The notes below the pieces were generated by a model, which was not told the DNA's origin, did not search any database, and was given only the letters and a program-made list of their open reading frames with translations. The translations under genes and the position numbers were made by a program. A stretch of 55,253 nucleotides of DNA, from the IMG/VR virus record IMGVR_UViG_3300042923_001283, positions 1 to 55,253 of that record. One strand, given 5' to 3'. The DNA is from a virus. Below are positions 1 through 55,253 of this stretch, in pieces (the stretch's first letter is position 1; the number at the start of each line of letters is the position of its first letter).

Positions 1-127
1 CGTCATAAAATGACGGTCTTTATCAACTATCGCATCCATTAGTTAAAGTACAATTTTTCACAAACTTCTACCGGAGTTGTAAAAAATTCGAGCATGCAAA
101 GTTTAAGGTACTTATTTAATCTCCAAT
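1..127. repeat. Left copy of 127-bp terminal identity (circular junction)
   Basis: Bases 1-127 are identical to 55127-55253, by direct reading of both ends. A length of exactly 127 matches a common assembler k-mer size, so the simplest reading is overlap left by a closed circular assembly path. The repeat holds the right half of a terminator hairpin and the stop codon of the DUF2075 gene. A true phage terminal redundancy of that length is possible but less likely. Confidence 0.95.
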
Positions 128-1857
128 ATTTCCTTCATATATTTTTTAAATGCATCATTTTTCCAGAATCCCAGCCGAATCCCGTCAATTCCTCTAGTCA
201 TCAGAATATAGTAAATATTCAACACAAATAAGGTAAACTCTTGTGCATTTTCCGGGCTTTCATCGTCTTTGGAGAACTTGCCGTTTACATTATGAAAATT
301 CTCTGGATTGCCGAACAACCGACCCTTTGCATCGACTTGAAGATCATTGCCGACTAAAACGCCGACTTTATTCAAATCGATTCCCTGAACTGCAAAGACG
401 GAGCCAATCTGCTCCTCAGCATCGGCCTCCTCCGAATAAATCCAATTTTCTTGAGTTGAATTCCATCTTCGTTTGATATTTCCTTCATGCCAATGAGTGA
501 TAAACGGGTTTTTGCCATCAGCCTGCTTCCAAGGTTCAACTAATCCACCTAGCACTCGGTTTATATGTTCAGGATTGAAATTTCTGTCTTCTTCTACCCA
601 GTCAATCAAACTCTTTAAAGGTTCTGTTTCAAAATATCCAAAATAAGCATCAGCATCACTATCTTGGAACACAGCTCTGTCAAATTTCGAATTAAAATTC
701 GTTTGTTCTAATAGACCTGTATCCTTATACAAAAGATATTTTATGCCATTTACGAAATCTTCTGATGTATAGTTCTTTCCTGCTGGCGCTTGGATTCTAA
801 ATTGAGTTGTTAAGTATCGCTTTACAAAGTCTTTGGTTGCTTCATTGAATTGCGCACGTGTCATATTTGCAGGGCGAATAGCTTGCAATACGTCATACAT
901 TAACACGATTTGACTGCCTATTTTTTTTAAAGCCTCCAAGTGGTGCTCATCCTGGGCAAATCTTCCCTTATAGACTTTGTTAAAAGATGCCATTTGCTTG
1001 GAAAATTTTCTAGAAAGCTTATGAGATTCGTCAACAATTACAACATCATAATTTTCATCGGCATTAATCAGCTGTGTCGAGCTAGCAAGTGTCAGGTTAC
1101 TGTTGTTCATTCCATATACTCTAAAGATATCCTTTGCCGTTTCAATCCAATTAGGCTGCAAAACGACTGCTACTCGCTGATTAGGTTTTTCTTTCAACAG
1201 CTTTGCGACCAAATGAGTCAGCAATACGGTTTTGCCAGTCCCTGCATCGCCATTAATCACAAAGTTTTTATCAGGATACGATATAATCTCCTCAAGAAAG
1301 TCCATTTGCTGGAGTGTTAATACTTTGATTGGGCTATATTTGACCAGTGCTCCATTGCGCAACTTCTCTAAAGTCGGTGTGCTTACCCATCCATTAGGGT
1401 ATAGCTCTTTTTCCCAAAAAGGCAAAATGACTTCTGAAGCAACCTTTTCTCGGTCTCGGTAGTCATTGACGCTGTTGCCATTGGTCCGATTAATAATCTC
1501 ATCATTATCATATTGAACCAGCTGCTTTTTAGATTTTGGATTGTCGGCCATAAAGTAGGTTATCAGCTGGCTTTCGACATCATCTAAGGCTGAACCGTTG
1601 AAATAGGTTGAAATAAGAATAATTACTTGGTCGAAATCTGCTAAATTAAATTTTTCCTCTTGACCATTGTAGTGCTGCTTATTCCGCTCAGTAAAGTGTT
1701 TCGTTTGTCCAATATAAATCTTTTTCGACTTCGTCCCTTTGTAGATATAAACGGCATTGCCATTTTTAAGAATATTTTGTTCAGGCTGGCGAAGTTTATC
1801 AAAACCTTCCAATTCTCCATTTTTCACTTTCAATGGTATACAGTTGTACTTAGCCAT
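112..1857 (-). CDS. GIY-YIG nuclease / DUF2075 (Schlafen group 3-like) helicase fusion
   Basis: 581 aa. The N-terminus carries a GIY-YIG-type motif (Y37-I-Y and Y48-I-G50, with R58 and E95 as likely catalytic residues), followed from about residue 180 by a P-loop NTPase of the DUF2075 family. Walker A is GDAGTGKT at 203-210 and Walker B is VVIVDESH at 272-279; an ILMTRG motif near the C-terminus resembles helicase motif VI. The expected role is ATP-dependent nucleic-acid processing coupled to cleavage. DUF2075/SLFN-g3 proteins often lie in defence contexts, so an anti-phage role is plausible but inferred. The gene sits in the cargo region, converging on the plus-strand nuclease gene across the circle junction. 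No lesions are visible. Confidence 0.85.
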   Translation of the reverse strand: MAKYNCIPLKVKNGELEGFDKLRQPEQNILKNGNAVYIYKGTKSKKIYIGQTKHFTERNKQHYNGQEEKFNLADFDQVIILISTYFNGSALDDVESQLITYFMADNPKSKKQLVQYDNDEIINRTNGNSVNDYRDREKVASEVILPFWEKELYPNGWVSTPTLEKLRNGALVKYSPIKVLTLQQMDFLEEIISYPDKNFVINGDAGTGKTVLLTHLVAKLLKEKPNQRVAVVLQPNWIETAKDIFRVYGMNNSNLTLASSTQLINADENYDVVIVDESHKLSRKFSKQMASFNKVYKGRFAQDEHHLEALKKIGSQIVLMYDVLQAIRPANMTRAQFNEATKDFVKRYLTTQFRIQAPAGKNYTSEDFVNGIKYLLYKDTGLLEQTNFNSKFDRAVFQDSDADAYFGYFETEPLKSLIDWVEEDRNFNPEHINRVLGGLVEPWKQADGKNPFITHWHEGNIKRRWNSTQENWIYSEEADAEEQIGSVFAVQGIDLNKVGVLVGNDLQVDAKGRLFGNPENFHNVNGKFSKDDESPENAQEFTLFVLNIYYILMTRGIDGIRLGFWKNDAFKKYMKEILEIK

Positions 1858-1975
1858 TGCTTAATCCACCTCATCCAATTCATTATATTGCTCATTAGTT
1901 GCTTAAGAAAATCAACATTATTCTTTAACCGATCATTTATTTAAAAAACTCTATATTTAAAAGTACACTAACATA

Positions 1976-2000
1976 AAAATGGCCATCATAAAGATGACCA
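1976..2000 (-). terminator. Terminator after the HNH gene
   Basis: On the minus strand, TGGTCATC and GATGGCCA form a stem around a TTTAT loop, followed by TTTTT. It lies about 80 bases after the HNH stop codon and separates it from the DUF2075 gene. Confidence 0.7.
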
Positions 2001-2077
2001 AATATCTTCAACAGCTTTCTTTCTGCCCACTTGTATAGGTTAGAATTATGTTTTTATGATATTCCATACAAAATAGT

Positions 2078-3133
2078 TTACATTCCGAAATGTGCTTTTC
2101 TATGACAATTGGGACACAGCGCTTTGGCATTATCTACTGTATCATCTCCATCTTGAGAAAGTGGAACAACATGATGTACTTCAAGGTATGGCGTACCATC
2201 CGATGCTCTTAGAAAAGGTGCTTCATTTCCACAATCCTCACAAATTCCATTTGCTCTTTTCAACACTTCTGCAACGACATCAGGATTTCGTTTATAATTA
2301 GTTGTTATTACTTGGATTATCTGAGGTTTTTTAGGTGCATTTATCAAACGTTTTTTTCTCAATTCTTCAGATGTACCTTTTGATTCTGCAACCTTTTTTT
2401 CTAAATCATTATGATACTCCGTATCCGTAATAGGATTCTCAATAGTGTAATAATCTATTTTTCTTAGCCTAAACCACTTTGACCCATCATCTTCATAATT
2501 AATATCTGAATAGCCAAAAATTCCAGATAAAGTAAGAATAGTATCATTTTTAATAAAAACATAAATAGGTACATTACTCTGTGTTGAGTTGATTATTGCT
2601 TGATTAACTTTGTAATCTGGATCAAATTTATCTCGTAGTGAATAGAGATAATACTTTAACTCTTCCCCATCTTCGATCCATTCGTTGGGATACTTTCCAT
2701 TTTTCAATGTTGCTTTTATAAAGATTGCTTTATTCCTTGGCTTTCCTGGAATAATGTATATACCCGATTGAACATCATATGTTTTTGAAAAAATAGCAAT
2801 ATCCCAAGATGTATATTTTTGTCCGATTACAAAGTCATTTAAGGTAGTAATGTCATCAAAATCATTACTGAATCTTTCTTCAAAATCACTTAAAAGATCT
2901 TCATATGTCCTTAATCCTAGCTTTTTCATTTCCTCATAAACTTTTTTATTAGAAGCATCTGGGGCCTTATCGAATCTTTTCAAATATAAATATAGATCAC
3001 CTGTTTTCCTCATTCTATTAACTAAGGTTTTTGATCTTTGAATACTATTCTTTATAGATTTATCTAGTAAGGGGTGGCTAAGTGCAGGATCATGGACTTG
3101 TGATAATACATATTCTCTCGCCTGGTCTAACAT
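2078..3133 (-). CDS. HNH endonuclease with N-terminal putative DNA-reader domain (McrA-like)
   Basis: 351 aa. The C-terminus is a clear zinc-bound HNH domain: C298-x2-C301, H320-H321, N335 and C340-x2-C343-H344. The middle (about 110-250), with a PNEW...NQAI...VFIK...GIFGY pattern, resembles the EVE/SRA/DUF3427-like modules found before HNH domains in McrA-type modification-dependent restriction enzymes; that link is pattern-based and uncertain. Likely role: cleavage of modified or foreign DNA. The start has a strong site (TAGGAGG seven bases before ATG). The gene has its own upstream region and terminator, so it is probably a stand-alone unit. It is separate from the cos-linked HNH gene at 38.5 kb. 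Confidence 0.8.
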   Translation of the reverse strand: MLDQAREYVLSQVHDPALSHPLLDKSIKNSIQRSKTLVNRMRKTGDLYLYLKRFDKAPDASNKKVYEEMKKLGLRTYEDLLSDFEERFSNDFDDITTLNDFVIGQKYTSWDIAIFSKTYDVQSGIYIIPGKPRNKAIFIKATLKNGKYPNEWIEDGEELKYYLYSLRDKFDPDYKVNQAIINSTQSNVPIYVFIKNDTILTLSGIFGYSDINYEDDGSKWFRLRKIDYYTIENPITDTEYHNDLEKKVAESKGTSEELRKKRLINAPKKPQIIQVITTNYKRNPDVVAEVLKRANGICEDCGNEAPFLRASDGTPYLEVHHVVPLSQDGDDTVDNAKALCPNCHRKAHFGM

Positions 3134-3458
3134 ATTATTTCCTCCTATATAATCCCTGGGGTGTACATAGAATTCGCTTAGTAAAATGTCCGCCCAAGGC
3201 TGTGTAGATCATATTCGATTTCTTATTCACTAAAGCTCACCTTTAGAGTTGCATAAGGATTTACATGTTTATTGAACAATTTCGTCGTATTGTTCACTAC
3301 TATTAGTATTGTTTTATTTTTTAATAAAAAATGTAAGTGTTTTGCAATGCTCTTACTAAGGATCCTTTATTTTTGTATCCCTACAACAATTGATCACAGA
3401 AAAAGGCTCATTATGAGAGCCCTTTTCTTTGTAAACTAATCTAGCAATTTCTTATATA
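3134..3458. other. Intergenic region with palindrome and terminator
   Basis: 325 bases without a gene. It holds the leader of the HNH gene, an inverted repeat TGAACAAT-N8-ATTGTTCA at 3273-3296 that could be an operator for the minus-strand promoter, and the terminator of the Ig-like protein gene at 3401-3426. I see no other structure. Confidence 0.6.
3401..3426 (-). terminator. Terminator of the secreted Ig-like protein gene
   Basis: GGCTC and GAGCC arms around a short loop, followed on the minus strand by TTTTT, 33 bases past the stop codon of the 512-aa gene. Confidence 0.8.
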
Positions 3459-4997
3459 TTATCTAACGGTTATTTTTCTCGTAACCGCTATTTTATTACC
3501 CGATTTATCTGTAACACTATAAATTAATGTATAGGTTCCTTTTTTCTTCGTGTTGACAACACCTGTTACTTTGATTTGGTTTGTCAAGTTTCCATCGACA
3601 TTGTCTTTTGCAGACACTCCTGCTTTTACGTCGAATTTCGCCTTCAGTTTAATCGTCTTAGGAATTGCTCCCGAAATAACTGGCTTTATGTGATCCATAA
3701 CAGTGATTTTTCTTGAAACAACCGCTGTGTTTCCTGATTTATCAGATACCGTGTAGGTTATGACATAAACACCTATTTTCTTTGTATTTACGAAACCTGA
3801 CAACCTGATGGCACTTGTTATGTCGCCATCGTTATTATCAATTGCCATTACGCCTTGAAGGGGATTAAATGTTGTGTTCGCGTTAACTGACTTATTATTC
3901 ACCCCTGATAGGACAGGTTCAACATCATCAATAACGGTTATTTTTCTTTTAACAGTGGTCGTGTTTCCATATTTATCACTAATCGTATATGTTAGTGTAT
4001 AAACACCCTTTTCCGTTGTCACTACACTTCCACTAATATTGATGAAACTTGTTAGGTCACCATCCTCATTATCAATGGCAGATACAGCTGACCTAGCGTC
4101 AAATGGTGAATCTATATTAATAACGGTATCTGTTGCTCCAGAAATAACAGGGGCAATAGTATCTACACTTGGTGTATTTAAGTCTGGAGATAATAAATAG
4201 GGTTTATAGTTTACATAGGCACCAATATCAAGGTCATCATTTTTATCCACTATTAGTTTTTCTATTTTGGTTTCATCAGTCGTACCCCAATAATTTTCTA
4301 CTGCTAAAATGTTCGCTTCCTTTGAGCCATTTGTAAGATATATGGCATACTGATTCGTTTTAAACGTATTATTTTTTATGATAGTAGTTCCTTCTGGAAA
4401 ATTATTTATTAATATATTTTTATTTCCACCATAGAAATAATTATTTAATACATAGGCCGTACTATGCCCCGAATTATATAACCCCTTAAATGGAGCTAAA
4501 ATAATCGGGTCTGCATTAAGAAAAATGTTTTTTTCAATCACTGTATCTCCATTTGCATATGAAAGATCGATCTTGCCAGTGTAATTTAGGGTGGAATTTG
4601 TTAAAGTAAGTTTTGCTCTTGTTTTACATGGTGTCCCTTGGTTAATCATAGAATAATCTATATTAATTTCACTTATGCCTCTAGGTTCTATTTCTAAATT
4701 GTTTAAAGTTACGATCGAATCTTTTTTACCTAAGACATTTATTTTTGAATCAAAAACTTCTATTGTTTTAGCATGACCTTCTACTACTACACCATCTTCA
4801 ATTGTTAAAGTAACATTTTCCCCTACTTGAATATTTCCAGCTAGTTCATATGGTGATTTATCTTTGGTCCAAATAGTGTTTTCTTTTATTCTTCCGCTAA
4901 CTTCAGTACCTGAATTAGCTTGAGCTGGGATATTTGTTTGAACACACATTAGTATTATCATAAAAGATAATACAATTGATACTAATCTTTTTTTCAT
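3459..4997 (-). CDS. Secreted beta-helix protein with three DUF5011 Ig-like repeats
   Basis: 512 aa. Residues 1-28 form a signal peptide (MKKR, a hydrophobic core, then AQA-N as probable cleavage site). Residues about 30-265 resemble a right-handed parallel beta helix, with a typical ENYWGT element near 250. Three tandem DUF5011 (Cry22-type Ig-like) domains of 78 residues follow at about 279-356, 357-434 and 435-512, each with PV(I/L)SG, DGDL or DGNL and GxYxLxY motifs. No LPXTG or membrane anchor is visible, so it is probably released or wall-associated. It is not a virion-operon gene; expression from the lysogen (lysogenic conversion) is the likeliest setting. The gene has its own RBS (AGGAAGG) and terminator. 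Confidence 0.85.
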   Translation of the reverse strand: MKKRLVSIVLSFMIILMCVQTNIPAQANSGTEVSGRIKENTIWTKDKSPYELAGNIQVGENVTLTIEDGVVVEGHAKTIEVFDSKINVLGKKDSIVTLNNLEIEPRGISEINIDYSMINQGTPCKTRAKLTLTNSTLNYTGKIDLSYANGDTVIEKNIFLNADPIILAPFKGLYNSGHSTAYVLNNYFYGGNKNILINNFPEGTTIIKNNTFKTNQYAIYLTNGSKEANILAVENYWGTTDETKIEKLIVDKNDDLDIGAYVNYKPYLLSPDLNTPSVDTIAPVISGATDTVINIDSPFDARSAVSAIDNEDGDLTSFINISGSVVTTEKGVYTLTYTISDKYGNTTTVKRKITVIDDVEPVLSGVNNKSVNANTTFNPLQGVMAIDNNDGDITSAIRLSGFVNTKKIGVYVITYTVSDKSGNTAVVSRKITVMDHIKPVISGAIPKTIKLKAKFDVKAGVSAKDNVDGNLTNQIKVTGVVNTKKKGTYTLIYSVTDKSGNKIAVTRKITVR

Positions 4998-5123
4998 TTT
5001 TTATTTCCTTCCTATATGTATTATTTTCTATTAATTTATTTAGCACCCGTTTAACTTGTTTCAATTATGTATATCACAATATTTCGAAATACTCTTAATT
5101 TTGATAATTAATATGTTCATCTA

Positions 5124-5396
5124 GTTCACTTGTAGTAGGCTCTCAATTGTTTTTCTAAATTCCACTCCTTTGATTTAAGTGTAGATGAACTAAACCAACT
5201 AGCACCTTCCTTTAACCATCGTTATCTATACTCTTCAATCGTTCGTTTCAGGATTGTTCTTACCATCATCATCAAATCCAGGTTGAAACCCACAACAAGG
5301 ACAAATGTTATGCATAGGAAAACCATTTTCATATTATGGTGAGTCTAAATTTGGATACCCACATACAACATAAGTAAATTTCTTTATATAAATCAT
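5124..5396 (-). pseudogene. Decayed small CPCC cysteine-rich protein gene
   Basis: Minus-strand translation reads KKFTYVVCGYPNLDSP-stop, then YENGFPM...ICPCCGFQPGFDDD, then in a shifted frame WLKEGASWFS and WNLEKQL. This is the pattern of small CPCC cysteine-rich proteins common in Bacillus. The lesions are an ATA codon (5387-5385) where the start ATG should be, seven bases after AAGGAG; an in-frame TAA in place of a Gln codon; and a downstream frame break with lost sequence. It cannot make the full protein. Confidence 0.7.
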
Positions 5397-5625
5397 CTCC
5401 TTTTAACCCTACATTAAAAACCTTAATAATGATAAATTCTACATCATTAGAAATCTTCCTCCTTATGAAAGTAAACTGCCCGTTACTTCCATAAGGAAAA
5501 AGAATTCTTAATTCACTTTTTTATTTGTTCCAATTGGCTAAGATAAAAGAAAATCCTATTAAAGTTTTTATCGTCATTTCAATGAACAGGGGCAATAACC
5601 CTTCTCTGCTATCAAGGGATTGTGT
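5397..5625. other. Non-coding stretch with partial copy of the integrase-side repeat
   Basis: No credible gene. Bases 5581-5603 match 52120-52142 at 22 of 23 positions, and weaker similarity continues for about 15 bases. At 52.1 kb this sequence is one arm of a perfect hairpin; here only one arm is present, so it cannot act as that terminator. Confidence 0.6.
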
Positions 5626-6258
5626 TTATCTTAAATCCTCTTTTGCGTAAATTTCACAGGATAAGTTATGTTGTTTGCAAATAGCTTTTAGATTATCACG
5701 TCTTAATGGCGTAAATGTGTAAAATACAATAACTGGTTTATGTTTAAATTGTTTTTGGATAGCTATATCTAATTCGGCATATTGTTGGATTTTATTTTTA
5801 TTTTCATTCATGGACTGTGTGCGATCCACTTCTAAAAAGTGATAAATACCATTACGGGTAAATTGAGCATCTGGTCGAATGAATTTAGGTGTATTAATAA
5901 GACCTGTTGGATTTATCTTAATTTCTTGTTCAATTTTCCAATCTGACGGCCTATTATAATAAAGATACATATCATTCCTCAACAGGTGGTGTTCCGCCTG
6001 GAGGTTCCATTTGATCTCTATCGATGTTCCGACTAACTCCCTTCCTTTTGCGTTTAGGTAGTAGACGTTCTTCCCATCGTGATTCTGAATGTGGAGATAC
6101 TCCTTCATTCGGCTTAGGATTTTTAGTGCGTTTCTTTCGTAACCGAGATTGTGAAGCTTTTGGAGCTGCTCCCTGGTCGCAAACTTCATCATCAATAAAC
6201 TCCACAAAATTTCTTCCTCTCGTTTCTTCTTTCGTTCCGTGCTCGTTAACCTGCTCAC
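5626..6258 (-). CDS. Replication-relaxation family protein
   Basis: About 210 aa from the proposed GTG at 6258 (AGAGGGG nine bases upstream); an upstream ATG at 6321 would add 21 residues without a good RBS. The N-terminal third is a winged-helix domain (LTSTERKKK...ATREQLQKLH...YLNAKGREL), followed by a Replic_Relax-type core with RPDA, HFLEVDRT and KHKPVIVFYT segments. The family was named for a role in rolling-circle-like plasmid replication or relaxation, but biochemical proof is thin. It pairs with the translocase just upstream and overlaps it by 287 nt in another frame. The likely role is acting on DNA with the translocase during replication or transfer. Confidence 0.75.
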   Translation of the reverse strand: MSRLTSTERKKKREEEILWSLLMMKFATREQLQKLHNLGYERNALKILSRMKEYLHIQNHDGKNVYYLNAKGRELVGTSIEIKWNLQAEHHLLRNDMYLYYNRPSDWKIEQEIKINPTGLINTPKFIRPDAQFTRNGIYHFLEVDRTQSMNENKNKIQQYAELDIAIQKQFKHKPVIVFYTFTPLRRDNLKAICKQHNLSCEIYAKEDLR

Positions 6259-7480
6259 TGCCAATTTCCCCTCTCTTAACTTGATGCATTGCAAGTCGCT
6301 CCCACATTTCATCATCTTCAATTAATGGTACCTGCATTTCTTTTAATTCGTGGGTTTTGTAGAGACCTCTACCTTTAATGTTTGACGGTAATTTTTCGGC
6401 ACCTGATTCATCGATAGCAACGTCTGAGGCATAACTAGAAGGGAGTCTAAAGGTTATCTTTCCGTCGGCATTTTGTTTGATTTGACGTGGTAGTGTGTCA
6501 GCTGTAGGGTATTGAGTCGCAAACACTAAACGATACCCTAAAGCTCCACCTATTCGAGCAATTTCACCTAATGCATACTGGCAAAAGCCTAATTGTGCTT
6601 TTAGTTGAGGTTTCATCCACTTCTCAGGTGCCAATTGAGCCGCTTCATCAACAATTACAAATCTTCTTTTCTTTAATGGAGTATTTACGATATTACTCCA
6701 TCCTTTACTTCTAAATACACGATATTCTTCCTGCATTAAACCTAATGGGAGAGGTTTCTTTTCATCCCCTTCGTCTGAATTAGTAAGATAAAACAAAAGT
6801 GCCTGGGCTTCCTCTGGATTGTTAGCTACGGCTTTCACTTGCTTTAAACAATCGTATTTTCCAAATTCTAATCCACCTTTGAGATCGATAATATAAAACT
6901 CAACATCAACACCATGTTGTTCAATCAAATAAGTTATGAGGACTTTTAAAAATACGGTTTTTCCGAATCGGGTGGTACCAGCTACAGTCATGTGTGGGGT
7001 ATGATCAAAGTTATGCCATATAGTTTCTTCCAATGTGCGACCAAGTGGTATTACCCACTTATCTGAGATTGAAGGTACTTTTGCATAAGGGTATAAGTTT
7101 GGAATGTCTTTATTGAATACAGATATAGTGAGATATTTGCGAAGATCCTTTTCTATCGAAGCTTTAAATTCTACAATGACTGGCCGATTCAATCCATCCG
7201 TGAAAATGCCTACATTCTTTTCCATTTCAGCCAATTTTGTTGCAGGTAATCCTAGAGGAATTTGATAGAGATATCTGGTCCCGATTTGTTCCTCTCCATC
7301 CATAATGGAAAGTTTCTTTCTAAAACGAGGTTTATCTAATTTGCCATCTTTTTTCTTTATGCCATAGCCAACATTCTCGAATATAGTTTTTATCTTACCT
7401 TTATCTTGATTGCCAGATGGAACAAGAGCAGCTACACCGATTAAAGCAGGAACCATTAACCATTCAAGCATATATTTCAT
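5972..7480 (-). CDS. FtsK/SpoIIIE-family DNA translocase
   Basis: 502 aa. One hydrophobic segment at about residues 8-21 is followed by the FtsK-like motor: Walker A GTTRFGKT at 168-175, YIIDLKGG at 197-204, Walker B FVIVDEA at 274-280. Residues after about 408 are basic, proline-rich and low in order; this part shares DNA with the downstream replication-relaxation gene in another frame. Such motors move double-stranded DNA using ATP; in conjugative elements they act as coupling proteins. From memory, Bacillus phages of the Wbeta/gamma group also carry FtsK-like genes past the lysis cassette, which would fit this position. The start overlaps the 55-aa gene upstream by 17 nt, indicating one operon. 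Confidence 0.88.
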   Translation of the reverse strand: MKYMLEWLMVPALIGVAALVPSGNQDKGKIKTIFENVGYGIKKKDGKLDKPRFRKKLSIMDGEEQIGTRYLYQIPLGLPATKLAEMEKNVGIFTDGLNRPVIVEFKASIEKDLRKYLTISVFNKDIPNLYPYAKVPSISDKWVIPLGRTLEETIWHNFDHTPHMTVAGTTRFGKTVFLKVLITYLIEQHGVDVEFYIIDLKGGLEFGKYDCLKQVKAVANNPEEAQALLFYLTNSDEGDEKKPLPLGLMQEEYRVFRSKGWSNIVNTPLKKRRFVIVDEAAQLAPEKWMKPQLKAQLGFCQYALGEIARIGGALGYRLVFATQYPTADTLPRQIKQNADGKITFRLPSSYASDVAIDESGAEKLPSNIKGRGLYKTHELKEMQVPLIEDDEMWERLAMHQVKRGEIGSEQVNEHGTKEETRGRNFVEFIDDEVCDQGAAPKASQSRLRKKRTKNPKPNEGVSPHSESRWEERLLPKRKRKGVSRNIDRDQMEPPGGTPPVEE

Positions 7481-7631
7481 TCGCTAATCTAATTTGCAAA
7501 ACATGCCCATAAGGAGTCATCACAAATAGCTCTTTTTCCCAGCTATACATAATTTCAACTGAATCACCTGGTAATGACGAAAACACTTTTCCATTTCTTT
7601 GATAATCCACTTGAGTAAAAATTTTCATCAT
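7464..7631 (-). CDS. Small hypothetical protein upstream of the translocase
   Basis: 55 aa (begins MMKIFTQVDYQRNG). Two consecutive ATG codons follow an AAGGTGGGG site by seven or ten bases. The 3' end overlaps the translocase start by 17 nt, suggesting translational coupling. No known domain recognised; it has a beta-rich look with a SLPGDSVEI segment. Confidence 0.7.
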   Translation of the reverse strand: MMKIFTQVDYQRNGKVFSSLPGDSVEIMYSWEKELFVMTPYGHVLQIRLANEIYA

Positions 7632-7804
7632 TTCTCATCCCCACCTTTGCAAATTGGGAGGGCCCCCATAAATGCGACGAAGGAGTATTGGGGAGGGACC
7701 CAATAGTTTCAAATCATCGGTACAATTTGATACAAGCTTAAACCGTTGATACAACTGATTTTTTGTAGTTCCGAATACTAGACACCCACCGAACTGATGA
7801 CAGG
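7632..7804. other. G-rich gap with hairpin and short direct repeats; candidate origin or nick region
   Basis: A 7-bp stem (TATTGGG/CCCAATA) encloses GAGGGA at about 7686-7705, next to a second GGGAGGG cluster near 7657. TTGATACAA occurs twice, at 7727-7735 and 7746-7754 (19 bp apart). A 63-aa frame from a TTG codon (7826) runs through it on the minus strand but looks unlike a conserved protein. With a relaxation-type protein and translocase directly downstream, an origin or transfer site is conceivable; this is inference only. Confidence 0.3.
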
Positions 7805-8032
7805 TTACATGAAAAGGGTATGCCAAAGTGTAGTCTTAAGAATAAACATCAGAAGAGACGCACCGATTGACGTATAAGCAATTATCAGTACCAACGTTTC
7901 GTTAATCGACACTCCAAACTTTTCCGCAATAATCAGCCCTATAAGGACAACTCCACCAGCTACGAACAAGCCAACATCACTATTCATAAAAACCTTCCAT
8001 GGGATTGTCTCCGTTACTCCATTAAAGGCCAC
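7805..8032 (-). CDS. Small two-helix membrane protein
   Basis: 75 aa from a GTG at 8032, chosen because AAGGAGGT lies eight bases upstream; a longer frame to 8098 lacks an RBS. Two transmembrane helices are visible (around LFVAGGVVLIGLIIA and LVLIIAYTSIGASLLMFIL) with a short linker. It overlaps the preceding 44-aa gene by 11 nt. Its place in the translocase operon suggests a membrane partner of the motor, but no family was recognised. Confidence 0.75.
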   Translation of the reverse strand: MAFNGVTETIPWKVFMNSDVGLFVAGGVVLIGLIIAEKFGVSINETLVLIIAYTSIGASLLMFILKTTLWHTLFM

Positions 8033-8156
8033 GCTTTTCGACCTCCTTCCAGAACTCGATATCTTCCCCACGCTCCTGATCACGCTTCTCATATCCATGC
8101 AAATGACCGAAAAGGAAAATCATCGTTCCTACACATACAGCTGGAATAATAAACAT
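8022..8156 (-). CDS. 44-aa single-helix membrane protein
   Basis: Starts at ATG 8156 with AGGAGG seven bases upstream. One N-terminal transmembrane helix (IIPAVCVGTMIFLFG) is followed by a charged tail rich in E, R and K. The gene is probably the second membrane component of the translocase operon. Function unknown. Confidence 0.7.
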   Translation of the reverse strand: MFIIPAVCVGTMIFLFGHLHGYEKRDQERGEDIEFWKEVEKRGL

Positions 8157-8157
8157 T

Positions 8158-8424
8158 TTAGTCCCTCCTATACTTATCAATAATTTTTTGTTCGATTTTT
8201 TGATAACTCGGTACATCGTGAGTAACGTCAGCAAATCGGTAGAGATGATCTAAGATACTTTCATACTCGCTTTTCTTTGTGGCTTGGTTGTAGCACTCAT
8301 TCAAATACTTTGAACTAAAAAGCATCGGATAAGATTCTAACTCTTGGAAGGTCCACTCTTTTCGTTCCGGTTCTTTAGCAGCTCCATAACCATCAAAGAT
8401 ACTTTTGATAAAATTATTCATCAT
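8158..8424 (-). CDS. Hypothetical 88-aa cytoplasmic protein
   Basis: Acidic-helical protein (FQELESYPMLF, YESILDHLYRFAD) with no recognised domain. It starts at the double ATG at 8424, inside the end of the upstream zinc-ribbon gene, and ends one base before the next start, so it is part of the same tightly packed operon. Confidence 0.65.
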   Translation of the reverse strand: MMNNFIKSIFDGYGAAKEPERKEWTFQELESYPMLFSSKYLNECYNQATKKSEYESILDHLYRFADVTHDVPSYQKIEQKIIDKYRRD

Positions 8425-8515
8425 GATTCATCGCCCAACAGTAATCACAGATTTTATCGTGATTGGTAAATTGGTAATCATCTCGTTCCTGACCACAATC
8501 CTCACACGTTTTCAC
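8414..8515 (-). CDS. 33-aa zinc-ribbon peptide
   Basis: Translation reads VKTCEDCGQE...KICDYCWAMNHDE: two CxxC pairs 20 residues apart form a minimal zinc ribbon. The GTG start overlaps the upstream stop (GTGA) and its end overlaps the next gene start, typical of coupled phage genes. Function unknown; nucleic-acid or protein binding is possible. Confidence 0.65.
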   Translation of the reverse strand: MKTCEDCGQERDDYQFTNHDKICDYCWAMNHDE

Positions 8516-8700
8516 GAAGCATCACTCCCAATTCGATTTAACAACGATTGGACTATGTTCGTATCAATGACATTCCAGTAGTTATTGAGGGAAAACTCTT
8601 CACGATTTTGGTCATAGCCAATACAATCACCATTTTTAAGCCATACATAGAATTGACCTTCTTCACGATCCTGTTCCCACATAGTTTCGAATAACTCCAT
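8512..8700 (-). CDS. Hypothetical 62-aa protein, first gene of the translocase operon
   Basis: Acidic protein with YVWLKNGDCIGYDQN and a helical C-terminus. I prefer the ATG at 8700 (seven bases after AAGGATGG) over the ATG at 8709. It is the first minus-strand gene after the divergent promoter region and presumably leads a seven- or eight-gene operon to 5626. Confidence 0.6.
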   Translation of the reverse strand: MELFETMWEQDREEGQFYVWLKNGDCIGYDQNREEFSLNNYWNVIDTNIVQSLLNRIGSDAS

Positions 8701-8709
8701 CGGCACCAT

Positions 8710-8853
8710 CCTTTCGTTGTTCTGTACTCTATTCTTATGACCGTTCTGGGCTAAAGTTGCTTGTACTCATAATATTTTTTTGATTATTATTTAAAAAATC
8801 TTTTGAAAGGACTTGTACTAAAGTAGTCGAACTTATTTATAGAGGTGTATATT
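8710..8853. promoter_or_regulatory. Divergent control region with TGTACT repeats
   Basis: The region lies between the minus-strand translocase operon and the plus-strand XRE gene. CTTGTACT occurs at 8760-8767 and 8812-8819, and a related TCTGTACTC at 8721-8729; these are good candidate binding sites for the adjacent XRE protein. Weak promoter-like hexamers surround them. No binding evidence. Confidence 0.5.
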
Positions 8854-9066
8854 ATGAAAAGTAAAATAGGATATTGGATAGAACAAAGAGGATATATGAA
8901 AAAATACATAGCAAAACAACTAGAAGTAACACCTACACAATTGTCTAACTGGGTCAGTGGAAAATCACACCCAACAATTGAAAAGGCATTCAAATTAGCT
9001 GAGATATTAGAGATAAAAGTAGATGATCTATACGAAAGAGTGGAAGACAATGAAAGCATCGATTGA
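8854..9066 (+). CDS. XRE-family transcriptional regulator of the translocase operon
   Basis: 70 aa; the ATG at 8854 follows GAGGTG by six bases. A helix-turn-helix is clear (IAKQLEVTPTQLSNWVSGKSHPTIEKAFKLAEIL). The size fits a Cro-like single-domain repressor. It is divergent from the translocase operon, implying local control separate from the CI/Cro switch at 48 kb. Its stop overlaps the next gene by 17 nt. Confidence 0.85.
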   Translation: MKSKIGYWIEQRGYMKKYIAKQLEVTPTQLSNWVSGKSHPTIEKAFKLAEILEIKVDDLYERVEDNESID

Positions 9067-9306
9067 CGTACATCTAATCGTAAATGGGACCAGGACTCTA
9101 AAACGGGGAAATTTTAATGTATTAAGGCAAGATGATATTCCAGCTGTTGCATATAACTGGATAAGGCAGATAAGGAGAGAAACGGGGCACTATGGTGAGA
9201 AACGGGGCACTATGGTGAGAAATCGATAATTGAGAAGGTCATTGTGGATGGAGATAAGGATATAACATTTGAGATTAAGGTAATTGATGAAGCTCCTCTT
9301 GTATGA
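9050..9306 (+). pseudogene. Small gene frameshifted by a 20-bp tandem duplication
   Basis: The reading frame starts at ATG 9050 inside the XRE gene. A 20-base unit is repeated exactly (9181-9200 and 9201-9220). With both copies, translation stops at 9229 after ...KRGTMVRNR. Removing one copy restores an open frame to TGA 9304-9306, giving a 78-aa protein ending in KVIDEAPLV. The downstream half is therefore intact but out of frame. Original function unknown. Confidence 0.8.
9181..9220. repeat. Exact 20-bp tandem duplication
   Basis: Two adjacent identical 20-base units beginning AACGGGGCAC. A length not divisible by three shifts the frame of the host gene; loss of one unit would restore it. 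Confidence 0.95.
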
Positions 9307-9318
9307 GGAGTTTTTTTA
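9292..9318 (+). terminator. Terminator after the XRE gene pair
   Basis: CTCCTC (9293-9298) pairs with GAGGAG (9305-9310), followed by seven T. The stop codon of the unshifted frame lies in its loop and stem. Confidence 0.85.
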
Positions 9319-9396
9319 TTGAAACCAATTAAAGGGAATCACGTACATATTAGAGAATATAAAAATTGGTATTAATTTCTAGGGGGATGGGCTGAG

Positions 9397-10224
9397 ATGG
9401 AAACAAAGAAATTCTATCAAAGGAAATGGTTCACGGTCTTATTATTATTTTTTTTTACACCAGTTGGGATTTTTCTAATTTTTAAGTATGACCATTTTTC
9501 TAAAACAACTAAGGGGATACTATCTGTTGCTTTTGGCATATTCTTTTTAACAGCTGCCATTATTGGGATTACCGATGATTCAGCTGCAGATAGAACCGAC
9601 CCAGATGAAAAAACAGTTGAGGTTACAGCTCAAAAATCTGAAGTCAATAACAAAGAAGAAAAGGCTGAAGATGAGGTCAAGAAGAAAGCTGAGGACGAAG
9701 CTGCAGCTAAAAAGAAAGCCGAGAAAGAAGCTAAAAAGAAGGCTGATGATGAGGCAGCTAAGAAAAAAGCTGAAGAGGAAGCAACTGCTAATAATTCCGT
9801 TTCTACAAATCAAATTTCAAATGGGATTGGATTAGCAGACACCTTAGAAGCCTATGAAAATGAATACGGCAAAAATAATGGAGATGGAATGATGGCTCGT
9901 TTCCAGAATGATTATTTATTGCCCATTTTTGCAGATGGCCGCGCTATGAACTTGAAAATCCAATTCGAAGCAACAAATGATCCTTCCAGGACATTAAAAG
10001 AAGCTAAACAAATTGCTCAATTTTTTATTCCAAAAGATGCTCAATTTGTGAAAGAGTATTCCGACGATTTTCCAAGAGTTGTTCAAGAGTATCAGAGTGA
10101 GTCAATTGCTGAATTATACCCATCAATTGAACCAGTTGGTACCTTCATTGTGATTATCAGTCATAAAGATGGTAACCCTAACGATGTGTTTGGTATTACT
10201 GTTGGTGTTGGTAATAATCCATAG
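9397..10224 (+). CDS. Membrane protein with long Lys/Glu/Ala coiled coil and C-terminal globular domain
   Basis: 275 aa. Two N-terminal transmembrane helices (about 11-29 and 39-58) are followed by a charged K/E/A coiled coil at about 75-130 with repeated AKKKAE units, then a soluble domain (about 140-275) seen in Bacillus surface proteins but not identified by me. With both helices near the N-terminus, the tail may face outward. RBS AGGGGGATG upstream. It is a likely moron or host-derived accessory gene, not a virion gene. Confidence 0.7.
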   Translation: METKKFYQRKWFTVLLLFFFTPVGIFLIFKYDHFSKTTKGILSVAFGIFFLTAAIIGITDDSAADRTDPDEKTVEVTAQKSEVNNKEEKAEDEVKKKAEDEAAAKKKAEKEAKKKADDEAAKKKAEEEATANNSVSTNQISNGIGLADTLEAYENEYGKNNGDGMMARFQNDYLLPIFADGRAMNLKIQFEATNDPSRTLKEAKQIAQFFIPKDAQFVKEYSDDFPRVVQEYQSESIAELYPSIEPVGTFIVIISHKDGNPNDVFGITVGVGNNP

Positions 10225-10275
10225 TAATGTAATAACTAAATTAGGATAACAAAATACATAAAAGAGGGATGAATT

Positions 10276-10809
10276 ATGAGTATTCAAACATATTTAGATT
10301 TATTTAAAATTGATAGTAAATGCTTTTTATTACTGGCAGTTTCCCCTAAAGGTGAGTATCCACTCAAAAGTTATGATAATGAGTTCCATAACTATGTCAA
10401 AAACATATTACCAACTGAAAAATATATAGGAGTCTATGAAACTAACAGAAAAGAAATATTACAAGATGTAGCTTTTAAACTATTCACAATGCCTTTAATT
10501 GGCGATAGCTATGACTTACCTAATATGACTAGGATAAATAAGCCACGAGCTAATAAAAATGAAATAATAGCATTTTTTGCAGTAAAAGAATATATGGACG
10601 TTGTTCCATATGGAGAACAGACTGAAAACGAGGCAATTGAAACTGGAATAGTAAAAGCTGAAAAATTCCTAAAAAAATATCCAATTGATAAATACGATGT
10701 TGTTATTTCAAAACAAAGTAGAAATGAAGATGGGTGTCAGCATTTAATTGACATGGAATTCGATTTTGAAAATCATTCTTTCCATTTCAATAAAGTATAT
10801 GTGTATTAA
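10276..10809 (+). CDS. Hypothetical 177-aa protein
   Basis: Soluble mixed alpha/beta protein with motifs CFLLLAVSPKGEYPL and YIGVYETNRKE and a C-terminal beta-rich end. No signal peptide or membrane segment. Good RBS (GAGGGATG). Its own terminator follows. I do not recognise the family; the position among accessory genes suggests a non-essential role. Confidence 0.65.
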   Translation: MSIQTYLDLFKIDSKCFLLLAVSPKGEYPLKSYDNEFHNYVKNILPTEKYIGVYETNRKEILQDVAFKLFTMPLIGDSYDLPNMTRINKPRANKNEIIAFFAVKEYMDVVPYGEQTENEAIETGIVKAEKFLKKYPIDKYDVVISKQSRNEDGCQHLIDMEFDFENHSFHFNKVYVY

Positions 10810-10840
10810 TAAATTTGCTTTAATAAGTCGTTTCTTAAGA

Positions 10841-10870
10841 AGCCCCTCTCAATTGAGAAGGGCTTTTTTT
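10841..10870. terminator. Bidirectional terminator
   Basis: AGCCCCTCTC-AATT-GAGAAGGGCT hairpin followed by T7-8 on the plus strand. It lies between the converging 177-aa gene and the DUF4177-like pseudogene. Confidence 0.85.
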
Positions 10871-11058
10871 AATCTTGAATCTTTCTCAAAAAAGTATAAC
10901 TAATTTCAGTAGAAGTTCCAGCAGAAACTGGAGTATAAACCCCAATAAGCTTCCAACCTTCTTGACCTAATGCATTTAGTTCTTCATCTGGTGTTTGATT
11001 TAGTTTTGAATAAGCCTTTTTTCTCAAAACTTACAGTTTTATATTCATATTTTTCCAT
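10869..11058 (-). pseudogene. Frameshifted DUF4177-like gene
   Basis: ATG at 11058 (after AAGGCGGG) gives MEKYEYKTVSFEKK, then the frame breaks after an A6 run. One frame over it continues AYSKLNQTPDEELNALGQ, then EGWKLIGVYTPV and an end at 10869. The EYK...LN..G.EGW.L pattern fits DUF4177. A single extra base in or near the homopolymer explains the break; a sequencing error cannot be excluded. Confidence 0.65.
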
Positions 11059-11232
11059 AAGTAAATCCCGCCTTTAATATTACTTTCAATAAATGATTAC
11101 GAAACACCTTCTAAAAAGTTCCGTAAGAACAAATTAAAGTACTTCCAAACCGGGAAAGACTTTTTTTCATATTTCTGTCACAAGGGATTTAACCTTTTTC
11201 ACCTAATTATTAGGTAAGGGATTGGTAGATAT

Positions 11233-11487
11233 GATTAATGGTAAGGACCAATATCGATTTACAACCAAAACTCTGCGCAAATTACCGATGTATTAACTCT
11301 TTACTACGGTTATCGATTATCTGTTAAAAAAGTCGCAAAGGAATTGAATCTGGACCATCAAATGTTGGCAGATTACTTAGACAGTACGGTAGAGGTTTAA
11401 GGTGTGATATTAAACGAAGGGAAATGTTTAATGCTATTTCCAGAAAGAAAGCCCCTCACGAGTCAGAAGGCTTCCAAGCTGATTTAT
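11233..11487 (+). pseudogene. Remnant of a helix-turn-helix protein gene
   Basis: One frame reads QITDVLTLYYGYRLSV, then KKVAKELNLDHQ, a helix-turn-helix-like stretch, and stops early; a second frame then reads LGRLLRQYGRGLRCDIKRRE and continues to a TAG near 11487. Together they look like one DNA-binding protein broken by a small indel around 11366-11372, with no clear start. The rest of 11059-11578 contains terminator-like repeats but no gene. Confidence 0.45.
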
Positions 11488-11578
11488 AGATTTGCTGCCT
11501 CACCAATCTAAAAAGTTCCAGAAAAGTACACATTTATTTTCAGAATACTTTGGTAATCTGTAAATGAGGTGATTTGGA

Positions 11579-11815
11579 ATGTTTTGGAATATATTAATTT
11601 GGATATTAGATTTTGGAAAAAAGGTATATAGAATTTTTCGCCCGAATTGGATAGATATTCAGGTTATTCGGATGGATGATGGTACATACGTTGCTATTGC
11701 ATTTGACGGTAAATATGGGGTTTATCACAATTACGGATCTACTCCTGAAAAAGCTAAAGAGATGGCAATGCGGAATTTAAAAAAGTGTTATGAAGATGAA
11801 AAAGCCCCTCTCTAG
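11579..11815 (+). CDS. Hypothetical 78-aa protein
   Basis: Starts with an amphipathic or membrane-associated helix (MFWNILIWILDFGKKVY), followed by a beta-rich segment (IQVIRMDDGTYVAIAFDGKYG) and a helix. RBS GAGGTG upstream. The stop codon is inside the following terminator stem. Family not recognised. Confidence 0.6.
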   Translation: MFWNILIWILDFGKKVYRIFRPNWIDIQVIRMDDGTYVAIAFDGKYGVYHNYGSTPEKAKEMAMRNLKKCYEDEKAPL

Positions 11816-11826
11816 TGAGAAGGGCG
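11802..11826. terminator. Bidirectional terminator between converging genes
   Basis: GCCCCTCTC-TA-GTGAGAAGGGC hairpin; the T-run (GGCTTTTTC) is on the minus strand, so it mainly serves the 851-aa gene. Confidence 0.75.
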
Positions 11827-11830
11827 ATCC

Positions 11831-14386
11831 TTACATTCCAACTTTTTCAACTTGCTTTTTTTTCTGAGTTAATTTCTCAACTATTTCTTTTTTCTTTAAG
11901 CGATAATCATCAATTACTTTTGGCATAATTTTTCCAAAGTGATTGATATTAGCTTTTCGTAAATATACAAAATCTTCTTCTTCTTTGATTTTTAAATAAT
12001 TTAAAAACATTTCAATACTTTGAAATCGAATTTCCCATATTTTATCAAAGTCGTTTCTCTTCTGAAGTTTTTGTAATTGTTTATCATTGAAGTCTAATTT
12101 ATCAAATGTTTTTTCATCTTGAATCATCGTGTCAAATAGCACTAATTCAAGGTACTGATGGTCAGATAATATTTCTTCTAAGTGGTACCTTCCAGAGGGT
12201 GTAATTCGTACACATTGAATTTTTTCTAAGTAATTATCTTCACCAAGTTTTCTTGCACCAATATCACTTTCAATCAGATGTCTTTCTAATAACGGAGACA
12301 ACACCTTCCTTATTGCTCCATTGTGAGAACAATATACTTTCAACTGACTTAACAAATTCTCTATTGGCATAAAACCTTTAGAGATATCCGTTTTATAAGT
12401 TACTTCACTGTTGTCTCTTAGTATTTCAAGTATTCTTAAATTTATAAAATGACTGTGAAATCCATCATCTAAATTATTTTGAAAAACATTCAACAAATTT
12501 GATTTGCTTGAATCATAAAATGCTTGTTGAGATAAACCAATACTTTTAATTAATTTATCATGCGGTATAATTTTTTTTCGGCGTTCTTCAATGTTATAGG
12601 AAAGAATACTATTTAGATTACTATGGCCAGATGTTACTATATCTCTAAAAATCTCTAATCCAAATCGTAAATTACCACTTGCTAGAGTTTGTAATAATCT
12701 TTGTGCATGCTCAGCTTTAACTGTATTAATAAATAAATTAAATACATCCTTATATTTCATTTTTATTACTTTGTTTCTAAAATCATTAGGAGATGAATCA
12801 AAGGTAACCTCTTTTTCACCCATGCTGTCAACAACATATTGAATTCTTTTTGTTAATACCATTTCAAGACTTGGTGGGACTATTTGATAAGGTGTTATGT
12901 TACCATAAGCGTTCATAGGAGGCTTTTTTTTCATTGCCCAATATGTCTCGTCCCTAAGTGATAAAATTGCTAATATCTTAAAATATTTCGACTTGGTCAA
13001 AATATAGAAACTAGCTTCCTCTTGAATTTCGGCTTGCTGCTGATCTAAATTATCCAATGCAATACAAATTTCATAATCAAGACTTTCTTTTACAAACATA
13101 ACCAATTTTTCAACATGCTTTACTTTATCATTCAATTTCTCATCAAGTAAATCACCAATTTTTTGTTCAATTAATTCCGCATTACCACTATATGGTTTCC
13201 ATGGCCCATTTACTTTTCTTAGGATATCTTCCTTATAAATTTCTTTTAGAATATCAAAGTCGTAAAGATTAATATTTTGTTTGTACAATGCTTCTTGTAT
13301 ATTTTCAATAATGAATGACTCAATGTCGTCTTTTGTGCCATACCATGATTGGAAATCGATTAAAACCCAGACCAACTTTGTTTTATTAATACTCTTAAGA
13401 ATGTAATTATAAAAATGATTTAAAAATGTACTTTTTCCAGCTCCTAAATTCCCGAAGATTACAAAAACATGTCCAAATGATATACCTTTTTGCATTTGCA
13501 TCTTCATAACAATATCTTGCCCAAAGACTCCAAGCTTGTCCTCTTTATTTTCTATTTGCTTAACACTTTCTATTGGAAGCCCTAGCATAGGGATTCGACC
13601 TTTTACAAATCTTTTTATTTCTTGTCCGTAATGATCCAAATCAGAGTTATCACAATACAAATCACTTAATAAGGCCAAATCAAACGTAATATCTGAAAAA
13701 AATCTATTAAGTATTGGTATTAAGGCTTGGGCCAGAGGATTCTCACCTTTCCTCGCATCTACATCATACATATTTTTCAATATAGTTTTTCTATGCTGAG
13801 GTAAAGATCGAACTTGGTTATTGGAATTAATAAGATTCAAAAAAAAGTCGAATCCATCCCTATTAGGAGACAAAATCTCACAAAGTATATTAATGTTATT
13901 TGTTATACAATCTTTTCCAAACATCAGCAAGGTATCATATGTTTCTTCTCCACTTACAAAAGTTTTTGAAATGGATATGTTCATACCATTACTAACAACA
14001 AATAACTTACAATCTTTTTCTTTTGCATAACTTCTACCCTGTTCAATAGCATCAAATAAAGTTTCTGAAGTTTTTTTCAGATTTTTAGACAGAACAGGTT
14101 GTACTTTATCTGAAGAACGAGTTTTAAAAACTATCTTAGTACTCTTTGCTTCAACCACGATTTTATTGTGAGATGACTTACATAAATAGTCTATATATCC
14201 TGCAGATATTTTATCTTCTCTATGTATATTTTTTTCATCCCAACCTAATACTTGTGTAAGGATAGGATCAATTATTTTACATCTACAGTCAGTTTCAGAT
14301 AATGGATTTTCTTGAAAGCTCTCTAAACTACTACTAATTTTATTCCAAGTATCTATTGCTTTTCCAAACTCGTATTGAAATTCCAT
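11831..14386 (-). CDS. PD-(D/E)XK nuclease fused to a STAND/KAP-like P-loop ATPase (candidate defence effector)
   Basis: 851 aa. The N-terminus is an HsdR-N/PD-(D/E)XK fold: D40-P41, D66, E79-A-K81 and an HsdR-type Q116 in EQGRSYA. A P-loop NTPase follows, with Walker A GNLGAGKS at 312-319 and a Walker B-like ICIALDNLD near 440-448. The C-terminal 350 residues are helical with winged-helix-like segments (ITPSGRYHL) and a K/E coiled coil at the end. The layout (nuclease, NTPase switch, large helical sensor) fits abortive-infection or restriction-type systems. It lies downstream of a YwgA/SocA-like gene, separated by a terminator hairpin. Function is inferred; it matches no defence system I can name. 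Confidence 0.75.
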   Translation of the reverse strand: MEFQYEFGKAIDTWNKISSSLESFQENPLSETDCRCKIIDPILTQVLGWDEKNIHREDKISAGYIDYLCKSSHNKIVVEAKSTKIVFKTRSSDKVQPVLSKNLKKTSETLFDAIEQGRSYAKEKDCKLFVVSNGMNISISKTFVSGEETYDTLLMFGKDCITNNINILCEILSPNRDGFDFFLNLINSNNQVRSLPQHRKTILKNMYDVDARKGENPLAQALIPILNRFFSDITFDLALLSDLYCDNSDLDHYGQEIKRFVKGRIPMLGLPIESVKQIENKEDKLGVFGQDIVMKMQMQKGISFGHVFVIFGNLGAGKSTFLNHFYNYILKSINKTKLVWVLIDFQSWYGTKDDIESFIIENIQEALYKQNINLYDFDILKEIYKEDILRKVNGPWKPYSGNAELIEQKIGDLLDEKLNDKVKHVEKLVMFVKESLDYEICIALDNLDQQQAEIQEEASFYILTKSKYFKILAILSLRDETYWAMKKKPPMNAYGNITPYQIVPPSLEMVLTKRIQYVVDSMGEKEVTFDSSPNDFRNKVIKMKYKDVFNLFINTVKAEHAQRLLQTLASGNLRFGLEIFRDIVTSGHSNLNSILSYNIEERRKKIIPHDKLIKSIGLSQQAFYDSSKSNLLNVFQNNLDDGFHSHFINLRILEILRDNSEVTYKTDISKGFMPIENLLSQLKVYCSHNGAIRKVLSPLLERHLIESDIGARKLGEDNYLEKIQCVRITPSGRYHLEEILSDHQYLELVLFDTMIQDEKTFDKLDFNDKQLQKLQKRNDFDKIWEIRFQSIEMFLNYLKIKEEEDFVYLRKANINHFGKIMPKVIDDYRLKKKEIVEKLTQKKKQVEKVGM

Positions 14387-14405
14387 TTGTACGATTTCCT
14401 TTCAC

Positions 14406-14438
14406 AAAAAAAAGATTAAGGGTTAGTCCCTTAATCTT
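14406..14438 (-). terminator. Strong hairpin terminator or attenuator between the two defence-candidate genes
   Basis: A perfect 11-bp stem (14412-14422 with 14428-14438) and a 5-base loop are followed on the minus strand by T7. It starts in the upstream gene's stop codon and ends about 20 bases before the 851-aa gene start, with that gene's RBS (GAAAGGAAA) just after the T-run. Confidence 0.85.
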
Positions 14439-14916
14439 AATGAAGAAAACCATTTCTTTCAAGTGAATTCAATGCGTATTTAACTTGATGAGCATTATAT
14501 TGTGGTTTTAAGTTTATAAGTTTTTGGGTAATATTTTGAGTTGAAGAGTTATATTCGTATAAATAATGAACTGAAGCTAAAAGCTCTATCCATGAATCTT
14601 CTGTTAAATCTTGTGGACATTTAGTAATAATATTTTTTAATATATTGAGCGACGACTTAGCATCAGCTCTCAGAGAATATTTGTTCAGTAACTGTTGGTC
14701 AATTTGATGACAATCGTATAATACCCGAGTTAAAGCTGGTGAATATGGCCCCTTTTTATACCAATTAAATTCAAAATCACCACAGCTAACACCTAAACTG
14801 TTCGCTAAATAAATAACTTTTTGAGCTACAATTCGATCACTAAGGGTATTGGTTGAAGGAGGGCGATTCATCACATGATTATGAACAAAATATACAGAAA
14901 TATATTCAGTACTCAT
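14437..14916 (-). CDS. YwgA/SocA (DUF4065)-like small protein, partner of the nuclease-ATPase
   Basis: 159 aa from ATG 14916, preceded by a GGAGGTGGAAGAAGG stretch; the ATG at 14937 is less well placed. An N-terminal helical domain with RIVAQKVIYLANSLG and the hallmark YKKGPYSPAL matches the YwgA/SocA/Panacea-type fold, often found as antitoxin or regulatory partner. A helical C-terminal half follows. It probably senses or restrains the 851-aa protein. The relation rests on gene order only. Confidence 0.65.
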   Translation of the reverse strand: MSTEYISVYFVHNHVMNRPPSTNTLSDRIVAQKVIYLANSLGVSCGDFEFNWYKKGPYSPALTRVLYDCHQIDQQLLNKYSLRADAKSSLNILKNIITKCPQDLTEDSWIELLASVHYLYEYNSSTQNITQKLINLKPQYNAHQVKYALNSLERNGFLH

Positions 14917-15224
14917 ATACCTTCTTCCACCTCCCATTTTTGATGACCAATTATAGCATCACCTTAAATAAACTACAAGTACGTTTACTTTACCTTATTA
15001 TATTCAATAAACCAATTTTTACAATACATTCATTAAAATATAATTTCCCTGATTATTCAGCAAATATTTTACCCAATATAATATATTTTATGCGTTTTTC
15101 ATATTTTTTTCGATTCTCAAATACAGAATATATTAAACAATTCTTCATTTATTTCGAAAAACCTTCTAATTTGTTTCAAAAAATAAAAAAACCCCCATAC
15201 AAAATATGAGGGAGACTAGTTTGA
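14917..15224. other. AT-rich intergenic region
   Basis: Promoter region of the 14.4-kb gene on one side and the terminator of the amidase gene (hairpin at about 15190-15213, T-run on the minus strand) on the other. A plus-strand 118-aa frame crosses it but has no RBS and a composition typical of AT-rich noise. Confidence 0.6.
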
Positions 15225-15944
15225 TTATAATTTCATTACATGAACATTCTTCCAACCGTATTTTTCTTTTAACTCAGCTGCAACCTTTTCAGCAATTGAT
15301 TTTGGCAATGCTCCTGTTTTTATATAAGCTAATTCCCTTTCAGGTTGGACTTTAGGCTTAAATTTAAACTGTTCAACTAATCCGTTCACGATTGCTTGAG
15401 CACACTTCTCTCGATAAGCTGCAGTCTTTAATAAGTCAGCCTCTTCCTTATTCGTCATGAAACCGCACTCCACCAGGACAGAAGGGATGGAATCAGAAAC
15501 CTTAGTCATGTATAGGTTGCCTCGTTTGACCCCTCTATTCTTACGTCCAGTCTCTCTAATTAAATGGTTTTGAATATAAGAACCTAATTCCAATTCTGAA
15601 AACGGTAGTCGGTCCATTGAGATATAGGTTTCAATTCCATTCGCATCATTCCAGTCATCACCATATGCATTGGCATGGATGGAGACAACTGCATCCACTT
15701 TTTCTTTCTTAGCTTTAGAAACCCTTGCCACTAGAGCTATATCCTTTTTACCTGTAGGATCATCAAGTCGTATTATTTTAATACCTTCATATTTTTGTAA
15801 TAGTATCTTTTCAACTAATATCGCAACAGCATTATTGAAATCCCATTCGTACATCGTACCGTCGGGTAGTCTTTTGCCTGGTGTAACCCCAAACCCTGCA
15901 TGGCCACCGTCTAGTCCGAGTGTAAGTGCCGTCGAATTTTCCAC
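15225..15944 (-). CDS. N-acetylmuramoyl-L-alanine amidase (amidase_3) from an internal start
   Basis: 239 aa from GTG 15944, preceded by AAGAAGGAGG with good spacing. Amidase_3 signatures are complete: LDGGHAG (zinc His), YEWDF (Glu), SIHANA (zinc His) and VLVECGFMTN (catalytic Glu). The last about 35 residues (ALPKSIAEKV...KNVHV) resemble a SPOR-like wall-binding tail. It cleaves the amide bond between MurNAc and L-Ala during lysis. The frame continues upstream into a phosphodiester-glycosidase-like domain that is broken (see the pseudogene entry), so this internal start may be the only source of active lysin. It lies just after the holin gene. Confidence 0.85.
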   Translation of the reverse strand: MENSTALTLGLDGGHAGFGVTPGKRLPDGTMYEWDFNNAVAILVEKILLQKYEGIKIIRLDDPTGKKDIALVARVSKAKKEKVDAVVSIHANAYGDDWNDANGIETYISMDRLPFSELELGSYIQNHLIRETGRKNRGVKRGNLYMTKVSDSIPSVLVECGFMTNKEEADLLKTAAYREKCAQAIVNGLVEQFKFKPKVQPERELAYIKTGALPKSIAEKVAAELKEKYGWKNVHVMKL

Positions 15945-15945
15945 C

Positions 15946-15958
15946 GTTTTTACCTCCT
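15946..15958 (-). promoter_or_regulatory. Internal ribosome binding site for the amidase
   Basis: Minus-strand AAGAAGGAGGT lies a few bases before GTG 15944 inside the long lysin frame, at the linker between the two domains. Dual-start endolysins with an internal site are known in several phages. Confidence 0.75.
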
Positions 15959-16629
15959 TCTTATAAATAACTAGTGCACTACCAATCTTTCGTTCAGTAC
16001 CATCACTGGTAGCATTAACTATCTTTCCATCCACAATCATTTCACTTGAGCCGCCACCGTCTGCATTGATGGCAATGATACATCCGAGTGACAACATAAT
16101 GTCAGCTGACTGTGCTCCAGTAACACCTTTAGAAGTAGCATTTCGACCTTCTACAACGCAAAGGACCAACGTCTTGTCAGCTTTCTGACCAATCAATGTT
16201 CGTGGGTTTCTTTGCCCAAAATGACTGTAACCAGAGCTATCAGTAAATCCTTTTTTACCATTGATGACGACTGCATAAGATAAGGTACAGCCCCACTGGA
16301 CATTATCCTTTACGTTCGCTATCTGTTTATCTGTGATGTTACCAATAACAAACTGACCATCTTTAGTAAGATAGCACTCTACTCCTTTACCCTCTGCACT
16401 ACCGCTTAATGTGCTTGGAGAAAAGACTGATCCGTGATGTTCTGTGGTACCGAAAAAGCCTAAATTGATTTTAGCTAACTATTTAAAGCCCTGGCTCAAT
16501 TTAGAAGCATTTTTTATCGACGACAAAGTCTCATATTGTCCTGGCTTGCCGAACTCAATGGATGATTCGCATTCAGTCGGGGAATATTCGTAAGGATTGA
16601 GTCGAATTGTCGCTTGGTATAAAACTTCA

Positions 16630-16998
16630 TTATTTATCAGTTCCTTTATCAAAGGATTTAAACTTCGCTTTAACTTCACCAGGTAGATCAACATCGATGG
16701 CTTTTAGATTCTCCATAATGCTGCCCCCTTCTTTATAAATAAATAATCCAAGTGTAAAGCCTGTTAAATAAAAATTAAGTCCTAGAACAAGATCTATAGC
16801 AAATACAAAGACAATTCCTACAAGTTCACCAATCCATCTAATGATTCCGTCCCTCATGATGCGTGATTCGTACTTGTTTACCCCTTTCCATGTTTTCAAC
16901 AGTCCAGAAATAAAGTCTAGGACCTTCACAAGAAAATAGAAAAGTAGCGCATATTGAATTGGTTTAGGCAATAAGTCGAGCAAATGAATATCTAACAT
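16630..16998 (-). CDS. Holin, phi29/Cph1 type (holin family 4)
   Basis: 122 aa. Three hydrophobic segments (PIQYALLFYFLVKVLDFI, WIGELVGIVFVFAIDLVLG, FYLTGFTLGLFIYKEG) with a charged C-terminus carrying KAIDVDLPGEVKAKF, typical of the Phage_holin_4_1 family. It would form membrane lesions that release the amidase. The stop codon is next to the ATG of the lysin frame. Confidence 0.9.
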   Translation of the reverse strand: MLDIHLLDLLPKPIQYALLFYFLVKVLDFISGLLKTWKGVNKYESRIMRDGIIRWIGELVGIVFVFAIDLVLGLNFYLTGFTLGLFIYKEGGSIMENLKAIDVDLPGEVKAKFKSFDKGTDK

Positions 16999-17017
16999 AC
17001 GTAAGTATCTGTCCCTT

Positions 17018-17110
17018 CAAAATAAAATTAGCCCCGATCGGTTCGAGGCTAAACTAAAAAAAAAAACGGATGCAAAATAAAAAGAGCCCATAATCGGACT
17101 CTCTAAAAAT
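17018..17110 (-). terminator. Two hairpins upstream of the lysis cassette
   Basis: TTAGCC...GGCTAA at about 17029-17053 and an AGAGCCC-N6-GGACTCT hairpin with a minus-strand T-run at about 17082-17107. The second would end transcription arriving from a 20-codon frame at 17113-17175 (good SD but no standard start codon), so the lysis genes may use read-through or a promoter here. Confidence 0.5.
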
Positions 17111-17238
17111 ATTTTATATCTTGTTCTATTCTGAGTTCTCCGCTTAGGGCTGCATAAATCTTAATTTCCTCCCTCCAACATTAATTGTGAATTCTAAACA
17201 TATAGTTAATTAGTCACATTTAACAGGGAGTGGTAGGG

Positions 17239-17571
17239 ATGGCACTAGTAACATTACTGGAATACTTAAAACACAACGAAATAAAACATAATATTGTTGA
17301 TGATCATTTGATTTTAAATGATGTTACTATTGATTTTTTTGAAATTAATAACGAGAATTGTTGGGTTATCACAAATCAACACCATGAAGTAAAATTCGAT
17401 ATCACTAGTTTCAAACAAATGTCATTTGATGCATTACCTTGGGGTGCTAAAAATAGTATTGAAATGCATCGTTGCTTAAGAGATTTAGAAAGCAGCAAAC
17501 CATACAATGCATATTTCGAAGATGCAAAGGGAATAATTATCTTCGGTTTTTATGGAATTGGTAAGAAATAA
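17239..17571 (+). CDS. Hypothetical 110-aa protein
   Basis: ATG 17239 follows GGGAG by eight bases; the upstream GTG is less likely. It has segments VTIDFFEINNENCWVIT and GIIIFGFYGIG. A small soluble alpha/beta protein, stand-alone on the plus strand, followed by a terminator. Family not recognised. Confidence 0.65.
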   Translation: MALVTLLEYLKHNEIKHNIVDDHLILNDVTIDFFEINNENCWVITNQHHEVKFDITSFKQMSFDALPWGAKNSIEMHRCLRDLESSKPYNAYFEDAKGIIIFGFYGIGKK

Positions 17572-17582
17572 ATCATGAATAA

Positions 17583-17615
17583 TAAAATCCCGACTGTTAA
17601 TCAGCCGGGATTTTT
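17583..17615. terminator. Bidirectional terminator
   Basis: AAATCCCG...CGGGATTT stem with T-rich tail on the plus strand, between converging genes at 17571 and 17597. Confidence 0.75.
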
Positions 17616-18124
17616 GTTTTTCTACCTAATTTCGACTCATCAATATCAGGAGTATAAACTTCTTGTTTATTTTCATCCGTATTATTAAAGAAAATTGCAA
17701 AAGAGATAAAAACAAAAGTTAATTGTAAGCAAAAAAACATTAATACAAGCCCTATCCAAGAAGCGTTAGTGATTTGTAAAATCTTATAAGCTACCTCTTT
17801 ATTCTCATACATAACTTGGTAAACAATCGTCCATATAACTGTAATAAATCCTATAACTAATGATAAGCTCGAAATTAACAGAAATTCTTTCCTGTAATGT
17901 TTATCGCTCATTATTTCTTTAACAACTTTAGTATTAAACAATGAAGCGAATACACTCAAACATGCCCCGTAAAATCCAAGACTTATGCTAGAAATTAATA
18001 ATACACCATCTAACGCCTTATTAAATCCTTTGATTTCATAAAATTGGCCCCAGTAAAAAACCGCAATCCCAGCTAATATGGAAACAGTAAGAGTTGAAAT
18101 TAAGTATTTGTATGTCATACTCAC
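17597..18124 (-). CDS. Four-helix membrane protein (putative effector of a two-gene module)
   Basis: 175 aa with four transmembrane helices (about 8-27, 41-62, 81-105, 122-147) and a polar C-terminal tail. It begins seven bases after the stop of the 300-aa gene, so the two are co-transcribed. A small membrane protein beside a cytoplasmic protein is a frequent arrangement in abortive-infection modules; the assignment is by layout only. It could also be a superinfection-exclusion protein. Confidence 0.65.
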   Translation of the reverse strand: MSMTYKYLISTLTVSILAGIAVFYWGQFYEIKGFNKALDGVLLISSISLGFYGACLSVFASLFNTKVVKEIMSDKHYRKEFLLISSLSLVIGFITVIWTIVYQVMYENKEVAYKILQITNASWIGLVLMFFCLQLTFVFISFAIFFNNTDENKQEVYTPDIDESKLGRKTKIPAD

Positions 18125-18131
18125 TTAATTT

Positions 18132-19034
18132 TCACATCCCTAATATTTTGTTTTTAAATCCTCCATCGTCATATTTTCTAGTCATTTCGTAAAACACACT
18201 GATTGGGTTAAGTTGTCTATCTTCATTAATTTCAAACATTGTGTACGTTTGAAGCTTATGATCAATTAAATCTATTGGTTCAACTATGTCCTCTTCGTTC
18301 TCCCTAGCTCTTATTTGAAGTCTTTTCACTTCATCATTATCGATGTATTCCTCCAAAATTTGCCTTGAAAAGTCATCATCGATTTTATCATTCTTTCCCG
18401 ATCTAGAATTGAATGATATTTCAATTGAATCGATTCCTTCTGCGCTTCTTGAAAAAAGCTTTTCTACTAAACCTTCAGCTTTATTTCCAGTTACCTTCAT
18501 GTGTATCTTTCTATAAGCATTTTGGTTAAAAGCCCTCCTCTTGGCTGAATTGTCAGAAACAATTGTTAAATAAAATATACCTTCCTCCCCGGTAGTTTGC
18601 AGTAGTGTACTAACAAACTTTTCGATACCTTGAGGTCCTAATGAGCTCCGGTTGCGTTGAATCATCATTATGTGATTTTCTGAATCATACAACACACTTA
18701 CATCTATACCAATATATTCATCTTCATCCAAATCTAGAGCTTGAGATTCACCATGTAGGGTTGTACGATTGGGAAGCTGATAATCCAGTCTTTCAAAAAT
18801 TAAGTGATAATATTGTGTTTCTGGATCTATAGTAATATCAGCTAACCTTGCAGGTTCATTATTATAAGCGTAAACATGCTTATATTCTTCAACATTACCT
18901 AACTCTCTAGCTCTCTGGTAATTTCTCCTTATAATTTCAAAAAGCGGTTTTAAATTAACAAATACTGTTTGTCCATTCTGTTTTTCGATAGTTGGTCTAA
19001 AAAAGTTAAATCCTACTCTTTTTGCTTTAGCCAT
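18132..19034 (-). CDS. DUF6731-like cytoplasmic protein (putative sensor)
   Basis: 300 aa, soluble, acidic and mixed alpha/beta (VGFNFFRPTIEKQNG, YYHLIFERLDYQLP, IGIDVSVLYDSENHIMMIQRN). The pattern fits DUF6731-type proteins found next to small membrane proteins in many bacteria; I am moderately sure of the family. RBS GGAGGGGAT before the ATG. First gene of the two-gene unit. No catalytic motif seen. Confidence 0.6.
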   Translation of the reverse strand: MAKAKRVGFNFFRPTIEKQNGQTVFVNLKPLFEIIRRNYQRARELGNVEEYKHVYAYNNEPARLADITIDPETQYYHLIFERLDYQLPNRTTLHGESQALDLDEDEYIGIDVSVLYDSENHIMMIQRNRSSLGPQGIEKFVSTLLQTTGEEGIFYLTIVSDNSAKRRAFNQNAYRKIHMKVTGNKAEGLVEKLFSRSAEGIDSIEISFNSRSGKNDKIDDDFSRQILEEYIDNDEVKRLQIRARENEEDIVEPIDLIDHKLQTYTMFEINEDRQLNPISVFYEMTRKYDDGGFKNKILGM

Positions 19035-19319
19035 AGTATCCCCTCCATCTGTTTTAGTTCGACAAATAGAGAGGATTTCCTACTATTTACATTCGTCAAT
19101 TTTCGACACATAATACTATAGGATTCAAAGTGATTACATTATATGTCTCATTATTGACTATAAGAAACAATTTTAGACTATTTTTGTTAATGCTGTCTCA
19201 CTTAAGAACGCCATTCATTTTTCAGAGCATAAATGCTTATAAACCTTTATATATCAACATTTATAAGTACACACAATCAAATAATGGGTAAGAAAAAAGC
19301 CAACAAATAAAATGCTGAC
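19035..19319. other. Intergenic region: promoter of the DUF6731 unit and a terminator
   Basis: Very AT-rich. A minus-strand hairpin with GTTGGCTTTTTT at about 19292-19317 ends the RHH operon. Between lies probable promoter DNA for the 18-kb unit with short TTTATAAG and CATAAATG repeats. No gene seen. Confidence 0.5.
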
Positions 19320-19577
19320 TTACTTGTTAGAAGATGACTTGTCCTCGAAAAGAACAGCAAATTCATCCTCAACTGAAGGGGATTGATTGTTAATTTTACT
19401 TAGAAGCTTTCGGATCATTGTTCGTAATTGTTGGGTGTTTGACGATAGGTAACCATCCCCAGGTGCTTTTGATATTTCATAAACACGTCCGCTCTCCAAC
19501 TGATTTAGTTTATTAACGATTTCCAAAATTTCTAAACTATATTTCTTATCAATCCCTAATTTTTCATCATTACCCAT
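19320..19577 (-). CDS. Hypothetical 85-aa protein in the RHH operon
   Basis: ATG 19577 follows GGAAGGTGAT; the ATG at 19616 lies inside the RHH gene end and lacks an RBS. Helical protein (YSLEILEIVNKLNQLE and LRTMIRKLLSKI) with an acidic C-terminus. Between it and the RHH gene lies a 16-codon frame joined by ATGA overlaps, probably a coupling peptide. Function unknown. Confidence 0.6.
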   Translation of the reverse strand: MGNDEKLGIDKKYSLEILEIVNKLNQLESGRVYEISKAPGDGYLSSNTQQLRTMIRKLLSKINNQSPSVEDEFAVLFEDKSSSNK

Positions 19578-19616
19578 TTTTATCACCTTCCATCTTTTTC
19601 TTCCGGTATTCCTCAA

Positions 19617-19754
19617 TCATTTTCTCTTCTCGATAAATTCTTTCAGTTTGATAGTTACTAAGGTTGAGAGTTTAATACCTTTCTTGTTGGCCAAACGATA
19701 AAACTCATTTAAAACGTCCTCTTCTACCGTGATGTTTACTCTGGTTGTTGGCAT
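19617..19754 (-). CDS. 45-aa ribbon-helix-helix DNA-binding protein
   Basis: MPTTRVNITVEEDVLNEF forms the RHH beta strand and helix A, and IKLSTLVTIKLKEFIEK helix B: a complete minimal CopG/Arc-type fold. RBS AGGTAGGTGAT. A perfect palindrome (19806-19823) lies 52 bp upstream, suggesting autorepression. It may control the two-gene unit that includes the 85-aa protein. Confidence 0.8.
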   Translation of the reverse strand: MPTTRVNITVEEDVLNEFYRLANKKGIKLSTLVTIKLKEFIEKRK

Positions 19755-19805
19755 ATAACATCACCTACCTTGATGACATTATTACCCATTTATACTTATT
19801 TTTCA

Positions 19806-19823
19806 ATACACATAAATGTGTAT
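19806..19823. promoter_or_regulatory. Perfect 18-bp palindrome, candidate RHH operator
   Basis: ATACACAT-AA-ATGTGTAT, upstream of the RHH gene in the promoter region. RHH proteins bind short palindromes near their own promoters. Confidence 0.6.
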
Positions 19824-19911
19824 AAATACATACTAGTGTTTAACATATGAACGCCTATAGTTCGGTAATTGTTATGATTGATTCTCTCTGGGAAACAGTA
19901 GAGAAATAATA

Positions 19912-20256
19912 TTATTTTTTCTCCTCTCTAACATTCCCCTTGTAATCAGTATGAGGTAATTCATCATATAGTTTCATACTATATTTATCTAATATACTTT
20001 GAAATTCATCACATTCTTCATCAGTGTAATAGGTAACACTAAATCCAACACCTTTACCTACATTTTTCCCGCTATCTTTTACAGAACAATCCACCAACTT
20101 CTCATATGCTTCGTCATATTCTTCCTTCCAAAACTCTTCATTAGAATTTTCATTATAATAATTGATACCCTCATTAATAAGCAATATTAAAACAACCAAA
20201 ATTCCTAAGCAACCAAATCCTCTTGCTGTATCGTTCACTACTTCCATCCCTTTCAA
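19912..20256 (-). CDS. Hypothetical single-pass membrane protein
   Basis: Up to 114 aa; the start is uncertain (ATG 20256, ATG 20247 or GTG 20238, the last with AAAGGGATGG upstream). One transmembrane helix (GCLGILVVLILLINEGI) followed by an acidic soluble domain with two cysteines (VDCSVKDSG, DEECDEF). Stand-alone minus-strand gene. Family not recognised. Confidence 0.6.
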   Translation of the reverse strand: MKGMEVVNDTARGFGCLGILVVLILLINEGINYYNENSNEEFWKEEYDEAYEKLVDCSVKDSGKNVGKGVGFSVTYYTDEECDEFQSILDKYSMKLYDELPHTDYKGNVREEKK

Positions 20257-20440
20257 AACTTTTACTGTACAACTAATAAAGTTTAACGCAAAACGTAGGA
20301 ATTTGAATAGAATTTATTGGTGAACTATTTGTTAAAAGACCGCCGTTAGATATACATTTTCGATGTGTATTCACTAAACTACCTCAAAGGTATCATAACC
20401 CCCCTTTATGATTAATATCATATATCGGGAGGTGTTGAGT

Positions 20441-20623
20441 ATGGATTTTAAAGAACAGAAAAGGTTAGCTTATGAATTAGCTAAAATATTAATCCAAAAC
20501 AATTCTGTTAACCCTGTTTCAGATGGAAATAAAAATCTAAAGTTTGAAATTGATGGAGAATTATTTTCATTTCATGATCTTTGCGCTCATTTTTATATTG
20601 AAATCGAAAAGTTTGAACATTAA
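20441..20623 (+). CDS. Hypothetical 60-aa protein
   Basis: ATG 20441 follows GGGAGGTG by six bases; longer upstream frames are not needed. Small helical-acidic protein (FKEQKRLAYELAKILIQN). A short GGCG-AAAT-CGCC terminator with T-rich tail follows at about 20630-20650. Confidence 0.6.
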   Translation: MDFKEQKRLAYELAKILIQNNSVNPVSDGNKNLKFEIDGELFSFHDLCAHFYIEIEKFEH

Positions 20624-20785
20624 TTATAAGGCGAAATCGCCGTTCTTTTTGTTTACACCCTTGTGACATGTAGACTAAAAAGGCTTAAAAAATACACCTT
20701 CATCGGTGCTTATCTTTTCGCATATAAACTTGTTTCGGAGCTTTCAGCCCACTCACTGACGAAAAATATAGAATTCTTTTTTTAT

Positions 20786-21058
20786 TTAGTTTGTATTTAG
20801 ATGTTCTTCTATCCATTGCCCATTATCAGGAACTTCTTGAGCTCTTACAAGTGCATCTTGCTTATAACCAAGTGCCCACAAACCCTCGGCTTCGATGTAT
20901 GCCTCAACACCATCTTCTCCCCATTGATCGAGTAAAGATGGCCAATAAGTCACCTCGATGGCATCTTCTCCCCTTTCTGTATCATGCACAGAAAAAAGGA
21001 CTATAGTTTTCAAATTGGGCTCCATGCCCTCCATTAAAACCCCTGTAGTAAATTTCAA
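20786..21058 (-). CDS. Small protein at the end of the tail operon
   Basis: 90 aa with strong RBS (AGGAGGA). Acidic, with VTYWPSLLDQWGEDGVEAYIEAEG. It sits directly after the fibre gene and is the last gene of the structural operon; small proteins here are often fibre chaperones or XkdX-like, but this one is not recognised. Confidence 0.65.
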   Translation of the reverse strand: MKFTTGVLMEGMEPNLKTIVLFSVHDTERGEDAIEVTYWPSLLDQWGEDGVEAYIEAEGLWALGYKQDALVRAQEVPDNGQWIEEHLNTN

Positions 21059-21069
21059 AATGATTCCTC

Positions 21070-22404
21070 CTATTCTTCATTTCCAAAGGCTGTGACAGCA
21101 ATATTTCCTGTGACAGCATTATATCCAATGTCCAGCTTGTTATTGGCTGCTGCACTCAAATGACCATTCACCGGGAGATTGATTGGAATTATCCCTTTTG
21201 CTGGAACATAGACAGTCATGATGCTTGTGGTTCCATCCTTGATGTCTAGGACACAATCCACATCCGCTGAAATCAAAAGAGTGTGGAGTCTGAATTTCTT
21301 TGCTGATGCTGGAGTCCAGGCTGTCAAAGTCCCGACCACTCCAGCAGCTGTGACCTTTGCATATTTGGTCAAGTTTGCCAGTCTCTGTCTGTCATAGGAT
21401 GCCCCATTCCACAAATGCTGAATATTGGACACCATGGCTCCTGCTCCGGATGTTGATGATGTGGAGACACCATCTGCAGCCACCACTGCTGATTTGACCA
21501 GTGTTGTAGGCATAGTCATGATGTTGGCAGCAATCCCTTGGCCCGCCACAGTATTTCCTCTCCCAGCTGTGATCTCTGCTGTTAATTCAGCATAGTCCGT
21601 AATGTTGATAAACTGGAATTTGAAATCTGTTGCTGATGCAGGAGCCACCGCTTTATTTCTGGCTTTGATCATAATTTTATAAGTTTTTTCTGGATGCGGG
21701 ATGCTAGAGTGTCTAACTTTTGAATAAGATCTCCCTGCCTCACTGTCCATGGCTCTGGCATGGAACCAAGCCTCATCATTGAAAAGCTCAATTTCATATA
21801 AAGCATATGATGCCATATGAGTAACATTAGTGTCTACAGCTGCAGATGGTAGAGGAGTTGCTCCTCCAGTTTGAACAGTATACACTGCATAGTCTCCAGT
21901 GACTGAATCGTCGCCAGAAATTCTCCATGATGCCACATCCAAATTGTCTGGGACTCCTGTCACCGGATCCACAGAAACAAATGCAAAGATAAATTCTTGA
22001 TTGACAATTTTTTGAGATAACTGGAAAGCAAATAGTCCTCTGACTGGGATCAGGAAAGTCTCTTTGGAAAGGAGGACAGTTTCCTCAAGCGGAGTCACTC
22101 CCGCATTTATCTTTAATTCACTATTAGACACAACTATAGTCTGGCCTGCGCCTTGTCTCACTACTTCCCACTTATCTGTATTGAGTGCGGATCCGATAAA
22201 ATCAGTTTTCCATTTCTTTTGCAGAGATTTAACTTTGAACATATCATCATCGACATCATATGCAATATTACTGCCAGCTAATGTGACATTGGCAGCTCCA
22301 TTGGAACCTTCCCAAACCTCGTATTGATCCGATGTCTTATTAAAATATTGAGGGGCTACTAACCCTCCTAAAGCACGTAATAACCCTTTTGTATCGACTG
22401 GCAT
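21070..22404 (-). CDS. Putative tail fibre / receptor-binding protein
   Basis: 444 aa. The N-terminus (MPVDTKGLLRALGGLV) is likely to attach to the baseplate. The body is rich in beta segments, T, A, G and N, with a lectin-like stretch (about 70-260) followed by a second beta domain. Its base composition is visibly more GC-rich than the neighbouring genes, suggesting recombination of a host-range module. Role inferred from position at the distal end of the tail genes. Confidence 0.7.
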   Translation of the reverse strand: MPVDTKGLLRALGGLVAPQYFNKTSDQYEVWEGSNGAANVTLAGSNIAYDVDDDMFKVKSLQKKWKTDFIGSALNTDKWEVVRQGAGQTIVVSNSELKINAGVTPLEETVLLSKETFLIPVRGLFAFQLSQKIVNQEFIFAFVSVDPVTGVPDNLDVASWRISGDDSVTGDYAVYTVQTGGATPLPSAAVDTNVTHMASYALYEIELFNDEAWFHARAMDSEAGRSYSKVRHSSIPHPEKTYKIMIKARNKAVAPASATDFKFQFINITDYAELTAEITAGRGNTVAGQGIAANIMTMPTTLVKSAVVAADGVSTSSTSGAGAMVSNIQHLWNGASYDRQRLANLTKYAKVTAAGVVGTLTAWTPASAKKFRLHTLLISADVDCVLDIKDGTTSIMTVYVPAKGIIPINLPVNGHLSAAANNKLDIGYNAVTGNIAVTAFGNEE

Positions 22405-22427
22405 GTTTAACCCTCTCCTCTCCCAGA

Positions 22428-22658
22428 TTAAATGATTTTTCCTATAATAACACCTTTAACAATCATCACTCTGTCATTGGCAACAGGTGAATAACCGGCT
22501 AAACGTGGTAAAGGTTTACTCAATACACCAGTAGAAATATCCACATCATATATAACAGAAGGTCGACCACTGGAATAATTAGGGTCGACCTTCGCAAACT
22601 TAATTTCATTAGGCAATTCTTTGGGTTTAAAGGTGGAAACAAAATCAAATACATTCAC
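22428..22658 (-). CDS. Small baseplate-associated protein
   Basis: 76 aa (FVSTFKPKELPNEIKFAKVDP). Overlaps the upstream tail gene by 4 nt (ATGA type), so it is coupled to it. Probably a minor baseplate or fibre-connector protein; family not recognised. Confidence 0.65.
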   Translation of the reverse strand: MNVFDFVSTFKPKELPNEIKFAKVDPNYSSGRPSVIYDVDISTGVLSKPLPRLAGYSPVANDRVMIVKGVIIGKII

Positions 22659-23758
22659 ACAGAAACCACCCTTCGTACTTCGTGTTTCATTCTCCCTCCG
22701 ATTGATAGGGGCATTGTCCAGGAAGTTTCACTATACTTTCCCTTAATTCCTAATGGAGAATAATCTATTTCAAGAACATCAGCATAATCATGCATGGGCA
22801 TAAGAGCTGTTTCGAAAGTAACCTTTCCGTATACCTGGCTTGCTTCAAAAGCAATTCTTTGAACGTAGCCATCAAGTGCTTGTTGATCTGCAATATCCGA
22901 TACCTCTCTAAAGTCCACAATGTTCCTCCCTCTACTAATAGTAGAAGTTGGGCTCGTTGGGTTATCGTTGGTGTATACCGAGTACAATGGCTCAGCTTCG
23001 GCATTAGAACATACAACCACCCATTTATTTGGGATGGAAAATAGATCAAGTTCTTCCTCCATGCCTCGAAAGGTTACTGATAGCTCATCATCTTTGTAAG
23101 TGTAATCTATCGATTGAATTGCCGGGCTACGGTAAGTAGAAGACGTATAAACACCGTTTACGTCTACGTGTAAAGGAGTGAAATTTAATTGGCCAAGTAA
23201 ATCATTTATGGCATACAATTTTTCTTTTCCTGCCTTATACTCAATACTCCTGGTTAACATTTTATCCGTAAATTCAATATTGTACTGAGTGATACCTGCG
23301 CTCAGTAATATATCGATAAGTGCATCGTAATAAGATGTACCTTCTTGAATGACATACCGCTGTTCGAATTTATCATTGGTTAAGACTAGCAAACCATCGA
23401 AGGCATCAATGTCTCTTTCAGGTTTACCTGTTTTGTCTTTTCGTGTAGGAGTAGATAACAAGAATACTCCCTGCGGAAATTCCACCCATTTATTTTGAAC
23501 CCACAATTTTACATAAGGCTTAATGCGATCGTTTAAATAATCAATGTCACCATAGTCAACAAGAGAAAATTTAGCCGTTCTTTTAATGGTTGCTAATGCA
23601 TTGTGAGATATCTCTCCGCTTTTTACAGTTTGCAAATCTCCGATTCTTTGAAGGTTCTTGTTTAATAGTTCATATCGAAAAGATAAACGTATATGAGGGC
23701 TATGAAGAGCTTTCATTACAGACTCTGTTGATATTCCATCACGATTTAATGGCTGCAT
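22655..23758 (-). CDS. Tail baseplate protein (DUF5048/hub-like)
   Basis: 367 aa. ISHNALATIKRTAKFSLVDY and YVKLWVQNKWVEFPQGVFLLSTP are typical of siphovirus baseplate-hub proteins of the DUF5048 kind. Follows the DNRLRE tail protein by two bases. Likely forms part of the baseplate hub to which the fibres attach. Confidence 0.8.
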   Translation of the reverse strand: MQPLNRDGISTESVMKALHSPHIRLSFRYELLNKNLQRIGDLQTVKSGEISHNALATIKRTAKFSLVDYGDIDYLNDRIKPYVKLWVQNKWVEFPQGVFLLSTPTRKDKTGKPERDIDAFDGLLVLTNDKFEQRYVIQEGTSYYDALIDILLSAGITQYNIEFTDKMLTRSIEYKAGKEKLYAINDLLGQLNFTPLHVDVNGVYTSSTYRSPAIQSIDYTYKDDELSVTFRGMEEELDLFSIPNKWVVVCSNAEAEPLYSVYTNDNPTSPTSTISRGRNIVDFREVSDIADQQALDGYVQRIAFEASQVYGKVTFETALMPMHDYADVLEIDYSPLGIKGKYSETSWTMPLSIGGRMKHEVRRVVSV

Positions 23759-23760
23759 GG

Positions 23761-25836
23761 CTAGATACCTTCCCTAAAATCAATTTGCATAAGAGATAAT
23801 TTTGTTGAATAACTCTTTGCTATTTCATCAGAAAGTGGCGCGTCCACAAATACACCGAATACTTTTCGTCCTCTGCCATCCCTGTAACATACAGTCTGTT
23901 GGCTATATACGATTTCTTCAAGCGCTGTTCTTTCGGCATCATTTAGTATTTTCAATGAAAAGTCCACAGTAAATAGTTCCATTTCTCCTGTAACAATCAC
24001 AGGTCGTTTTCTACCTTGAAAATGATGAACAGCATTTTCTAATTCCCATTTAGAAGTACGTCCACCACCATCAAATTTGAATTGATGGATAGAGTCCTGC
24101 GGGCTGTCCACTATATGGAGCCAAACTCCTTTGAAATCAATAGCTTCAGAGATTATGAGGGTATCCCTAAATGTACTGTTAGTCCCTATGGCTCGAACAA
24201 AATAGCGAGTTGTTTCCCCACTTTTCACCTGGTAATCTTTGAAATTGCTCATTACATTTGTAGCCACTAACACAAATAATCCTTCGATATCTTTATAGAC
24301 TTCATGATAGAGCACACTAGGTTGTGAACCAGATGGAGTTGGATCTTGAATATTAATTTGAATATAGGCGTCTCCCTTAACCGTTCCAACATTAGGGACA
24401 GCTGGCGGTATAAAAGACATGCTAATATCAACATTGGCAAAACTGCTCCACAATCCTGTGTTTTTAACGGCAACCTGAATTTTATAAGAGGTTAGATTGT
24501 TTAAATTCGTTCCAATTGTTACCGCCTTATTGGTGCTCGTCTTTACTTCTTCCCAGATAATTGTTGTACCAGCAGCATTTAAAACTTTAACATGATAATC
24601 AGTTTGACTTGGAGCGCTCCACTGTACATTCGGCCTAGCAATGGATACAGTAGCGCCATTTGTTGGGCTTGTGATAATTGGTAATCCTGGCGTTTCTCCG
24701 ACATTTACAACAGCAATAGTTGAGTATGGGCTGACCAATCCGCCTTGATCGTACGTCCTAACGCGCCACTCGATAGTTCCGACTGGTAGGGTATTGGCAG
24801 GCATATCATAATAACTATTGGTCGTTGTTTGGGTAACCGTGTTCCATGTTGAATTACCCTGAATTCGCCAATCTAAATTGAACTTACTTTGCGGATCTGT
24901 GCCGTTGGGATCGTTATGTTGCCATGAAAAACGTTGACCAACATTTCTACTAATCGCACTACTGGATGGACTTAAATTGGTCGGAGATGTTGGGGCTGTA
25001 CTATGGCTAACTGAAAAAACCCCATTACTTTCATCCCATGAACCATAATTTAAACCGTCATATGCCCGTATTCGTATTTTGGCCGTGCTTGTTTCAGGTT
25101 CATTTGTAAAATCATAGGTGTATGAAGTTACACCAACATTAGTAAGGACAACTACATCTTTCCAAGTTGAACCATTATTCGTACTTAATTGGATGTGGTA
25201 TTTTAACAAGCTTTGAACGGTTTCAGCATCTGTCGCTGGACTCCAAGTAATGGAGTAGTTTTTATCTACCGTTTCGCCGCCATTTGGTGCCGTAACAACC
25301 GGCATGCTAGGATTATCGTCATAAACAACATTTAATACAGGTTTTCTTGAATCCGCGCTCTCTTTTGAATAGAATGAGTAATAAGCTCCGCTATTAACAA
25401 AGTTCATCATTTGTAGAGCTATCCCATGGAACGTATTACCTGCTGCAAAAAACTCTAATAGCTTCTTAATATCGAATGAAAACCAAGTTTGAGAGACGTT
25501 TCCGGGATTTAAATATGAGCCTGGATTTAATAAATCCACAGTTGGTTTATTTGACCATGTGGTGTTATTGTCCCAAGTGCTCTTGATAGGAACTGCTGCC
25601 AGACTTACCCCGCCGCTATACCATGTGGAATAACAATAGACGTCTAGAGTTGCGCTAATAATCTTTTTCCCTAGCAACGCATTGAGTTGAGTTCGGTCAA
25701 AATCAATTAAGGCATTATAATTATTTACTCCGTCGTAACCAGTAATCATTTGTCCGACAGATCCATAACTATTGCCTGGAAGACCTTGATTGACATAGGT
25801 ATCTTTCAAAATGCTTGTTATTTGTATAGTAGGCAT
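23761..25836 (-). CDS. Tail protein: DNRLRE domain, fibronectin-III-like repeats, distal-tail-like C-terminus
   Basis: 691 aa. Residues 1-180 form a DNRLRE carbohydrate-binding-like domain (DTYVNQGLPGNSYGS, ALIDFD, WSNKPTVDLLN). About 185-560 contain Ig/Fn3-type modules (PVVTAPNGGETVD, APTSPTNLSPSSS, PIITSPTNGATVS). The C-terminal 130 residues (DSIHQFKFDGGGRTSKWE, RKVFGVFVDAP) look like a distal tail/baseplate domain. The sugar-binding modules suggest cell-wall attachment. ATG overlaps the tape measure stop by one base. Confidence 0.8.
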   Translation of the reverse strand: MPTIQITSILKDTYVNQGLPGNSYGSVGQMITGYDGVNNYNALIDFDRTQLNALLGKKIISATLDVYCYSTWYSGGVSLAAVPIKSTWDNNTTWSNKPTVDLLNPGSYLNPGNVSQTWFSFDIKKLLEFFAAGNTFHGIALQMMNFVNSGAYYSFYSKESADSRKPVLNVVYDDNPSMPVVTAPNGGETVDKNYSITWSPATDAETVQSLLKYHIQLSTNNGSTWKDVVVLTNVGVTSYTYDFTNEPETSTAKIRIRAYDGLNYGSWDESNGVFSVSHSTAPTSPTNLSPSSSAISRNVGQRFSWQHNDPNGTDPQSKFNLDWRIQGNSTWNTVTQTTTNSYYDMPANTLPVGTIEWRVRTYDQGGLVSPYSTIAVVNVGETPGLPIITSPTNGATVSIARPNVQWSAPSQTDYHVKVLNAAGTTIIWEEVKTSTNKAVTIGTNLNNLTSYKIQVAVKNTGLWSSFANVDISMSFIPPAVPNVGTVKGDAYIQINIQDPTPSGSQPSVLYHEVYKDIEGLFVLVATNVMSNFKDYQVKSGETTRYFVRAIGTNSTFRDTLIISEAIDFKGVWLHIVDSPQDSIHQFKFDGGGRTSKWELENAVHHFQGRKRPVIVTGEMELFTVDFSLKILNDAERTALEEIVYSQQTVCYRDGRGRKVFGVFVDAPLSDEIAKSYSTKLSLMQIDFREGI

Positions 25837-28800
25837 TATTTAATCACTCCCGCTTTCGCAGTTTGTGACAGGCGATCAAAGAAATCTACCACGCTGTTTA
25901 ACTCACTTAAATCACTAACAGGTATCGTAACGGCACCTGGCTGAACATAAACATTTGACGTATTGGATGATTGATTTGTAATCTGCCCATTTCCTAAACG
26001 TGGTGGAAGTCTTCTACCAATTTCATCATTCAGACCACTAAATGGTAGGTGGATGGATAAAGACTCTTGAATCGTTTTCGAAATGGCTTCCGCAATTTTA
26101 TTCGCCTCATCCACAATCGGCCCAATCATTGAGCTCATTCCGTCTAATAAACCTTGGATAGAGTTCTTCCCTATTAGGGTTAAAGTGTCTCTCATGTCCA
26201 ATTTATCGGAAATTCCTGTTCGGATTTCTTGAATTTTTACAAGCCATTCATTTTTATATATTTCTAAATCGTTTTGAGTTTGAATTCTTAATTCACTAAT
26301 TTTCTTAGTGGTATCAAGCTTCAAGCCCTCAAGTTCTTTTTCTGCTTCCGAACGCGCTAATGCATTCTTTTCTTTCCAGAGGTTAGCGTACTGTTGAAGT
26401 TCACTGTCAGCCAGTGAATTCAATGCAGCAATCTCAGCAGCTGCACTTGGTCCCATTGCTTTAAGCTCAGAAATCAGACCCTCGTCAATCCCTTTAGCCG
26501 CTAAAGCTTTAATGTTAGTAGACCATTCAGAAAAAGTATCAACCTGGGATTTTAGATTTTCGATTAATTTGGAGCCGGAAATATCGCTTTTTTTAGTTAC
26601 TTCATCAAAAATCCCCGTAAAGCTATAAAGAGATTTTGTTCTATCCTCTACTGCTTTAGTGTATTCACCCGTTAAGCGTTTTTCCTCATCGAATAATCGC
26701 TGGTTTGTTTCTGAAATTTTATTAGCGTACTGTTCGTTGATCGAAGTTAATTGGTCGTTGATTTCCTTTTTTACTCGATAAATTTCACGCTCATAATATT
26801 CTCTTTCTTCCGTTCCCTCACGATATCTCTTGGCGTAAAGTTCTAGCATCTCTAGTTCTTTAGTTAATGAAAGCTTATTATAAAACTTTCTTTCATCCAC
26901 TAAATGTTTTTCGAAATCGAAAGCAGATTCAAAAGCTTGCTTGGTTCCTATAGCCACTTTTTTCACCGCGTTAACTACTTTCTGGCTGTTCTGTTCAATA
27001 CCTAGAGCTAAACCATCGACAGCGTATTCACCTATTTGGAAAGTTGCTTTCGAAGGAGAATGGATATCTAACACTTTTCTGAGGGTGTTTTTTATACCTT
27101 CACCGACTGACTTTACCTTTTCAGTTACTTTGTCAATCATCGCGGTGACGCCATCGATAAGTCCATGGATTATGTCTTTACCAATCTGCTTTAAATCAAT
27201 AGATATTAAAAATTTCTTTGCTTTTTCCCATATTTCTTCAATCTTATTTTTAGCTGCTGACATCTTTTCCTCGATAGCTTTTTTCATATTTTCGAGGCCA
27301 TCACTTACACTTGTTTTAATATTTTCAAGTGTGGTAGTGAAAAAGGTTTTAATACCTTCCCAGATATCCGAAATTGATTTCTTCACAGCATTAAATACAT
27401 TAATAGCATTTGATTTTATATTTTCCCATGCCCCGCCTACAAAACCTTTAATCGCCTCCACTGCACCTGAAAAAATCTTTTTAATTCCTTCCCAAATGTC
27501 AGATAGGGCTTTTTTAATATTTTCAAAGATGGCCTTAGAGTCTTCCTTCAATCCCTCGAAGTCTCCAGTAACGAGATCCACGATGAGAAGTACAGCACCT
27601 AAGAATATATTCTTTATTAAATTCCACACGCCCTCAAAATATTGCTTGTACCCATCGAATATTTTTCCAAGTCCATCTTTCATTTCGTTAAAAATATTCA
27701 TTGCGCCATTAACAAATGGCGTGATAATCGCAGTAACTTTCTTTACAATGCTATTCCAAATATTAGTAGCTGTTTGTTTAATAGACTCCCAGGTTTGTGA
27801 AGATAAAGATTTGATCTTATCCCAAGTTGCAGTAAAGAACTGTTTTATGGACTCTAGAGTAGAACTAAACCATTCCTTCAAAGCTCCCCATATTTCAATG
27901 GAATTTCCTTTAATGGCGTCCCAGTTCTTCCAGATTGCTACTCCTGCCGCTATAAGGGCGACTATAGCTGCAATTATTAGTCCAATCGGACCTGTGATTA
28001 CTGTAAGTGCCGCACCAAGTGTCGGTAATATGCCAACTAAAGCCCCGAATCCTGCAATGGCTCCTCCTACTACAGCTAAAATAACTCCAATAGCCGTTAC
28101 AAGCCCTAAGAACGCTGTTACAACAACTGCTCCAATTGCAATAAATTTCTGCATGCCTGGTGATAAATTATTAAACCAATTCACTAATCCCTGAAAACCC
28201 GCAACCATCTTATCCATTAAAGGTAGTAAGGCGTTCCCTAATGAAATCAGCCCTGTTTCAAAAGAACCTTTCAGCTCTTCTATATTACCTTTCAGGTTGT
28301 TCATTTTCTCCGCTGCTACATCAGCGGCTTTAATCTTGTCCATTTGAGATGCCATGTAATTGACACCATCAGCACCTTCTTTGAAAAGGATATTAGCAGC
28401 TCGAATGGCATCAGACCCAAACATTGTTTCCATCGTAGCTAAACGCTGAGCATCCGTCATCCCCTTCATGGATTCTTGAAGTAAACCAGAAATTTCATTT
28501 AGGTCTTTAATGGATCCACTGGCATCAAAAAAAGCTGATTGTATTACTCCAGTTTCTCCCGAAAGTTCTCTAAATGCTTTTTCTGCTTTTGCGGTACCTG
28601 GTTTAACCCCTTCTATTTCAGCTGCTAAAGCCCTTAATTGAGAGTCAACAGTATCAAAGTCATTACCTAAAGGAGTAACCCCATTCTTCCTTAAAACATC
28701 CATACCTTTTTGTACATCGTAAGTCATTAAACCTAAGTCCATAAAAGCATCGTATTGGGCATCTGTTGCGGGTTGTAGATTCATCAACATCGTTTTCAAA

Positions 28801-29828
28801 GATGTACCGCCATCGGAACCTTTTAGTCCATTCTGTGCAAAAACGGCTAATGCTGTTGAGGTATCTTTAAATGTCATTCCCACGCTGCTGGCTACAGCAG
28901 AGACCATTGAGAGTCCGTATCTCATTTCATCAACAGAAGTAGCTGAAGCATTGGCAGCACCCGCTAAAACATCAGCAGCCTGTGAGACTGTTAAATTATC
29001 ATCCTTAAAAGCATTTAAGGCTGTAGAAGCAATTTCAGCCGCGGCAGCTAAGTCTAGTTCTCCAGCTGTTGCAAGTGATAGTGCTCCTTCTAATCCACCT
29101 GATAGAATATCTTCTACTCTTACACCCGCTTTTATTAATTCTTCAATTCCTTGCGCCGCTTCAGTAGCTGAATACTTGGTTTTCGCCCCCATTACTGTAG
29201 CTAATTCTTCAAGTGAGCCGCTGAATTCTTTTACTTCAGCAGGTGCCATAACCGATTTTACTGATGACATTTGAGATTCAAAATCCATTGCCTTCGAGAT
29301 GGCTAATCCCAATCCCGCTCCAATCGCTGCCGTTGCGACACCAAAAGAAGTAGCTATCCCTTGACCAGTATTTTGGAGGTTTCCTCCAACATCCTGCATT
29401 TTTTGACCAGTTGAATTTAAGGAGTCTTGAAGTCGATTCCATTTTGAGGATTGTTTATCGATTTGATCGGTAGTTTGTTTTAGTTGATTCTCGGTTTCCT
29501 TCATAGAGGCAACCGCTTTGTTGTAACGAATTAAGAGAAGTTCTGTTTCTTTAGCATCTTTCCCTTTTACAACTGTACTTTGCTCATATTCACGTTTAAG
29601 TTTATCTACTCTTGCACTTTGAAGGGTCAGTGAGTCATTTAGAAAATTTGATTTAGCCCTTAAACCTTCAAGGGAATTTTCAAATTCTTTATTTCCTGCT
29701 GACGATGCTTTGAATTCTGTCTGCAACCCTTTTAACTTTCGATTAATTTCCTGCATACTTTTGGAGAAATCAACCGCATTTAAGGACAAGTTTATTCGTA
29801 AGGCTCCTACTTCTGCCAGTTGAACCAC
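25836..29828 (-). CDS. Tail tape measure protein
   Basis: About 1,330 aa. N-terminal coiled coil (about 20-140), the conserved tape measure core (MSSVKSVMAPAEVKEFSGSL, TKYSATEAAQGIEELIKAG), hydrophobic segments at about 555-660, then a long amphipathic/coiled region and a C-terminal VSDLSELNSVVDFFDRL end. It sets tail length and is ejected with DNA. The GTG at 29828 overlaps the SD itself; CTG 29819 (AGGAGG eight bases upstream, giving a start at AEVGALRINLS) fits better. The longest plus-strand frame here is a shadow. Confidence 0.93.
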   Translation of the reverse strand: MVQLAEVGALRINLSLNAVDFSKSMQEINRKLKGLQTEFKASSAGNKEFENSLEGLRAKSNFLNDSLTLQSARVDKLKREYEQSTVVKGKDAKETELLLIRYNKAVASMKETENQLKQTTDQIDKQSSKWNRLQDSLNSTGQKMQDVGGNLQNTGQGIATSFGVATAAIGAGLGLAISKAMDFESQMSSVKSVMAPAEVKEFSGSLEELATVMGAKTKYSATEAAQGIEELIKAGVRVEDILSGGLEGALSLATAGELDLAAAAEIASTALNAFKDDNLTVSQAADVLAGAANASATSVDEMRYGLSMVSAVASSVGMTFKDTSTALAVFAQNGLKGSDGGTSLKTMLMNLQPATDAQYDAFMDLGLMTYDVQKGMDVLRKNGVTPLGNDFDTVDSQLRALAAEIEGVKPGTAKAEKAFRELSGETGVIQSAFFDASGSIKDLNEISGLLQESMKGMTDAQRLATMETMFGSDAIRAANILFKEGADGVNYMASQMDKIKAADVAAEKMNNLKGNIEELKGSFETGLISLGNALLPLMDKMVAGFQGLVNWFNNLSPGMQKFIAIGAVVVTAFLGLVTAIGVILAVVGGAIAGFGALVGILPTLGAALTVITGPIGLIIAAIVALIAAGVAIWKNWDAIKGNSIEIWGALKEWFSSTLESIKQFFTATWDKIKSLSSQTWESIKQTATNIWNSIVKKVTAIITPFVNGAMNIFNEMKDGLGKIFDGYKQYFEGVWNLIKNIFLGAVLLIVDLVTGDFEGLKEDSKAIFENIKKALSDIWEGIKKIFSGAVEAIKGFVGGAWENIKSNAINVFNAVKKSISDIWEGIKTFFTTTLENIKTSVSDGLENMKKAIEEKMSAAKNKIEEIWEKAKKFLISIDLKQIGKDIIHGLIDGVTAMIDKVTEKVKSVGEGIKNTLRKVLDIHSPSKATFQIGEYAVDGLALGIEQNSQKVVNAVKKVAIGTKQAFESAFDFEKHLVDERKFYNKLSLTKELEMLELYAKRYREGTEEREYYEREIYRVKKEINDQLTSINEQYANKISETNQRLFDEEKRLTGEYTKAVEDRTKSLYSFTGIFDEVTKKSDISGSKLIENLKSQVDTFSEWSTNIKALAAKGIDEGLISELKAMGPSAAAEIAALNSLADSELQQYANLWKEKNALARSEAEKELEGLKLDTTKKISELRIQTQNDLEIYKNEWLVKIQEIRTGISDKLDMRDTLTLIGKNSIQGLLDGMSSMIGPIVDEANKIAEAISKTIQESLSIHLPFSGLNDEIGRRLPPRLGNGQITNQSSNTSNVYVQPGAVTIPVSDLSELNSVVDFFDRLSQTAKAGVIK

Positions 29829-29831
29829 CTC

Positions 29832-30280
29832 CTACAACACATGGTCTATAAACCCAATAGGTTCCTCTGGACCCTCACTAAAAAGCTCAAAATAAAAATG
29901 AATGTCCATCTCATCGATATCGTTGAGCGTCCATCCATCTTTTAGTAGTCCTCTGTATAGGTCTTTAATACTTTCATAAGGGTCTTTTAAGAGTTTGGGT
30001 TTTTTGATTCACCGCTTGCCTTCCCTGCTACATTTTCCATAACGTTTTGTATAGTTGGAACCATGTCCCCCACTTCAATCCCGTCATAGAAATTGTCTCG
30101 GGAAAACTGACCATTAAAAACTTCACATACATAATCGACTAATCCATCTAAATCCTCTTCACTGAGCTTGCTGAAATCCATTTTTTTGTTAATTTCTAAA
30201 GCTCGTCTTAGCATACGTCCTTTTACAAAAAGGTTTTTAAAGGTTTTTTCTTTATCATTAATTAATAATTTGATTTCCAT
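29832..30280 (-). CDS. Tail assembly chaperone fusion GT, made by -1 frameshift
   Basis: At 30005-29999 the minus strand has A-AAA-AAC in the exact X-XXY-YYZ phase of the G frame. A -1 slip there bypasses the G stop and continues ...KKPKLLKDPYESIKDLYRG to TAG 29834-29832, adding about 60 residues. The tape measure begins right after. This is the classical G/GT organisation of siphovirus tail chaperones. Confidence 0.85.
29987..30280 (-). CDS. Tail assembly chaperone G
   Basis: 97 aa (MEIKLLINDKEKTFKNLF). It matches the size and helical character of the short chaperone encoded between the tail tube and tape measure genes; it coats the tape measure before tube polymerisation. Good RBS (AGGAGG). 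The slippery site lies near its 3' end. Confidence 0.85.
   Translation of the reverse strand: MEIKLLINDKEKTFKNLFVKGRMLRRALEINKKMDFSKLSEEDLDGLVDYVCEVFNGQFSRDNFYDGIEVGDMVPTIQNVMENVAGKASGESKNPNS
29999..30005 (-). other. Programmed -1 ribosomal frameshift site A-AAA-AAC
   Basis: Canonical slippery heptamer in correct phase (codons TCA AAA AAC), eight bases before the zero-frame TAA. Post-slip frame is open to 29832. Confidence 0.85.
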
Positions 30281-30328
30281 TTGGGTCCTCCTAAAAAAAT
30301 AGAGCAGCCAAAGAGGCTGCCCATTCTA

Positions 30329-31207
30329 TTATGCTGTTGTGAAATTTACGACGCAGTTTTGAGCCAGGGCATTTCCTGAAAGATCTTTGACGTTTGTAGT
30401 GGCCACTGCAATATAAGCTGTAGCAGCTGTAAGGTTCGCAGTAGGATCCAATGTGACAATCGTTCTAGTTGCATCGATGGAAAGGTTGGAAGCAACTAAG
30501 GTACCATCTGTTGCCTTAAATAACATAAAGTTTGCGTTGTTCACCGCTTGTTCCTGGATATGTTCACTGAAAGTAAAGACTACGTTCGCACCGACAGCTA
30601 CAGTAGTTGCAGCGTCAACTGGCACTGTAGTAACAGTTGGAGGAGTTGTATCTGCAGTTACTGAAACTACATTATTAAACCAGGTACTCGCGCCTGTAAA
30701 TCCTGCCTCGTCCTCGTCCCCGTTAATTTCCCATGCTTGGTCAAAATCTCTCTTAACGAAAATGCCTTTGATTTTGGCCGTTTGGTAAGTCGGCTTATCT
30801 TCCATCGTTTTATGCTCTCTTTCAGGTAACTGAAACTTCCCTTTATAAAGCCAAACGAATCGATACTTCCCGTTGGATTTTTTACTTCTAAACCCAAGCG
30901 CCACATAAGGGGCTGAATCCGTTGCCTTTTTGACTAACATTCCATTTGAAACTGCATGTCCAAGAAGAGCTGCTTGGTGTGAAAAAGGAAGGTCCTTTGC
31001 CTCAAATTCTACTTCAATTTCCCCAAGTGTTGTCATGGTCTCTGATGCACCGTCATCTGCGTATAAAGTATCAATGCTACTCTTTGGTGAAATCTTTGCA
31101 TTAATCGCGCCAATCACTTTGACAGGTCCTTGATAATTCACACCTGTTGAATCATCCTTAGTCAGAATGGCATAGTATAAATCACTTAATCCCACTTGTA
31201 CTGGCAT
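30329..31207 (-). CDS. Major tail (tube) protein with C-terminal Ig-like domain
   Basis: 292 aa. Residues 1-185 resemble siphovirus tube proteins (VGLSDLYYAILTKDD, PYVALGFRSKKSNGKYRF). A Big_5-type Ig-like domain follows (TTPPTVTTVPVDAATTV ... VVFTFSEHI ... VNFTTA), likely displayed on the tail surface. Lies between the tail terminator gene and chaperone G. Confidence 0.88.
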   Translation of the reverse strand: MPVQVGLSDLYYAILTKDDSTGVNYQGPVKVIGAINAKISPKSSIDTLYADDGASETMTTLGEIEVEFEAKDLPFSHQAALLGHAVSNGMLVKKATDSAPYVALGFRSKKSNGKYRFVWLYKGKFQLPEREHKTMEDKPTYQTAKIKGIFVKRDFDQAWEINGDEDEAGFTGASTWFNNVVSVTADTTPPTVTTVPVDAATTVAVGANVVFTFSEHIQEQAVNNANFMLFKATDGTLVASNLSIDATRTIVTLDPTANLTAATAYIAVATTNVKDLSGNALAQNCVVNFTTA

Positions 31208-31210
31208 TTA

Positions 31211-31540
31211 TTACGCCTCCTCTACAAAATTAAATCGGAGCACCTTATGGTAAACCTTGGTGTCCAACTCATATAATTCGGTCTCAAATGTTCGTTTGAA
31301 ACCTACTATTTTTAATTCAGTTTTCACTTGTCTTACTAATTCGGTATAGTCACTTTTTGAAAATATGTTAATCTGGATAGAATGGTTAGATTGGAGTTCT
31401 TCATCATCCGCATGTACAGCAGGTGTTTGACTAAATTCAAAGAAAGTAATGAATGTTCCAGCACTTCCAGTGTACTCTTGAAAAGATACTTGCACATTAA
31501 GATGCTTCAAAGTATTGATGATTAAGGCATTTAAACTCAT
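31211..31540 (-). CDS. Tail terminator / minor tail protein
   Basis: 109 aa. Its place between the HK97 gp10-like gene and the tube gene, and its length, fit a tail terminator. The ATG overlaps the upstream stop by four bases. Confidence 0.75.
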   Translation of the reverse strand: MSLNALIINTLKHLNVQVSFQEYTGSAGTFITFFEFSQTPAVHADDEELQSNHSIQINIFSKSDYTELVRQVKTELKIVGFKRTFETELYELDTKVYHKVLRFNFVEEA

Positions 31541-31896
31541 AATCTTAATCCTCTTTTAATTACATCAGCCATTTTGTCCTGGATAGTTGCCTTATTCCCT
31601 TCGAGCGCTGGACCCATAAAAGGCTGTGCCTTTGCTTTGGAAGTACCAAACTCCAAGAAATGTCCATAAAAAGCAGAACCTTGTTGGTCAGGACCCACAT
31701 CAATAATGCCATTCTTAACATCAGACACGACAATATTAACTTTTAACTTTCCCGTTAATACTGGAACGGTTTCCTCAATTTTTTCTTTAAGGAATTCAGC
31801 CCCTGCTTGAAGAGCCTGCTCTTCAAGTTGAGCTCCAACATCTTGTCCCATTCTCTCTACTTGTCTTAATAATTCATCCATACCTTCTAATTTCAT
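31537..31896 (-). CDS. HK97 gp10-like head-tail connector
   Basis: 119 aa. MDELLRQVERMGQDV, LKEKIEETVPVLTGKLK and YGHFLEFGTSKAKAQPFM are typical HK97 gp10 family motifs. Part of the neck joining head and tail. Confidence 0.9.
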   Translation of the reverse strand: MKLEGMDELLRQVERMGQDVGAQLEEQALQAGAEFLKEKIEETVPVLTGKLKVNIVVSDVKNGIIDVGPDQQGSAFYGHFLEFGTSKAKAQPFMGPALEGNKATIQDKMADVIKRGLRL

Positions 31897-31923
31897 AAGA
31901 TTACTCCTTTCAATATAGAAAGG

Positions 31924-32241
31924 TTATTGAGGTTTGTTAGGGGTCTCTTCATGTGATTGGCAAATAAGTTCTAACCATTGCCCTTTTTCATAGGTCCTAA
32001 CAACTTGATAGAGTTTGTTGTTATATTCAACAAAATTTTCTGCACTATATTCTAACAACCGTATTTCAAACATTAATGCTAGTTGAAATCCTTGTTGGGA
32101 AGCGATATAAAATTCCTTACTTTGAATGCTTTTTTTATTTGCAAAAACAGTTTTCCTTGAAATCTCATTTTTAACGGAGAAACCATTATCATTTGTGTCA
32201 TTTTCCATTTCAATTAGATTGATAACATTATCGAGTCTCAT
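31924..32241 (-). CDS. Head closure (stopper) protein
   Basis: 105 aa. RKTVFANKKSIQSKEFYIA and EYNNKLYQVVRTYEKGQW are typical of head-tail adaptor/closure proteins of the SPP1 gp16/HK97 gp7 kind. Sits in the expected slot after the gp6-like connector. Confidence 0.8.
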   Translation of the reverse strand: MRLDNVINLIEMENDTNDNGFSVKNEISRKTVFANKKSIQSKEFYIASQQGFQLALMFEIRLLEYSAENFVEYNNKLYQVVRTYEKGQWLELICQSHEETPNKPQ

Positions 32242-32253
32242 GACCGCACCAAA

Positions 32254-32526
32254 TTAATACGTCAACTGAGTCAATAGTGTGATAAATGCCGGAGAAAATC
32301 TCACTTCTCCGCTTTTTAATTCCCATAGATCTCCTACCCCCATAACAATTACACCAACTGCTAAATCGTCTATATCCTCATTCATAATTTGTTCTGGTAC
32401 GCCTGCCCTTTTCATGAAAGACTTAACCGTTAATATTTTTTGAGTGAGGGTCCCATCAAAAGCATTAGTTGATAAAGGGATATCCAGTCCTTTTTTACAT
32501 TCAATTAGCAGTTCTTTACTTGTCAT
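32254..32526 (-). CDS. Head-tail connector (gp6-like)
   Basis: 90 aa helical protein (LIECKKGLDIPLSTN, DIDDLAVGVIVMGVGDLW) directly after the capsid gene, matching the gp6-like/DNA-packaging adaptor in length and place. Confidence 0.78.
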   Translation of the reverse strand: MTSKELLIECKKGLDIPLSTNAFDGTLTQKILTVKSFMKRAGVPEQIMNEDIDDLAVGVIVMGVGDLWELKSGEVRFSPAFITLLTQLTY

Positions 32527-32587
32527 GATTTAATTCACCGCCCAAAACAAAAGGTGAGGAAATAGCCCCTCACCACATAAATGTTAA

Positions 32588-33853
32588 TTAAGCACCTTTT
32601 TTAACGATGACGACTCCGTTAGGATCGATTAGCTTACCATCGGCGATGAGTACCGCTTTGTCCACCCACTCATTCGTGTCATGGTCAAAATAACGGAACA
32701 TAGTCATTTGCATATTACTGTTGAATCCATAGTTTTTAAGGTCAACATAAACCGCTACAACATCGCCCACCGCTGCATCATCGTATGGTGCGATAATATC
32801 ATCTTCCACTTGAATAACTTCTTTACCTCCGAATCGCTCTTGAGGTCCATTAGTAATTCCGTAGTTCACGCGTCCGATTGGTTGGCCGTGTCCATCTACC
32901 ATGCCGTCAATATAACCTTCAAATGTTCCTGATGCCATTAAGAAAGCAGCTCCCGCTTTATAGCTAAGTGGCATTTTTGCAAACACTTTTTTCTTCCATG
33001 AAGCCCAGTTAGCAAAATCGGCAGAAGACAACGTGACAATTTGTGCAGCTGGTACTCGAGTATCTGCCGTAATTCCTAATGCCTTACCTGTTCCATTACC
33101 TTTAAGGATGGCAAAATCTAAAGCTTTAACTATCGCTTCAACGATTAAATCAACAAGAGTATTTTCAAATCCAGCAAGAGAAACCGTATCTGCTAATAAA
33201 GATGTAGACACCTTACACTCTAAACCGTAATAGCTAAACGCAATATTCGTATTCGCTTGAACCTTTTGCTTATCGGAAACAGTCGTCTCACCAATCCAAG
33301 TAGCAACAGGCTTTAGTGATAAAATCGGGATTGTTAATCCACCTTTTACATTTAGCTTTCTTACACGATTAAACACTTGGCCATATGCTGTAACCTTTCT
33401 GATTACCTCGTTAAGAATAGTGGTTGGTACGACTGCTGAAATATCTCCAGTTGAAGTTGTAGCATTTGCACGAAGCTCAGGCATGATTTCACCCGTCTGT
33501 GCAAATCTCATGAATGCTTTGCGATATTCTAAAGAACTGAAACGATCTTCAGGTTCTTCAGAACGCTGTTGCTGTTGTTGATTACCTAAACCAAAAGTAC
33601 CAAGTGGATTAAGTTGCCCTGGAGGAGTTGATCTCTGTTCTCCTGCACCAGGAATAGGTGCTGCTGGTTGATTGTCATCTGGCATTACATCAATAATCCC
33701 TCGAAGCTCCGTGATTTCAGTATTTAACCCATCAAGTTCCGTGTTGATTGAACGTAATTCTGTGATGTCCTCTGTAGCAGCTGATCTAGTACCAAGTTCC
33801 GCTTTTCTTGCTTCCTTTTTTGCAAGAAGAGCCATTAATTTCTTTTTATTCAT
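32588..33853 (-). CDS. HK97-family major capsid protein
   Basis: 421 aa. An N-terminal delta-like coiled coil (about 1-65) and a P/Q-rich linker (QQQQQRSEEPE) precede the HK97 core from about 110: TTSTGDISAVVPTTILNEVI, LDFAILKGNGTGKALGI, FMRFAQTG. The N-terminal part is probably removed by the protease encoded just upstream. Good RBS. Confidence 0.95.
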   Translation of the reverse strand: MNKKKLMALLAKKEARKAELGTRSAATEDITELRSINTELDGLNTEITELRGIIDVMPDDNQPAAPIPGAGEQRSTPPGQLNPLGTFGLGNQQQQQRSEEPEDRFSSLEYRKAFMRFAQTGEIMPELRANATTSTGDISAVVPTTILNEVIRKVTAYGQVFNRVRKLNVKGGLTIPILSLKPVATWIGETTVSDKQKVQANTNIAFSYYGLECKVSTSLLADTVSLAGFENTLVDLIVEAIVKALDFAILKGNGTGKALGITADTRVPAAQIVTLSSADFANWASWKKKVFAKMPLSYKAGAAFLMASGTFEGYIDGMVDGHGQPIGRVNYGITNGPQERFGGKEVIQVEDDIIAPYDDAAVGDVVAVYVDLKNYGFNSNMQMTMFRYFDHDTNEWVDKAVLIADGKLIDPNGVVIVKKGA

Positions 33854-33859
33854 CCTCTA

Positions 33860-34510
33860 TCACCCTTTTAGTAAAATTTGATTTCTTAGTTTTATTACTT
33901 CAAGCTCGTTTGAATTATCCAATTCACTAGACCTAACATTCTCCAATGTTAGTTTGGCATTATCCAATGCCTGTTTATCTCGAGCATGTATATCAGTCCC
34001 GGTATAAGCCGGAAACGTGACAGCAGAAACTTCAATTACCTTTTTAATTTTTTGAATGCGCCTAGTAGGCATATCGCTATCCAGGTCTTCCCACTTCTCT
34101 TCTTGAACATAAAAAATAAAGCTCATGCCATCCAGGTCTCCCCGTTTTACGGATGAATACAAGCTTTTTGCTTCGGAATTATTCTCAATGTCAAGACTTG
34201 CCTTAATAAGCAATCCTGTTTGATCAATGTTTAATTGCAATGTTGAATTGACGTTATTACGGCGGCTTCGGGCTAGGGGTATTTTGCGTAAATCGTGATT
34301 CGTACTAAATAAAACATCATCAAAGTCAGTACCATCAAAAGCGCCACGCTCAATAACTTCATAAAACCATCCACCAATACTTGTTCTTTGCTCAAATACA
34401 GCTGCATGACCTTCGATTGTTCCCTCATCTTCACTTGCCCTAATATCTGGCATGGTAAAACTACGAACAACCTTATCGTCTTTCAAAGGCAAATTTTTAT
34501 TTTTCCCCAT
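33860..34510 (-). CDS. HK97 family prohead protease
   Basis: 216 aa. The catalytic His lies in EGHAAVFEQRT (H35) and the Ser in DGMSFIF, the U35 family pattern. Cuts the scaffold part of the capsid protein. Overlaps the portal gene by 14 nt. Confidence 0.93.
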   Translation of the reverse strand: MGKNKNLPLKDDKVVRSFTMPDIRASEDEGTIEGHAAVFEQRTSIGGWFYEVIERGAFDGTDFDDVLFSTNHDLRKIPLARSRRNNVNSTLQLNIDQTGLLIKASLDIENNSEAKSLYSSVKRGDLDGMSFIFYVQEEKWEDLDSDMPTRRIQKIKKVIEVSAVTFPAYTGTDIHARDKQALDNAKLTLENVRSSELDNSNELEVIKLRNQILLKG

Positions 34511-35753
34511 TATTGGTTCCCTCCGTTCCTTTTGCTCCTGCTCTTTTCATCTGGTAGTCGTTAGCTAAAGAGACATCGATGTAATTCAAACTCATATTAC
34601 GAACATCTCCTCCCTCGTATGGAGGATAGCCAAACAAATTGAGCAATTGATTATTTGTTAAAGCCCCTCGATTTCCAAGAATATCGGCAACTGCAATTTT
34701 GTTTTTTGTGTTCGTAAATAATAACATTTGAGGATAGAAGACTATTTCATTACCAACATCTAACTCTCTTGAAGTAAATGTTGTTTTACTGAAAGCTTGT
34801 CCTAAACTAATGATGATTGGCTCCAACGTTTTTTCGTAGAAAGCCTGGTACTGCTCGTCGGTAAAATCACCACTTAATATGGGGGATGAAACACCGTAAT
34901 AGTTTAGGATCCTGTCTTGAATAAATTTCATGGTGTCCTTATCAATCACTTTTGGATTTACTTGGATATTCTGAAATTCATTTTTTAAATCCAACGCCAT
35001 AATTCCAGTTTCATTGTTCCTCATTGCAGTTTCAAAACGCTGTCTTTCGGCTTGCTGCTTATCGTCATCAAGCATGGTATTTATCTTTACAATACCTCTA
35101 ATTGCCAAGCTTGCCCTTATTGCTCCATCCAATCCATTCAAAACTGTGTTATCTGTTTCTAGTATTTTTAGGATGGCTGAATTGTCGGCTTGCCCGTTTA
35201 ATCCACCGCCCATAATGTCATTAGTCGAAAATCTTTTCCGCAGATGAATAATATCTGAATAAGGCATGGTATAGTCGCTACCGTTAGAGAATTGAAATTT
35301 CACATACATTTTCCCGCTTTCATCTTGTAAAAAAGAAACCATAGTGGGGTTTAAAGGGTAAAATCCTGTATATTCTCTACGGGTATTTCCGTAAGCATCC
35401 TTAATTATGTCATACGAGGGGTAAATAAAAACGTTTAGGTTTTTGTAAAGCAGCCAAACGATTTTTTCAATGAAATCCCTCGTCGTCATTAACTCATTGG
35501 GAGCAAACTTAAAAAGACGGTTCAAGCTACTTTTGACGTTTAACTGCATTCCGTTGTTATCGGTCCTAATATGTTTGGGTTGTAATTTACTTAATTCCGT
35601 AGCAATGCAATCTACACATGCTTGAACAATATCTGATGCGTAAACATCCTGTCCAAACTGACTAAAAATCGGTATATAGCCGTTCAACATTTGAGCATGT
35701 TTCATATTCTCATCTTTACGAAAAAAATTTTTTATAGAACCCATTAGTGCCAT
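34497..35753 (-). CDS. HK97 family portal protein
   Basis: 418 aa. VQACVDCIATELSKLQPKHI, LLYKNLNVFIYPSYD and YYGVSSPILSGDFTDEQY match phage portal proteins. Forms the dodecameric DNA entry ring. Follows terminase by four bases. Confidence 0.95.
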   Translation of the reverse strand: MALMGSIKNFFRKDENMKHAQMLNGYIPIFSQFGQDVYASDIVQACVDCIATELSKLQPKHIRTDNNGMQLNVKSSLNRLFKFAPNELMTTRDFIEKIVWLLYKNLNVFIYPSYDIIKDAYGNTRREYTGFYPLNPTMVSFLQDESGKMYVKFQFSNGSDYTMPYSDIIHLRKRFSTNDIMGGGLNGQADNSAILKILETDNTVLNGLDGAIRASLAIRGIVKINTMLDDDKQQAERQRFETAMRNNETGIMALDLKNEFQNIQVNPKVIDKDTMKFIQDRILNYYGVSSPILSGDFTDEQYQAFYEKTLEPIIISLGQAFSKTTFTSRELDVGNEIVFYPQMLLFTNTKNKIAVADILGNRGALTNNQLLNLFGYPPYEGGDVRNMSLNYIDVSLANDYQMKRAGAKGTEGTNNGEK

Positions 35754-35757
35754 TCAA

Positions 35758-37503
35758 TCACCTCCCAACTAGCGAAAGAAACTCAGTTCGATTATCGATG
35801 TATACCCGATAACCAATGATCATCGTTACAGCGCCGTCTATTTTCTTATCTTCTTTACCCTGGACTTTGATTGGCATGATTTCCGCTTTGGAGTTGAAAT
35901 TTAAAGCTGTGTTCTCCAAACACCACTTATCGATTGGATTGTTATTATAGTTTATGAGGTCGCTTTTCAAATCCGCTTCTACCAGTTTCATAGGCTCTGA
36001 CATACTTCCCCACTCTTGATTAACCCTTACACAATCGAATCCGTAGCTTTCCATTTCTTTTACCCAATAGATAGCTGACCATTTATCGTAGCCTACTTTA
36101 AAAAATCGAATACCATAGTCTTTGTACAATCTTACAAACCAAGCTGTTACTAAACTAAAATCATTTTCGTTTCCTGGTGAAACGGTAATCAAATCCTGAC
36201 GGATCCACTCCAAGAACTTTTCTCTATCATCTTTGGATAAATCATCAAGCTTTGTTTCAGGAATAAAATACTTTTGAAGCATATATTTTTTCTGACTACC
36301 CGGTTTCATCAAGATGGCTTTTGCACTTGCCAAGTCACCAGACTTCGATAAGTCCACTGATCCAATGGCAAAACAATTTCGGAAATCTTCAACATCGAAC
36401 GTTTCTTCATTCTTGATATCTTCAGGCGTTAGCCATGCGGAAGCATTGTTTTGTTTGATATTGAAATCCTTAGATAGAACGAAAACACGCATGGACTTAC
36501 TCGTTTTTGCCTCTTCAATCATCTTTTTGAGGAAACTCCGTTTTTTAATGACACCGATACCAGGATTCGATTTAGCCCATGATTTTTCATCCTGCCAAAC
36601 CTCTTGTTCACTATCCTGTGTGTACAACCAAATTAGCCAACGTGGACGCTCGAGTTCACCATTTAAAACTTGTCTAGCTTCTCGTATCCTCTCGTCCAGG
36701 TAACCATCATTTATAACACCTTCAGTTGTAAGTTCAATATATAAAGGCTCATCCTGAGTTGATACCGCTTGTCGGATAGGCATTGTTGATGTGTTGTCTT
36801 TCAACTCATGTACTTCATCGACCGCACCAACTTTGATATTTTTCCCCTCTTTAGCACCTGTTTTTGCGGAGATTTTTTTAATAGTCCCTTTATTTTTATA
36901 ACTGAACTTCCCTGTCTTTTTGGGCTTTTTAGGGTTACCAAAGAAAATACCTTTGATATTGTTTCGAGTGACATTAGAAAGTGTTTTACTTTCTTCTCGC
37001 ATCGAATTAATAGCTTGGAACATTAAGTCTGCTTGCTCATAATCATTACTGGAGCAAAGGATCCTTGTTCCCATTTCCCCACAAAAAAACTCAGCTAGAC
37101 ATTCTGCTGAGATAAGTGGAGTTTTTCCGTTTTTTCTGGCTACTAAGAAGATCACGTCTTGATACAACCTAACCCATCTGCCTATTTCTTCATCGAAAAC
37201 CTTAAACATATAAGTCGCTTCAATGAATGCTTTTTGAAACAACATCAAAAGAAAAGGCTTCCCAGCAAAAGGAGCCTCAAAATGTTTACATTCTTTTTCG
37301 ATGAAATTAATGCGCTTGTGGCCATCCTCAAAGTCGATATTGATATCGGGATTTTCGAAATGGCTAAGCAGAACTTCAAACATTTGCATGAGTTCTTGAC
37401 CGATAATGATATCACCAGACTTACATTTCCCAATGTATTCTAATAAAAATGAGTGAGTACCTTGATATTCATAAGGTGAATTTAAAGGGTGAACGGGAAT
37501 CAT
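35758..37503 (-). CDS. Terminase large subunit (Terminase_1 type)
   Basis: 581 aa. Walker A-like VARKNGKT at 121-128, Walker B VGAVDE at 225-230, then the RNase H-like nuclease with GSVDLSKSGD and KVGYDKWSAIYW. Cuts and packages concatemers through the portal. Overlaps the small subunit gene by four bases. Confidence 0.95.
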   Translation of the reverse strand: MIPVHPLNSPYEYQGTHSFLLEYIGKCKSGDIIIGQELMQMFEVLLSHFENPDINIDFEDGHKRINFIEKECKHFEAPFAGKPFLLMLFQKAFIEATYMFKVFDEEIGRWVRLYQDVIFLVARKNGKTPLISAECLAEFFCGEMGTRILCSSNDYEQADLMFQAINSMREESKTLSNVTRNNIKGIFFGNPKKPKKTGKFSYKNKGTIKKISAKTGAKEGKNIKVGAVDEVHELKDNTSTMPIRQAVSTQDEPLYIELTTEGVINDGYLDERIREARQVLNGELERPRWLIWLYTQDSEQEVWQDEKSWAKSNPGIGVIKKRSFLKKMIEEAKTSKSMRVFVLSKDFNIKQNNASAWLTPEDIKNEETFDVEDFRNCFAIGSVDLSKSGDLASAKAILMKPGSQKKYMLQKYFIPETKLDDLSKDDREKFLEWIRQDLITVSPGNENDFSLVTAWFVRLYKDYGIRFFKVGYDKWSAIYWVKEMESYGFDCVRVNQEWGSMSEPMKLVEADLKSDLINYNNNPIDKWCLENTALNFNSKAEIMPIKVQGKEDKKIDGAVTMIIGYRVYIDNRTEFLSLVGR

Positions 37504-37826
37504 TCGTAGTCACTCAGTTCATCTTCATCCACAAGAATATTCTTGTTTAACACACCATTTAATGTTTTGATCACAACAGCATAGCTATTAATGTTTTTTA
37601 AATACTGTTTACCTGTCTCAATTGGCTTTTGAAGGTCAGGATGATCAGGATGTATTTTTACCATGCCTGTTTTCGAAATGGCCTCTTTAAGAACGTGGTT
37701 TTCAGCCTTTAAGAATGCAGCATCTTCAACAAGTCCTTCAACTAGCAGCCTTTTCGAGTCCTCAACATCTTTAAAAATCTCGGTCAATTTCGCCAGTTCT
37801 TGTTGATACACGGCACTTTTTGACAT
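37500..37826 (-). CDS. Terminase small subunit (P27 family)
   Basis: 108 aa helical protein (AVYQQELAKLTEIFKDVE, FLKAENHVLKEAISKTG), typical of P27-type small subunits that bind cos/pac DNA. Overlaps the large-subunit gene. Confidence 0.85.
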   Translation of the reverse strand: MSKSAVYQQELAKLTEIFKDVEDSKRLLVEGLVEDAAFLKAENHVLKEAISKTGMVKIHPDHPDLQKPIETGKQYLKNINSYAVVIKTLNGVLNKNILVDEDELSDYE

Positions 37827-37849
37827 ATTTCAAAATACCTCCAGCAAAA

Positions 37850-37931
37850 TTCAAAATTTAAGGCATGTGTGGAAATCGAGGTCCCCCCACGGTCCCCGTG
37901 GGTTTTTCCAGTGAATTTTAATGGGGGGGCA
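37850..37931. other. Candidate cos region
   Basis: Unusually G/C-rich run between the small terminase and the 85-aa gene: an inverted repeat CCCACGG-TCC-CCGTGGG at 37886-37902, a CCCCCC run before it and GGGGGGGC at 37924-37931. HNH-linked cos phages often have cos here, but the cleavage site cannot be read from sequence alone. Confidence 0.4.
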
Positions 37932-38189
37932 CTACCTGTACACTCTTGTAAATTCAATGTTCAACACTGCTAAAGTCGCTTCAGCTAATCCAGTTGGATT
38001 CTCTGATCCTTTTGCAATAGCTTCAAGAACATCTTTAAACAACTTATCTTGTTCAACATGCGCTTTCTCGCTGGCAACAACAGGATGTTCTTCCTGAACG
38101 ATTTGCTGAATCAGTTCCACTCTTTCAGATACTTTCTCAATAGTTAATTCCACTTCTGTAGTTACCTCTTGCGCTTTTGTCTGCTTCAT
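37932..38189 (-). CDS. Hypothetical 85-aa protein next to the cos candidate
   Basis: Helical acidic protein (VELTIEKVSERVELIQQIV) with AKGSENPTGLAEATLAVLN. Lies between the zinc-ribbon gene and the terminase. Function unknown; could help packaging. Confidence 0.65.
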   Translation of the reverse strand: MKQTKAQEVTTEVELTIEKVSERVELIQQIVQEEHPVVASEKAHVEQDKLFKDVLEAIAKGSENPTGLAEATLAVLNIEFTRVYR

Positions 38190-38201
38190 AACGACACTCC
38201 T

Positions 38202-38501
38202 TTAGTTATCTAGTTTGGTTCTCAAGTTATCCATCTCCAACTTGTTATACCTCACCAATTCATCTTTACGATCAATTAATTTCTGTAGCTTACTGACATT
38301 TGGATTTGTCATTATCTTTGCAAAGAGTTCTTGTATCTTCCCTTGTCTAGCCCTTATCTTTGCATCGGTGTAATAGGACTTGAACTCATGATGGCAATGC
38401 GGGCAGCTGAAGAACGCAAGATGAATGTCTCGCTCGACTACTTTCGATTCCAATTGCAATTCAAATTCTTTTTCACAGTTATCACACGTTAATTGATTCA
38501 T
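38202..38501 (-). CDS. Zinc-ribbon protein upstream of the packaging genes
   Basis: 99 aa from ATG 38501 (AAGGTG six bases upstream); a longer frame to 38561 overlaps the HNH gene without RBS. Two CxxC pairs (LTCDNCEKEF and FFSCPHCHHEF) make a zinc ribbon, followed by a helical coiled region. Possibly transcriptional or packaging-related. Confidence 0.75.
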   Translation of the reverse strand: MNQLTCDNCEKEFELQLESKVVERDIHLAFFSCPHCHHEFKSYYTDAKIRARQGKIQELFAKIMTNPNVSKLQKLIDRKDELVRYNKLEMDNLRTKLDN

Positions 38502-38511
38502 ACTCCACACC

Positions 38512-39195
38512 TTACTCCGTATAGGTCTCAAACCACTTATTGATATACTTTTGCCATTCATCTTTTCGGTATCGCCTGTCCTCGTCCTGTTCTAACCGAT
38601 TTATACAATCCTCAATTAGTACATTACAGAAAATAAGTTCAGCTCCTAAGTCATTGGCCAATCGTTCCCGTTTGTATTTATCCGCATACCCACCGATAAC
38701 CCATGCATTGTTCCATTTACCGTGCCTAGTTCGGATATTATCAATCAATTGATTGTGAATTCCTAGTACGTTGGACAATAGGTTGTCAGGCTTATCGTAG
38801 TAAGGCAACATGGAGATGGCTGCAAACAATTGATCCATATCCACGACTAAATCACCTCGACGCATTTGCTGTCTAACAAAGGTGGACTTACCTGACATTG
38901 GTGGTCCGTAGACTAGATAGACCTGTTTCTCTACTCGATAACCAAATCGGTTATGTTCCTGGTTATGGCAATCGAAACACACCAGTTCAATTAAATCAGG
39001 GTTTAAACTAATTAATCGATCATGTACATTTTCAGGGGTGAGCTCTATCTTGTGGTGTCCTATTAAGTCTTTAGATTTTGCAATGAATTGATTACATCTT
39101 ATACATCTATTACCTCTTTGGTTTATTAGCGACAACCTAAGGGTTACCCACTCTTTGGAGGCATAGAAGGATTTTATTACCGCATACTTTGCCAC
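38512..39195 (-). CDS. HNH endonuclease fused to a P-loop kinase-like domain
   Basis: 227 aa. The N-terminal HNH has C31-x2-C34, H47-H48 and C73-x2-C76-H77-N78. A P-loop with Walker A GPPMSGKS (97-104) and a C-terminal kinase-like fold follow (VVDMDQL, ELIFCNVLIEDCINRL). HNH proteins near terminases assist cos cleavage; the kinase-like half might act on DNA ends. Follows the XtmA-like gene directly. Confidence 0.85.
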   Translation of the reverse strand: MAKYAVIKSFYASKEWVTLRLSLINQRGNRCIRCNQFIAKSKDLIGHHKIELTPENVHDRLISLNPDLIELVCFDCHNQEHNRFGYRVEKQVYLVYGPPMSGKSTFVRQQMRRGDLVVDMDQLFAAISMLPYYDKPDNLLSNVLGIHNQLIDNIRTRHGKWNNAWVIGGYADKYKRERLANDLGAELIFCNVLIEDCINRLEQDEDRRYRKDEWQKYINKWFETYTE

Positions 39196-39196
39196 A

Positions 39197-39937
39197 CTAC
39201 CACGCCTTTGAACTAGCTGCTATAATATCAGCTTTAAGTTTCTCAATTCTCAATCGATGTTCTTCTTTTACCTCATCTGGAGGCATGGACCTTATCATTT
39301 CCTCATACTGCTTAATTTTGTTTGTTAGTGCTCTCATTGCAGCAGCTTGAGATGTAAGTGCCTTTGCTTGCTTGTCCCATCCGAATTGAATCTCGTACTC
39401 TCTTTCCACACTAATCTCGAGATACTCTTCACCGATTACTTCGCCATCAGAGTTTGTAACATCTATCTTTTCTTTATAGAATTTTTCTTTTTTCAATTCC
39501 TTTGTCATATCATCTTTGTTTTGAACAAACATAATTTTTTGAGCACGTATTATATTGGTAAAAGCTATACGTATTTCCTCATACAACAAATCGAGCATTG
39601 GCATTTCTCTTGTAGCATCGTAAATTTCCAATGTTTCCTCGTCGTTTGGCATCCATTTGCGAAATAAACCATGCTTTACAGCTTTATCATTTCCAATTGG
39701 TCCACCAGGTCCGCCTTTGTTACCTACCGCATTCTTATTTCGATAAGGAGCTCCTCGTTTTGGTGGAGTAATAGGAATCTCTTCCCATCGATCAACACTT
39801 TTCCATTTTCTGATTAAGTTAGGACTAACTCCAAGTTCTTCTGCGATTTGTTTTGGTTTCTTTTCTCGGCCACTTTTTAACCATATTTTCAAAGCTTTTA
39901 ATCTATTAGTACTTATTGGTCTCGACATCGCAAACAC
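39197..39937 (-). CDS. PBSX-type terminase small-subunit-like protein
   Basis: 246 aa. HTH (PKQIAEELGVSPNLIRKWKS) followed by RGAPYRNKNAVGNKGGPG and AVKHGLFRKWMP, the signature of XtmA/PBSX small terminases, then a helical tail. Together with the P27-type gene at 37.5 kb this gives two small-subunit candidates. Confidence 0.85.
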   Translation of the reverse strand: MFAMSRPISTNRLKALKIWLKSGREKKPKQIAEELGVSPNLIRKWKSVDRWEEIPITPPKRGAPYRNKNAVGNKGGPGGPIGNDKAVKHGLFRKWMPNDEETLEIYDATREMPMLDLLYEEIRIAFTNIIRAQKIMFVQNKDDMTKELKKEKFYKEKIDVTNSDGEVIGEEYLEISVEREYEIQFGWDKQAKALTSQAAAMRALTNKIKQYEEMIRSMPPDEVKEEHRLRIEKLKADIIAASSKAW

Positions 39938-40203
39938 CCCACCTCCAAACTAATTGAGTTGGTTTTCACGTTTTTTAAAATTAGACATAGTAGGCTACCC
40001 GCCTGGAACTTCAACTACGCAAAAAAGCCCCAAATATAGAGGCTCATGAAGTTACTTATTTCCCCTAAAATATGGTTCTAGGGTGAATCATAATTAGTAT
40101 TCTGTTGCACTGGCTTAAACATGTTTTTCCTATGATATTTCTAATTATTTTCTTCATTTTAAAAATGAGTGCAAAATATTAACAATTATGGTGCACTAAA
40201 ACA
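39938..40203. other. Start region of the late operon and terminator of the tyrosine recombinase
   Basis: A hairpin with minus-strand GGGGCTTTTTT at 40021-40046 ends the recombinase transcript. The remainder probably contains the late promoter feeding the structural operon; I cannot pick hexamers with confidence. Confidence 0.5.
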
Positions 40204-40764
40204 TCATTTTAATCGCATTATTGCTGAGTCCATCATATCTTGAGTAATTCCGATATAGCGTAATGTGATTGAAGAATTACTATGATTGAACATTTCCATT
40301 AGTAACGCTAAATTGTAAGGATTTTGCCTATAAAGATGATAGCCCCATGTTTTTCTCATAGTGTGACAACCGATTTCTTTTAAACCAAAATGCCGGGCTA
40401 CATTATTCAACATTTTATATGCAGTGCTTCGATCAATAGGTTGTTTTCTTAACCTGCTTTTTGTTTTAATTTGCCTACTTGGAAATAGGTATTCATTATC
40501 ACCTTTACCTTCGATAAATTTTTCAAGATCACTTTTTATCGATGGATGAATAATAAATTTCTTTTTCTTCTTTGTTTTCTGTTCTTGAATATTAACGTGA
40601 GTGCTCTTAACCATTCCCACTTTTAACTGTCGTAAATCACAAACCCTTAAACCGCTATATATTCCAAAACAAAAAAATAAATAATCTCTCATACTTCTTA
40701 ACTTTAAATATTGTTTTACAGCTTCGATTACTTCTGGATCGCGGATAGGTTGAACGAAATTCAT
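40204..40764 (-). CDS. Short tyrosine recombinase (catalytic domain only)
   Basis: 186 aa with a complete active site: R40 (SGLRVCDL), Lys in the KTKKKKK loop, H134-x2-R137 (HTMRKT), H161 and Y170 (HSNSSITLRYIG). No N-terminal core-binding domain. Such short XerC/D-like proteins occur at the late-switch position of Bacillus phages, perhaps acting on dimers or packaging substrates, not integration. A large serine integrase is also present. Confidence 0.85.
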   Translation of the reverse strand: MNFVQPIRDPEVIEAVKQYLKLRSMRDYLFFCFGIYSGLRVCDLRQLKVGMVKSTHVNIQEQKTKKKKKFIIHPSIKSDLEKFIEGKGDNEYLFPSRQIKTKSRLRKQPIDRSTAYKMLNNVARHFGLKEIGCHTMRKTWGYHLYRQNPYNLALLMEMFNHSNSSITLRYIGITQDMMDSAIMRLK

Positions 40765-40778
40765 TCAGAAAACTCCCC

Positions 40779-40973
40779 TCAATCCTCAGTAACTAACTTA
40801 GGAGATAACCCAAATCTTTTTTGCTGCTCCTCAAATTCTTTTAATGCCGATGTTGCATTTTTTGCTTCTCTGGTTACTGCCTTCAAACCTTTTAACGCGT
40901 CAGAACAATCAATATCGATTTTTATAGATTGCTTAGAAATCAAATTTTTGTTTGACTCGCGCTCATCTGCCAT
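40779..40973 (-). CDS. Small 64-aa protein with structured leader
   Basis: ATG 40973 after AAAAGGAG. Basic/helical (SIKIDIDCSDALKGLKAVTRE, KNATSALKEFEEQQKRF). Family not recognised. Its 5' leader folds into a long stem with two inner hairpins (see the regulatory entry). It precedes the tyrosine recombinase by 14 bases and is probably co-transcribed with it. Confidence 0.65.
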   Translation of the reverse strand: MADERESNKNLISKQSIKIDIDCSDALKGLKAVTREAKNATSALKEFEEQQKRFGLSPKLVTED

Positions 40974-40986
40974 GTCACAACAACTC

Positions 40987-41081
40987 CTTTTATTTTTTGT
41001 ATTCAACATCACATTGAGGGGAAGTGATGGCGACACTTGCAGTATGAGCTGCCATGTGATGCTGAATACAAAAAACAAAAG
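40987..41081 (-). promoter_or_regulatory. Three-way-junction RNA leader partly covering the SD of the 64-aa gene
   Basis: Arms 40987-41014 and 41054-41081 are complementary over 28 nt with two exceptions, which are G-U pairs in minus-strand RNA (A-C mismatches if read on the plus strand). The loop holds two hairpins: AAGTG/CACTT (41022-41038) and GCAG/CTGC (41039-41052). The 3' arm ends in AAAAG, the first part of the AAAAGGAG ribosome site. Confidence 0.7.
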
Positions 41082-41104
41082 ACTATTAATGTTCTTGTCT
41101 TTTG
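41076..41104. terminator. Hairpin between small genes
   Basis: CAAAAGAC (41076-41083) pairs with GTCTTTTG (41097-41104). It overlaps the outer arm of the leader structure, so the two folds compete. It may terminate the 61-aa gene transcript. Confidence 0.45.
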
Positions 41105-41125
41105 CTTAATATGTTACTTGCTTTT

Positions 41126-41311
41126 TCATCGTCTTTTTAAAGCTCCTCCCTTGCCACGATACAAACCTTTATTATTGCTACCCATAATTTCGTGCCAATC
41201 TATTTTTTCTTCCTTTTTAGGCTTCGCCTTTTGATGTGATTCGTTCTTAGGTGACTTAATCTTATCCAGTTGCCTCTTTTGTTTTTCAGATAAATGATCA
41301 GATAGCTTCAT
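41126..41311 (-). CDS. Small basic protein
   Basis: 61 aa from ATG 41311 (AGGTG upstream). Very lysine-rich (SEKQKRQLDKIKSPKN, KAKPKKEEKIDW) with a C-terminal GKGGALKRR. Probably nucleic-acid-binding; family not recognised. Lies just downstream of the tRNA gene. Confidence 0.6.
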   Translation of the reverse strand: MKLSDHLSEKQKRQLDKIKSPKNESHQKAKPKKEEKIDWHEIMGSNNKGLYRGKGGALKRR

Positions 41312-41339
41312 AACCAATCACCTTTTCTATATTTATTAA

Positions 41340-41412
41340 CGCCCCTTTGAGGATTCGAACCCCAACTCTAAGACTAGAATTCTCGTGTGCTATCCAATTA
41401 CACTAAAGAGGC
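41340..41412 (-). tRNA. tRNA-Arg (anticodon UCU)
   Basis: 73 nt without encoded CCA. Acceptor GCCTCTT/AAGGGGC, D arm GTGT...GCAC, T arm TGGGG-TTCGAAT-CCTCA. The anticodon loop reads ATTCTAG: T33 then TCT, reading AGA. The anticodon stem is weak (CGAGA/TCTTA, with one mismatch and one wobble), so activity may be reduced. AGA is a preferred codon in such AT-rich genomes. Confidence 0.8.
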
Positions 41413-41568
41413 ATAGAAAAGACGATACCCCCTGATAAGTATCGCCTTAAATTTGACAGTGCTTGTTCAAGGCACAGTCTGCACAAACCAAATTCACGAC
41501 AAAGTCGTAAATAAGAAGGAATTTCCGGGTATTTCCGTACCCTTATATATAGGTGGCATTTGCACGGT
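41413..41568. other. Array of small hairpins between the late activator and the tRNA
   Basis: No gene. Inverted repeats at 41423-41444 (CGATAC/GTATCG), 41459-41475 (GTGC...GCAC), 41496-41508 (ACGAC-AAA-GTCGT) and 41527-41542 (GGGTA/TACCC). Could be a processed leader, an sRNA, or a remnant of a larger tRNA cluster. Confidence 0.5.
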
Positions 41569-41602
41569 AAAAAAAGCCACTTCAACAAAAGCTGAAGAGG
41601 CT
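41569..41602 (-). terminator. Terminator of the sigma-like factor gene
   Basis: GCCTCTTCA/TGAAGTGGC stem (41576-41584 with 41593-41601) followed by T7 on the minus strand; the gene's stop codon is within the stem. Confidence 0.8.
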
Positions 41603-42094
41603 TGAACATAATTTATTTTCTGCTCTCTCAATTGTAGATTGGACAGAGGAGCGTGAAACACATAAATATCTAGCAATCTGTGAATATGATAAACAATGAC
41701 CACGTGACATAAGATAGATTTCTTTTTCTTTTTCTGTTAAAACAGTAAGTGCCTGGTCTATTCTTAATCTATCCGAAATTGAAATAACATCTTCCTCTAC
41801 GTGATTGTCCCATTTGTAAATTCCTTCGTTTGTACTTCTAAAATATCTTTGGATAATTAAAGGATCCATTGGTCGCTCTCTTTGATAAGCAGCCCGTCTT
41901 TCAATACCTCTTTTGTTTCCTGGGCGACGACCTGATTTCATCCATTCAATGGTGTACTCTAAATCAGAGATAATTCCTTTAATGATATCTTCTTCTTCAC
42001 CAGATGCTTTTTCTAGGAGGTTTTTTGTTTCTTTCAGTGTAAGTCTATAATCTTCAACTGTCGCAAATCTTGACGGATTATACTCTAACTCCAT
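41582..42094 (-). CDS. Sigma-70 region 4-like phage transcription activator (late control factor)
   Basis: 170 aa from ATG 42094 (GGGAGG seven bases upstream). The C-terminus has LTEKEKEIYLMSRGHCLSYS and IARYLCVSRSSVQSTIERAE, a sigma region 4/HTH resembling Xpf-type positive control factors. N-terminus helical (TVEDYRLTLKETKNLLEKA). It lies at the border of early and late genes, so it probably activates the late promoter. Confidence 0.8.
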   Translation of the reverse strand: MELEYNPSRFATVEDYRLTLKETKNLLEKASGEEEDIIKGIISDLEYTIEWMKSGRRPGNKRGIERRAAYQRERPMDPLIIQRYFRSTNEGIYKWDNHVEEDVISISDRLRIDQALTVLTEKEKEIYLMSRGHCLSYSQIARYLCVSRSSVQSTIERAENKLCSSLFSFC

Positions 42095-42134
42095 TTTGGT
42101 GCCTCCCGTGGTAAAATAATTAGTAGTGGTATTC

Positions 42135-42158
42135 ACCGGGAGAAATCTCGGTTTTTTT
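42135..42158 (+). terminator. Plus-oriented hairpin in the minus-strand early region
   Basis: CCGGGAGAAATCTCGG followed by T7 on the plus strand, within the leader of the sigma-like gene. It would stop antisense transcription coming from 40-42 kb. Confidence 0.6.
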
Positions 42159-42217
42159 ATTTTTCTTCACATTTCATCTTGTTCAATGCTTGTTTCGTAT
42201 AATTCTCGAATTGTACA

Positions 42218-42480
42218 CTAACTCCAAGATGGTTCTGGTTTATTATCTGGTGTAACACTGTCACTTTCGTAATCAGAATCAAGAATAAGTTTTGTACCAT
42301 TTTGCGTAAGTTTCATCAACAAGACTTCAAAATCACTTAGATATATTAAAGAATCTAAATCGTGAGTTGATTTGTAATCGATTGTCCATCCCTCTTTATC
42401 AAACTTAGTCCATTGGTCTGCACAATGGATTGAAGTACCATGAATTGATTTTTCTCAATAACATTGAGGTAATCTCGCAT
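42218..42480 (-). pseudogene. Small early gene split by an A-run frameshift
   Basis: ATG 42480 follows AAAGGAG. The frame MRDYLNVIEK meets an A5 run; one frame over the protein continues SIHGTSIHCADQWTKFD ... YLSDFEVLLMKLTQNG to TAG 42218. A missing A in the run (A6 to A5) explains the break. It would be about 87 aa. Function unknown; could be a sequencing error. Confidence 0.6.
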
Positions 42481-42692
42481 GAGTTGTTCTCCTTTCCTTT
42501 TAATTTTGTAAATACTGTGAAGTCTGTTTACTTATATAAATCAGATTGATAAAGTCATGTTGAGGCCTTTACTATAAACAAAGTCCTCAACTCCTATAAT
42601 CACCCAAGAGCGTTTTCCAGGACTGTCGCTCTTGGGATTTTTTATTCTTAAGACTAATCCTTTAAAATGCCATTCTTAACAAAGATGTTTCT
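42481..42692. other. Leader with plus-oriented terminator
   Basis: CCCAAGAGCG (42603-42612) and CGCTCTTGGG (42627-42636) form a perfect 10-bp stem followed by ATTTTTT on the plus strand. No gene seen in the rest. Confidence 0.6.
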
Positions 42693-42773
42693 TCATGAAC
42701 GCTTCAATTTATCTTTATATCGACGGGAAAACAGTTTACCCATTCTCCTTTTACGTTTCTTTTTATTAGCCAT
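42693..42773 (-). CDS. 26-aa highly basic peptide
   Basis: Frame MANKKKRKRRMGKLFSRRY continues to TGA; 17 of 26 residues are K or R. A weak GGGAG lies 11 bases upstream. Could be a small nucleic-acid-binding peptide or chance. Confidence 0.4.
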   Translation of the reverse strand: MANKKKRKRRMGKLFSRRYKDKLKRS

Positions 42774-42819
42774 TACTTAGTAAACTCCCGAATTTTGCCT
42801 GGAATGATTAACTGCATTT

Positions 42820-42906
42820 TTATCCATGTAGGCTTGTTTTTCTTGAACAGCCTTTACAATTTTCCAGTAAATCATCCAATTTGTAGAGAAGTTGGAGACG
42901 GTTCAT
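42820..42906 (-). CDS. 28-aa CxxC peptide
   Basis: ATGA overlap with the upstream gene stop. MNRLQLLYKLDDLLENCKGC resembles the start of small phage zinc-finger proteins. An overlapping frame continues KQAYMDKNAVNHSRQNS, so the gene may be frameshifted. Confidence 0.4.
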   Translation of the reverse strand: MNRLQLLYKLDDLLENCKGCSRKTSLHG

Positions 42907-43262
42907 TTCCCAGTTCCACTTATTTTCAATATCTCCAATGCCTCTGAAATGAAATCTTTTGGATTATCCGATTCCAATCCGTATTCCAAAAGATAAATGA
43001 CTGCTTCCTTACGATCCATCTCGTTTTGAATGTATTTCAATCCATCTGCCATCTCTTCCAGAATCATTTGTAACCAATCATATTTGTAATTGCTTCTAAG
43101 CGGTTTTTTGTATTTATCAAAGCCGTAATCATCCTGTTTGTAAGCAATCTTTTTTAAGGTCTGAAGCATCTTATCTGAAACATTGTGAATCTCTTTATAA
43201 CCAGGAATAAGATGTTTTAAAGGTTCAATTGTTTCCATCTGGTTAGCTTTTAAGTCGCTCAT
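42903..43262 (-). CDS. Hypothetical helical early protein
   Basis: 119 aa. YDWLQMILEEMADGLKYIQNE and KEAVIYLLEYGLES are helical with E/D residues reminiscent of MazG/all-alpha NTP-PPases, but the metal motif is not clear. Coupled by RBS AGGAGGTTAAT to the preceding gene. Confidence 0.6.
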   Translation of the reverse strand: MSDLKANQMETIEPLKHLIPGYKEIHNVSDKMLQTLKKIAYKQDDYGFDKYKKPLRSNYKYDWLQMILEEMADGLKYIQNEMDRKEAVIYLLEYGLESDNPKDFISEALEILKISGTGK

Positions 43263-43263
43263 A

Positions 43264-43443
43264 TTAACCTCCTACTCTTTCAGACATATTTTTTCTTGCC
43301 TCTTCAAGCCTTTTTCGAATAACTTGCTGTTTAGCGATTCTAATTTTTTCTGGAACAGGTCCACAATCGGGACAGGTGTCAATCTGGGTGTAAAAACTAC
43401 CAGTAGAGTGGACCACGTGTGTACCGTTACATAATGGGCACAT
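43264..43443 (-). CDS. 59-aa zinc-ribbon protein
   Basis: MCPLCNGTHVV and DTCPDCGPV give two CxxC pairs, followed by a basic helix (RIAKQQVIRKRLEEARKN). RBS TAGGAGG. Between the DnaC-like and the 119-aa gene in the replication operon. Probably nucleic-acid binding. Confidence 0.75.
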   Translation of the reverse strand: MCPLCNGTHVVHSTGSFYTQIDTCPDCGPVPEKIRIAKQQVIRKRLEEARKNMSERVGG

Positions 43444-43452
43444 AGTAGCCTC

Positions 43453-44253
43453 CTAAAATTGTTTTCTACGAAAATCTTTCCCGTTCATTTTGATAATTTC
43501 CGTGTTATCGAGAATCCTAGAAAAGTTACGCTCGTTCACTTTGATTTCTAAATCAGCGCTTTTTAAATTAGTCGTGTAAATGGTGCTCTTCCCAGCCCGA
43601 CTATCGACTACTTCAAAAATTTTCGTTTGAGCCCAATTGTCATTTTCGTATCGTTTGTTGGTATATTCAGCGCCCAAATCATCTAAAACTAGAAGATCCA
43701 CTTGTTGTATGTACTCGAATAAGTCCTCTTCCGACAGATTTGATTTGCTGTTGTATGTCTCTTTAATCTTGGTTAGTAGCTTAGGTACCGATAAAAACAA
43801 ACATGAATACCCTGCATCTAAGAGAAACTTTGTAGCAGCATAAGACAGATGACTCTTCCCAGTTCCATAGGTACCAACCAGTAAAAGGTTTTTAGCTTCG
43901 CTCGGATTGAAAAGACGTACAAAATCTCTGATTTTCTGTTTTGCCTCGACCAATTCCTTGCTGGGTGGAATGTAAGTTTCAAAGGTTGCCCGTTTAAGGT
44001 TTTCATTAACCAACGAATTTTGATCAAACACATCTTTTACTTTTCGCTTCGTCATCCTGGTATGAGCTTCTATCGTCTGCTGAGCAAGTATTTTATCTTC
44101 AGCTGCAATATACTTACAATAAAAACAAAATGGTTCCTCCGTTACTGGATCTAGTTGCATACGGCGACGACAATTATCATTACTGCAACGTTGGTCAGTT
44201 ATCTTAGGGAGATTAACCGTTTCGATGGTGATCGATTCTTTTACGGATTTCAC
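43453..44253 (-). CDS. DnaC-like helicase loader
   Basis: 266 aa. N-terminal zinc finger (C23, C28, C43, C46), then an AAA+ ATPase: Walker A GTYGTGKS at 127-134, Walker B LLVLDDLGAE near 187-196, arginine-finger region ERNFSRIL. Loads the host DnaB-type helicase at the phage origin. Follows the DnaD-like gene by 14 bases. Confidence 0.9.
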   Translation of the reverse strand: MKSVKESITIETVNLPKITDQRCSNDNCRRRMQLDPVTEEPFCFYCKYIAAEDKILAQQTIEAHTRMTKRKVKDVFDQNSLVNENLKRATFETYIPPSKELVEAKQKIRDFVRLFNPSEAKNLLLVGTYGTGKSHLSYAATKFLLDAGYSCLFLSVPKLLTKIKETYNSKSNLSEEDLFEYIQQVDLLVLDDLGAEYTNKRYENDNWAQTKIFEVVDSRAGKSTIYTTNLKSADLEIKVNERNFSRILDNTEIIKMNGKDFRRKQF

Positions 44254-44267
44254 ATATTCACCCCATT

Positions 44268-45104
44268 TTAAAAATCGTAAACGTATTCACTTTCAGCTTT
44301 AGGCTTACTTGTTGCATCAGGTCCTTCTCTTTTCCTGCGAAATTCAGCATCAAGGGCTTGTACATCTTGAAGGGTCCAAACACCTCTATTTGCCCATTCT
44401 TTTAAAATGCTATCAGCATATTTCCAGCGCTTTCCTTGGAGTAAAGCTCTCTTCATAGCTTCTAATACCAACTCCGCACTTAGGTCTTGAATCCACTTAA
44501 TAATTGCCTCGCTCATATAAGGGTTAATCATTCCGAAGTTTTGTTGGTAAAAATCACTAACATCAGCTAACGAAGGATTTTCTTTTTGTTGTTTTTCTTT
44601 TTCTTTTTCTTTTTCTTTTTCTTTTTCTTTTTCTTTTTGCCCCCGTATCGTCGACGTATCGTCTAACGTATCGTGGTACGTATCGTCGACGATACGTGAA
44701 AATAATTCTTTAATGCTATCATTAGGGATTTTTTCGGCAATTAATTTCACCAGTTCTAAATCCTTTACCAGTGACAATTCTTTTTTTACGCAATCCAGAA
44801 TAGGTTTTCCACCTTTGATGAGGTTGTATTTCCCCCAATTAAGAATGGCAATTTCTCTTGTTTCTTTGTTGTATTTAATTAACTGGTGAGAATTTTCAAA
44901 GCGATCTAATAAGTTATTAACTGACTCATTTGAATACCCGATATCAAAAGCTATTTGTTTCTTAGTAATTTGGTAGACTCCTATTTGAGTAGTATTAGGA
45001 TTCGTTAATAGATAAATATAAAAATATTTATCCTCAGGAGTCATTTCTTCCAAAATCTTTGAATCCTGCCAAAATGAAGTGTGTACGTGTCTGTATTTGG
45101 ACAT
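44268..45104 (-). CDS. DnaD-like replisome organiser with internal iterons
   Basis: 278 aa. An N-terminal winged-helix initiator domain (YRHVHTSFWQDSKILEEM) is joined by an (EK)n linker at about residues 156-174 to a C-terminal DnaD-like domain (DVSDFYQQNFGMINPYMSEA, ILKEWANRGVWTLQDVQALD). The linker is encoded next to repeated CGTATCGT motifs that look like origin iterons. It would bind the origin and recruit the DnaC-like loader encoded downstream. Confidence 0.9.
   Translation of the reverse strand: MSKYRHVHTSFWQDSKILEEMTPEDKYFYIYLLTNPNTTQIGVYQITKKQIAFDIGYSNESVNNLLDRFENSHQLIKYNKETREIAILNWGKYNLIKGGKPILDCVKKELSLVKDLELVKLIAEKIPNDSIKELFSRIVDDTYHDTLDDTSTIRGQKEKEKEKEKEKEKEKQQKENPSLADVSDFYQQNFGMINPYMSEAIIKWIQDLSAELVLEAMKRALLQGKRWKYADSILKEWANRGVWTLQDVQALDAEFRRKREGPDATSKPKAESEYVYDF
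44586..44637. repeat. Hexanucleotide CTTTTT microsatellite in the DnaD-like gene
   Basis: About eight near-perfect CTTTTT units coding for a Lys-Glu run. Changes by whole units keep the frame, so slippage would alter linker length, not switch the gene off. Confidence 0.9.
44644..44696. other. Candidate phage replication origin (iterons)
   Basis: CGTATCGT at 44644-44651, 44655-44662, 44667-44674 and 44679-44686, spaced 11-12 bp (about one helical turn), plus the inverted copy ACGATACG at 44689-44696. Iterons inside the initiator gene are known for lambda O-type and other phages. An adjacent A/T-rich microsatellite could be the unwinding element. Confidence 0.65.
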
Positions 45105-45107
45105 GAA

Positions 45108-45287
45108 TTATTGCTCCTTTCGAATGCATATTGCAAAACCATTTTGAATTGATTTCACCTGGTAATGTGGGTACCGAACCATATATTGTAGAACGAGTTT
45201 CTTGAGTTGTTCTTTATCTTTTGCTTCATGGAAAATACGGCTAGGAAATAGGACGCGATACAAATCTTTATTGACTAGCAATTCCAT
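45108..45287 (-). CDS. Hypothetical 59-aa early protein
   Basis: ATG 45287 overlaps the upstream stop (TGATG), so it is coupled. MELLVNKDLYRVLFPSRIFH and HYQVKSIQNGFAICI. No known domain. Confidence 0.65.
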   Translation of the reverse strand: MELLVNKDLYRVLFPSRIFHEAKDKEQLKKLVLQYMVRYPHYQVKSIQNGFAICIRKEQ

Positions 45288-45664
45288 CACCAACCGATCA
45301 TATCTGGGTATTTTCTTCTTAGATAGCTAGCTTTTGCTGATACTGATTTAGGAGCTCTATTTAGCCTTTGCGATAAGTGCGCCACTTTATAAAGGTTTAG
45401 ATGGTTCAAGAGGTAAAACTCTTCATCTGAGCTCCATGGCCCCACAATAACAGGTATTGAAATGGCTACGACCTTTTGTGAGGTTTTTATCGTTTCATCT
45501 GAGATTAATTGAGCAGCTAGCTTCTGCATCGTTATTCCTGATGGGCATACTGTTGAACAATGAACTGGAACTTCACCATTGCCAATTCGATACTGACAGC
45601 CATTGCAGGAATCCAAAAGCCCAGAAATCTCTTTACGAATCACTCGCTTTTCCTCGCGGTTCAT
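45287..45664 (-). CDS. Zinc-finger protein with SANT/Myb-like C-terminus
   Basis: 125 aa. Four cysteines (C20, C23, C36, C40) make an N-terminal zinc finger (NGCQYRIG ... HCSTVCPSG). The C-terminus (WSSDEEFYLLNHLNLYKVAH, APKSVSAKASYLRRK) is SANT/Myb-like. Good RBS (GGAGGATAG). Probable early DNA-binding regulator. Confidence 0.75.
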   Translation of the reverse strand: MNREEKRVIRKEISGLLDSCNGCQYRIGNGEVPVHCSTVCPSGITMQKLAAQLISDETIKTSQKVVAISIPVIVGPWSSDEEFYLLNHLNLYKVAHLSQRLNRAPKSVSAKASYLRRKYPDMIGW

Positions 45665-45776
45665 TTTCTATCCTCCTTTTAGACAAGTCGTTGAATAAAT
45701 ACGTGGTTTAAGATAATATAAAGTTAGACTTTTTCTTAAGGGTTTTTCCTGGAATGATAACTTGTTGCTGCAAGTG

Positions 45777-46559
45777 TCATTCCTTGACCTCGTATCCTCT
45801 AGCTTTTGTTAACAACCCCACAAGAATGGTATTGAACTTCTCCAGAACCCCCATACGGACCATGACATCAATTCCGTTTACCTTCTGTTTAAGAGTGGAT
45901 TCCGCGTACAACTTCCCTTTTTTCTCGTAATATTCAGCATTGATTTTCCTGCGCTCGTTCTCTACTCTTGCTTTCACATCGATTCCGTGTTGAGCTTTTA
46001 ATATTTTATAAATGCCTTTGTAGATTTCATCATGTCCTTGACGGGTATAGCGAGCATATTCATTCACTCTTTCCACAACTTTCGCTGGCTCTGGAACAGC
46101 AGTGAGATTATGGGCTATTGATTGGACATTACTTTCGATGGCATTTATCTTTTGATCACGTAAAGCATTGGATTTTTCTTGCTCTACCATTTGCTGAGCA
46201 ATCATAGCTATCATCTCGACTTGAGACTTAGGTTGTTTGAATCGTTTTTCCACCTCAATGAAATATTTTCGAATTGCTCTCCCCATTTCATTGTTCTGGA
46301 CCATGGCTATTTCTTTTGCGGTATCTAAAGTTAGTATGTAATCTTGCTTCGGACGACCATTTTGGGTTTTTTCCAAAATCGGAAAAAAGTCCTCACCTTC
46401 AATAAATCCATATCTCTCAAATTTTTCTTGGATCCAAGCTGCAAAAACTTTACCGACCAATAATTGTTCATGAAGCTCACGAGCATCCACAACCTTTTCA
46501 CCAGTTGATGATTCATAAACCGGAAGCATTTCATTCGCTACAACTTTTAATCCTTTCAT
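45777..46559 (-). CDS. AntA/AntB-type antirepressor
   Basis: 260 aa from ATG 46559 (AGGAGGT six bases upstream). The AntA/AntB domain is clear: VVDARELHEQLLVGKVFAAW, GFIEGEDFFPI, KQDYILTLDTAKEIAMVQNN. A helical middle and a basic C-terminal domain follow. Antirepressors bind the CI-like repressor to allow lytic growth. A 14-codon frame overlaps its stop by ATGA. Confidence 0.88.
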   Translation of the reverse strand: MKGLKVVANEMLPVYESSTGEKVVDARELHEQLLVGKVFAAWIQEKFERYGFIEGEDFFPILEKTQNGRPKQDYILTLDTAKEIAMVQNNEMGRAIRKYFIEVEKRFKQPKSQVEMIAMIAQQMVEQEKSNALRDQKINAIESNVQSIAHNLTAVPEPAKVVERVNEYARYTRQGHDEIYKGIYKILKAQHGIDVKARVENERRKINAEYYEKKGKLYAESTLKQKVNGIDVMVRMGVLEKFNTILVGLLTKARGYEVKE

Positions 46560-46589
46560 TGTTTGACCTCCTATCAAACTAATAGTCTA

Positions 46590-46739
46590 TTATTCAATGT
46601 TATCTATTCGTTCTAAAATGGATAACTTCAAACGTTTTGGAAGACATTTAAAAACAATTGCCCCTATAACTAATGGGAGTAAGAAATAAAAAATTCCAAA
46701 ATATGCAACTCCAAGCCCACCAACTGTACCTGGCTCCAT
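46590..46739 (-). CDS. 49-aa membrane protein
   Basis: MEPGTVGGLGVAYFGIFYF starts a single long hydrophobic helix, followed by KCLPKRLKLSILERIDNIE. RBS AGGAGGT. Coupled in the early operon. Function unknown. Confidence 0.7.
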   Translation of the reverse strand: MEPGTVGGLGVAYFGIFYFLLPLVIGAIVFKCLPKRLKLSILERIDNIE

Positions 46740-46846
46740 TAATTCGACCTCCTATGAATCTCCTAAACTTTTAGAACTAAATTCCTTCACCAAAAACTGC
46801 ATTATGGCTAAAAAGAGAAGCTCCTCTGGAGCCGAAGTTTTAAACC

Positions 46847-47026
46847 TTAAGCACGTTTTACTAATTCTTCTTGAATCAAAGTTAGTAACGTTTGTTGTCT
46901 TTCCACATATACCTGAACTGGGTCTCCACCAGCTACATGTAAACCGATTCGATGTTCTGCATCTTTTGCCAAGGTAATTAAATCAGAAGTAGATAATTGA
47001 GGTATTCTTGATTGCCACATTTTCAT
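46847..47026 (-). CDS. Hypothetical 59-aa early protein
   Basis: ATG 47026 after GGAAGGTG; the upstream frame to 47068 overlaps the next gene without RBS. Helical (IPQLSTSDLITLAKDAEHRI, QQTLLTLIQEELVK). Family not certain. Confidence 0.65.
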   Translation of the reverse strand: MKMWQSRIPQLSTSDLITLAKDAEHRIGLHVAGGDPVQVYVERQQTLLTLIQEELVKRA

Positions 47027-47040
47027 GTGATTCACCTTCC

Positions 47041-47535
47041 TTAGATGTAACCTTCTGCTTCTATCCAAGCATGTAAATCCTTCTTAAGAACAATAATTTG
47101 ATCATGTTGTTCAGCATTACACCCCCAAGAGTTAGCAACAACAGATGTATAACCCGCAATCGCTTCAGGCAATGATTTGAATGTTTTAATATCTGGAACT
47201 CTTAGTTGACTGCCTTCTATTTTTATGGATTCAAGAAACTCTTCCTTTTCCTTTTGAAATTGATCAACATACTTTTTATTTAATTTTTCAATAGCACCTT
47301 TGTATGGTCTAAACTTAAATGTACCTCTACCAGTTTCTGTGTTAAAATCACACATTTTAGAAACAACGGCCATATTACCTTTTGGCGTAGAATAAACACT
47401 ATTTCCTGCAGATGAATGCCCAAGTAAAACAATTTCCCCCGGTTTGCAGTTATAAAATTTAGATAAAAGCTCCCAATCAAAATAAAATCTCTTTTTTACA
47501 ATGTTAGTATCGTAGGACATAATTGAAGCTCTCAC
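47041..47535 (-). CDS. Hypothetical 164-aa early protein
   Basis: Starts at GTG 47535 with AAAGGAGG eight bases upstream. Mixed alpha/beta (KRFYFDWELLSKFYNCKPGE, EQHDQIIVLKKDLHAWIEAE). No recognised domain. Part of the early leftward operon under Cro/CI control. Confidence 0.65.
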   Translation of the reverse strand: MRASIMSYDTNIVKKRFYFDWELLSKFYNCKPGEIVLLGHSSAGNSVYSTPKGNMAVVSKMCDFNTETGRGTFKFRPYKGAIEKLNKKYVDQFQKEKEEFLESIKIEGSQLRVPDIKTFKSLPEAIAGYTSVVANSWGCNAEQHDQIIVLKKDLHAWIEAEGYI

Positions 47536-47554
47536 TTTTAAGCCCTCCTTTTAC

Positions 47555-47743
47555 TTAGCCGTTGGATATTTCAGACATTACTTCCGTAAGTTCCTGGAAC
47601 AGTTCCGTGACTGGCATTTTTCTTTCCCCCCAAATCCTCAGATACTTTATTGCAGCTTCAGAATCGAAATAAGAAAGCTCTGCGATTTTGGTCGGAATCA
47701 TGCTCCGTTTTTTAAGAATTTCGTGATCAATAGGTAGTTCCAT
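47555..47743 (-). CDS. Hypothetical 62-aa early protein
   Basis: ATG 47743 after AAGGAGG. Helical and acidic (EILKKRSMIPTKIAELSYF, MPVTELFQELTEVMSE). Probably early regulatory; second gene after Cro. Confidence 0.65.
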   Translation of the reverse strand: MELPIDHEILKKRSMIPTKIAELSYFDSEAAIKYLRIWGERKMPVTELFQELTEVMSEISNG

Positions 47744-47790
47744 CAAATTCCTCCTTTCTTAAAATTAGAAATGGGTAAACTAAAATGAAA

Positions 47791-48027
47791 TTAATTATTT
47801 GCCATTTTGGCAATTTCGCGTTCAAAAAAAAGCTCACCAATTGGAGTATTTAATATTTCTGACACTAAAGCTAATTTATCTGCAGAAAATTTAATTCGCC
47901 CTGTTTCTAGATAATAATATCCATTCGGGCTGTCATATCCTAATAAATCAGCCATTTTTTCTAATGAAATGTTAGCTGTTTTCCGCAATTTTTTAATTTT
48001 TTCGATATCGACAACAATATTTTTCAT
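47791..48027 (-). CDS. Cro-like XRE regulator
   Basis: 78 aa HTH protein (IKKLRKTANISLEKMADLLG, YYYLETGRIKFSADKLALV). Divergent from the CI-like gene with four operators between them, the usual lytic/lysogenic switch. Its 3' end carries a fifth operator-like palindrome (47799-47813). Confidence 0.88.
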   Translation of the reverse strand: MKNIVVDIEKIKKLRKTANISLEKMADLLGYDSPNGYYYLETGRIKFSADKLALVSEILNTPIGELFFEREIAKMANN

Positions 48028-48048
48028 TTATTCTCACCGCCTTTATAT

Positions 48049-48151
48049 TTACCATTTTGGCAATTAGATACTTTTATATTATTTTACCGAAATGGCAAAG
48101 TCAATACTGATTTTACCGATTTGGCAAAAATATTTTTTACCATATTGGTAA
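48049..48151. promoter_or_regulatory. CI/Cro operator array
   Basis: Four copies of TTACC-N5-GG(C/T)AA: 48049-48063, 48084-48098, 48113-48127, 48137-48151. Together with a perfect TTGCC-ATTTT-GGCAA at 47799-47813 inside cro this gives five sites. Divergent promoters must overlap them. Confidence 0.85.
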
Positions 48152-48214
48152 ATGTTATTATTTAAGTAGTTAATATCAAATAACTTAGTATTTATAAAAG
48201 AAAAGGTGTTTACT

Positions 48215-48598
48215 ATGAGTATTTTGGGGAACCGTTTAAAACATCTTAGAGAAAAATCTAATTATTCACAGAAAAGAGTTGCTGACACTATTGGTATATC
48301 TAACGTTCAGCTTTCTCGTTATGAGTCTGGTGATAGAAATCCTGATCCTGAATTAATAGCAAAATTCGCTGATTATTATGATGTTACAACGGATTATTTA
48401 CATGGTAGGACTGATAATCCGAAAAGTTCTCAAAGTAAGTTATCTAATACTAGCGAGAAAGACCATGATAAAGAATTCCAAGACTTCATTAACGACCCCG
48501 AACTTAAACGTTGGTATAAAGATTTACCTAAATCCAGCGAAGAGGACTTGCAGAAGCTTCGTAAAATGTGGGAGATCATGAAAGGCGAAGGAAAATAA
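48215..48598 (+). CDS. CI-like repressor
   Basis: 127 aa from ATG 48215 (AAAAGGTG upstream). The N-terminal HTH is clear (NRLKHLREKSNYSQKRVADT, VQLSRYESGDRNPDPELI). The short C-terminus (PKSSEEDLQKLRKMWEIM) matches ImmR-type repressors which are cleaved by an ImmA-like protease, and such a gene lies downstream. Confidence 0.88.
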   Translation: MSILGNRLKHLREKSNYSQKRVADTIGISNVQLSRYESGDRNPDPELIAKFADYYDVTTDYLHGRTDNPKSSQSKLSNTSEKDHDKEFQDFINDPELKRWYKDLPKSSEEDLQKLRKMWEIMKGEGK

Positions 48599-48630
48599 AA
48601 TAATTATATAAAACAGGATAAGGAAAACAA

Positions 48631-49383
48631 ATGAATACTTTTTTAAAGCTAGTGGATTTGTTTAAGGACGGGAAGAATACTTCTATTGACCTTATTGTAT
48701 TACTCATTGCTTTTGGACTAGCAATTATCCCAATAATAATGAAATTGCTTAAAATTACTTCATTAAATGATTTCGATAGATTATTCGTCCCTAAGAATGA
48801 GCGAGGTATACAGCAATTTATTGTTCAAATTAAAGATTATATATTATTTTCATCAATGTATATTTTTTTAGGGATTTTCTTCTCTCTAACAATGCAATAC
48901 AAACCAATATACAATTTGGCTAATGGGTACATTTCAGTTTTATTTATAATGGTATTTGGTTTAAGCTTTTTTGTTATTTTGTTTAAAGTTGTTCTAACTG
49001 AATTATTAGGTAAAGGGAAATTCAATTATTATTCTATATTTTCAAAAATTCTCTTTAATACTAATCTGTATCTAGGGATTTATACATTTTCTTTACTTTT
49101 TGCCTTTACCCCACTCAGATGGGACTATTTAAGTTTCCTATTGATAATTCCAGTAATCTTACTTGCCACCTATCGTAACTATCATAAGAAATATGATCAT
49201 GAATATATCTGTACCACTTCTAGTGAGGAACAATTTAATCAATCCATGCTTATATTTAAATATTCTTTAGAGAAAGACAAAATGATTTTTGTTAAGCCAG
49301 ACGACAATTCTTTTAAAGAAGTTTATATGTTTGATAAAACCGCAAATCGATTTTTTAAGTTTACTAAAGTTGAAATATTATAA
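48631..49383 (+). CDS. Membrane protein within the immunity module
   Basis: 250 aa with about five hydrophobic segments (near 20-38, 70-88, 98-120, 140-160, 163-182) and a cytoplasmic C-terminal domain. Lies between the repressor and the ImmA gene and would be expressed in lysogens, a classic place for superinfection-exclusion genes. No family recognised. Own terminator follows. Confidence 0.7.
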   Translation: MNTFLKLVDLFKDGKNTSIDLIVLLIAFGLAIIPIIMKLLKITSLNDFDRLFVPKNERGIQQFIVQIKDYILFSSMYIFLGIFFSLTMQYKPIYNLANGYISVLFIMVFGLSFFVILFKVVLTELLGKGKFNYYSIFSKILFNTNLYLGIYTFSLLFAFTPLRWDYLSFLLIIPVILLATYRNYHKKYDHEYICTTSSEEQFNQSMLIFKYSLEKDKMIFVKPDDNSFKEVYMFDKTANRFFKFTKVEIL

Positions 49384-49413
49384 GAATATCATTTACCTTT
49401 TTTATAAAATAAC

Positions 49414-49445
49414 AAAATGTCCTTAATTTGGACATTTTCTTTTTA
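49414..49445 (+). terminator. Terminator after the lysogen membrane gene
   Basis: AAAATGTCC/GGACATTTT around a seven-base loop, followed by CTTTTTA. Separates the repressor transcript from the ImmA unit. Confidence 0.8.
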
Positions 49446-49474
49446 TTGTAAAAACGAACATACATTCGTATAAT
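49446..49474 (+). promoter_or_regulatory. SOS-like promoter of the ImmA unit (LexA/DinR-like box)
   Basis: -35 TTGTAA (49446-49451), 17-bp spacer, -10 TATAAT (49469-49474). The spacer contains CGAACATACATTCG (49455-49468), one base from the Bacillus DinR consensus CGAAC-N4-GTTCG. LexA binding would repress the protease until DNA damage. Confidence 0.7.
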
Positions 49475-49494
49475 TAAATTGAGGTGACGATTTT

Positions 49495-50100
49495 ATGGAA
49501 TATACCTATACACAATTAGAGGATTTTATTAAACAATTGTACAAACGTCTTTCAATTTCTGATCCAATTGAAATTAACATGATGGAAATTGCTGATAATT
49601 TAAATATCAAACTTCATTTTTATGACGATGGTAGCACAGCAATATGCCGAAAAAGTGTTTTTCATATCTTTATTAATGAACGACTAACAGTTCAAGAAAA
49701 ATGGCAGGACTTTGGCCATGAACTTTGTCATGTTTTACGACATGAAGGCAGTCAAAATGGAATGGTTAAACCTTTTCTTTATTTGCAAGAAAACCAAGCC
49801 GAAAATTTCATGTATTATTTCTGTGTACCTACTTTTATGCTATTAAACTTTAAAATTTCTAGTTTTCTTGATGTGAAAGCTGGAATACCATTTGTTGTTC
49901 AAAACTTTAATGTTACTGAAACATTTGCAGAGGAACGATTAAAGCGATTCAAAAGACAATTACTTCAGTCAAAATCGGATGCTGAACATAGAGCCTATAT
50001 GGAAGCATTATATCCAAAATCTCCCCCCTATTCATACGAAACGAATGCCATTTTAAAAAGGTTAAATATGCTTTTAGAAAAGAAAGGAGTTAGATCCTAA
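49495..50100 (+). CDS. ImmA/IrrE-type metallopeptidase
   Basis: 201 aa. HELCH zinc motif at 75-79 in QDFGHELCHVLRHEG; a downstream ENQAENFMYYF supplies the third ligand region. Cleaves the CI/ImmR-like repressor to induce the phage. SD GAGGTGA. The stop overlaps the next start (TAATG). Confidence 0.9.
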   Translation: MEYTYTQLEDFIKQLYKRLSISDPIEINMMEIADNLNIKLHFYDDGSTAICRKSVFHIFINERLTVQEKWQDFGHELCHVLRHEGSQNGMVKPFLYLQENQAENFMYYFCVPTFMLLNFKISSFLDVKAGIPFVVQNFNVTETFAEERLKRFKRQLLQSKSDAEHRAYMEALYPKSPPYSYETNAILKRLNMLLEKKGVRS

Positions 50101-50477
50101 TGCCCCAACAACGACTTTACTATGAATATATGGATACTCAATTAGTACCTTACTGGTACGTACTAACCTTTCAACCGTGTGAAATTATCTGGGATAAGCC
50201 TGTTTTTCATTTTACGCCTATCCCACCATTTGAGTATGTGGAACGCCATGAATTCGATGAGTCATTAATAAGTGTTACTATTCAACTCACTGATTTCATA
50301 CTTAATCCGGACATACCAGGACGCATAGGAATTAACTTAAATAATGTAAAATTACGTATTGAAAGACATGGTGTCGATCCTTACGTCGTACGTCAGTTTA
50401 TTATGGCACCGCCTGATATAAATGAGATGTTAACTCTACTTCCTAACCAGCGTAAAATGAGTTTGCTTGTCGGTTAA
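50100..50477 (+). CDS. Hypothetical 125-aa partner of ImmA
   Basis: Starts at the TAATG overlap. Aromatic-rich (YMDTQLVPYWYVLTFQP, IIWDKPVFHFTPIPPFEY). No known domain; co-translated with ImmA, so it may support repressor cleavage or act as an immunity factor. Confidence 0.7.
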   Translation: MPQQRLYYEYMDTQLVPYWYVLTFQPCEIIWDKPVFHFTPIPPFEYVERHEFDESLISVTIQLTDFILNPDIPGRIGINLNNVKLRIERHGVDPYVVRQFIMAPPDINEMLTLLPNQRKMSLLVG

Positions 50478-50561
50478 TTTATTGTTTTCCATTAATTCTC
50501 ACATAATAAGGCATTACATACGTCTTATAATAGATACGAATCAAGAAAGGGAGGTTAAAAC

Positions 50562-52088
50562 ATGAGAGTAGCATTATACTACCGCGTTTCTACAAAGCTC
50601 CAAGAGAAACGATTTTCTTTGGCTGCCCAGAAAACAGAGCTCATTGCCTATGCAACTTCTCAAGATTGGAGCATAATAAACGAATTTACCGACGTGGACT
50701 CAGGTGGAAAATTGGATAAGAAAGGATTGAATGCGCTCCTAGACTTAGTTGAAGAAGGTCGTATCGATGTAGTTTTGTGCATTGACCAAAACCGCCTATC
50801 ACGTCTTGATACTGTTTCTTGGGAGTATTTAAAATCCACATTAAGAGACAACGATGTGAAGATTGCGGAACCTGGTAATATCACGGATTTAGCCGATGAG
50901 GACCAAGAATTTATTAGTGATATTAAAAACTTAATTGCTAAGAGAGAGAAAAAGGGCATTGTACGAGCAATGATGCGTGGTAAACGTCAGCGTATGCGTG
51001 AAGGGAAGGGATTTGGAAAAGCTCCGATAGGCTATATATTCAACAAAAAAACCAAAGAGTATGAGATTGATGATAAATGGGCATGGGTCATTCCGATGAT
51101 TGATGATCTTTATTTAAATAGGCAGCTGGGGATGAAATCAATTGGGGATGAGTTGAACAAGGTATCTAGAACTCCATCAGGAACGCTATGGAATGAAACA
51201 CTAGTATATCGTCGATTAATCTCTAAAGCATTCCATGGTGTCATGGAGAAGACTTTCGCTAGCGGGGAGACCATAACCATCGATAGTCTCTATCCTCCAC
51301 TAAGAACGGAAGAAACGTGGAATAAGATTCAAGATGAACGAAAAAAGAGAAGTGTTCAGTTCAAGTCCACCAGTAGGCAACGTGATGACTTGCATATCTT
51401 AAGAAGAACTCTTATCACTTGTGGCGAATGTGGGAGAAAGATTCATCTCTCTCAGCACGGTAACAAAGAACAACCACTCTATTATTTAAAACATGGCCGT
51501 AAGCTTCGGATAAGTGACGAGACTGCATGTGATATAAGCATCAATACAGTTCGTGTAGAAAATAATATTATCATGGCCATAAAAGACATTATCACCAATG
51601 AAGAACTTGCAAAGAATTACATTGACTTGGAAATGGATTCATCTGAAATGATGTTGCTGGAGAAACAGACCAAGAAATACGATACCCTACTTAGAGGATT
51701 ACAAACCAAACTTGATAAGTTAATTGACTTGTATTTAGATAGTGCCTTATCCAAAGAAATATTAGCCAAGAAACAGGCTGAAATTGAAACTGAGATTCAT
51801 ACCATTACCATGCAAAATAAACAGGCTAGAGCAAAGCTAGAGGTCCTCAGAAACAATTCGTTTAATTATGATTTCATTTATGAGTTATTCGAAATTGCTG
51901 AAGGATTTGAAACAGATCTCACTCCACTAGAAAAGGCTCAAGTGATGGGGAGCTTATTTCCAAACGGGTTAATTTTCCATGACAAACTTACTCTAAAAGC
52001 AGTCATTAAAAATGTCCCGATTGATATTGAAATTCCAATCGATCCAGATCCTTACTCTTGGCATCATACCAAAAAGGGCAATATCTAA
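50562..52088 (+). CDS. Large serine integrase
   Basis: 508 aa. Catalytic S10 in LYYRVSTK, resolvase domain to about 135, Recombinase domain (about 150-270: GFGKAPIGYIFN), zinc ribbon (C287, C290, C323) and a C-terminal coiled coil (about 345-420). Integrates the element between attP and attB; excision would need a directionality factor not seen here. Strong RBS (GGGAGG). The attP would normally be close to the gene. Confidence 0.93.
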   Translation: MRVALYYRVSTKLQEKRFSLAAQKTELIAYATSQDWSIINEFTDVDSGGKLDKKGLNALLDLVEEGRIDVVLCIDQNRLSRLDTVSWEYLKSTLRDNDVKIAEPGNITDLADEDQEFISDIKNLIAKREKKGIVRAMMRGKRQRMREGKGFGKAPIGYIFNKKTKEYEIDDKWAWVIPMIDDLYLNRQLGMKSIGDELNKVSRTPSGTLWNETLVYRRLISKAFHGVMEKTFASGETITIDSLYPPLRTEETWNKIQDERKKRSVQFKSTSRQRDDLHILRRTLITCGECGRKIHLSQHGNKEQPLYYLKHGRKLRISDETACDISINTVRVENNIIMAIKDIITNEELAKNYIDLEMDSSEMMLLEKQTKKYDTLLRGLQTKLDKLIDLYLDSALSKEILAKKQAEIETEIHTITMQNKQARAKLEVLRNNSFNYDFIYELFEIAEGFETDLTPLEKAQVMGSLFPNGLIFHDKLTLKAVIKNVPIDIEIPIDPDPYSWHHTKKGNI

Positions 52089-52096
52089 TTGTCTAT

Positions 52097-52145
52097 GGGT
52101 TATTGCCCCTGTTTATCTCAATAAACAGGGGCAATAACCCTTTTT
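52097..52145 (+). terminator. Perfect 18-bp hairpin with T5 after the integrase
   Basis: Arms 52097-52114 and 52123-52140, loop of eight, then TTTTT. Acts as integrase terminator; the same arm is found again at 5581-5603. Could overlap attP. Confidence 0.85.
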
Positions 52146-52177
52146 GTGTATCACGGATTTAAGTACTTTTTTCAAAA

Positions 52178-52208
52178 ATAAAAAGGACCATTATTAGGTC
52201 CTTTTTAT
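52178..52208. terminator. Bidirectional terminator
   Basis: AAAAAGGACC-ATTATTA-GGTCCTTTTT, T-runs on both strands, between the integrase and the 84-aa membrane gene. Confidence 0.8.
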
Positions 52209-52235
52209 ATGTGCCTTATGCAACTAACGCACCCA

Positions 52236-52490
52236 TTAGTGTAAGTGAGTAAATGCATAAACACTAAAACAAAAACAAATAAAGGCAAATATAAATAACA
52301 ATGTTTTGGTAACCTGATATGGCAACAGTCTCATTAAGATGACACCGAATAAAGCGATGATTGCACCGATGATTGAATCAGCTCCAGAACCATCTAAACC
52401 ATCGTTTTCGTGTCTTTTTTTATTATAGGCGAATCCACCATATAACGCTACAAAACCAATCAAAACAGACATTGCACCCAATAAATCCAT
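52236..52490 (-). CDS. Small three-helix membrane protein
   Basis: 84 aa. Helices at about 4-22 (MSVLIGFVALYGGFAY), 38-55 and 60-80, with a polar NKKRHENDGLDGSG loop. First gene of the cargo region. Family not recognised. Confidence 0.65.
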   Translation of the reverse strand: MDLLGAMSVLIGFVALYGGFAYNKKRHENDGLDGSGADSIIGAIIALFGVILMRLLPYQVTKTLLFIFAFICFCFSVYAFTHLH

Positions 52491-52807
52491 TATCTCACCC
52501 TATTAATAGCGATACCTTATTTAATAGCTTAATTATACCTGAAATAATGTTTTTTATAACTTGGGGGAATTTCACCTTTTTTCAACTAACCTGACCGTTC
52601 GTTGCTTAAGCAATTTCAGTGGAGTAAACATTTCTGCGATTTTGTCTACTCATACGAAAAAGGGACCGTCAAATGACGACCTTCTTTAATTGATGCTAAT
52701 TACATCTTTTAGAACATCAATCGAACTACATATGTTACCATCAAACTATAAACAATGATTAACAACGCAAAAAGTAAATTTATCTATCTGTGGAAAGAGA
52801 TGAATAT
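52491..52807. other. Intergenic region with left copy of the flanking repeat
   Basis: 317 bases. Contains the left flanking repeat (52619-52685) and a likely promoter for the plus-strand nuclease gene. No other gene. Confidence 0.6.
52619..52685. repeat. Left direct repeat flanking the zinc-ribbon nuclease gene
   Basis: Starts with 23 bases identical to 55083-55105, then continues with imperfect similarity through ACCGTC...ATGACG. The hairpin part is degraded in this copy. Confidence 0.85.
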
Positions 52808-55036
52808 ATGAAACAGAGTTTCTATCAATGGTGCATCGAAAACGAAAAAGAACAATTATTAACTGAGTGGGATTATGAAAAGAATGATTTAGATGTAAAA
52901 GAAATTGGATATGGTAGTAACAGAACGATATCGTGGATTGGTAGCTGTAACCACGAATGGAGAACTTCTATTAAAAATAGAGTTAGGGGAACTGGTTGTC
53001 CTGTGTGTTATGAGGAAAAAAGCGGTAGGAAGATTGTACAGAGACGCATTTTCAAAAAAGGTATAAACGATCTAGCAACCGAATACCCAGAATTGGTAAA
53101 AACATGGGACTTTAATAAAAACGGGGACTTGCTCCCATCTGAATGTACGAGTGGGAGTCACAAAAAGGTATGGTGGATATGTCCCAAGTGCAATCAAAGT
53201 TATCAAAGTAGCCTTAGTCACAGAACAAGAGGTAGAGAATGCCCATATGAGACATGTCGAAGAGAGAAACAAGCAGAAAATATTAAAAAAGCATTAATAG
53301 AAAGAAGAGGATCACTATTAGAGCATCATCCTGAACTAGCTAACGAGTGGCATCCTTTTAAAAATGGTACATTCACACCTAATGAGATCAGTCCATGTAG
53401 TGATATACACGTTTGGTGGTTGGGTGCTTGCAATCACGAATGGCAGACAACACCAAGTAACAGGGTGCGTATGAATAGTGGTTGTCCTATTTGCAATAAC
53501 AAGGTCATTTTAATTGGATTTAATGATTTAGCTACAACACACAAAAAATTATGTACGGAATGGGATTATGAAAAGAATAGTGATTTATTACCTACAAGTG
53601 TAGTAGGTGGATCAGTAAAACAAATTTGGTGGTTATGTGAAAAAGGGCATAGTTTTAAAGCTTCTGTTAGTAACAGGGCAAAAAAAAATGGTACAGCTTG
53701 TCCCTTTTGCGATATGGAAAGAAAATCATCCTTTAATGAAAAAGTTATTTTATACTACTTGAAATTGTTATTTAACGATGTTCAAGAAAATTTACGCCCT
53801 TATTTTCTTAACAGAAAAGAATTGGATATATTTATTCCGAGCTTATCCCTTGCCATTGAGTATGACGGCGAGTATTATCACAAGAATGCTTTAAACGACA
53901 TAAAAAAGAATGAATTGTGTGAAGAGAATGGGATTGATGTAATTCGGATAAGGGAGCCAAATTGCCCAGTACTACCTAAAAAATTTAATTGTTTTGTGAG
54001 AAAAACATTGAGAGAAAATGAATTGGAGCAATGTGTTGAATTTATCATTGATTATATAAATGAAAAATATAAGTTGGCCTTAGTTGCCGATATAGACTTA
54101 TCCCGTGATCGACCAAAAGTAATGGAAATGTATTTAATATCCGAAAAAGCAAAGTCGCTTGCCTATATGAATCCTGAGCTAGCAAAAGAATGGCACCCAA
54201 TCAAAAACAGGAATCTAAAATCTGAGAAGATTTCTTTTAGCTCGAACAAAGATGTTTGGTGGTTAGGTCTATGTGGACACGAATGGACTGCTCGAGTAAA
54301 CAATAGGATAAATGGAAATGGTTGTCCAATTTGTTATGAATCTACTGGTAGAAAAATCGTGCATAGACAAAGTTTGAATAAAGGAACGAATGATCTAGCA
54401 ACCGTAAATCTTGAGTTAGCAAAAGAATGGCATCCTACTAAAAATGGCAACAAACTCCCATCTGATTTTCTGGTCGGTAGCAGTAAAAAGGTTTGGTGGA
54501 TGGGCAAGTGTAGTCACGAATGGGATGCCAAAATAAATTCCAGGCATAAAGGTACTGGATGTCCTTATTGCATTAATCTGAAAGTATTAAAAGGATTTAA
54601 TGATTTGGAGACCTTAAATCCTCAATTAGCAAAAGAATGGCACCCGAACAAAAATGGTGAACTAAGACCAACAGATGTCACTCCAGGAGTCGGTAAAAAA
54701 GTTTGGTGGTTGGGCAAATGTGGTCACGAATGGGATGCCCAAATATTGAGCAGAAACAATGGAACAGGCTGCCCATATTGTGCAAATCAAAAAATATTAA
54801 AAGGGTTTAATGATTTGGAAACCAAATATCCTCACTTAGCAAGAGAATGGCATCCGACAAAAAACGGGGATAAAAAACCAACAGATGTCATTGCAAATGG
54901 GGACAAAAAAGTATGGTGGCTCGGTGAATGCGGACACGAATGGGATGCCATTATATATAACAGAATTAATGGCAGTAGCTGCCTGATTTGCAGAAAAAAT
55001 AGAAGTGGTTCCCAACAAATGCATTTCAAATTATAG
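52808..55036 (+). CDS. DUF4379 zinc-ribbon repeat protein with central Vsr-like nuclease
   Basis: 742 aa from ATG 52808 (AAAGAGATG upstream). Four zinc-ribbon repeats of the DUF4379 kind (LxxEWxxxKN ... KVWWxCxxGHEW ... GCPxC) precede, and four follow, a nuclease domain at about residues 310-420 with NEKVILYYLKLLF, KELDIFIPSLSLAIEYDGEY and IDVIRIRE, the Vsr/very-short-patch-repair-like pattern. The ribbons probably read DNA; the core would cut it. A defence role is inferred. Flanked by direct repeats, it is a clear cargo gene. Confidence 0.85.
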   Translation: MKQSFYQWCIENEKEQLLTEWDYEKNDLDVKEIGYGSNRTISWIGSCNHEWRTSIKNRVRGTGCPVCYEEKSGRKIVQRRIFKKGINDLATEYPELVKTWDFNKNGDLLPSECTSGSHKKVWWICPKCNQSYQSSLSHRTRGRECPYETCRREKQAENIKKALIERRGSLLEHHPELANEWHPFKNGTFTPNEISPCSDIHVWWLGACNHEWQTTPSNRVRMNSGCPICNNKVILIGFNDLATTHKKLCTEWDYEKNSDLLPTSVVGGSVKQIWWLCEKGHSFKASVSNRAKKNGTACPFCDMERKSSFNEKVILYYLKLLFNDVQENLRPYFLNRKELDIFIPSLSLAIEYDGEYYHKNALNDIKKNELCEENGIDVIRIREPNCPVLPKKFNCFVRKTLRENELEQCVEFIIDYINEKYKLALVADIDLSRDRPKVMEMYLISEKAKSLAYMNPELAKEWHPIKNRNLKSEKISFSSNKDVWWLGLCGHEWTARVNNRINGNGCPICYESTGRKIVHRQSLNKGTNDLATVNLELAKEWHPTKNGNKLPSDFLVGSSKKVWWMGKCSHEWDAKINSRHKGTGCPYCINLKVLKGFNDLETLNPQLAKEWHPNKNGELRPTDVTPGVGKKVWWLGKCGHEWDAQILSRNNGTGCPYCANQKILKGFNDLETKYPHLAREWHPTKNGDKKPTDVIANGDKKVWWLGECGHEWDAIIYNRINGSSCLICRKNRSGSQQMHFKL

Positions 55037-55082
55037 CAATAATACGATTCTAATACTAAGTAGTAAAAATTTTATCTACATG

Positions 55083-55150
55083 GTGGAGTAAACATTTCTG
55101 CGATTATGTTTTCTCATAAGAAAGACCGTCATAAAATGACGGTCTTTATC
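55083..55150. repeat. Right direct repeat flanking the zinc-ribbon nuclease gene
   Basis: 23 bases identical to 52619-52641, then a good hairpin AAAGACCGTCAT/ATGACGGTCTTT (55121-55147) that serves as the shared terminator with the DUF2075 gene. It crosses the circle junction. Confidence 0.85.
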
Positions 55151-55253
55151 AACTATCGCATCCATTAGTTAAAGTACAATTTTTCACAAACTTCTACCGG
55201 AGTTGTAAAAAATTCGAGCATGCAAAGTTTAAGGTACTTATTTAATCTCCAAT
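55127..55253. repeat. Right copy of 127-bp terminal identity
   Basis: Exact copy of 1-127. Joining the two gives a circle of about 55,126 bp in which the plus-strand zinc-ribbon nuclease gene and the minus-strand DUF2075 gene converge on a shared terminator. Confidence 0.95.

Follow-up and report, generated by a model that had tools for sequence, protein, structure and literature searches.

The leader of the N gene in phage lambda contains a hairpin that is processed by RNase III, and this cleavage relieves occlusion of the Shine-Dalgarno (SD) sequence; the early mRNA of phage T7 contains RNase III sites, which are bulged, in long intergenic hairpins just before phage genes. The element considered here is a structured leader of 95 nt on the minus strand (40,987-41,081) of a 55,253-nt viral sequence (IMG/VR record IMGVR_UViG_3300042923_001283, analyzed at its full length and referred to as the window), and it precedes p64, a gene for a 64-residue phage protein. 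It has the feature expected of an RNase III-processed leader, a long double-stranded stem just upstream of a gene, in this case a predicted stem of 28 bp that ends in the SD. As in the lambda N leader, the long hairpin is located just 5' of an SD, within a terminator-governed control region of a phage, and we propose by analogy that SD occlusion may be relieved by cleavage; however, the two have no sequence relation and come from different phages and hosts, and p64 is not known to be an antiterminator. The T7 sites are similar in their position just before phage genes but differ in being bulged and have no sequence in common with the element.

A second comparison is with RNAs that mediate processive antitermination, namely the epsC/EAR RNA (RF01735) of Bacillales exopolysaccharide operons (PMC2864571, PMC8955417) and conAn of pLS20-type plasmids (PMC8955417). 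EAR resembles the element in being a structured RNA at the start of an operon and is found at the equivalent locus in Paenibacillus prophages, but it lies upstream of terminators, whereas the window element lies after one. With conAn, the locus shares an operon with internal terminators in a Gram-positive mobile element, but conAn is a two-component system at the operon start, and no such component was identified in the window.

Fold of the leader and an overlapping hairpin

The minus-strand arms 41,081-41,054 (CUUUUGUUUUUUGUAUUCAGCAUCACAU) and 41,014-40,987 (AUGUGAUGUUGAAUACAAAAAAUAAAAG) pair over 28 positions with no bulge, through 26 Watson-Crick and two G·U pairs. Both the 28-bp stem within a 95-nt leader and the restriction of its G-U pairs to the minus strand had been claimed in a preceding sequence-only reading and are borne out, the two positions being A-C mismatches when read as plus strand. 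The minimum free energy of the minus strand between 40,980 and 41,110 is −44.5 kcal/mol (z = −6.9 relative to shuffled sequences), and the repeat is the top-scoring inverted repeat of the window (21.0, whereas 40 dinucleotide shuffles of the whole window reached no more than 16.6). The runner-up (52,097-52,140; score 20), a perfect 20-bp repeat with a 4-nt loop followed by T5, is a plain, strong terminator on the plus strand. The long stem of the element is itself not followed by a U-tract. The two inner hairpins that had been described, GCAG..CUGC (4 bp) and AAGUG..CACUU (5 bp), are present, though weak. The stem also overlaps the ribosome site as claimed: AAAAG (40,991-40,987), which is paired in the full stem, runs into the SD of p64, AAAAGGAG (40,984-40,991, minus strand), the GAG of which remains unpaired.

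The competing hairpin at 41,076-41,104 is likewise real. In this hairpin, T3 (41,070-41,104, minus strand), CAAAAGAC (41,104-41,097) pairs with GUCUUUUG (41,083-41,076) in a stem of −6.2 kcal/mol that is followed by U6 (41,075-41,070), and CUUUUG forms both the 3' arm of T3 and the outermost part of the long stem. T3 is terminator-shaped, a feature absent from the sequence-only reading. The element occupies a spot where relatives often have a terminator, and T3 is better read as an apparently weak form of the terminator found here in many of them.

No Rfam family matches the element above its gathering threshold, the tRNA family alone passing; Phe_leader (35.4 against a threshold of 55) and similar weak matches look like long-stem artefacts. 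The RF01735 model, which does detect EAR in related prophages, gives no covariance match up to E = 1 in 40,700-41,700 of the window.

Gene order and conservation in a second phage

The locus marks the transition from early to late genes in a tailed Bacillota phage (a Bacillales phage). On the minus strand, it begins with a regulator matching the ArpU/sigma-70 region 4 family (41,582-42,136), presumed to be the late regulator, which is followed by a conserved noncoding stretch with small hairpins (41,455-41,570) that opens with the promoter-like box TGCCACCTATATATAA (41,558-41,541). Next are a terminator-like hairpin, T2 (41,417-41,448; GGCGAUAC..GUAUCGUC, then UUUUCU), a tRNA-Arg(UCU) gene (41,339-41,413) between the promoter region and orf63, and orf63 itself (41,126-41,311; phrog_20406), a small gene of the same module as p64 that encodes 61 residues from its ATG start. 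T3, the element, and p64 (40,779-40,973, ATG at 40,973-40,971; phrog_27153) follow, and after p64 are a short tyrosine recombinase of 186 residues (40,204-40,764; phrog_216, PF00589), the terminase small subunit, and an HNH protein. An in-frame 99-residue open reading frame running through the hairpin from a TTG at 41,078 was rejected, close relatives starting at the ATG of MAD or MAE. Among related loci, boxes similar to TGCCACCTATATATAA occur in L149, L222, L247, and L251-L253, in L222 with a hairpin resembling T2 after the same box, and tRNA-like sequences are present at a similar place in L098, L100, L190, and L209.

True members of the element number two, among 80 p64 leaders and about 1,500 genomes: the window and its only homologue, locus L220 of genome G1072, in which the element (L220:2523-2617) again lies before p64. 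The two loci share a 1.3-kb alignment of 74% DNA identity that spans the ArpU-like gene, p64, and what lies between them, the noncoding stretch being about 85% identical (L220:2041-2160). Purifying selection seems to act on the arms, since they are more alike (53 of 56 positions, 95%) than the third codon positions of orf63 (44/62) and p64 (41/63), which are 65-71% identical. Paired positions differ by four substitutions (G·U to A-U, U-A to U·G, C-G to U·G, and G-C to G·U), of which the arms contain three and the first inner hairpin contains one, and all leave the bases paired as minus-strand RNA. The sequence-only reading had named loss of pairing in homologues as the observation that would count against it, and L220 keeps every pair (32 of 32 tested); the covariance search that it had suggested produced no further members, and the two sequences have four one-sided and no two-sided compensatory changes between them. 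It is rather unlikely that the element is a neutral by-product, a recent, functionless inverted duplication arising through template switching: its occurrence in two phages only, with other relatives managing without it, would fit such an origin, but this does not account for arms so much more conserved than third codon positions or for pairing that survives all substitutions.

In both sequences, all wobbles read as G·U in minus-strand RNA, and by our own estimate the chance of five wobbles sharing one orientation is about 3% if strand is irrelevant. The plus strand of 40,980-41,110 also folds strongly (−38.9 kcal/mol, z = −4.9), which would fit a plus-strand or independent small RNA, but such an RNA, in place of an mRNA leader, is very improbable in view of the uniform orientation of the wobbles and, in the window and L220 alike, the proximity of the element to the SD of p64; R1, a covariance model of the pair of minus-strand sequences, also scores about 57 bits higher on the minus strand, although this is the strand on which it was built.

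The recombinases that follow p64 in the window and L220 are only 44% alike, and the element is therefore assigned to the orf63-p64 module rather than to the recombinase, whose nearest relatives (71-77%) are without it. The sequence-only reading had envisaged a regulatory RNA controlling p64 and perhaps the recombinase: the L220 pairing and the conservation of the arms support a leader RNA on the minus strand ahead of p64, whereas control of the recombinase is unsupported because the element tracks orf63-p64. The same distribution bears on the possibility of a function in DNA, as an operator, cruciform, target of the tyrosine recombinase, or small inserted palindrome. A near-perfect inverted repeat beside a recombinase might suggest this, and relatives such as L006 have TTTTTTATATACAAAAAA at the spot of the element, so that its inner part looks inserted (as an insert of 65 bp, flanked by TA, in the spacer between terminator and SD). 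Nevertheless, a DNA-level element is improbable, as close recombinase relatives lack the repeat, L220 has it with a divergent recombinase, the wobbles are all on one strand, and searches for a second copy in the window, in 399 Bacilli genomes (as DNA), and in 397 genomes of the order (with the RNA model) yielded nothing apart from L220.

The multiple copies expected of a dispersed small inverted-repeat insertion element were not found: the window has a single copy, and the phage and plasmid DNA collections contained none. The R1 search, which also covered 99 loci, returned nothing beyond the window and L220. Weak genome and model matches (L194-L196) were rejected as ordinary SD or terminator-like sequence. 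An exact 17-mer of one arm has ten matches in viral contigs, all without the second arm and taken as chance; the loop pattern AAGTGTC-GCCATCACTTCC has one match, judged to be chance, and the outer-stem pattern with a free middle has one unrelated match, formed by pairing between the U-tract of a terminator and an A-rich start region.

Terminators and long stems in other p64 leaders

Relatives of p64 were drawn from viral contigs, phages, plasmids, and genomes, and those of the recombinase from viral and genome contigs. In 80 nonredundant p64-family leaders, a hairpin with a U-tract ending no more than 48 nt from the SD is present in 40, compared with 30 of 167 other start sites from the same loci (18%); the terminator criterion is simple and the counts are indicative. 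A terminator this close to the SD leaves little room for a promoter, which suggests that the late genes are controlled by antitermination or read-through. The long stem is not needed for p64 expression in general, because in half of the relatives its place is taken by a plain terminator. In 6 of the 80 leaders a long stem lies near the SD (the window, L220, L270, L191, L289, and L310), whereas none of 480 shuffles has one. Those of L289 and L310 are strong terminators lengthened into long stems, whereas L270 (a Priestia plasmid-prophage) and L191 (Geobacillus phage PK3.6) have arms of 16-26 nt before the p64 SD, without a terminator and unrelated in sequence to the window element.

The frequency of terminators at this spot, the hairpin and U6 of T3, and the bases common to T3 and the long stem could also indicate a transcription attenuator, with T3 terminating transcription and the long stem serving as its antiterminator or as one component of a late switch based on antitermination. 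We consider this unlikely, because T3 is weak and the right arm of the stem is made only after the polymerase has passed T3. The stem is therefore unable to stop termination at T3, which leaves translation, stability, or processing as the levels at which it would act.

Long hairpins of other families (TTTTGCTCTTCTT...AAGAATAAAA) are located downstream of the recombinase in phages of the Bacillus cereus group (L033:3495-3601, L068:4793-4871, and L133:3057-3168); the L133 hairpin precedes a relative of orf63 and has a loop motif, CCTGATAAG, in common with the L033 type.

A possible role for the leader at the early/late boundary

The 95 nt are probably a real, narrowly distributed, cis-acting leader of p64. 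Our preferred reading, to which we assign a probability of about 0.5, is that the leader, as part of the minus-strand late transcript, lowers p64 translation or makes it conditional and provides a processing point. It would lie between the weak, terminator-like T3 and the p64 SD, and once RNA polymerase has moved past T3, the U-tract of T3 and the A-rich SD region would form the base of the 28-bp stem. CUUUU could then pair either with the AAAAG of T3, leaving the SD open, or with the AAAAG of the SD, partly closing it. The computed probability that the SD AAAAG is unpaired is about 0.01 for the element alone but 0.22-0.41 with T3 in the window (about 0.09 in L220), and because of this shift T3 and the SD are regarded as rivals for one CUUUU. 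At 28 bp, the stem would suffice for RNase III and is probably cleaved by it; cleavage would yield an A-rich 5' end that is free of structure and has the SD exposed, and in uncut transcripts translation of p64 would be low or conditional. We infer both the effect on translation and the cleavage; as the GAG of the SD is unpaired, repression may be weak. A broader proposal, which we regard as doubtful, is that the element represents a class of phage regulatory RNA, a three-way-junction leader in which CUUUU is swapped between a terminator hairpin and an SD, which would make translation of the first late genes depend on terminator passage or on processing by RNase III. If this were true, the long-stem leaders of L270 and L191, unrelated to it in sequence, would count as independent instances of this device.

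EAR RNA was found about 250-630 nt upstream of the short recombinase in eleven distinct Paenibacillus prophage loci from genomes (L097:2138-2249, L098:2110-2231, L100:1964-2079, L120, L122, L094, L137, L170, L110, L142, and L148), with copies of some of them in viral contigs (L029-L031). It follows late-promoter-like repeats or an ArpU-like gene and precedes the terminator before the first late genes, and it is possibly a late antitermination switch in these prophages; a literature search of partial coverage found no report of EAR in phages. The stretch at 41,455-41,570 is a candidate for a different element with the role of EAR. Upstream of the short recombinase in L022, L115, L093, and L100, a −10-like box is preceded by series of motifs resembling GTGGCA, TGTCCG, or TGCGAC, spaced at intervals of about 11 bp, which are likely to be binding sites for a late regulator.

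Little is understood of how late genes are controlled in Bacillota phages that have ArpU/RinA-type regulators, and the present locus provides a concrete leader RNA where early and late genes meet. First late genes of this type are often positioned directly behind intrinsic terminators, and EAR is located there in the Paenibacillus prophages; taken together, these observations suggest processive antitermination as a late switch in such phages.
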